DNA of 23,812 nucleotides from a virus. The position numbers and the translations under genes were made by a program. The notes below the pieces were generated by a model that had not been told where the DNA came from, did not search any database, and worked only from the letters and a program-made list of their open reading frames with translations. The stretch is taken from IMG/VR virus record IMGVR_UViG_3300032240_002054, positions 1 to 23,812 of that record. The stretch is one strand, 5' to 3'. This document shows positions 1 through 23,812 of the stretch, in pieces. How positions within the stretch are numbered: position 1 is the first letter of the stretch; each line of letters opens with the position of its first letter.

Positions 1-43
1 CGACTACCGCACGAAAGTCGGTACTGCGCATTGGGGTTGCCAT
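1..43 (-). CDS. 5' end of a probable major capsid protein gene (partial)
   Basis: Only the first 14 codons are visible (MATPMRSTDFRAVV); the gene runs off the left edge of the window. The start is supported by a clear AAAGGA ribosome binding site a few bases upstream. It lies last in the leftward packaging/head operon, after portal, scaffold candidate and a head-associated protein, which is where a major capsid gene is expected. The short N-terminus resembles capsid-type proteins I know from related phages, but fourteen residues cannot prove it. The product name is inference from position; that a gene starts here is well supported. Confidence 0.55.
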   Translation of the reverse strand, partial: MATPMRSTDFRAVV

Positions 44-66
44 GTTTTAGTCCTTTCTTTCGTTAA

Positions 67-729
67 TTAAACCGAGATCGACGGAGCGACGATTTGGCTG
101 TTAGCAATTTGAACTTGAACGATTGTGAAAGCGTCACCCCAGGCATTTGTTTGACCTGTTGGGTATGCTACTTCACGTCCGAGTCCGACCACTTTGACCT
201 GACCTTGAGCACCGAGAGCTACAGAAGTAGCTGCCAAAGCTGTTTGGGAGAAACCAGCACCGCCGTTACCAATAGAGTAACCTACTGTAGCGTTGTTAGT
301 TGCGTCAAAGTTATACTCTTGACCGATTGCTGTTGGGAGAACAGAACCGTTTACTTGAGCTTCATAAACCATAGCTGGATCTGTAAAGAGCCAGAAAATG
401 ATTTGTGTAGAAGCGTCTAATGTTGCTTTAGAAGCCCATTTAGCTACTGAGCGACGACCTTGTGAGTCTGTAAACTCAACGCCATCAAACACGCCGAAGA
501 AACGGCTTGTTGCTGCCAAAGTTGCTGCTGGAACTAATTGGCCTGAGGAATTGATTCCTACAGGTTGATATTGGTAGAAAGCCTGACCTGTTGTAAGACC
601 GTATGGCGCATTGTATGTATTGTCAGTAGCAGCTTGGAAGCTGTTTGTGCCAACAAATTGAGTTGCACGATCTAAACCACTTGGGTGGTAAGCTGGCTTC
701 AGACCAAAAGGTTGGAATGTCGTAGACAT
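67..729 (-). CDS. Ala/Thr/Gly-rich structural protein, possible head decoration protein
   Basis: A 220-aa protein beginning MSTTFQPFGLKPAYHPSG. It is rich in Ala, Thr, Gly, Asn and Gln, has no cysteine, no predicted membrane segment and no coiled coil, and looks like a beta-rich virion surface protein. It has a good AAAGGA ribosome binding site. It sits directly before the probable capsid gene and after the scaffold candidate and one unknown, so a capsid decoration or head-fibre role is plausible. No catalytic motif is visible. It could equally be another minor virion protein. The CDS itself is secure, the role is inference. Confidence 0.75.
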   Translation of the reverse strand: MSTTFQPFGLKPAYHPSGLDRATQFVGTNSFQAATDNTYNAPYGLTTGQAFYQYQPVGINSSGQLVPAATLAATSRFFGVFDGVEFTDSQGRRSVAKWASKATLDASTQIIFWLFTDPAMVYEAQVNGSVLPTAIGQEYNFDATNNATVGYSIGNGGAGFSQTALAATSVALGAQGQVKVVGLGREVAYPTGQTNAWGDAFTIVQVQIANSQIVAPSISV

Positions 730-758
730 CTATTTTATCCTTTGTGTTTTGAAGAATG

Positions 759-1316
759 TTAAGAGAAACGAATGTTTTTGTTATTCGCTTTTGCGGTTTC
801 CTTTTCCATTTCCAAAAGCCCGCCTTCCAAGACTGAACGTCCGCCCTTATTGCCCTGCGCAGTATCACGGACATTGGCCGTAATATTACGTTGGTGCTCG
901 AGGGGATCCTCGAGATGGAGCATTCGCATCACTTCTTGGTAAACGTCCTCTGGTAACTTAAAGAGAACCATTTCGTTACAACTAACACAGCCTTCAAACT
1001 TGCCCGAGCTCATCTTGCCTAGTCCTTCAAAGCCTTTTCCTAATTCTCCGGCTTTAACTGGCTCATAACCCAATGCCATACGTTTGTCGATACTGTCGTA
1101 AGTATTGGTTGTTGACAACCAACACAAGTGCATTCCCGGAATGATTCCCGGAGAAAGCTCAGGCAGCGCACTATTTGCCCACTTGTCTCTAAACGCATCA
1201 AGGCGTTCACGACGTGCAATATCATCGGGAGCTGCAGTAACTGCACGCTCCATTACTTCTTGTGCTCGATCGGCTAAGCGATCATCTAAGTCACGTTTAA
1301 TTCTTGTATTTGCCAT
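759..1316 (-). CDS. Conserved-looking phage head-region protein of unknown function
   Basis: A 185-aa soluble protein. The N-terminal 50 residues are charged and helical (RIKRDLDDRLADRAQEVMER), the middle has a CVSCNE pair of cysteines in the order C-x2-C, and the C-terminal 40 residues are polar with Lys/Glu/Asn. The start is fixed by an AGAGGA site eight bases before the ATG. The gene lies 5 bases after the scaffold candidate and 29 bases before the next gene, so it is co-transcribed with head genes. A completion or capsid-associated role would fit the position. I do not recognise the family. Confidence 0.75.
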   Translation of the reverse strand: MANTRIKRDLDDRLADRAQEVMERAVTAAPDDIARRERLDAFRDKWANSALPELSPGIIPGMHLCWLSTTNTYDSIDKRMALGYEPVKAGELGKGFEGLGKMSSGKFEGCVSCNEMVLFKLPEDVYQEVMRMLHLEDPLEHQRNITANVRDTAQGNKGGRSVLEGGLLEMEKETAKANNKNIRFS

Positions 1317-1321
1317 AATAA

Positions 1322-2314
1322 TTATCCTCTATTTTGACGATCATATTGAGCATAGGCTCTGATCATTTTATTTCGTCTATCTACATCATCCCAAGCACCA
1401 GCGTCTTTAATCGCTTGCACACGATCACGTGAAAGAGTGATTGTGTTTGGTTTTGCTGATGAAGTGTTTGCAACTCTACTAGAAGCCGTTGGGCCCGCGT
1501 TTCGTTGCTTTTTTTCGCCACTTTGTTTTGTATAACGATGTGGCAAACGTGTAGATAAACGACTGTCTAACTCATCCCAATATTCTGGGTCAGAAGGATC
1601 CCATCCTTCTCCGGCGAGTTCTTGGTCAATTACTTTGGCAATTCTACTATCTGTATCTCTGGCTTGAGGATCATACCAGCCATTCTTTTTAAGCCATTTT
1701 CCAGCGTTAGCTTGTACTTCTGCACTAATTGGATTTGGCACATTTTGCTTAGGTGCTTTAGCAACCTCAAGCTGTTGTTTTTTGTAATGTTGGGCTTGTT
1801 GCAGACGCTGTTTAGCTTCTGTCAATTGCTCCAAATACTCCACTTGAGCTGCAGCATCATTATCTTGCGCTGCCTGCAACATTTTTAGTTTTGCGTATTC
1901 AACTTTAGTGGCTTCGTCTTCAATAGACTTGTCCAATTGAGCAAACTGATACGATGTTGCAGTGTTTTCTACTTTTGCTAACCGTTCTGCCAATTCAGCA
2001 TTACGGCGCTCAAGTGCTTGAATTTTATTACGTGCTGATTGTTCGCGCTGTTTTTTTAAATCTTTTTTAAGTTTGCGCTCTTCACGACGGGCGGCACGAA
2101 GTGCTTCACGATCTTCATCACTATCTTCAGGATTATCGTTTTTTTCGTCGTTTTCATCATCTTCGTCATCTTCATCGTTGTCATTGTTTTCGACAACTTT
2201 CTTTTTGCCTTCCTCTTCTTCTTCTATTTCAATTTCTTCAGGAAGTTCAATTTTGGCGAGGATAGAACCATCCTCTTGTTCCTTTATAGGAACATCTTTT
2301 TCATTTTCTGCCAT
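1322..2314 (-). CDS. Acidic coiled-coil protein, probable scaffolding protein
   Basis: A 330-aa protein. Residues 1-70 are extremely acidic with long Glu/Asp/Asn runs. Residues about 68-190 are a charged, Gln/Leu/Ala-rich coiled coil (RREERKLKKDLKKQ onward). The rest is a polar tail containing a Trp-rich stretch (GWYDPQARD, GWDPSDPEYWDEL). Acidic low-complexity plus coiled coil, between portal and capsid genes, is the usual make-up of an internal scaffold protein that drives procapsid assembly. There is no protease motif. The start has AGAAAG nearby. The function is inference from composition and gene order. Confidence 0.7.
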   Translation of the reverse strand: MAENEKDVPIKEQEDGSILAKIELPEEIEIEEEEEGKKKVVENNDNDEDDEDDENDEKNDNPEDSDEDREALRAARREERKLKKDLKKQREQSARNKIQALERRNAELAERLAKVENTATSYQFAQLDKSIEDEATKVEYAKLKMLQAAQDNDAAAQVEYLEQLTEAKQRLQQAQHYKKQQLEVAKAPKQNVPNPISAEVQANAGKWLKKNGWYDPQARDTDSRIAKVIDQELAGEGWDPSDPEYWDELDSRLSTRLPHRYTKQSGEKKQRNAGPTASSRVANTSSAKPNTITLSRDRVQAIKDAGAWDDVDRRNKMIRAYAQYDRQNRG

Positions 2315-2332
2315 TTTTTACTTTCTACAAAG

Positions 2333-2770
2333 TTAATCTACAAACGCACGCATTTTTTGTGCCGCCTCAAACGATTTAATCTTAGAGATTACCTCACGTG
2401 CTTGCAGTGTAATAAACACTACCGGTGCACCTTCGTCGTCGGGTTGCACAACAAAACGATCACCGCCGTATTTAATCGTACGAACTAAGTCACCAGCTTT
2501 ACACCAAGGACCTTCAATCCAAGGAGTTAGGTCATCTGGGCTTTTATACGCCAGTGGGCCAACGCTGATTACTTTAGCTACCGTTTCGTTATATCGTAAC
2601 GTTTGTTTGGTCTCATCCACGAGGATAATTCCACCTTTACTTGTTGTCTTTTCTCGGCGTAATTGCACCAATACTCGGTCTCCAAGAATTTCAACACCTG
2701 GATCTACATTTGGAAAACACTCTTGTTCCGAACGCAAATCTGGTTCGTCTTTTGCTTTAAAATCAATCAC
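2333..2770 (-). CDS. GroES-like (Cpn10) co-chaperonin
   Basis: 145 aa. Residues 30-72 match the Cpn10 fold signature: GDRVLVQLRREKTTSKGGII followed by a strand ending AKVISVGP. The KGGIIL at 45-50 matches the GGIxL motif in the mobile loop by which GroES and T4 gp31 dock on GroEL. Later GDLVRT and GGDRFVV strands complete the barrel. It has about 28 extra N-terminal and 20 extra C-terminal residues compared with bacterial GroES. The start is GTG, with GAAAGG upstream. It lies inside the head operon, which suggests it lets host GroEL fold a large or awkward head protein, as gp31 does for the T4 capsid. The family call is confident; the client is inference. Confidence 0.85.
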   Translation of the reverse strand: MIDFKAKDEPDLRSEQECFPNVDPGVEILGDRVLVQLRREKTTSKGGIILVDETKQTLRYNETVAKVISVGPLAYKSPDDLTPWIEGPWCKAGDLVRTIKYGGDRFVVQPDDEGAPVVFITLQAREVISKIKSFEAAQKMRAFVD

Positions 2771-2798
2771 CTTACGGCAACCTTTCTGGCTATACAGC

Positions 2799-2987
2799 CT
2801 ATTCTTCTTCGTCTTCCCTCAAAATTTCATCAATAATGTCAAGTATTGCTTGAAAACCATCAAATCTGCCCACTAAACGTTGGTAATCGTTAAATGAGTT
2901 GACATTAGTTCCAGCAGTGAGGGTTTCTGCCAGTTTTTTTTGTTCGTCTCTCGTACGAGAGATAATTTGTGACAAAAAGTCTTTCAT
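2799..2987 (-). CDS. Small acidic helical protein, unknown
   Basis: 62 aa, predicted all-helical, starting MKDFLSQIISRTRDEQKK and ending in an acidic IDEILREDEEE tail. No membrane segment or catalytic motif. It is the first gene after one copy of the GGGCG-N15-TTGCATTAGT motif, whose TTAGT ends only about six bases before the ATG. The ribosome binding site is weak (TAAG), so a leaderless or near-leaderless transcript is possible. Small helical proteins of this kind are common between portal and scaffold genes in phages. The function is not recognised. Confidence 0.7.
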   Translation of the reverse strand: MKDFLSQIISRTRDEQKKLAETLTAGTNVNSFNDYQRLVGRFDGFQAILDIIDEILREDEEE

Positions 2988-2993
2988 AATCTT

Positions 2994-3023
2994 ACTAATG
3001 CAAGATTATGCAAAAATTCGCCC
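2994..3023 (-). promoter_or_regulatory. Copy 1 of spaced motif GGGCG-N15-TTGCATTAGT (candidate late promoter)
   Basis: Read on the minus strand, GGGCG (3023-3019) is followed by exactly 15 bases and then TTGCATTAGT (3003-2994). It lies in the gap between two minus-strand genes, 6 bases before the ATG at 2987. The same arrangement with the same spacing occurs at 6053-6082 and 8780-8809. Promoter function is inference. Confidence 0.5.
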
Positions 3024-3028
3024 TAAAA

Positions 3029-3244
3029 TTAATAAAAATTACCGCCGCCAATATCATTTAGATTTTTGTCTGGGCCAACTTTACTTGGTTTAGTTACTTT
3101 TCCCTGAGCGGCACCAATTTTCCAGTTGTTATCGCGGTGTGAACCCGATGTACCTTTATCTAATCCTGTTTCTCCAGGGCCACCAGCGTAGCCTGGATTG
3201 CCTGTCATTTTGTATGTTTTACGAAAACCTAACTCATCTGCCAT
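3029..3244 (-). CDS. Small Gly/Lys-rich protein, unknown
   Basis: 71 aa, low-complexity and polar (GNPGYAGGPGETGLDKGTSG, then lysine-rich), probably disordered, ending GGGNFY. The start has an AAGGAT ribosome binding site overlapping the end of the portal gene, so translation is probably coupled to portal. No domain is recognised. Small glycine-rich proteins between portal and scaffold may be minor virion or assembly factors, but nothing in the sequence shows this. A copy of the GGGCG/TTGCATTAGT motif follows its stop codon. Confidence 0.65.
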   Translation of the reverse strand: MADELGFRKTYKMTGNPGYAGGPGETGLDKGTSGSHRDNNWKIGAAQGKVTKPSKVGPDKNLNDIGGGNFY

Positions 3245-3248
3245 TTTA

Positions 3249-6014
3249 TTATCCTTGTTGGGTTGGTTGTTGCTGTTGTTGAGCCGCTTGGTATTCTTGG
3301 TCGGCCTGTTGTTTAATTATGTCTGCTTGACGTTGAAATTCTGCTTCACGCAATGCTATACCATGTTGACGAATATCTGATTCAGATGCCTGCACGGCTT
3401 CAATAGCAGATAAGTTTTGTTCATGTTCAAGCGCTGCTTGTTGCTGGTCTAATTGAGCGCCAGCTTGGATCATAGCGACCCGCTCTCTTGCGGCATTGTT
3501 AATGTTTGCCATGGCAATATCTGTAGCATTGCGTTGGTTATCAATGTTAGTCTGAGTCTGATATTTGGCTTGTAATTCCGCAATTTTTTGTTGTAATTCT
3601 GCAACTTTAAGTTGGTATTCTTGTTGTGACTTTTGCAATTCCATTTGCATATTGGTCTGCGATTCAGCTTGTTTGCGCTGTGTCTCAGCCATTTGAGTTT
3701 TAAGCAACACTTGAGCTGTAGGATCAGCCATCATAGCATTTTGCTGTTGAGCTTGTTGCATCTGAGATACTTTTTGAGCTAGCAACGCAATTTGTTGCGT
3801 GTATTGTTGCAAGTTCATTTTAGCGTCTTCATCAACCATTTGTGATGCCATTGCTAAAGCTTGTTGCGCTTCAATATCCAGTGGTTTTTCTTCGTGCAAA
3901 TCAAACGCATCTCGACCGCCAGCGGCTTGGGCTACATAGGCGCGCATAGATTGCAGGTAATGTAATGTTAAATGTTGTTTAATGTGCTCTAATGCGTGTG
4001 GCGCAAAAGAAGGGCCAATTACTGGATTGCCACCGTATGCAGGGTTAAACGCATACTCTAAGTGCACTCGAATATGGGCAATGTGATCTTGGTCCGGGTA
4101 CGCAGCCGCTGGGCGGCCCATAGTCATAGACACGTTTTCTAATGCTGGATTAGATTCTGCTGCACCTAATGGGTTTGGCAGGATTTCATTTACCGCAGGA
4201 ATTTTAAGTTGTTCTAAAACACGCTGGTACACTGCACGGATATTAAACATTCCGGGAGGCGCAGTTGATGCCATTTGAAGTAAAGCTTGATTCTGGGCAA
4301 CACGCTGGGTTTCAGAAAAAATGTTAGGGTCTGATACAGGTCGTACGTCAGAGTTATACGCAAAGTCACGAACTTTAATTTCTTCGCCGGACTGATTGTC
4401 CATTTCATCAAGGTACCAATGATTGATACGTGAAATGATTTTGAGCGATTTAGCTTGGCTACGATGCAAACGAGCATGGATGCTTGAGAATACTTTGGCA
4501 CCTTGCTCAATAAGAGCTTGGGCTGTTCCAACTGGCATGTTGTTATTTGCTTCGCCAATTTTTTCTTCAGCAGTACTAACAACGCCTTTAGCAGCATCAG
4601 TTAACCAGCCAAGTAAATTAAATAAAACGCTTGATGGTGGATTGAACGGCATGGCCATTGCAATCTTACGTACATCATCTACTCCAGGGGCACCTTCAAT
4701 TTCAACTACTTGAGTGGGTTCAATTCTGTCACTTTGGCCACCAATGCGTCCACCTTTAAGTTTAAGCATTGTCTGGCTGTTGTTGATATGAGCAGCATCA
4801 AGCAAAGCACGTAAAGAACCAGTAAGAGCAGCAGAGAGCCCGCCAATAAGATGGGGGAGGCCAATAGCATAAGCACCGCGCCAAGGAATGAATTTGAACT
4901 CAACATACCAGTCCATTTTTTCAAGTTTCTCATCGCCAGCTTCCCAGTTACGATACAAAGCCAAGACTTTATTGCTTGACTCATCAATTGTTAAAATATA
5001 AGGAGCGCGGCGACCTTCAGTCTCGCTGTCTTCCTCCAAACGCAAGAAACAGGTTATTTCATAAATGCGACGCAAACCATCAATGTTTTTAGATGGTTCG
5101 TCTTTGCCTTCAATTTTAGCGTTTGCTTTTTCGGATTGAGTCTGATCGGTTAATGGTGCGTCAGATGTAAATTCAAAATTTTCTAAATCGCGATAAATAC
5201 CTTGTTCAATACGTTGACGGTATGTATCTTCTGTAATGTCTTGTACTTCTGTTACACGTGGGCTTGTATAAAAGTTAGTTGAGGCCCATGGCAACAAAAT
5301 ATTATCAATTGCCACCCACTCACAAGTTGGACGCTTTTGTTCTGTATCAAAACGCCATTTTAAAAATTGTGAACCGCCTAATGGTAATTGAGTGAGCAAT
5401 TGCTCCATCTCATCACGATATTCTGGAATTTGTTCTGTTAGCTGCCAGTTAAGAAAATTTACTTTTCTGTCAGCTGTTGCTTCTTTTGCTTTGTTTTCTT
5501 CGCCTTTAATATTGGATTTAATTAAACCGCTAGGTGGCAAAAGTTCTTTTGCTGAATTTGCAGCAAAATCTACGCAAGCCTCTGCCATAATCGGGTGCAC
5601 AACTTTAGACGCGCCATCAAATGTGGCCCCTCCGGGTGCATCTTTTCCTAGTCCGGTGCGGCGAAGACCTTCTTCGTATTGTTTATCTCGTTGTTTTCTG
5701 GATTCTTGATCTACGTCAATATAATCTAGATATTCAATAGCTAATGATTGTAAAATTTCTTCATCAAATATGTTTGCTAAATTTTCGTAAAATTCAGGAT
5801 CTTTTTGTGGACCTCGTTTTTCTTGAAAATTAACAATTACTGAACCATCGTCTAATTCAATGACTTCTTGCTCAATTTCTTCCGGATCTAAATCCAAAGA
5901 TTCTTCGTATGCCTTTAAATCATCGTCCTGATCTTCAGCACGATGTACGTTTTCGTCATGATCCAAAGCGGGCAATGATGATCCGGTTTGAATTGGAATT
6001 TGAGGATTGGCCAT
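3249..6014 (-). CDS. Portal protein with long Q-rich coiled-coil C-terminus
   Basis: 921 aa. Residues 1-90 are acidic and variable. A conserved portal-type core follows (DFAANSAKELLPPSG at 149-163, then WLTE/GGSQFLKWRF-type strands and the PFNPPSSVLFNLLGWL segment). Residues from about 700 form a very Gln/Ala-rich coiled coil ending QQQQPTQQG. The portal forms the dodecameric ring through which DNA is packaged and ejected. Its place directly after the large terminase supports the call. The length and helical barrel-like tail resemble long portals of podovirus-type phages. There is no strong ribosome binding site at the ATG; the AGGAAA upstream is about 30 bases away. A motif copy (6053-6082) lies in its leader. 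Confidence 0.85.
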   Translation of the reverse strand: MANPQIPIQTGSSLPALDHDENVHRAEDQDDDLKAYEESLDLDPEEIEQEVIELDDGSVIVNFQEKRGPQKDPEFYENLANIFDEEILQSLAIEYLDYIDVDQESRKQRDKQYEEGLRRTGLGKDAPGGATFDGASKVVHPIMAEACVDFAANSAKELLPPSGLIKSNIKGEENKAKEATADRKVNFLNWQLTEQIPEYRDEMEQLLTQLPLGGSQFLKWRFDTEQKRPTCEWVAIDNILLPWASTNFYTSPRVTEVQDITEDTYRQRIEQGIYRDLENFEFTSDAPLTDQTQSEKANAKIEGKDEPSKNIDGLRRIYEITCFLRLEEDSETEGRRAPYILTIDESSNKVLALYRNWEAGDEKLEKMDWYVEFKFIPWRGAYAIGLPHLIGGLSAALTGSLRALLDAAHINNSQTMLKLKGGRIGGQSDRIEPTQVVEIEGAPGVDDVRKIAMAMPFNPPSSVLFNLLGWLTDAAKGVVSTAEEKIGEANNNMPVGTAQALIEQGAKVFSSIHARLHRSQAKSLKIISRINHWYLDEMDNQSGEEIKVRDFAYNSDVRPVSDPNIFSETQRVAQNQALLQMASTAPPGMFNIRAVYQRVLEQLKIPAVNEILPNPLGAAESNPALENVSMTMGRPAAAYPDQDHIAHIRVHLEYAFNPAYGGNPVIGPSFAPHALEHIKQHLTLHYLQSMRAYVAQAAGGRDAFDLHEEKPLDIEAQQALAMASQMVDEDAKMNLQQYTQQIALLAQKVSQMQQAQQQNAMMADPTAQVLLKTQMAETQRKQAESQTNMQMELQKSQQEYQLKVAELQQKIAELQAKYQTQTNIDNQRNATDIAMANINNAARERVAMIQAGAQLDQQQAALEHEQNLSAIEAVQASESDIRQHGIALREAEFQRQADIIKQQADQEYQAAQQQQQPTQQG

Positions 6015-6052
6015 AGATTAGTATTTAAAGGTATTATTTGTTTCCTAGTTAC

Positions 6053-6082
6053 ACTAATGCAAATTTAACTTGCATTCCGCCC
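6053..6082 (-). promoter_or_regulatory. Copy 2 of spaced motif GGGCG-N15-TTGCATTAGT (candidate late promoter)
   Basis: On the minus strand GGGCG (6082-6078), 15 bases, then TTGCATTAGT (6062-6053), in the 71-base gap between the terminase stop and the portal start. Here the motif ends about 38 bases before the portal ATG, farther than in the other two copies. Confidence 0.5.
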
Positions 6083-6085
6083 TAA

Positions 6086-7531
6086 TTATTGTGCATAAGG
6101 GTTAGAAAATCGTCTTTTTATATCATCGTCTACATAAGAATAATCTCTAGCAGGCAGTAAATCAAGTTGTAACCACCCGGAATCCCTTAAAACCCGCAAA
6201 GCCTGGGATAATGAGTCCACGTAGTCATCGTGACCCCCAGCTTCTGGAAAAGAACAAACCTGGCGTAAAAAGCGTTTTGCCCATGCTGCAAAATCACCTT
6301 TTTGTTCGGAATCTTCTGGAATAAACACTTTACCTTTGGCTACGAGCGGTGCCACAATGTTAAGACGCTGTACTTTATCGGCGCGACCAGGGTTATACCC
6401 GCGCACTGGAACTCCGGAACCTTGGAGTTCTTGTATTAAAGAAATACCGGCGGATTTGTCTTCCATTAATATAAGATCTGCTTTTCTGCCTTTTCCAAAG
6501 TCATTGTCCGCCCCGTAAACTACTTCTTTAAAATCATCAATTACTTTTCTACGTAATTCTGGGTAGGATAAGTGTGCGTCCCATGAGTCTAAAAGGATTA
6601 CGCAAGTGCCTGCGTCTTCTCTATCAAATATGCCCCAGACCGTACAGGCCGTTGGGTCATTCATAGTTTTTTCAGAAGTAGCTGGATCGTATGAGGCAAT
6701 AACGTATTCTAAGGTTGGGGTTGGTTTGTTGGCCGGCCACATCTTAAACTGCTTGCGTTTGATAATGCCGGCTTGTTCCGGGTCAAGAATCTCGCCGTAA
6801 ATCTCTTGGCGACCAATATCGGTGCCATCGTATGTCTCTAACTGTTTAAAAAATGTTTCGGAGAGGTTCGCCCTATTGTCGTACGAGGACGCGTTGGCAA
6901 CGTAGACGTCACCCCCGACTTTACCTTCGTTAAGGTCGACGATAAGCTCTTTTGGCTTTGGCGTTGTGGTGATGATTTGTTGAACACGAGAAAGTCTTGG
7001 GTCTCGCAGACGGAGTGTAAACTGTACTCCATCGTATGCCTCATCAATATAGTCGAATGCACACAGCTCATCAAACCAGGCTCCATGGTATTGTTTACCA
7101 CGATAGCGTTCTGGCTCGGAGGCTGGTATTCCTTGAATAAGAGATCCGTTTGTGAGGGTAATCTCAAAGAGGGACTTGTTGTAATCTCGTATAAGTGACG
7201 CGGGTATGATATTAAGAAGACCGGAGTCTCCTTCGAAGCAAGTTGCACGGATATCATTAGAGGTTGGGGCAGTGACAAGCCAGCGTGTGTTGTCGTAATT
7301 CCAAGCCCTAATGCCAATCCAATGACTAGCAGTATGCGTCTTGCCAGATCCCCGGCCAGCAAGCATAAGGAATGTGTCGTATTCTCCATCTTCTGGTTCT
7401 TTTTGATGTGGCAATGCTTGAATAGCCCATTTGACTTGCCAAATAGCAGCATCGAGCTGTTGTTTGGGCCAGTGTGCATTTTGTTGGGCGAATTTTTTAA
7501 GAACAAATTCTTGTTTTTCTGTTAATGGCAT
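6086..7531 (-). CDS. terL: Terminase large subunit (packaging ATPase-nuclease)
   Basis: 481 aa, normal length for the family. Walker A is AGRGSGKT (58-65), Walker B is WFDEL (152-156, catalytic Glu155), and the coupling motif ITTTP lies at 187-191. The RNase H-like nuclease domain shows its acidic residues at ASYDPA (Asp282), LMEDKSAG (Glu357/Asp358) and GGHDDYVDS (Asp435/436/439). It cuts concatemeric DNA and pumps it through the portal. Its ATG overlaps the last codons of the preceding intein-like gene (GCATGCCATTAA), so translation is probably coupled. All catalytic residues I can check are present. No intein interrupts this gene. Confidence 0.95.
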   Translation of the reverse strand: MPLTEKQEFVLKKFAQQNAHWPKQQLDAAIWQVKWAIQALPHQKEPEDGEYDTFLMLAGRGSGKTHTASHWIGIRAWNYDNTRWLVTAPTSNDIRATCFEGDSGLLNIIPASLIRDYNKSLFEITLTNGSLIQGIPASEPERYRGKQYHGAWFDELCAFDYIDEAYDGVQFTLRLRDPRLSRVQQIITTTPKPKELIVDLNEGKVGGDVYVANASSYDNRANLSETFFKQLETYDGTDIGRQEIYGEILDPEQAGIIKRKQFKMWPANKPTPTLEYVIASYDPATSEKTMNDPTACTVWGIFDREDAGTCVILLDSWDAHLSYPELRRKVIDDFKEVVYGADNDFGKGRKADLILMEDKSAGISLIQELQGSGVPVRGYNPGRADKVQRLNIVAPLVAKGKVFIPEDSEQKGDFAAWAKRFLRQVCSFPEAGGHDDYVDSLSQALRVLRDSGWLQLDLLPARDYSYVDDDIKRRFSNPYAQ

Positions 7532-8502
7532 GCAATAAAGCCTTCTCCCGCTAGGATTGCGTTATTTTCTCCATCTGTTTCGATGTGAACACAAAGCTGG
7601 GGTTTAATTGGTATTACTTTTGAAATATACCGCCTACCATAGTAAACCTTAAACGGAGGCGATTGTTGATCACAGGTTAATTTTAACCTAGATTTAAAGA
7701 AAAGTGTATATTGTTTACAATAAGTATCGTTTCTTACGTTGATTCTATGGCCAAGAGATTCAATTAAGTATTGAACCTGCAATATGGTGCGGTAAAACTT
7801 TGAAGAAAACCGAAATGTGTCGTTTCTTTTGTTGTAACGTCTTGATTTTGTGTACAAAATTCCACGAAGCAGTTCTATTCTTTGCTCGTGTGACGCCAAA
7901 AGGTAGTTATTTGGTATTGAGGTGGGTATGTTTGGTACTAAATGTGACTCAACCGTGGGGGAAACTGTAAATTCCCCAAGTTTATTGTGGACGGTTGGCA
8001 TGTATCCTGCATCTTTAAACTCTTGAAGAATAACTTCTTCGTAACCAGCGGGTAAACACATGCGTTTGTTTTTGCGTCGGTTAAAAAACCAAAAGCCAAA
8101 TACGAATGGCGGTACTGGTAGGTCTTGGGCTGGGAGCTGTAATGGTTTTGCTGTGGGTATGGAATATAGTTTTCGCTTGGTTTCTGATTCCAAGGGGTTA
8201 CTAGACAGATATTCTGCAGTATAGTAACGCAAATCTCTTTTAAATTTTTGGACTTGTTTGTATTCGCACAGTTGGATTCTGTCCCTTTTGTTTTCTACGC
8301 CAAACGTAAGGTGTTTGTCACCCGACATAGTCAGGCCGTCATTAAACTGAACTTCAAAACAATCGTTAGCCTGATATGGCTGGACTAGCTTAATGCGAGT
8401 TAGTTTGCCGTCTTGATTAAATACATAGTCACCGACCTGCAGATTTGCTGCGCTTTTCCAGTAATCAAGAGTTAATACTTTTTGAGTTGCCAGTATCGCC
8501 AT
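7522..8502 (-). CDS. Stand-alone intein-like protein (Hint fold plus degenerate LAGLIDADG)
   Basis: 326 aa from the ATG at 8502; an in-frame TTG at 8514 could add four codons. Intein-type blocks can be followed. Block A is at 10-28 (LTLDYWKSAANLQVGDYVF), block B at 56-66 (GLTMSGDKHLTF region), and block F at the end (HIETDG...AILAGEGFIACH). Between them lie two LAGLIDADG-like helices, VFGFWFFN (134-141) and LLRGILYT (211-218). The nucleophilic Cys1 of block A and the terminal Asn are absent, and both LAGLIDADG motifs lack the acidic metal ligand. Splicing and DNA cutting therefore look lost. The frame is intact and overlaps terminase by 10 bases. It may be a domesticated intein remnant. Function unknown. 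Confidence 0.75.
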   Translation of the reverse strand: MAILATQKVLTLDYWKSAANLQVGDYVFNQDGKLTRIKLVQPYQANDCFEVQFNDGLTMSGDKHLTFGVENKRDRIQLCEYKQVQKFKRDLRYYTAEYLSSNPLESETKRKLYSIPTAKPLQLPAQDLPVPPFVFGFWFFNRRKNKRMCLPAGYEEVILQEFKDAGYMPTVHNKLGEFTVSPTVESHLVPNIPTSIPNNYLLASHEQRIELLRGILYTKSRRYNKRNDTFRFSSKFYRTILQVQYLIESLGHRINVRNDTYCKQYTLFFKSRLKLTCDQQSPPFKVYYGRRYISKVIPIKPQLCVHIETDGENNAILAGEGFIACH

Positions 8503-8773
8503 ATAAGTTTTCAAGGACCCAACGGTCCAGCCAAAGCCCTAACGGCTCTCTAATTGCACGTTGAATTTTATAGGGCAATGCCTGTATATTCAACGCCTCG
8601 TCTGTTAATGTTAATCTAAATTGAATGTATTTGTGGGTTTCAATATCTAGTATATCCGCTGGCACATCAACTAAATTAATAAAATGGGAATTGCAAACCA
8701 AAATTCTTAAACCAATAAAATGTCCTTGTGCATTTTCCAATGCCCCATTTATTTGGTATGCGTATTTTTCCAT
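8465..8773 (-). CDS. Unknown protein at the head of the packaging operon
   Basis: 102 aa (MEKYAYQINGALENAQGHFIGLRILV...). A mixed alpha/beta soluble protein with no membrane segment and no helix-turn-helix that I can recognise. It is the first gene of the leftward operon and sits where a small terminase subunit is often found, but the sequence does not show that role. Its 3' end overlaps the intein-like gene by 38-50 bases in another frame. The third motif copy (8780-8809) ends six bases before the ATG. No strong ribosome binding site is present. Confidence 0.65.
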   Translation of the reverse strand: MEKYAYQINGALENAQGHFIGLRILVCNSHFINLVDVPADILDIETHKYIQFRLTLTDEALNIQALPYKIQRAIREPLGLWLDRWVLENLYGDTGNSKSINS

Positions 8774-8779
8774 AGTTCT

Positions 8780-8809
8780 ACTAATGCAAAATTTAAGGGG
8801 TTTACGCCC
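8780..8809 (-). promoter_or_regulatory. Copy 3 of spaced motif GGGCG-N15-TTGCATTAGT (candidate late promoter)
   Basis: On the minus strand GGGCG (8809-8805), 15 bases, TTGCATTAGT (8789-8780), immediately upstream of the first gene of the leftward operon. The position at the head of the whole structural operon is the best single argument for a promoter. Confidence 0.55.
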
Positions 8810-8852
8810 AAAACACTACATCTAGTAGTTTTTTAAGCACCAACCACTAAAA

Positions 8853-8978
<126 letters not shown>

Positions 8979-9122
8979 GCTCCTAAGTGCTTGATTTATA
9001 TAGGGGGGCATTTTATGCAAAAAAAAATAAAAAAACTTGCTTTTTGTGGGGCCCCCTCCCAGTCCCCGTCGGACAGGACCCTTTTTGGGGCATAGGCACT
9101 TAGAAAAGCCCCCACCTCACTA

Positions 9123-9281
9123 ATGCACCACATTGGTGCATAACCTAGCCACCACATAGCCAACACACCTCATAGGTAATGCAACCTAGCGCACCACATT
9201 GGTGCATTGACTAATGCACTATGTTGGTGCATTGGCTAAGTGCTAGTGTGGTGTGTTGGTGGGGCGCACCACATTGGTGCA
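9123..9281. repeat. Four near-copies of a dyad, GCACCACATTGGTGC core
   Basis: Perfect or near-perfect dyads occur at 9123-9141 (ATGCACCACATTGGTGCAT), 9191-9206, 9214-9232 (one half changed, ATGCACTATGTTGGTGCAT) and 9266-9281. Two copies are followed by a longer direct repeat, GGTGCATTGGCTAAGTGCT, at 9226 and 9276. The 15-19 bp length with a three-base centre fits a dimeric repressor or activator operator. The irregular 70/20/50-base spacing also fits initiator-binding iterons. Confidence 0.8.
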
Positions 9282-9374
9282 TTGGCTAAGTGCTGGTGTG
9301 GTGATGCGGGTGCGAGAGCTTGTCTAGTGATGTGGCGAATTGGTGCTACTTAATAGCAATATGGGTTCTACACG

Positions 9375-9451
9375 ATACAGTAAAAGCCCTACATAAAATA
9401 CAGTAAAACCCCTACACAGTTTTCCAGTTTGTAGGCGATAATGATTGTAGG
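9375..9451. promoter_or_regulatory. Direct and inverted CCTACA/TGTAGG repeats upstream of first rightward gene
   Basis: Two 19-bp direct repeats differing at one base (9375-9393 and 9398-9416, period 23) each end in CCTACA. Two further copies in the opposite orientation, TGTAGG, lie at 9430-9435 and 9446-9451. A GATAAT at 9437-9442 could be a -10 element, but I see no good -35. The arrangement suggests binding sites for a regulator of the rightward operon. Confidence 0.45.
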
Positions 9452-9500
9452 AAAGCAATAACGCTGACCTGATTACTAACCCATTACGAGGAATAGAACA

Positions 9501-10088
9501 ATGCAAACACTAAACAGAGAAGCGTATCTTAACTACATTACAGATACATATGCCCGCCCTCACTTTCAAGCTAAGGGCTACACCATCCCCGCCAATGTGC
9601 GTATGTCATGCTCACTTACAAGCCGTAAGAAAGCAATAGGACAATGTTGGTCTAGCGAAGCAAGCGAAGATAAGCACTTTGAAATATTCATTCACCCATC
9701 ACTAGCTGATTCTGTTGAGGTAATAGATACACTCATACATGAGTTATGCCATGCAACAGTAGGCAATCAAGCGGGTCATGGTAAGGTGTTTAAACAATGC
9801 GCCCTTTCAGTTGGCTTACAAGGTCAGATGAGATCAGCAAGCGCAAGCCCTGAATTAAAAGCCATCATTCAATCATGGGTATCAGAAGCGGGACAATATC
9901 CCCATGCACCCCTCACACAGTCAGGCATCAAGAAGCAATCAACCCGCATGATTAAATGTGTATGCTCTCATTGTGGCTATCAGGTTTATACAAGTAAGAA
10001 GTGGATAGAAGTAGTCCCGCCATCATGCCCTGATAATGAGTGTGAAGCATTCGGGTGGTCTATGAATGTAGGCACATCTGACCAATAA
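9501..10088 (+). CDS. SprT-like zinc metalloprotease
   Basis: 195 aa. The protease motif HELCH lies at 80-84 with a third zinc ligand in GHG (His93). A C-terminal zinc ribbon has C-V-C-x2-C (153-158) and C-x4-C (176-181). The order protease core then zinc ribbon, and the length, match bacterial SprT and its phage relatives. SprT-family proteins are related to Spartan, which degrades proteins cross-linked to DNA; the role in phages is not settled. The start has GAGGAA before the ATG. It is the first gene of the rightward operon, so it is probably expressed early. It contains the first GTTTAAAC site (9788). Confidence 0.85.
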   Translation: MQTLNREAYLNYITDTYARPHFQAKGYTIPANVRMSCSLTSRKKAIGQCWSSEASEDKHFEIFIHPSLADSVEVIDTLIHELCHATVGNQAGHGKVFKQCALSVGLQGQMRSASASPELKAIIQSWVSEAGQYPHAPLTQSGIKKQSTRMIKCVCSHCGYQVYTSKKWIEVVPPSCPDNECEAFGWSMNVGTSDQ

Positions 10089-10095
10089 ACTAACA

Positions 10096-10111
10096 GGGGG
10101 CGCAAGCCCCC
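10096..10111 (+). promoter_or_regulatory. GGGGGC-GCAA-GCCCCC hairpin between two genes
   Basis: A perfect 6-bp G/C stem closed by a GCAA (GNRA-type) tetraloop, 8 bases after the SprT-like stop and just before the AAGGA site of the next gene. There is no T-tract, so it is unlikely to be a classic terminator. It could be an mRNA stability or processing element. Confidence 0.6.
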
Positions 10112-10126
10112 ACTAAGGAATATATT

Positions 10127-10276
10127 ATGATGAGAATTTATAAAGTGTTTTATAGGGGAACAGGCAATTTTGAATTGATAGATGCTTTCAGCCCGCATCA
10201 AGCCAAGTTATTTATAGCACTCAAAAACAATCTACCATTGACCGCACTACATCGCTTGAGAGCAGAGAGAGCATAA
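10127..10276 (+). CDS. Small basic protein, unknown
   Basis: 49 aa, MMRIYKVFYRGTGNFELIDA then SPHQAKLFIALKNNLPLTAL and a basic HRLRAERA end. The first ATG has AAGGA six to seven bases upstream, which supports both the gene and its start. It sits between the SprT-like gene and the next small gene with a three-base gap, in the same operon. The pattern resembles short phage proteins that begin with two beta strands followed by a helix. No function can be assigned. Confidence 0.6.
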   Translation: MMRIYKVFYRGTGNFELIDAFSPHQAKLFIALKNNLPLTALHRLRAERA

Positions 10277-10279
10277 ACC

Positions 10280-10522
10280 ATGACAAACCTATCAGTAAAA
10301 CCAATCGCAAGCAATATGACACTATTGGAAACCCCTAAGCATATTGTCTTATTTAGTTATGCAACACCAGTAGCAAGTTTTGATAAGGCTACATATTCAT
10401 TTAATCGAACCGCTAAAAGGTGGAGCATGACAACATCTAGGCACATCAACAAGTGGCTAGATGGTGCAAAGGCAGTAGAACAACCACAGGACTATTTTGA
10501 CAATCTACTAGGGAGTGTTTAA
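10280..10522 (+). CDS. Unknown small phage protein
   Basis: 80 aa. The central part, HIVLFSYATPVASFD then SFNRTAKRWSMTTSRHINKW, resembles a short uncharacterised protein seen in many phage genomes, with a TSRHINKWL-like core. I know no function for it. It is soluble, alpha/beta, with no catalytic motif visible. Its stop codon is inside a GTTTAAAC site (10517-10524), and the next ATG follows after two bases. GGGAG just before the site probably serves as ribosome binding site for the next gene. Confidence 0.75.
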   Translation: MTNLSVKPIASNMTLLETPKHIVLFSYATPVASFDKATYSFNRTAKRWSMTTSRHINKWLDGAKAVEQPQDYFDNLLGSV

Positions 10523-10524
10523 AC

Positions 10525-10704
10525 ATGACAATATATTTAATTGAAGGCACACAATCGTCTTATGATGATGCAGAGCAATATTTTATCAATTTTAGCGGGT
10601 TTGATAAGTATGATGCTATTGAATTGTTTAGGAATGAAGATGCAGAGTTTATTATGGATAATTGCCCCGACATTGAAATTTTAACCAACACCGAAAGCGT
10701 TTAA
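10525..10704 (+). CDS. Small acidic protein, unknown
   Basis: 59 aa (MTIYLIEGTQSSYDDAEQYF...), acidic, probably alpha/beta. It starts one base after a GTTTAAAC site and itself ends on TAA inside the next one (10699-10706). GGGAG about nine bases upstream supports the start. No domain is recognised. The gene belongs to a run of six very short genes between the SprT-like gene and the ATPase. Confidence 0.65.
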   Translation: MTIYLIEGTQSSYDDAEQYFINFSGFDKYDAIELFRNEDAEFIMDNCPDIEILTNTESV

Positions 10705-10707
10705 ACC

Positions 10708-10782
10708 ATGTCAGACCATATAAAAGCTCTTATGTTAGCCATCATATTGACCGCCATCATTTTATGGGGAACAACCTTATGA
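10708..10782 (+). CDS. Micro-protein with one membrane helix
   Basis: 24 aa: a short polar start (MSDHIKAL) and then one hydrophobic helix (MLAIILTAIILWGTTL) to the stop. It starts one base after a GTTTAAAC site, with GAAAG upstream, and its stop overlaps the next start as ATGA. Very small single-span proteins are common in phages, but the length makes this call tentative. No function is visible. Confidence 0.45.
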   Translation: MSDHIKALMLAIILTAIILWGTTL

Positions 10783-10919
10783 GTGCGGGTGATCGGGTCT
10801 TATGGTGCGGATTTGACCCCGCCACAGTTATAAATATAGCGGGTGAATGGGCTACTATCAGATTTGATGATACCCACACTCAAACTATTGTAAACATTAA
10901 ACACTTGGAGGTAGTTTAA
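10779..10919 (+). CDS. Small beta-rich protein, unknown
   Basis: 46 aa (MSAGDRVLWCGFDPATVINI...AGEWATIRFDDT...IKHLEVV), predicted as a small beta-barrel. The pattern of a GDRV turn, alternating hydrophobics and a W-A-x-I-R-F strand resembles small KOW/SH3-like domains, but this is only a fold impression. It overlaps the preceding gene by ATGA and ends on TAA inside GTTTAAAC (10914-10921). GGAGGT at its 3' end serves the next gene. Confidence 0.55.
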   Translation: MSAGDRVLWCGFDPATVINIAGEWATIRFDDTHTQTIVNIKHLEVV

Positions 10920-10921
10920 AC

Positions 10922-11020
10922 ATGACCAAAGATGATTTTTATTGCACTTTGCTACTCATAGGGTTATTCCTAGTATTTTGTTTTGCCCCCGATCTGTATA
11001 TTCCATCATTCCAACAGTAA
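10922..11020 (+). CDS. Micro-protein with one membrane helix
   Basis: 32 aa: MTKDDFYC, then a hydrophobic segment (TLLLIGLFLVFCFA) and a short PDLYIPSFQQ tail. GGAGGT lies about ten bases before the ATG, with the GTTTAAAC site in between, which supports translation. It is probably an inner-membrane single-span protein. Function unknown. Another reading of the same DNA extends the following ATPase upstream; I prefer this small gene because of its strong ribosome binding site. Confidence 0.5.
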   Translation: MTKDDFYCTLLLIGLFLVFCFAPDLYIPSFQQ

Positions 11021-11037
11021 AAACGAAAGGTATTACA

Positions 11038-12117
11038 ATGTCAGACCTCTATAAATCCCTATCACTTGCAGACACCGCCAATTTGATTATGGCAGTTGGG
11101 GACACAACCACAGTATTAGCACAAGGCGAGATGGGGATAGGTAAATCCTCTATCCTATCTATCCTTAAAGCCAAGCTAGGTGCAACACACCATTTTTGCT
11201 ATGGTGACATGACTACCAAAGATGTAGGGGATTTTTTAGTCCCGAAGATAAGAAGTTTAAACGATACCGAAGTATGTAGTTTTATTCCTAACGAGGAATT
11301 TGGCTTTCACTTTGATAAGCCCATTGTGTTGATGCTTGATGAGATCGGCAAGGCATCAAAGGCAGTCATGAACGCTTGCCTACGCTTAATGCTAGAACGC
11401 AAGTTAGGCACATATTCACTACCCGAAGGGTCTATTGTATTTGCCACTACAAATCTTGCCAATGAAGCAATAGGAGACAATTTGCCACCCCATGCCCGCA
11501 ATAGAATCTCAGTTGTGAAAGTGCGTAAACCATCAGCCGATGAGTGGATTGAATGGGCTTTAGATAATGAGATAGCCCCCGAAGTATTGATGACAGTCAA
11601 ACAATTTCCGCAGATGTTGGCATCATTTGAGGATTTTAACAACCCATCGGACAATGAATACATCTACGACCCACGCACACCCCGCCCCGCATTTTGCACT
11701 CCACGCAGTTTAAACAAGGCATCGGACATTATTAAAAAAGCCAAGCCACTTGGCACAGACATCATGGCACACGCATTAAAAGGCACGATTGGCAACAGAG
11801 CCACATACGATATGCTATCTATTATTCAATTAACCGATGAGCTACCAACATGGGAACAGATCATCAAAGAGCCAACCAAAACCCAAGTGCCACAGTCCCC
11901 AAGTGCAGTTTGTATGTTGGTCTATTCGGCTATTCAACAAGTAGAAAAGGACAATATCAACAAGTGGATTGAATACATGAACCGCTTGACTAAAGAAGCA
12001 CAGGGCTTGTTTGCCACATCAGTAATGAGAACAAGCAAAAAGACAACAGTTGGAACATCACAGGGGTTTATAAAATGGGCTACCGCAAACAATTACCTAT
12101 TCGCACAGAGCAATTAA
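11038..12117 (+). CDS. MoxR-type AAA+ ATPase
   Basis: 359 aa. Walker A is GEMGIGKS (30-37), Walker B is VLMLDE (97-102), sensor 1 is FATTN (135-139), and a likely arginine finger lies in HARNRI (152-157). The C-terminal half is helical. MoxR ATPases act as chaperone-like remodellers together with a partner carrying a VWA domain. Such a partner is encoded 550 bases downstream (12666-13838), so the two probably form one machine. The start at ATG 11038 has AAAGG at the right distance. It carries two GTTTAAAC sites (11255, 11708), both read as Ser-Leu-Asn. Confidence 0.85.
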   Translation: MSDLYKSLSLADTANLIMAVGDTTTVLAQGEMGIGKSSILSILKAKLGATHHFCYGDMTTKDVGDFLVPKIRSLNDTEVCSFIPNEEFGFHFDKPIVLMLDEIGKASKAVMNACLRLMLERKLGTYSLPEGSIVFATTNLANEAIGDNLPPHARNRISVVKVRKPSADEWIEWALDNEIAPEVLMTVKQFPQMLASFEDFNNPSDNEYIYDPRTPRPAFCTPRSLNKASDIIKKAKPLGTDIMAHALKGTIGNRATYDMLSIIQLTDELPTWEQIIKEPTKTQVPQSPSAVCMLVYSAIQQVEKDNINKWIEYMNRLTKEAQGLFATSVMRTSKKTTVGTSQGFIKWATANNYLFAQSN

Positions 12118-12122
12118 AAGTC

Positions 12123-12329
12123 ATGGGGACTTATAGTTTCAAAATGCGTATGAACAAGATCGACCAAGAGTTTAAACATTCTTTGCAATACCGCATAACA
12201 CAGGCGGAATCGACTAAAGAAAAGCGGGAGTTGATAGCAGAGTCAAACCCTCTCTTTTATGTGTTTGGTGAAAAGTGCATGGTGTTTAAACCTTATCAAA
12301 CATACGAGGAAAACTATGGAATATTCTGA
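12123..12329 (+). CDS. Small basic protein, unknown
   Basis: 68 aa, starting MGTYSFKMRMNKIDQEF, charged and helical in the middle (QAESTKEKRELIAE) and ending KPYQTYEENYGIF. It starts five bases after the ATPase stop; a longer start inside the ATPase gene is less likely. The ribosome binding site is weak, so coupling to the ATPase is likely. It holds two GTTTAAAC sites, both read as Phe-Lys. Its end overlaps the next gene by 14 bases. Lying between ATPase and VWA gene it may be an accessory, but nothing shows this. Confidence 0.6.
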   Translation: MGTYSFKMRMNKIDQEFKHSLQYRITQAESTKEKRELIAESNPLFYVFGEKCMVFKPYQTYEENYGIF

Positions 12330-12504
12330 AATTTTTTTAATCGTATGGGCTACGATTGCCACAGTTTTAGCGATTGCTTTCCATCAAATAGCTAAAAGGC
12401 AGAAAATTAGATTGTTTATGATGGAATTTAGCCTACACGCTATCGCCCATAAAAAGGCAGAAGTGATTATCGAGGGCGATAACATCAAGGTAAGGGAGGT
12501 TTAA
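12316..12504 (+). CDS. Single-span membrane protein, unknown
   Basis: 62 aa with an N-terminal membrane helix (EIFLIVWATIATVLAIAF, residues about 5-22), then a basic stretch (HQIAKRQKIR) and a polar C-terminal domain. The positive-inside rule places the C-terminal part in the cytoplasm. GAGGAAA lies just before the ATG. It ends on TAA inside a GTTTAAAC site preceded by GGGAGG. Its place between the MoxR ATPase and the VWA gene raises the idea of a membrane anchor for that system, which is inference. Confidence 0.6.
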   Translation: MEYSEIFLIVWATIATVLAIAFHQIAKRQKIRLFMMEFSLHAIAHKKAEVIIEGDNIKVREV

Positions 12505-12507
12505 ACA

Positions 12508-12663
12508 ATGCTAAGCATAACAGACCGACAACGAGAAGCTGTAGTAGGGTATTTTTATGATTCCGAAACCGCTTACCTTGTAGATTTACTTATGAGGTAT
12601 TTGCCCGAAGATTTTATTCGTGGTATGGCAGAACGACTAACCCAAGATGACGAGGAAATTTAA
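12508..12663 (+). CDS. Small acidic helical protein, unknown
   Basis: 51 aa (MLSITDRQREAVVGYFYDSE...LLMRYLPEDFIRGMAERL...DDEEI), predicted helical and acidic. GGGAGG upstream and the tight junctions on both sides support it. It ends on TAA inside ATTTAAAC, a one-base variant of the iterated palindrome, two bases before the VWA gene. Function unknown. Confidence 0.6.
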   Translation: MLSITDRQREAVVGYFYDSETAYLVDLLMRYLPEDFIRGMAERLTQDDEEI

Positions 12664-12665
12664 AC

Positions 12666-13838
12666 ATGGCATTAACCGCAGAACAACGCATTGAAAGATG
12701 CCATATTGATTTAATGAAGCACCCGCAATTTGTAGCTTATTCGGGCATACTTATGATCGGTGAAACCAAGATAGATGACAAGATACCAACCGCTTGCACT
12801 AATGGTAAAGATATTAAATTTGGCAGAGATTTTGTGATGAGTTTAAACGACCCGCAGTTGCGAGGTTTGATATTACATGAAGCCAAGCACAAGATGTATC
12901 GCCATTTATTAACATGGAAACACTTACATAAGCAAGATGCACAGAGAGCTAACATGGCTTGCGATTTTGTGATTAACCTAGAGATTAAAGACGAATCCGA
13001 AAGGTCGCAAAAATTTGTTGTGTTGCCCGATGGCGCATTAGTCAATGAGAAGTTTAGAGGTTTAAACTCAGCCGAAGTGTTCGCATTATTACCAACGCAA
13101 CAAGGTGGTGGGGGTAGTGGTAGCGGGCAAGGTGATGGTGGTGAGGGTTTCGACGAACACGATTGGGAAGGTGCAGAGAGTTTAAACGACGAGGAAAAAA
13201 CCGCCCTAGCCAAAGAGATTGACCAAGCAATTAGGCAAGGTGCAATCTTGGCGGGTAAAGTTGGTGGTAATGTTGATCGTGCATTTACAGACCTCATGAG
13301 TGCTAAAGTAGATTGGAAAGAAGCACTAAGAGAATTTGTATCTAGCGTATCAGTTGGTAAAGACGATTCAACATGGCGAAAACCTAACCGCAGATGGCTA
13401 CAACATGACATCTATATGCCATCGACTGTTAGCGAATCTATGGGTCGAGTTGTTGTGGCGATTGATACATCGGGCAGTATTTATGGTGAGGTGTTAAACC
13501 GATTCGTAAGTGAAGTGGCTAGTGTCATGACTAACATGAATCCTGAACAAGTTGATCTATTGTATTGGGATTGTAATGTGGCGGGTCATGAGGTGTATGG
13601 TTTAAACGATGCGGATAGAATGACATCATCAACCAAGCCCAAAGGTGGGGGTGGCACAAGCCCATCTTGTATCACCAAGTATATGAGCAAGCATAAGATC
13701 GAACCAGTTTGCGCCATCATTCTTACCGATGGCTATGTAGGAAGTGATTGGGGAGGACAATGGAATTGCCCTACATTATGGACAATCACTAGCGACATCA
13801 AGTCCCCGATAGGTCAAACTATAAAGATAGAGGTGTGA
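12666..13838 (+). CDS. VWA-domain protein with metallopeptidase-like N-terminus, partner of the MoxR ATPase
   Basis: 390 aa. The N-terminal domain has HEAKH (71-75), as in the putative metallopeptidase family often written DUF2201. A glycine-rich linker (145-160) and an acidic segment follow. The C-terminal half is a VWA-like domain with a MIDAS motif DTSGS (267-271) and a second acidic site LTDG (Asp355). In bacteria such proteins bind metal through MIDAS and act as adaptors for MoxR ATPases. GAGGAA upstream supports the start. It has four GTTTAAAC sites, all read as Leu-Asn. Whether the HEAKH is catalytic is unknown. Confidence 0.8.
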   Translation: MALTAEQRIERCHIDLMKHPQFVAYSGILMIGETKIDDKIPTACTNGKDIKFGRDFVMSLNDPQLRGLILHEAKHKMYRHLLTWKHLHKQDAQRANMACDFVINLEIKDESERSQKFVVLPDGALVNEKFRGLNSAEVFALLPTQQGGGGSGSGQGDGGEGFDEHDWEGAESLNDEEKTALAKEIDQAIRQGAILAGKVGGNVDRAFTDLMSAKVDWKEALREFVSSVSVGKDDSTWRKPNRRWLQHDIYMPSTVSESMGRVVVAIDTSGSIYGEVLNRFVSEVASVMTNMNPEQVDLLYWDCNVAGHEVYGLNDADRMTSSTKPKGGGGTSPSCITKYMSKHKIEPVCAIILTDGYVGSDWGGQWNCPTLWTITSDIKSPIGQTIKIEV

Positions 13839-13839
13839 T

Positions 13840-14229
13840 ATGGGTTATAGATCAGATGTGGCTTATATGATTACATTCCATAAGCCCGAGGATTATTGGG
13901 GATTTGTAGCAGAAGCTAAATGCGACCCCGAAACACAATTATGTTTTACAGACGAAGGGTTTAAACAAAATGACGAAAAGTTAGCCATCATGTTTAGTGC
14001 TGATTCTGTTAAATGGTATCCTGATTACGAAGATGTCAAGTGTCATAGAGCATTGTGGGAAAAAGCATTAGACCGAGATGACATGGTTAAAGAAACTTGT
14101 GATGGATATTTTGCTCGTATTGGCGAGGAAACAGACGATATAGAGGAAAAGCAATTTGGCATTGAACCGCCATACGATTATATAAATATTCATAGATCAA
14201 TACGAACCTATTTTACTGAGGGAGTTTAA
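13840..14229 (+). CDS. Unknown phage protein of the MGYRSDV type
   Basis: 129 aa, MGYRSDVAYMITFHKPEDYW at the start, then a mixed alpha/beta domain with several Trp, Tyr and Cys residues and an acidic centre. Small proteins beginning MGYRSDV are frequent in phages and have no known function. GAGGTG at the end of the VWA gene supports the start, and only one base separates the two genes. It ends on TAA inside GTTTAAAC (14224-14231) after GAGGGAG. Confidence 0.7.
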   Translation: MGYRSDVAYMITFHKPEDYWGFVAEAKCDPETQLCFTDEGFKQNDEKLAIMFSADSVKWYPDYEDVKCHRALWEKALDRDDMVKETCDGYFARIGEETDDIEEKQFGIEPPYDYINIHRSIRTYFTEGV

Positions 14230-14231
14230 AC

Positions 14232-15176
14232 ATGGGTTATTACAGACAGTCATGCAGTCCATACGATGTGCAAGCCAATCAAGGTGGCAGATTTACCTTT
14301 GACACAATTAAAAAACGCTATCAAGATATTACTCCATTAAGGGGTAAACGCAAGGCAGAAAATGTTAGACCAATCAACCGCAGAGATCGGTCATGGGAAC
14401 GCATCATTGAGGTGAATGAGAATGAATATTATGTGTCATACGATTGCTACAAATATCGCACTCATCACAATAAAGCAATCACTTGGAAGATGAGTGAGGG
14501 TATGGAATATACGACGATTCATACACCACGCAAAACATGGTCTAGCACAGACCCTACCGAGCTATATCCTAGCTATTTATCATCCTCGTCTATTTTTTGG
14601 TTTTACAATTTTAATTTGCCACCTGATTTTGGCATGGTCAATCATCGTGCTAATAAGTATGTTCGATATGACAATAAGTTTTATTCTATTGAGTTGGGTG
14701 ATATTACTTTCCAACGCAAACAGGGCGATAATCATTGGCTTCCATTAGTAGTGCATAGAGAGTTTAAACATACCCTTGACCGCACACAGACCAAACAGTT
14801 AAGGGAAAGTATTAAGCCATTTATGGAATACTACGATCTTATGTCCGAATTAGTGGAAACTAAATGGGAGTATGGCAATCCGATCTACAAAGCAGTTGTT
14901 GGTGATGACAACCGAATGATTTATGCAGAGGAAGTATTAGAGTTGTTTAAACCGAGAACCAATGGTGATGTGCCTGATTCGTGGCTTGGTATGGTGGAAC
15001 GCTATAAACATAGACTTACCCGTTTTAATTACAGAGATCACAATAACACTCAGGAACGACACAAGTTGCCTAAAGAGATATGCAACGATCTATTTAAAAT
15101 CGTTAAGCCATGTAAAGCAACAGAAGTGCCAATCGGAACATTAACACACGACAAATACAAAGGATGGTTTAGATAA
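14232..15176 (+). CDS. Unknown 314-aa protein rich in Tyr, Arg and His
   Basis: A 314-aa soluble protein, strongly basic and aromatic (for example WKMSEGMEYTTIHTPRKTW and HRLTRFNYRDHNN). No membrane segment, no nucleotide-binding motif and no recognised nuclease signature. It has two GTTTAAAC sites (14762, 14945), both read as Phe-Lys. It begins directly after a GTTTAAAC with the ribosome binding site GAGGGAG before it. The basic, aromatic make-up could fit nucleic-acid binding, but this is weak evidence. I do not recognise the family. Confidence 0.7.
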   Translation: MGYYRQSCSPYDVQANQGGRFTFDTIKKRYQDITPLRGKRKAENVRPINRRDRSWERIIEVNENEYYVSYDCYKYRTHHNKAITWKMSEGMEYTTIHTPRKTWSSTDPTELYPSYLSSSSIFWFYNFNLPPDFGMVNHRANKYVRYDNKFYSIELGDITFQRKQGDNHWLPLVVHREFKHTLDRTQTKQLRESIKPFMEYYDLMSELVETKWEYGNPIYKAVVGDDNRMIYAEEVLELFKPRTNGDVPDSWLGMVERYKHRLTRFNYRDHNNTQERHKLPKEICNDLFKIVKPCKATEVPIGTLTHDKYKGWFR

Positions 15177-15177
15177 A

Positions 15178-16008
15178 ATGTCAGATAACAAAATTGAATC
15201 AGTAAAATTTCAAGGTGTAGATGCAGTTAAAGCATTGATTGACCTAGCAGATGCTATTAGTAAGGTAGTCCCCGAAGTGTCGTTTAAACCATGCAATATG
15301 AACACTTGGGGAGTTGTCAAAGATTTATACCCCAATGGTATATGTGATGGGCTTCATGTTTACCACGCAAGTGATACGAACAACCATATTGGGGTTATTG
15401 AGGTATCTAATTACTACAATAATTGTAAAGTTAAATATGGCATTACTAGCATTAACATTGATGATGGTAGGCACACCTATGGTGGTGAGGGTGCATACAA
15501 ATACTCTATCCATGCCAAAAATATTGTGCGGGTGGCAAAGAAGGTGTTTAAACCATTTACATTCGATCAGATTGCAGACAGGGCAAGACGAAAGTTTAGG
15601 CAAGAGGTAGATAGCATTGGTTCTAGGGCTACATGGAATATGCGAAACAATACTTGTTCAGACATCGACATATTTAAAGATGACTTGATAAATTTACACG
15701 AAAAGGGGCATACTTTTAGAAGTCCGAGAGTTGCAAAGATGGTAGAGTTTTTAGTGAACAATCAAGAGGATATTAAAAAGTATGTCAATTACAATCCCGA
15801 TCACTACTTTGTTTTGGTGAAAGACAATGAAGTGCAGTATCGTTTAAACTCAGTCAAAGGTGCAGAACCATACAAACTACCGAACAAAGATGCCCTACCC
15901 GATTACATCAAAGGCAAGTTGTTTGTGTTGGACATCGCAGACAAGCAGTCATTTGTAGAGGATGTTGGTCTAAAAGAAAACGATGGTGCGTATTGGATTA
16001 TTGCATGA
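15178..16008 (+). CDS. Unknown 276-aa protein sharing a C-terminal module with a neighbour
   Basis: 276 aa, alpha/beta, with a charged helix about 125-150 and no membrane segment. The last 43 residues (DALPDYIKGKLFVLDIADKQ...VEDVGLKEND..YWIIA) resemble the end of the 117-aa protein at 16211-16564 (AALPQWVKDRVAVLQICEQG...VEGVGQKV...FYVIE). Both keep LP, a Trp/Tyr, VLxI, VExVG and a final aromatic strand. The module may bind a shared partner. Three GTTTAAAC sites occur (15282, 15546, 15842). The ATG follows the previous stop by one base. Confidence 0.7.
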   Translation: MSDNKIESVKFQGVDAVKALIDLADAISKVVPEVSFKPCNMNTWGVVKDLYPNGICDGLHVYHASDTNNHIGVIEVSNYYNNCKVKYGITSINIDDGRHTYGGEGAYKYSIHAKNIVRVAKKVFKPFTFDQIADRARRKFRQEVDSIGSRATWNMRNNTCSDIDIFKDDLINLHEKGHTFRSPRVAKMVEFLVNNQEDIKKYVNYNPDHYFVLVKDNEVQYRLNSVKGAEPYKLPNKDALPDYIKGKLFVLDIADKQSFVEDVGLKENDGAYWIIA

Positions 16009-16208
16009 CCACTAGGTATCGTTATGTAATGAACAAAACCACGAATGATGTGGGGGTAGCCGATCTTCCTGATTGGCTAACTTTCAATGAGAAGCCCCCA
16101 CGATCATTTGATATGTGGAGTTATAAACACAGAGGATTTTTAAATGTATCTACCGATAACTATGTTGAAATAACTAAAGAAGTAGCCGATATAATGAAAG
16201 GTGTTTAA
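16005..16208 (+). CDS. Small unknown protein ending VADIMKGV
   Basis: 67 aa from the ATG that overlaps the preceding stop (ATGA); an internal ATG seven codons later is also possible. It contains DVGVADLPDWL and ends EVADIMKGV, similar to the KAVADIMIGIE end of the 68-aa protein at 16667-16873. It ends on TAA inside GTTTAAAC (16203-16210), with AAAGG before it. Function unknown. Confidence 0.6.
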   Translation: MTTRYRYVMNKTTNDVGVADLPDWLTFNEKPPRSFDMWSYKHRGFLNVSTDNYVEITKEVADIMKGV

Positions 16209-16210
16209 AC

Positions 16211-16564
16211 ATGGTAATGTATAGATCAAGTGTAGTAATAGAACGAATGGATGACATTATTATGTCGGGCAATAGCCCCACCATAGACCCGCCATATTTT
16301 ATGCAGATGGTAAGTGAAGCCCTATGCACACCAATGGAACAGGTGTGGAGGGTCAAGTTAAATGAGGACAACACCGCAGAGTTGTATAGTTTTGCGCTAC
16401 CGCTAACCGAAAAAAATTTACCCGCAGCGAAGTGTTTAAACATCGCAGCACTACCTCAATGGGTTAAAGATCGAGTGGCAGTATTGCAGATATGCGAACA
16501 GGGGGAAATTGTAGAAGGTGTGGGTCAGAAGGTATCAGAGAGGGTGTTTTATGTCATCGAATAA
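16211..16564 (+). CDS. Unknown protein, C-terminal module shared with the 276-aa protein
   Basis: 117 aa. The N-terminal half is helical (VIERMDDIIMSG...FMQMVSEALC). The C-terminal 45 residues carry the LP-x-W-V-K...VLQI...VEGVG...FYVIE pattern also seen at the end of the protein at 15178-16008. This looks like duplication of a small domain within the operon. It has one GTTTAAAC at 16434, read as Leu-Asn. Its last 14 bases overlap the next small gene. Confidence 0.65.
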   Translation: MVMYRSSVVIERMDDIIMSGNSPTIDPPYFMQMVSEALCTPMEQVWRVKLNEDNTAELYSFALPLTEKNLPAAKCLNIAALPQWVKDRVAVLQICEQGEIVEGVGQKVSERVFYVIE

Positions 16565-16670
16565 ATATGATGATTTTGGTGAGCTAGTATGGAAAGAGCC
16601 AAAACGAAAACGCATAAAAAAATTTACATTTAATGAAGTGTTTAAACTACTCGGAGAAGCCTTAATATGA
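16551..16670 (+). CDS. Very small basic protein, unknown
   Basis: 39 aa, MSSNKYDDFGELVWKEPKRK then RIKKFTFNEVFKLLGEALI, with a strongly basic centre. It overlaps the preceding gene by 14 bases and the next by ATGA, the usual packing in this operon. Its only GTTTAAAC (16640) is read as Phe-Lys. There is a modest ribosome binding site (AGAGAGGG) upstream. Possible nucleic-acid-binding or host-modulating peptide, not recognised. Confidence 0.5.
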   Translation: MSSNKYDDFGELVWKEPKRKRIKKFTFNEVFKLLGEALI

Positions 16671-16873
16671 GTAAATTAGGACAATACTACATCAACGAAT
16701 ATGATGAGTTAGGGATGCTAACTAATTATGAAGGTGGTGATGTGGCTTTAGTGTCGTGGCATAGACGAAACAATAAGGGTAAATTTGTATTCAAAAACGA
16801 GGAATTAAGATACTTGCCATACCTGACCCCAATAGATAAAGCAGTTGCCGACATTATGATAGGAATTGAATGA
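16667..16873 (+). CDS. Small unknown protein ending KAVADIMIGIE
   Basis: 68 aa, probably a beta-rich domain (NYEGGDVALVSWHRR...GKFVFKNEELRYL) with a final helix AVADIMIGIE that matches the end of the protein at 16005-16208. CGGAGAAG upstream supports the ATG. It is the last gene of the uninterrupted small-gene run before a secreted protein and the sigma factor. It carries no GTTTAAAC. Function unknown. Confidence 0.65.
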   Translation: MSKLGQYYINEYDELGMLTNYEGGDVALVSWHRRNNKGKFVFKNEELRYLPYLTPIDKAVADIMIGIE

Positions 16874-16874
16874 T

Positions 16875-17135
16875 ATGAAACTGGTTTTATTGTTTGCCTT
16901 ACTTTTAACCATTGGAATCACTAATTCAGCGACCCTCACAACCGACAACGACATAGGTGGAAAAACGACCCTTACAGACAAACAATGTAAATTTAACAGT
17001 ATTTTTAAGGAAGCAACATCAACCAATTCAGTAGGTGAGATAGCCTATGCTTGCTACTGGGTGCAAGATGAGTATGTTTACTTTATAACTAAAGATCATA
17101 TAATAAGGCGATTACCCCGCAAAAAATTCATATAA
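16875..17135 (+). CDS. Small secreted or periplasmic protein with signal peptide
   Basis: 86 aa from the ATG at 16875; an upstream TTG would add three residues. The N-terminus MKLVLLFALLLTIGITNSA is a typical Sec signal peptide with likely cleavage after the Ser-Ala. The mature part is about 67 residues with two cysteines (KQC, YACYW) that could form a disulfide, and it ends basic (RRLPRKKFI). It may act in the periplasm, for example in superinfection exclusion, but that is a guess. AGGA lies ten bases before the start. It is followed by a promoter. Confidence 0.65.
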   Translation: MKLVLLFALLLTIGITNSATLTTDNDIGGKTTLTDKQCKFNSIFKEATSTNSVGEIAYACYWVQDEYVYFITKDHIIRRLPRKKFI

Positions 17136-17155
17136 TTTTCACAATGTGGTATAAT
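17127..17155 (+). promoter_or_regulatory. Sigma-70-type promoter for the sigma factor gene
   Basis: TTCATA (17127-17132), a 17-base spacer and TATAAT (17150-17155) preceded by TGG, an extended -10. It is a near-consensus host promoter at the start of the sigma gene, so this gene can be read independently of the long operon. Confidence 0.65.
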
Positions 17156-17181
17156 ATAGTTTTCACCACTTGAAAACTATA
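17155..17181 (+). promoter_or_regulatory. 11-bp inverted repeat over the start site of the sigma gene, candidate operator
   Basis: TATAGTTTTCA (17155-17165) and TGAAAACTATA (17171-17181) are perfect reverse complements around CCACT. The left half starts within the -10 box, and the right half ends on the A of the ATG start codon. Transcription would begin inside the repeat, so a DNA operator that blocks polymerase is more likely than an mRNA hairpin. Confidence 0.6.
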
Positions 17182-17747
17182 TGCAAGAAAATGACATTTT
17201 AAGCGACTATCTACAATCCCTATATGGTATAGAGCCACTTACAACCGATCAAGAGCATGATCTAGCCCGCAAAATTAAAGAGGGTGACGATGATGCTCTT
17301 GAAAAGTTGATTACCCACAATCTTAGGTTTGTTGTCTATATAGCTAGGCAGATGAGCTATTGGGAAAGAAGCAAAATACCACCTGAAGATATTATTGCCA
17401 TTGGAAACCAAGCCCTCTTTGAGTGTGCTAGAAAATGGAAGCCAAGAAATAGGGCAAAGTTTGCCACTTATGCCAAATCATTTATAAGGCGGGGAATCCA
17501 AAGAGAAGTGGACAATACCGCCAACATCATTCGACTACCAATAAACATCATGGAAGCCATTAAGCGAATGAATTATAACGAAAGAGCATTAGCTCAAATT
17601 TTAGGCAGAAAACCAAAAAATAAAGAATTGGCAAAAATAATGGGGATTTCAGAATCAAGGGTCAGTCAATTACAAGCCTACATAGCCCGAGAACCTATAT
17701 CAATAGACAACCTAAACCAAGAAAAAATAGAGGAAAATGATGATTAG
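17181..17747 (+). CDS. Short sigma-70 family factor without recognisable region 4
   Basis: 188 aa. Region 1.2-like at 5-35 (LSDYLQSLYGIEPLTTDQEH), region 2.1-2.2 at 41-84 (LITHNLRFVVYIARQM, DIIAIGNQALFECARKW), regions 2.3-2.4 at 92-120 (FATYAKSFIRRGIQ..NIIRLP), and a region 3-like helical domain at 121-170 (NKELAKIMGISESRVSQLQ). The -35-reading region 4 is missing; the protein ends in an acidic tail. It should bind core polymerase through region 2 and read -10-like elements. It has its own promoter and an operator-like repeat but no clear ribosome binding site. It could direct the phage late promoters. The family is sure, the target is inference. Confidence 0.85.
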   Translation: MQENDILSDYLQSLYGIEPLTTDQEHDLARKIKEGDDDALEKLITHNLRFVVYIARQMSYWERSKIPPEDIIAIGNQALFECARKWKPRNRAKFATYAKSFIRRGIQREVDNTANIIRLPINIMEAIKRMNYNERALAQILGRKPKNKELAKIMGISESRVSQLQAYIAREPISIDNLNQEKIEENDD

Positions 17748-18045
17748 TCTAAACGAAGATCAGAAAAAAGCATATGACCGCTTTATAAAAGCAAGGGACA
17801 TTATTTATAAACGCAAAAATAATTGGGTTAGGGCGGGGGATATAAAGACAACAGTAGATATTGTTGGTCTAAACCATCCACTATACGAAGCCAACCTTGA
17901 ATACGAGGAATACAAGGAAGCGTTTAAACAATGGCTGGAAGTTGAACCCGCATTTAGAGATGCAGAACGCATGAGATCAACAAGAGGGGATTATGGAGCA
18001 GTTGATTCGTGGGATGAAAAACCGAGTAAAATCAAGGAGTTATGA
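17740..18045 (+). CDS. Small charged protein, unknown
   Basis: 101 aa from the second of two adjacent ATGs, chosen because AGAGG then lies about six bases upstream; the first ATG is at 17737. Helical and charged (LNEDQKKAYDRFIKARDIIY..., LEYEEYKEAFKQWLEVEPAF) with a polar C-terminal tail. Its start overlaps the sigma stop codon, so the two are translationally coupled. It could be a sigma partner such as a co-activator, by position only. It carries one GTTTAAAC (17922), read as Phe-Lys. Confidence 0.65.
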   Translation: MISLNEDQKKAYDRFIKARDIIYKRKNNWVRAGDIKTTVDIVGLNHPLYEANLEYEEYKEAFKQWLEVEPAFRDAERMRSTRGDYGAVDSWDEKPSKIKEL

Positions 18046-18254
18046 TGTCATTAACAGAAAAAGGTAGGGTGGTTTGCACCGATATTTACGATGCTGATGG
18101 AAATTTAACGCGTTGTGAAGCATATACGAGAGATGAAAAATTTGTATTACAAGCAATTTGGGATGAGAGGGATGAGCAGACCTCAGCCAACCGAGAGGAA
18201 TTTCGAAAGTGGTTCTACCGCCACCTTGAACAAAGTGGATATGCAGTAGATTGA
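18045..18254 (+). CDS. Small protein, unknown, last gene of the central operon
   Basis: 69 aa from the second ATG of ATGATG, five bases after a strong AAGGAG; the first ATG at 18042 would be too close. It begins with a beta-type stretch (GRVVCTDIYDADGNLTRCEA) and ends in an acidic helix (EEFRKWFYRHLEQSGYAVD). It is followed directly by the last GTTTAAAC site and a terminator. Not recognised. Confidence 0.6.
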   Translation: MSLTEKGRVVCTDIYDADGNLTRCEAYTRDEKFVLQAIWDERDEQTSANREEFRKWFYRHLEQSGYAVD

Positions 18255-18279
18255 GTTTAAACGGGCTTTACAGCCGTTT

Positions 18280-18311
18280 AAAAGGGTCGGGGTATAGCTG
18301 ACCCTTTTTTT
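18280..18311 (+). terminator. Rho-independent terminator of the central operon
   Basis: Stem AAAAGGGTC (18280-18288) pairs with GACCCTTTT (18300-18308) around an 11-base loop and runs into a T-tract to 18311. It stands 26 bases after the last gene of the block. A second stem, TTTAAACGG/CCGTTTAAA, overlaps its left side and could compete with it. Confidence 0.8.
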
Positions 18312-18410
18312 CTTTTTAAAACAGCTCAAAAGCCATTTAAACAAGCCACTGACCCTTTTTTGGCTGGGTGGCAGGTAGACTTGACCCTTTTTTCCCCGAC
18401 TTTTAGGAAA

Positions 18411-18530
18411 TTTGTACTAGTAGTACTAGTAGTATGGGTCTAATCAACTCTTTCTTTATTTTTATTTTTTTAAATTAATAAAAAAGAAAAAAGATAAAGT
18501 AAGGGGTACTACTGGTACTACTGGTACAAA
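18411..18530 (+). repeat. Long repeat, right copy (inverted relative to 8853-8978)
   Basis: Arms at 18411-18434 (tandem GTACTAGTA units) and 18507-18530 (GTACTACTG units) are near reverse complements of each other around an AT-rich centre. The reverse complement of the whole element matches the left copy almost throughout, except the A/T centre. It lies 108 bases before the primase-helicase gene. In both copies a TTTGCATTRGT follows about 55-65 bases beyond the gene-proximal arm. Confidence 0.9.
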
Positions 18531-18638
18531 ACCAAACTTTTAGTTATATTAAAAAAGTTCATTATTACTAAAATGTATATAACAATTTGCATTGGTAAAT
18601 GTACAATGGAAAAAGAATAAAACGAATGAAGGATTAGT

Positions 18639-20960
18639 ATGAAGCCAACAGCATTATCAGTCAATTTCAACAACATCCCTATGGATTTGAAGCAAACTCC
18701 AAGGTGGGTGCTTTGGAAGTTTACTGAAGTGGGTGAGGAAGGAAACAAACGCTGGTCTAAATTGCCAGTTCAGTCCAACGGTTTATCAGCCTCCTCCACC
18801 AATCAGGCAACATGGGCAGACTTCCTAACTGTCCAAGCTGCGTATCAAAAGAACCCCCAATTATATTCCGGTGTTGGTTTTGTGTTTTCCGATGAGGATA
18901 ACTTTGTTGGTGTTGACCTAGATGACTGTTTTGACTCCGCGACTCAGCGGTTCACTAATGCTGCAATGCAGCAATTAGCAGAGTCTATTGATGGTTATAT
19001 GGAAGTGTCACCATCTGGTACAGGAGTAAAGATTTTTACAAGAGCTGACTTAAAAGCGGCTCATGTTGACCATAGCATAGGGTTAGAGGTTTATCCACAG
19101 GGCAGATACTTTACGGTTACGGGCCATCACCTTAGTGGAACCATCCCCAACGACCCACAAAACCTATCAGCCGTGGTGCCAGCCCGCACAGTGCACATGA
19201 CAGGTGACTCGTTTGAGGATTACACTCCACCAGTTCTTGATTATGATTTAGCCAGAGTAGAAACCGAGATCTTAGCTAAACTTGACCCAGACGAAGGGTA
19301 TGCAAGCTGGCTGGGTGTAGGTTTTGCCTTACATCATCAGTTCAGAGGCGACCCTGAGGCTTGTGATTTATGGGATCGTTGGTCATACAAAGATGGTGGT
19401 TCGACAAGCTACTGCGCCAGCGGTCAGAACTCATGCTACGGTAAATGGAAGACGTTTAAGAAAGAGTCAGGATGCACACTGCGCTCACTAATTTTTAAGG
19501 TCAATCTAAAGGAAAAGCAAGAAGCCTTGGCGAGGGGCGAGATCATTCTCGACCAAGGCGCAATGAACCACGCTCGCACGTTTCTTGACAGTTACTATGC
19601 TAGTGAGGAAGGTTACCGTTTAGTTCATTATGCCGAAGACTTTCACATTTATGTGGGCACTCACTACGAGATTATTGAAGAAGCCACGATCAGATCTAAA
19701 CTGTATTCTTTGTTAGATAAGTGCAAAAAGACAGGGCGTAAAGGTGAATTGCAAGCTTTTAATCCAACTCCAGCAAGCGTAAGTGCTGCTTTAGATGCCA
19801 TCAAGTCAATAGTGCATTTACCAAACCACGTCAATACCAAACCACCAATTTGGTTTGAGCAGTATGCTACCAATAAGCCACATGCAGCAGATTTGGTTAG
19901 TTTAAAGAACGGCATTTTTCACCTTAAAGATTATTTGATGTTGCCACACTCATTAGGATTCTTTACACAGAACTCATTGCCGTTTGAATACAACCCAAAC
20001 GCACAGTGCCCTCAGTGGATATCTTTCTTACAATCAGTATGGAACGATGACCCACAATCAATTGAATGTTTACAAGAAATGTTTGGTTATATACTATCTG
20101 GGGATACTCGCCAACAGAAGTTTTTTAACATTATTGGTCCGCGTCGTAGCGGTAAAGGTACTATCAATAAAGTATTAGTAGCATTACTTGGACAACATAA
20201 CACCGTAGCACCACAACTGGAGGAACTTTGTGATACATTTGGACTACAACCTTGGCTTGGAAAGCTTTTGGCTAGTTTTACGGACGCTCGTGCTCCTGAG
20301 CGCAACCGTGGTGCTGTTGTATCTCAGCTCCTACGTATTGTCGGAGGTGATACTGTTACCGTTAATAGAAAAAATAAAGAAGCATGGAGTGGTTATCTTC
20401 CTACTCGCCTTGTTGTTTATTCTAATGAAGCTTTACAGTTAACAGAAAACTCCAACGCATTGGTGGGGCGTATGATTGTATTAAAAATGTCACGTTCGTT
20501 TTATGACAACGAAGATACAGATTTGTACCATAGATTAGAAAAAGAATTAGCAGGGATCTTTAATTGGGCCATGGAAGGATTGCGCCGTCGTTTAGAACGC
20601 GGAGGTCATTTTGTTCAACCCGAAACAGGTAGATCATTGCTTGAGTTAATGTCTGAATTGGGCAACCCAATAGGCTCGTTTGTTGAAGACGCTTTAATGT
20701 TTGACCCCCATGGCTATGTATCTAAAGATGATGTGTTTGCTTGTTACAAACGTTGGGCGATTAAAAAGTCCATACCACCCGGCACAGAACTTGCTTTTAA
20801 ACGTAGATTCTTAGCTGCAACCCAAGAGCATAGGATTATGGCGGACGTTGATAGAACAAACGGTAATAGAACACATATCTACCGAGGAATTAAATTAAAT
20901 CAAGAAGCACAAGCTTATATTAATACTGTTGAGCCGCTTAACGAAGGTGTATTTAATTAA
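18639..20960 (+). CDS. Primase-helicase (primase-polymerase plus D5/P4-type SF3 helicase)
   Basis: 773 aa. The N-terminal primase-polymerase domain (about 10-185) has the catalytic VDLDD (Asp93, 95, 96) and a conserved SPSGTGVKIF strand. A PriCT-2-like linker follows (about 205-285, DEGYASWLGVGFALHH..FRGDPEACDLWDRWS). The SF3 helicase domain has Walker A GPRRSGKGT (500-508), and a winged-helix-like end (about 690-750, SKDDVFACYKRWA) follows. This layout matches phage and plasmid primase-helicases of the P4/NrS-1 type, which prime and unwind at the replication fork. GAAGGAT lies before the ATG. It is the first gene of the rightward operon behind the right long repeat. Confidence 0.9.
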   Translation: MKPTALSVNFNNIPMDLKQTPRWVLWKFTEVGEEGNKRWSKLPVQSNGLSASSTNQATWADFLTVQAAYQKNPQLYSGVGFVFSDEDNFVGVDLDDCFDSATQRFTNAAMQQLAESIDGYMEVSPSGTGVKIFTRADLKAAHVDHSIGLEVYPQGRYFTVTGHHLSGTIPNDPQNLSAVVPARTVHMTGDSFEDYTPPVLDYDLARVETEILAKLDPDEGYASWLGVGFALHHQFRGDPEACDLWDRWSYKDGGSTSYCASGQNSCYGKWKTFKKESGCTLRSLIFKVNLKEKQEALARGEIILDQGAMNHARTFLDSYYASEEGYRLVHYAEDFHIYVGTHYEIIEEATIRSKLYSLLDKCKKTGRKGELQAFNPTPASVSAALDAIKSIVHLPNHVNTKPPIWFEQYATNKPHAADLVSLKNGIFHLKDYLMLPHSLGFFTQNSLPFEYNPNAQCPQWISFLQSVWNDDPQSIECLQEMFGYILSGDTRQQKFFNIIGPRRSGKGTINKVLVALLGQHNTVAPQLEELCDTFGLQPWLGKLLASFTDARAPERNRGAVVSQLLRIVGGDTVTVNRKNKEAWSGYLPTRLVVYSNEALQLTENSNALVGRMIVLKMSRSFYDNEDTDLYHRLEKELAGIFNWAMEGLRRRLERGGHFVQPETGRSLLELMSELGNPIGSFVEDALMFDPHGYVSKDDVFACYKRWAIKKSIPPGTELAFKRRFLAATQEHRIMADVDRTNGNRTHIYRGIKLNQEAQAYINTVEPLNEGVFN

Positions 20961-20978
20961 TAAATGTTGTAAAATAAA

Positions 20979-21230
20979 ATGAAACGCCTTTTTAACTTTA
21001 AAAAACGCATCAAGCGCAACGACTTTACCAGCGTGTTTGGCGGTGTTGGTAAACGTCGTTCGTTGATGCACTACGTTATAAAACCACAACGCCTGATCCT
21101 GCGCTTTAAAATGCAACAGGTCAGACGTGCGCATCAAGGTCGCTGTAACAAAGTATTTGCAACCGCCACGATGTTGCGCATCCGTAAAAAGTACGGACGT
21201 CGCAAACCAATTGCATCATTTAGGAGATGA
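20979..21230 (+). CDS. Small very basic protein, unknown
   Basis: 83 aa, extremely rich in Arg and Lys (MKRLFNFKKRIKRNDF...RAHQGRCNKVFATATML...KKYGRRKPIASFRR), no acidic cluster. It is likely to bind nucleic acid, as often found next to replication genes. There is no clear ribosome binding site before the ATG, only A-rich sequence, so the start is less sure. It lies 18 bases after the primase gene and two bases before the next gene. Confidence 0.6.
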   Translation: MKRLFNFKKRIKRNDFTSVFGGVGKRRSLMHYVIKPQRLILRFKMQQVRRAHQGRCNKVFATATMLRIRKKYGRRKPIASFRR

Positions 21231-21232
21231 TT

Positions 21233-21406
21233 ATGGAGTATAAAGATTTATCAACAAATGGATTTACATTTAGGTTTATCAAAGAGGATAATGAGTGGGT
21301 CTGCAAAATGCCAACGTGGCTGATCAATGCAGCAGAGGAAGTGCTCAGTGCAGACCATAAGAGAGAACAACGGCTACAACAGCTATTAGATGAGGACAGA
21401 GAATGA
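21233..21406 (+). CDS. Small acidic helical protein, unknown
   Basis: 57 aa (MEYKDLSTNGFTFRFIKEDN...WLINAAEEVLSADHKREQRL QQLLDEDRE). Short strands, then a charged helix. TAGGAGA at the proper distance supports the ATG, and its stop overlaps the next start (ATGA). No domain is recognised. Confidence 0.65.
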   Translation: MEYKDLSTNGFTFRFIKEDNEWVCKMPTWLINAAEEVLSADHKREQRLQQLLDEDRE

Positions 21407-21573
21407 TTAACGACAATCAAAAGCCAGTGACAGACAAATACCGTAACAACTGGGAGCAGGTATTTAAGAAGAGCAACATCACAACCAAACCAGTTGAGCT
21501 GGAGGACTACCAAAAACTCGCGCAAGAGATTTGGTTTAAGGACGGCTCGTGTACAGGAGGAAAACCGGAATGA
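21403..21573 (+). CDS. Small charged protein, unknown
   Basis: 56 aa, MINDNQKPVTDKYRNNWEQV then KKSNITTKPVELEDYQKLAQ and a short GSCTGGKPE end. It overlaps both neighbours by ATGA. AGGAGG near its 3' end serves the following gene. There is no membrane segment or motif. Probably translated by coupling with the gene before it. Function unknown. Confidence 0.6.
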   Translation: MINDNQKPVTDKYRNNWEQVFKKSNITTKPVELEDYQKLAQEIWFKDGSCTGGKPE

Positions 21574-21743
21574 ACCCACATGATTTAGCAGACCTGATTG
21601 ACTCAGGTATATTCCCAGACGGTGCGTTAAAGATGGCCACCAAAATGTTACGCGATCAGGCCAAGGAGATCGAGAGCTTGCAGGAGCACTTTGACAAGGC
21701 GCTGGACTTTCTAACACGCATCAACACCGGGGGCAAACAGTAA
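21570..21743 (+). CDS. Small coiled-coil protein, unknown
   Basis: 57 aa from the ATG behind a strong AGGAGG (nine-base spacing). An upstream GTG in the same frame is less likely. It begins MNPHDLADLIDSGIF and continues as an amphipathic helix (MLRDQAKEIESLQEHFDKAL). The start resembles MNANELADLLEVDSW of the gene at 22089-22385, so the two may be diverged relatives: a short N-terminal motif followed by a coiled coil. Function unknown. Confidence 0.65.
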   Translation: MNPHDLADLIDSGIFPDGALKMATKMLRDQAKEIESLQEHFDKALDFLTRINTGGKQ

Positions 21744-21898
21744 TGAGCGTGCTCACTGTAAAGCAGTACTTAGAGATCTTTAAGTTCTCAAACGTCGATA
21801 ATCTAAAGCACATGAAGCGCGTGTTGTTTATGTCACATAACACCGAGGACTTAAAGAACCGCTATGAGGCAGTGAAGATCGCACTGGGGGAAGAATGA
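21743..21898 (+). CDS. Small helical protein, unknown
   Basis: 51 aa (MSVLTVKQYLEIFKFSNVDN...NTEDLKNRYEAVKIALGEE). Helical, slightly basic in the middle and acidic at the end. Its ATG shares bases with the previous TAA stop and its stop overlaps the next ATG, in keeping with the tight packing here. Not recognised. Confidence 0.6.
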   Translation: MSVLTVKQYLEIFKFSNVDNLKHMKRVLFMSHNTEDLKNRYEAVKIALGEE

Positions 21899-22092
21899 AA
21901 CTATATGACTTAAAACGTGGCGACAAGTTTAAAATCATTGACGAAGAAACCAGAGTGCCACCTGCTGCACCGAAGGCTAACAAAGAGGCAACGTACACCT
22001 ATACCCATATAGATGGTGCGTATGCACCATGCCAAGGATCTGATGACGAAAGTTATTACTTTGCCGCATGGACTGAGGTAGAAAAAGTATGA
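21895..22092 (+). CDS. Small beta-rich protein, unknown
   Basis: 65 aa. It begins MKLYDLKRGDKFKIIDEETR, a strand-turn pattern found in short SH3-like phage proteins, followed by an aromatic ATYTYTHIDGAYAPC segment and AWTEVEKV. The GGGGGAAG just before the ATG is a usable ribosome binding site. Overlaps both neighbours by ATGA. The function of such proteins is not known. Confidence 0.65.
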   Translation: MKLYDLKRGDKFKIIDEETRVPPAAPKANKEATYTYTHIDGAYAPCQGSDDESYYFAAWTEVEKV

Positions 22093-22385
22093 ACGCAAAT
22101 GAACTAGCTGACCTATTAGAAGTAGATAGTTGGTACAAGCTGGTAACTAGAGAAGAAATAGCAGCCATGCTACGCCAGCAACAAGCTGAAATAGAGGCGT
22201 TGAAAAAGCGTGTTGAGGAAGTTAAAGACACAAACGGACAGCTTGCAAACTTGGTGCAGTTACATCGTGAAGAAATGGAAAAAATGCGCCAAGAAATACT
22301 GATGTGGGAAAACGCAGAAGTACCAACCGAAGTAATGGCAGATTTAGTTGAAGAACTTGAAAGAAGAGGATTTATAGCAAAATGA
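22089..22385 (+). CDS. Coiled-coil protein, unknown
   Basis: 98 aa. After MNANELADLLEVDSWYKLVT it forms one long coiled coil (MLRQQQAEIEALKKRVEEVK through EEMEKMRQEILMW) and ends in a further helix (VMADLVEELERRGFIAK). The first residues resemble the protein at 21570-21743. Likely a dimer or trimer. There is no catalytic motif. Overlaps the preceding gene and the next one by ATGA. Confidence 0.65.
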   Translation: MNANELADLLEVDSWYKLVTREEIAAMLRQQQAEIEALKKRVEEVKDTNGQLANLVQLHREEMEKMRQEILMWENAEVPTEVMADLVEELERRGFIAK

Positions 22386-22549
22386 CCACCTTCACCACAG
22401 AAGACAGGTTACATGCGGGAGAGTACCCGTTGACCGAAGAACAGATAATAGAAATTTATCACAGCGAGCAACGATTCGATCAGCATGGTAATTTTATGTA
22501 TCAAAAGTTCGCCCGCGCCATCGAACGCGCCCACGGAATAGGAGAATAG
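22382..22549 (+). CDS. Small protein, unknown
   Basis: 55 aa (MTTFTTEDRLHAGEYPLTEE QIIEIYHSEQRFDQHG...FARAIERAHGIGE). It has a helical segment with LTEEQIIEIYHS, a pattern common in short phage proteins with a FARAIE helix near the end. Its 3' end contains AGGAGA, which serves the TTG start of the next gene. No activity can be named. Confidence 0.65.
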   Translation: MTTFTTEDRLHAGEYPLTEEQIIEIYHSEQRFDQHGNFMYQKFARAIERAHGIGE

Positions 22550-22550
22550 A

Positions 22551-22733
22551 TTGACTGAGATCGCACTATCATTCTTCATCGGTTTTTTGGTCGGCTTGGT
22601 GATGCGCCCAAAAGACAAAGACATCAAAGAGCAGACCGACATCTACAACCGCAAGTATCAAGAGTACGAGGATGAGATTAAGTACTACAAAGACCTGTGC
22701 CACTGGCACGTAGAGCAAAGGAAAAACAAATGA
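22551..22733 (+). CDS. Membrane-anchored coiled-coil protein, start codon TTG
   Basis: 60 aa. Residues 2-18 (TEIALSFFIGFLVGLVM) form one membrane helix, followed by a charged helix (YQEYEDEIKYYKDLCHWHVE). The TTG start is supported by AGGAGA six bases upstream and by the lack of another start before the membrane helix. An N-terminal anchor with a coiled coil recalls inner-membrane spanins, but at 60 aa it is short and no lysis genes are nearby. Function unknown. Confidence 0.6.
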   Translation: MTEIALSFFIGFLVGLVMRPKDKDIKEQTDIYNRKYQEYEDEIKYYKDLCHWHVEQRKNK

Positions 22734-23197
22734 CTGACGACATCCAGTTTACCATGGTGTTTGAGAGCAACAACGACGACGGTTCGGCAAACTACAAGCT
22801 TGACCTAAACGAGTACACCACTGGCAAGTTAGTCGAGATTGGTGTGATCTCCTTACTTAAAGAGCACATTGAACAAGAACGCGCTAAGAGAAGCAACATT
22901 TACAATAAAGCAAAAATCTTAATAGGAAAGATCATGGACAAATTAAAAGTAGTCAAGCCCGCAATTAAAGAAAAGTCTGGCAAGGTGGTACCAGCCAAGT
23001 CAGTAAAAGAAAGCCACGATGACATTATCAAGCGTGAAGGTAAGGCAGCCAAGGGCGCCAAGCACGAGTTCATGCTGTCAGACAAAACCGTCGCCACTCG
23101 CACCAAAGCCGCTAAAGTGGCAAAGGCAGCCGGTGAGGTAAAAAACCCCGGCAAAAAGCTACACAGCCATGAGCTGCGTAAAGGATTAAAGAAATGA
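22730..23197 (+). CDS. Unknown protein with Lys/Ala-rich C-terminal half
   Basis: 155 aa from the ATG with AAAGGA upstream. Residues 1-60 are an acidic alpha/beta part (DDIQFTMVFESNNDDGSANY...). From about residue 68 it is very Lys/Ala-rich (KEKSGKVVPAKSVKES, KAAKVAKAAGEVKNPGKKL), like histone-type or disordered DNA-binding tails. An in-frame ATG at 22934 has its own AGGAAAG site, so a separate 87-aa basic product is possible. Function unknown. Confidence 0.65.
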   Translation: MTDDIQFTMVFESNNDDGSANYKLDLNEYTTGKLVEIGVISLLKEHIEQERAKRSNIYNKAKILIGKIMDKLKVVKPAIKEKSGKVVPAKSVKESHDDIIKREGKAAKGAKHEFMLSDKTVATRTKAAKVAKAAGEVKNPGKKLHSHELRKGLKK

Positions 23198-23409
23198 CAA
23201 AAAGAAAACAGCTTGATATAGAGTTTGCCCCAGGGTGGGCGGACGAGATGGACTTAAACCAAGAAGAATACGACGCCTTAGTAGACGGCATTAAACAACT
23301 AGTAGCCACTGGAGAAATCTTTGAAAACAGCACACCAATCGACGAATTGCCAGAAGAAGAGCAGCAAGAGATACTGGAACAAATTAGCAGAAAAAACACG
23401 CGCCACTAA
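23194..23409 (+). CDS. Small acidic protein, unknown
   Basis: 71 aa, MTKRKQLDIEFAPGWADEMD then acidic helices (QEEYDALVDGIKQL, DELPEEEQQEILEQIS) and a basic end. The ATG overlaps the preceding stop (ATGA). Its 3' third overlaps the next gene in another frame. Not recognised. Confidence 0.65.
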   Translation: MTKRKQLDIEFAPGWADEMDLNQEEYDALVDGIKQLVATGEIFENSTPIDELPEEEQQEILEQISRKNTRH

Positions 23410-23812
23410 GCTGCCGTATTACATCGCCGATACTGGACACTTTGGCATTAAGATCAAAGTATGTTTTTCTGACTCAGCGTTTCAGCAGGCAGTCAAAGAC
23501 TCCAAGATCACTACGCGCCATCAGTCCTTGGACGTCGGCCTGGCAGAGTCTCACTTCATTGAGCAAGAGGGCACCACTTTTGCCATGTTGGCGATTGTGT
23601 TTAACTATGAGGAAATGGCAAAGTGCGACGCGTTAGAGCGCTTAGGTGTTATCTATCATGAGGTAAGCCACACTGTCACCCACGTCTTTGCCTACATTGG
23701 CGAGGAGGAGAGCAAAGTAGGCGATGAGTCACGCTCCTATTTAGGCGAACATATTTTTAAACAGGTGTTTAGCATCTACGCCACTGAGGAGGATAAGCGT
23801 GAACGTGCTGGA
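23321..23812 (+). CDS. HEVSH-containing protein, possible zinc-binding or peptidase-like (partial at 3' end)
   Basis: 164 codons are visible; the gene continues past the window. The best-conserved-looking part starts near 23411 (LPYYIADTGHFGIKIKVCFS) and includes VIYHEVSHTVTHVFAYIGEE, where HEVSH followed by GDESRSYLGEHI resembles a zinc HExxH site with downstream acidic ligands. No ATG opens this frame. A TTG at 23321 with GGAGA five bases upstream is my choice, giving an 89-base overlap with the gene before. The reading frame is solid; start and activity are uncertain. Confidence 0.6.
   Translation, partial: MKTAHQSTNCQKKSSKRYWNKLAEKTRATKLPYYIADTGHFGIKIKVCFSDSAFQQAVKDSKITTRHQSLDVGLAESHFIEQEGTTFAMLAIVFNYEEMAKCDALERLGVIYHEVSHTVTHVFAYIGEEESKVGDESRSYLGEHIFKQVFSIYATEEDKRERAG

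Follow-up and report, generated by a model that had tools for sequence, protein, structure and literature searches.

Late transcription in phage T4 depends on gp55, gp33 and the gp45 clamp, which act at promoters with a -10 type element only. In phage λ, the cI mRNA made from PRM is leaderless and starts at the A of its AUG. The late promoters of Salmonella phage 7-11 are read by the phage sigma factor SaPh711_gp47, have the consensus GTAAtg-(16)-aCTA and are present in eight copies per genome, with transcripts starting 6-9 bp from the element; early genes are served by the host sigma-70 (PMC8948821). This bipartite late promoter goes together with a sigma factor that has a region-4-like C-terminus (PMC8948821). 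The sigma factor of phage phiEco32, gp36, lacks region 4; the middle and late promoters of this phage consist of a single element, tAATGTAtA, and the missing -35 element has been explained by the missing region 4 (PMC8948821).

The DNA analysed here (the window) is a stretch of 23,812 nucleotides from the IMG/VR virus record IMGVR_UViG_3300032240_002054. A sequence-only reading of it had singled out a two-block motif, GGGCG-N15-TTGCATTAGT, in three gaps of the leftward operon. The motif is indeed found at all three places, always on the minus strand and with no mismatch in its 15 fixed bases:

2994..3023, minus strand: putative promoter copy 1, with -35 block GGGCG at 3023-3019 and -10 block TTGCATTAGT at 3003-2994
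2987, minus strand: predicted +1 of copy 1, an A that is the first base of an ATG; predicted leaderless
6053..6082, minus strand: putative promoter copy 2, which precedes the portal gene; the A at 6046 is its predicted +1 and would give a 32-nt leader
8780..8809, minus strand: putative promoter copy 3, preceding the first gene of the leftward operon
8773, minus strand: predicted +1 of copy 3, an A that is the first base of an ATG; predicted leaderless

When up to three mismatches are allowed, the window holds four sites (the three perfect ones and one poor one) against 0.67 expected from dinucleotide shuffles. The motif is also longer than had been seen before, and can be written (A)GGGCG(G)A[AT][AT]-..-ttt-TTGCATTAGTA-N4-TA[G/T]G.

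Several lines of evidence indicate that this motif is in all likelihood a real and widespread promoter. A scan of IMG/VR returned the exact pattern in at least 119 viral contig stretches, many with two to four copies, and a TATT variant, TTGCATTATT, in at least 120. Each of 11 larger relatives (sequences of 36-68 kb, completeness not stated) contains three to eight copies at one mismatch or less; the reversed control pattern is absent from the same 11. Copies are almost always intergenic: when the -10 variants are included in the pattern, only 3 of the 51 sites in ten sequences, the window and nine larger relatives, fall inside open reading frames of at least 80 aa, which make up 86% of the sequence. 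In a logo built from 254 copies with distinct spacers, selected at one mismatch or less, the downstream block A-N4-TA[G/T]G emerges in columns that played no part in selection, with A at -6 in 81%, T at -1 in 96%, A at +1 in 98%, G or T at +2 in 93% and G at +3 in 82%; these unselected columns also show A or G immediately 5' of GGGCG. The nearly invariant A seven bases past TTGCATTAGT is predicted to mark the transcription start. Numbered from this A, GGGCG occupies -36 to -32 and TTGCATTAGT -16 to -7. By the standards of established promoter architecture, GGGCGG-N17-CATTAG followed by a start 7-8 nt downstream would be the canonical geometry of a sigma-dependent promoter. A literature search of partial coverage found no paper naming the promoter or the phage group.

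T7-class promoters end in TATAG, and the segment TTGCATTAGTAGGTATAGG resembles them. One could envision that TTGCATTAGT-NNN-NTATAG, about 20 bp long, serves a single-subunit phage RNA polymerase as its promoter, GGGCG being something else. This would leave the fixed distance of GGGCG unexplained, and the early region of a 66-kb relative (G002) has no unassigned open reading frame of polymerase size; we regard the idea as very improbable. T7-type polymerases were sought with PF00940, T7 itself scoring at about 1e-109 as positive control, and none was found in the 11 relatives or the window.

The genes that the three copies would serve belong to the head and packaging region:

2799..2987, minus strand: 62-aa gene without a family match, predicted to be leaderless
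3249..6014, minus strand: gene for the portal (head-to-tail connecting) protein, served by copy 2
8465..8773, minus strand: 102-aa gene upstream of the terminase, without a family match, predicted to be leaderless

Downstream of the 62-aa gene lie a GroES-like gene, genes for proteins of 330 and 185 aa and capsid-region genes. In G002, whose portal homolog matches a portal family, copies precede the 102-aa gene and terminase, the portal gene, the 62-aa gene with the GroES and head genes, and later blocks of the late strand. One further copy, on the other strand, lies ahead of the genes for an exonuclease, a single-stranded DNA-binding protein, ribonucleotide reductase and DNA polymerase. The designation late promoter, as initially proposed, therefore fits the late gene blocks but is too narrow: one copy per larger relative precedes replication genes, which makes "middle/late" the more fitting name for the class. 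In contigs that carry a sigma gene, the replication-side copy is located about 8-10 kb downstream of it, so its position in the window would be beyond the right end.

Other features of this genome deserve mention. The GroES-like co-chaperonin (2333-2770, minus strand) is phage-encoded and sits within the head gene block. A 330-aa open reading frame (7522-8514, minus strand), which separates the 102-aa gene from the terminase, looks like a stand-alone intein or Hint-type protein; its PHROG matches are weak and involve parts of profiles for terminase and helicase loader. Among the early genes, an AAA ATPase is found near a DUF2201 metallopeptidase/VWA-like protein (10942-13838, plus strand), an arrangement that can be compared with MoxR-VWA pairs. 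The divergent intergenic region at 8860-9300, a possible origin or regulatory region, contains a long T tract, GCACCAATGTGGTGC palindromes that recur and repeats of the GTACTACTAGT type; GCATTAGT is found close by. A sigma-70 consensus scan of 8700-9700 gave no more matches than chance, and early promoters were not located.

The most distinctive property of the motif is its position relative to start codons. The sequence-only reading had noted that the end of two copies is six bases away from a downstream ATG with no good ribosome site. This is correct for copy 1 (ATG at 2987) and copy 3 (ATG at 8773); the end of copy 2 is separated from the portal ATG (6014) by 38 bases. To see this arrangement independently of the motif, loci were collected by portal or sigma homology only, and the DNA upstream of the homologs of the 62-aa and 102-aa proteins was then read. 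Of 50 distinct upstream regions of the 62-aa gene, 48 have a -10 block whose end is exactly 6 nt away from the ATG, as do all 55 distinct regions of the 102-aa gene. In sequence, the exact distance is thus kept in 103 of the 105 upstream regions. No Shine-Dalgarno 4-mer occurs 5-20 nt before the ATG in any of the 105. GGGCG is found at exactly -36 in 46 of the 50 regions of the 62-aa gene and in 14 of the 55 of the 102-aa gene (37 of 55 if one mismatch is allowed). In the latter, the -35 block is less strictly kept, with forms such as GGACG and GGGCT, which would be expected if the promoters differ in strength. Because a -10 block ending 6 nt before the ATG places the start codon on the predicted +1, these mRNAs should be leaderless. 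The suggestion of a protein-read phage promoter producing nearly leaderless mRNAs agrees with all the sequence evidence and can be sharpened: copies 1 and 3 should yield exactly leaderless transcripts, with the A of the ATG as +1. As with λ cI, the predicted start is the A of the AUG; what differs is that nearly every homolog of two genes from the head/packaging region keeps this arrangement throughout a large group of phages.

The DNA around copy 1 can also pair as RNA:

2985..3010, minus strand: inverted repeat CATAATCTT-gcattagt-AAGATTATG, around the -10 block of copy 1

In read-through RNA of the window, a 53-nt stretch has a predicted folding energy of -17.0 kcal/mol, and the AUG within it is paired (P = 0.99). 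In promoters of the 62-aa gene, an inverted repeat in fixed register would let the spacer pair with the sequence around the AUG: in this register, 29 of 82 distinct copies have at least nine consecutive pairs, against two at most in other registers. Pairing at the RNA level is indicated by wobble changes across from the invariant AUG, and by an alternation between C-G and T-A at codon 2; the pair count over all copies is noisier, with 13 C-A and 8 A-A. No such register was found in promoters of the other leaderless gene (8773). Since a leaderless mRNA from the 62-aa promoter would be without the other hairpin arm, the structure is a possible gate that blocks translation of read-through RNA. 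Some spacers contain a different structure, GGGCG-loop-CGCCC-TTTTTT; hairpins of -6 kcal/mol or less are present in 16% of 117 representatives, compared with 4% in shuffles. Such spacers might perhaps combine terminator and promoter in one. This enrichment lends some credit to the idea that the motif as a whole is mainly an RNA element, a terminator or hairpin between operons, and not a promoter. However, most copies are devoid of such a hairpin, and conservation of GGGCG and the -10 block, of their spacing and of the start A does not depend on it; moreover, a terminator would not require an ATG exactly at +1, as seen in 103 distinct cases. An RNA element is accordingly a most improbable account of the motif.

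If the motif is a promoter, the question arises as to what reads it. The early, rightward region of the window contains a cassette of interest in this respect:

17181..17747, plus strand: phage sigma factor of 188 aa, likely reader of the -10 block
17737..18045, plus strand: 102-aa cassette protein, its coding sequence overlapping with the sigma gene's end; candidate co-activator or reader of the -35 block
18042..18254, plus strand: 70-aa protein encoded by the last of the three genes in the conserved sigma cassette, with a putative role only

The sigma protein has regions 1.2, 2 and 3 above Pfam cut-offs and a PHROG sigma match; a Pfam search found no region 4 in it. A predicted model (mean pLDDT 81) matches sigma chains, including a T. 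aquaticus 1.2-3.1 fragment. Homologs in relatives are equally short, with open frames of 190-207 aa. A sigma-70-family factor is thus encoded alongside several conserved intergenic copies of the motif that precede late and middle blocks, and we consider this protein the best candidate for the reader. Two relatives, MW202545 and Caulobacter phage RW, whose portals are 48-51% identical, have no sigma homolog, and the motif is missing from the 50 kb scanned in each.

Variation in the -10 block provides a further hint. Supported branches in a tree of 69 distinct sigmas set -10 variants apart: sigmas that go with T or A at -8 are confined to one side of one such branch (99/96), and those that go with CG at -15/-14 to one side of another (100/100). 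Variants are mostly coherent within genomes and mixed in a few (e.g. L435, L440, L446, L447). The agreement fits recognition by the sigma, although it could also reflect shared ancestry of whole genomes and not direct recognition.

A promoter read by a host sigma or by some other phage activator, the phage sigma not being the reader, has to be weighed here. Such a reader would account for a strict -35 block next to a phage sigma without region 4. It would also account for the distribution of the sigma gene: a homolog is present in 9 of 12 sequences and absent from three that bear the motif (G005, G009 and G011). These three are 46-50 kb contigs, however, and G005 and G009 appear to end near the early region where the sigma would be expected. 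The -10 variants follow the sigma tree, and the blocks GGGCG(G) and CATTAG/ATTAGT are unlike the TTGACA/TATAAT consensus of sigma-70. In addition, when the early genes up to the right end of the window were compared with the six larger sigma-bearing relatives, four alone were found in all six, namely those for the sigma, the overlapping 102-aa protein, the 70-aa protein and the primase. On balance, we find a host sigma or another activator rather unlikely as the reader.

Recognition by the phage sigma leaves the -35 block to be accounted for. GGGCG is strict in the logo, and a sigma without region 4 could not read it alone, which implies a separate -35 reader. From the conservation of the cassette, we infer that one of its small proteins, of 102 or 70 aa, would replace region 4. 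The 102-aa cassette family comprises 57 distinct sequences and has no Pfam match, and no DNA-binding family was detected in either neighbour of the sigma gene. For the fold of the 102-aa cassette protein, solved structures gave no match and BFVD returned only two uncharacterised phage proteins. A stand-alone region-4 protein was dismissed as a general -35 reader: a 56-aa open reading frame of this kind is present in G002 (17512-17682, minus strand) and in no other sequence searched.

In our opinion, the motif probably serves a large group of freshwater phages as a middle/late promoter, read by the host RNA polymerase core with the phage sigma, the -35 block being contacted by another protein. 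Sigma produced from the early region would reprogram the host core. The resulting holoenzyme would melt DNA at the extended -10 element TTGCATTAGT and start at the A seven bases further on; GGGCG, at its canonical distance, would be needed as well and would be read by the other protein, most simply the 102-aa or the 70-aa cassette product. Where the ATG coincides with +1, the mRNA would be leaderless and be translated without a Shine-Dalgarno site. It is tempting to speculate on a fuller scheme, a split sigma in which the protein with regions 1.2-3 reads the extended -10, a separate cassette protein reads GGGCG, +1 coincides with the AUG, and, for the 62-aa gene, pairing of the spacer with the AUG in read-through RNA ensures that only transcripts from the gene's own promoter are translated; taken together, these elements form a possible, still tentative proposal.

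As in phage 7-11, a bipartite promoter precedes late blocks, and the host core with a phage sigma, established there, is proposed here. Differences from 7-11 are the consensus, a sigma without region 4, and predicted leaderless starts, none being reported for that phage (PMC8948821). The present system resembles phiEco32 in having a sigma without region 4 and in serving middle and late genes, but differs from it by a strict -35 block despite the missing region. Since the pairing of -35 element and region 4 is a trait of 7-11 and not of phiEco32, its failure here would mark a variant and would not exclude this kind of promoter. The T4 late system likewise has a reduced sigma without region 4 and requires a co-activator; unlike T4 late promoters, the motif described here is bipartite, with a -35 block. 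Late promoters read by phage sigmas are thus known, while the strict -35 block without region 4 and the exact leaderless placement appear to be new.

A pattern scan of a genome collection gave ten matches, four of which (Legionella, Delta1, Bacteroidetes and Flavobacteriaceae) look like chance. Contigs of the phage group sit in metagenome-assembled genomes assigned, in this collection, to the genus of Polynucleobacter parvulilacunae. In P. parvulilacunae Ross1-W9 (NZ_JACVPW010000003.1), an integrated element has a full copy of the TATT-variant promoter (positions 1625-1663) between its integrase and its D5-type primase; by our own estimate, chance alone would give about 0.04 such matches across the 186 genomes searched in this genus. 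This element is possibly a phage satellite that uses its helper's promoter. These weak pointers suggest Polynucleobacter as host of the phage group.

The phages concerned are widespread in freshwater and known mainly from metagenomes. A promoter class defined by sequence would allow their late and replication operons to be annotated straight from contigs, and its pairing with a cognate sigma cassette makes it testable in vitro. The class would contradict the simple rule by which a sigma without region 4 means a promoter without a -35 element. Finally, head-region genes predicted to be strictly leaderless in many phages may offer a natural system for studies of leaderless translation.

Follow-up and report, generated by a model that had tools for sequence, protein, structure and literature searches.

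A palindrome iterated through one phage operon is a candidate recognition site of a SprT-like zinc metalloprotease

Why is an 8-bp palindrome, GTTTAAAC, repeated throughout one operon of a virus and absent from the DNA around it? In the window (the whole stretch of DNA analysed, 23,812 bases), 25 exact copies are found at 9788-18262 and 0 elsewhere, and a variant, ATTTAAAC, is present twice (12658 and 18335), in exact agreement with the sequence-only reading. That reading had put the chance expectation below one copy; dinucleotide shuffles give a mean of 0.79 and a largest value of 3 (~0.8 expected vs 25 observed). The count of 8-mer palindromes that it proposed as a check places GTTTAAAC at the top in the window, the runner-up having only 4 copies. 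Its reading-frame tally was also reproduced: 8 copies as Leu-Asn, 10 as Phe-Lys, 6 as Val-stop (including the site at 12499, after hand correction of the ORF start) and one non-coding (at 18255). Selection on the nucleic acid, as it had suggested, is borne out by the 18 copies in the ORFs of the block, in comparison with a mean of 3.4 and a maximum of 7 in 500 synonymous-codon shuffles (some small ORFs were left out of this set, and a few small-ORF boundaries are imprecise).

The sites are spaced by 312 bp on average, with a CV of 0.45. This spacing is more even than chance allows, because no gap shorter than 100 bp is observed vs 6.3 expected. Close relatives keep 69-92% of the sites vs 13-20% for control 8-mers, and in the window clade GTTTAAAC sits within a longer, partly dyad-symmetric site of ~20 bp. 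Equal density in the flanking operons, which would have spoken against a special role of the block, is not seen; relatives (44-66 kb) are dense in the early operon and sparse elsewhere. The features of the operon are as follows (palindrome sites and the hairpin are listed without strand).

9501..18312, + strand, rightward operon containing all GTTTAAAC sites
9501..10088, + strand, SprT-like zinc metalloprotease gene, operon gene 1, proposed site reader
9738..9752, + strand, HELCH (HExxH) zinc/catalytic motif, residues 80-84, invariant columns; third ligand His93
9930..10031, + strand, C-terminal ribbon KKQSTRM...CxxCGY...SKKW, residues 144-177, proposed DNA-reading part
9788..9795, GTTTAAAC site 1, within the SprT gene, V-F-K codons
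10517..10524, GTTTAAAC site 2, at the preceding gene's stop codon, ahead of ATG
10699..10706, GTTTAAAC site 3, exact copy
10914..10921, GTTTAAAC site 4, flanked by RBS-like GGAGG and ATG
11255..11262, GTTTAAAC site 5, exact copy
11708..11715, GTTTAAAC site 6, exact copy
12170..12177, GTTTAAAC site 7, exact copy
12284..12291, GTTTAAAC site 8, exact copy
12499..12506, GTTTAAAC site 9, exact copy
12658..12665, ATTTAAAC variant, ahead of ATG at 12666
12841..12848, GTTTAAAC site 10, within the metallopeptidase-VWA gene; same position in most of the closest relatives
13060..13067, GTTTAAAC site 11, exact copy
13180..13187, GTTTAAAC site 12, exact copy
13600..13607, GTTTAAAC site 13, exact copy
13959..13966, GTTTAAAC site 14, exact copy
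14224..14231, GTTTAAAC site 15, exact copy
14762..14769, GTTTAAAC site 16, exact copy
14945..14952, GTTTAAAC site 17, exact copy
15282..15289, GTTTAAAC site 18, exact copy
15546..15553, GTTTAAAC site 19, exact copy
15842..15849, GTTTAAAC site 20, exact copy
16203..16210, GTTTAAAC site 21, exact copy
16434..16441, GTTTAAAC site 22, exact copy
16640..16647, GTTTAAAC site 23, exact copy
17922..17929, GTTTAAAC site 24, exact copy
18255..18262, GTTTAAAC site 25, non-coding, right after the last stop codon and ahead of the terminator-like hairpin
near 18284-18312, terminator-like hairpin and T-run, operon end
18335..18342, ATTTAAAC variant, non-coding, past the terminator-like hairpin

A protein site was among the possibilities raised earlier, and in the comparison of phages the sites go with the SprT-like gene (9501-10088), the sole gene family common to all 14 site-rich lineages compared. 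The link to a ribbon-intact SprT is tight. The loci of homologs with a QxTR-type ribbon motif (104 of 143) contain 782 GTTTAAAC vs 21.5 expected, and 197 copies of GTTTACAC, the asymmetric form of the site in actinophages, vs 25.6 expected, whereas the 39 without the motif contain 7 GTTTAAAC vs 7.5 expected. Enriched loci number 81/104 with the motif and 1/39 without it (Fisher p 2e-17, an optimistic value because the ribbon pattern was altered several times after the site groups had been seen). On the SprT tree the motif changes 4 times, at least 3 of these changes being forced by well-supported branches, and the sites vanish where it is lost, though SprT keeps its protease motif. None of 166 SprT-less phage contigs is enriched in GTTTAAAC, seven sister phages without SprT (58-68 kb) show only 1-4 copies each, and no substitute iterated motif is evident in site-free relatives. 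In the case of SprT homologs at 37-47% identity, phages without the sigma, MoxR, VWA, f10 and primase families of the window are still site-rich. Unbiased 8-mer scans rank GTTTAAAC or GTTTACAC at the top in most SprT phages (observed vs expected copies: Pan1 8 vs 0.01, Reedo 28 vs 0.2, Zeta1847 22 vs 0.08, Bogota 17 vs 0.02, Powerpuff 18 vs 0.1), and the hosts comprise cyanobacteria, alpha- and betaproteobacteria, and actinobacteria. Three ribbon-intact loci count against SprT as the reader, L319 and L337 being unenriched and ep3 weakly enriched. The pairing of site and SprT across phages and prophages can nevertheless be regarded as highly probable, and since the palindrome accompanies the gene in such different elements, it is most likely the binding site of the SprT protein. 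The sequence-only reading had named no partner gene; the comparison data point to this one.

The window SprT matches the Pfam SprT-like family PF10263 (E 7e-9, 36 bits, cut-off 25.6) and PHROG 6361 (E 5e-43). The nearest structures to its model are SPRTN (6mdw/6mdx) and abylysin of P. abyssi, at a middling Z of ~8; SPRTN and small archaeal zincins lead the fold lists, where CapP and PprI/IrrE rank low. A Foldseek search with the model gave 0 matches below E 0.001, and the SprT profile found only weak chance matches to Rubisco among sequences of solved structures. In the CGYxxR motif of the ribbon, the window protein has tyrosine at a position where arginine is found in most other homologs, and this counts against the ribbon as the reader. 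The HExxH motif is present in 145/145 homologs scanned.

We propose, with a probability of roughly 0.6 and on the basis of sequence comparison, that SprT reads GTTTAAAC and GTTTACAC through this ribbon and that the sites are dispersed, stoperator-like operators. Recognition of the site by the C-terminal zinc ribbon, with its QxTR-type motif as the putative DNA-reading part, is the better supported component and is predicted as probable; for control of transcription by the SprT-site system we put the chances at about even. Some sites would act at promoters, including that of sprT itself, and at the others SprT bound along transcribed DNA would impede RNA polymerase, by analogy with mycobacteriophage stoperators. 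The sites themselves, their conservation, their link to a ribbon-intact SprT and, in two actinophages, their position at promoters are observed; direct binding, repression, and the block to elongation are what we infer. In Reedo and Powerpuff, 9/46 sites lie directly 3' of a sigma70-like -10 box vs 0.02 expected, one of them in sprT's own promoter, and sites are in excess between genes. Both features are less marked in Zeta1847, Bogota, and the window clade, most of whose sites fall inside genes; the sites of the window clade also avoid the late operon. Against the operator reading count the 0 sites directly after a -10 box in Zeta1847 and Bogota, the weak excess just 5' of sprT, and the window's own sprT leader, with 0 sites. 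The invariance of HExxH also counts against it, as a pure repressor has no need of a protease motif.

The sequence-only reading had set stoperators aside as asymmetric, yet their layout is the closest one, and actinophages carry the asymmetric GTTTACAC, in forward and reverse orientation at 20:8 in Reedo, 16:6 in Zeta1847 and 12:6 in Powerpuff, but 6:11 in Bogota. As in the repressor-stoperator systems of L5-type mycobacteriophages and Streptomyces phage R4, many short sites, of asymmetric form in actinophages, are found at promoters and in transcribed regions and go with one phage gene; the window site differs in being palindromic and very dense in one operon, and the repressor role is putative. 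The known repressors of the L5-type and R4 systems belong to the HTH class of DNA-binding proteins rather than to the metalloproteases (PMC9283540, PMC10276819). Powerpuff is temperate, with lysogeny and homoimmunity, and its repressor was not identified (PMC8758107); in temperate actinophages SprT could be this so far unnamed immunity repressor. Integrase and resolvase matches are absent from 8 window-clade contigs, some of which are fragments, and this counts against the operator reading; in such phages SprT would turn the early operon down or off.

The main alternative, because the protease motif is invariant, is that SprT loads at the sites and there uses its protease to strip phage DNA of proteins crosslinked or held firmly to it (host silencers, defence proteins, stalled complexes), the sites serving for loading or self-marking and regulation being secondary. 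The predicted fold, most similar to those of SPRTN, Wss1, and other minimal zincins, the even ~300 bp spacing along the operon, and the occurrence of sites within genes and in phages with no integrase all speak for it. The promoter and intergenic sites of actinophages and the scarcity of late-operon sites in the window clade speak against it, and we consider it possible but doubtful. The phage protein shares with the DNA-protein-crosslink proteases SPRTN, Wss1, and SprT the fold, the HExxH..H motif, and a zinc-ribbon-like C-terminal region, and differs in accompanying a specific 8-bp site; to our knowledge, those proteases bind DNA with no iterated site reported. An unlikely further version joins protease and operator, SprT being a self-cleaving, damage-sensing repressor that silences the element from its sites. 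Single-stranded DNA or crosslinks would activate the protease, which would cut itself, and all operators would open together.

Metalloprotease-repressor pairs are known (ImmA-ImmR, IrrE-DdrO, CapP-CapH), and SprT resembles them as a zinc metalloprotease with a putative tie to transcription control. In those pairs the DNA is read by a separate repressor, and such a repressor could read the sites here, with SprT only cleaving it, an idea in keeping with the low-ranking CapP and PprI/IrrE in the fold comparisons of the model and with annotated DNA-binding genes near sprT in several actinophages. It is improbable, as no second family is common to the 14 site-rich lineages and the sites are lost with the ribbon motif while the protease motif stays. 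A host-driven motif (a HIP1-like palindrome, a restriction-modification site or a host nucleoid site; the sequence-only reading had raised HIP1 as a parallel and host mimicry as a possibility) is contradicted despite the cyanobacterial parallel of an octameric palindrome highly iterated within genes: HIP1 is host-wide, of other sequence, and has no partner phage gene, the hosts here are diverse, SprT-less sister phages lack sites, and such an origin is unsupported because host chromosomes with SprT elements are unenriched, with the copies clustered on the SprT contig (6/6 in a Streptomyces genome, 6/7, and 5/7). Equally remote is a role of the sites in binding or pausing the phage's sigma-70-like factor (17181-17747), whose gene fitted the first 19/19 site-rich relatives compared until dozens of sigma-positive, SprT-less relatives without sites, and distant SprT phages with sites and without this sigma family, broke the link. 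Two other candidate partners were rejected: homologs of the f10 protein (10280-10522) without SprT carry 0-2 sites, and relatives with the MoxR/VWA block but no SprT have 0 sites.

Our search of the open-access literature, with most subscription journals and bioRxiv outside it, found nothing relevant on GTTTAAAC/GTTTACAC phage repeats or on SprT as a phage regulator. We know of no earlier case of a SprT-family protease as a sequence-specific DNA-binding protein, and this would be the first. If the proposed recognition is true, the SprT-like proteins of PHROG 6361, a large and functionally blank phage family, gain a DNA target readable from sequence alone across phages that infect cyanobacteria, proteobacteria, and actinobacteria, and SprT becomes a candidate for the as yet unnamed repressor in actinophage clusters AZ and EH. 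Self-cleavage, if true, would provide a DNA-damage switch for lysogeny or early genes that needs neither RecA to stimulate cleavage of a repressor nor a separate antirepressor. The SprT-site pair may be the control system missing in some bacterial viruses.

The window is a phage fragment. Its structural genes, packaging and portal among them, point leftward and are followed by a control region and a rightward operon (9501-18312), after which come a terminator-like hairpin and the gene for a P4-type primase. The features, in order, are:

9501-10088 (+), SprT-like zinc metalloprotease (SprT)
10280-10522 (rightward), protein f10
next in the operon, AAA ATPase
12666-13838 (rightward), DUF2201 metallopeptidase-VWA protein
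next in the operon, small genes
17181-17747 (rightward), sigma-70-like factor
18639, P4-type primase

The gene at 12666-13838, labelled HNH endonuclease in PHROG 1314 and DUF2201 metallopeptidase with a VWA-like domain in Pfam, forms a MoxR-VWA type pair with the adjoining ATPase. The sigma-70-like protein has regions 1.2, 2 and 3, lacks a full region 4, and is conserved in many related phages of a large group, whether or not they have the sites. AT-rich regions at 8853-8978 and 18409-18530 carry phage-specific iterons (GTACTACTAGTACTACTAGTAC-like) in long inverted copies (43 nt at 98%, 63 nt at 90%) on either side of the operon; relatives share this layout with different iterons. Together they resemble a bipartite replication origin served by the primase, comparable to ori and crr of P4. 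Upstream of sprT, a cluster of TGCACCACATTGGTGCA-type hairpins (9113-9292) is replaced in relatives by GGTGCGGTGCAACATA repeats.

All 25 copies of the palindrome GTTTAAAC in the window lie at 9788-18262, inside the rightward operon, versus 0.79 expected, which confirms the estimate of less than one by chance made in the sequence-only reading. A recount of reading frames (Leu-Asn 8, Phe-Lys 10, Val-stop 6, and one non-coding copy) agrees with its claim that all three are used, and the codon-preserving shuffle it proposed, applied to the block ORFs, does not reproduce the count (mean 3.4, maximum 7, versus 18 observed there). The spacing is evener than chance. Only GTCTAAAC, ATTTAAAC and GGTTAAAC among the one-letter variants stand at twofold or more. 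In close relatives (contigs G001, G002, G006, G007), sites are conserved in 69-92% of cases versus 13-20% for comparable 8-mers of the same genes. Both the array and its conservation are established from sequence. Among relatives gathered via the VWA protein, L001-L019 and L025-L029 carry 14-40 copies each, and L020-L024 and L030-L033 none; in longer contigs, site density is high between the beginning of the operon and the stretch that precedes the primase, and low in the rest. As preferences in the logo of 482 contexts from the window and its close relatives (the window clade) extend, with partial dyad symmetry, to -6, -5, +12 and +13, the full site there is near 20 bp, with codon context possibly explaining part of the flank preference.

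The suggestion of a host-mimicking motif was not borne out, and the site is not a host motif: counted over whole bacterial assemblies, copies gather on the SprT contig (6/6 in the 6.5-Mb Streptomyces antimicrobicus, 6/7 in Sphingobium chlorophenolicum, 5/7 in S. vermicomposti, 6/13 in Caballeronia fortuita), and the 12 of a Polynucleobacter with motif-less SprT are scattered. SprT-bearing elements in many Sphingomonadales assemblies (L449-L487) have 1-5 GTTTAAAC each at ~63% GC, one within the SprT gene.

The sigma factor, families f7 and f13, the primase, SprT and f10 all co-occurred with sites at first. In a sigma-alignment scan, many SprT-free phages had the first four with 0-2 copies per locus, the exceptions (L227, L232, L273, L275) being short contigs that break off within the operon and do not cover the SprT region; f10 homologs without SprT likewise had 0-2 copies. 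All 14 site-rich lineages compared have SprT, which is true of no other family; the two families present in 10 of the 14 consist of minus-strand ORFs and resemble antisense artefacts. A scan with SprT turned up homologs (37-47% identity) in phages that lack all the other families, and the majority of them are site-rich. Seven SprT-free contigs of 58-68 kb, with no SprT match, had 1-4 copies, near the reversed control pattern.

Cultured phages with SprT homologs include Pseudanabaena phage Pan1, Dinoroseobacter phages, and Arthrobacter, Microbacterium and Streptomyces phages. There are two site forms, palindromic and one-letter asymmetric, since an unbiased 8-mer ranking is topped by GTTTAAAC in Pan1 and R5C and by GTTTACAC/GTGTAAAC in Zeta1847, Reedo, Bogota and Powerpuff; some phages (L331, L347) have both. 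The DnaA-box-like TATCCACA ranks with the most strongly enriched 8-mers of the SprT phage group to which L332 and L354 belong.

In the alignment, SprT of site-rich phages shares KKQxTR(M/L)xK..C..CGYxxR.S.KW, a zinc ribbon C-terminal of the protease domain. Over distinct SprT proteins, the 104 loci with a QxTR-type motif hold 782 GTTTAAAC versus 21.5 expected (81 enriched at p<1e-3), whereas the 39 without it hold 7 versus 7.5 (one enriched); the Fisher p of 2e-17 is optimistic, the motif pattern having been settled after the groups were inspected. L319 and L337, with the motif and no site excess, were retained. The motif is gone from SprT of Epa43, MW2, Dismas and contig L355, which show no excess, and likewise from the homologs in Polynucleobacter, Limnohabitans and bacteria related to them. 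Sequence comparison shows that the array depends on a SprT whose ribbon motif is intact; it also shows the promoter placement in two actinophages described below. Because a tree built from the protease part shows four motif changes, no fewer than three of them required by supported branches, the link is, on this tree, not a single-lineage effect. The AlphaFold monomer of the window SprT (mean pLDDT 82) is SprT-like at residues 3-131, the ribbon being less certain.

Intergenic sites are in excess in Reedo (12/28) and Powerpuff (11/18), versus 9-11% non-coding DNA, and 9 of the 46 sites of these two phages lie 0-2 bp after a TTG-N-TAnnnT promoter versus 0.02 expected, that of sprT itself included. 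On visual inspection, the sites nearest sprT in Bogota, Mica, Pan1 and R5C also adjoin promoter-like boxes; overall, the 200 bp preceding sprT show a weak excess of sites. The layout of the actinophage sites is like that of operator and stoperator systems. Powerpuff forms lysogens and confers homoimmunity, and its authors were unable to identify a repressor (PMC8758107).

We propose that the ribbon would bind the site directly and that site-bound SprT may repress transcription and block elongation. Every homolog keeps the protease motif intact, so cleavage probably matters too, the candidate targets being a partner, DNA-bound proteins or SprT itself. Since no integrase was found in the window-clade contigs, and unless these are too fragmentary, the system would there regulate the early operon rather than lysogeny.
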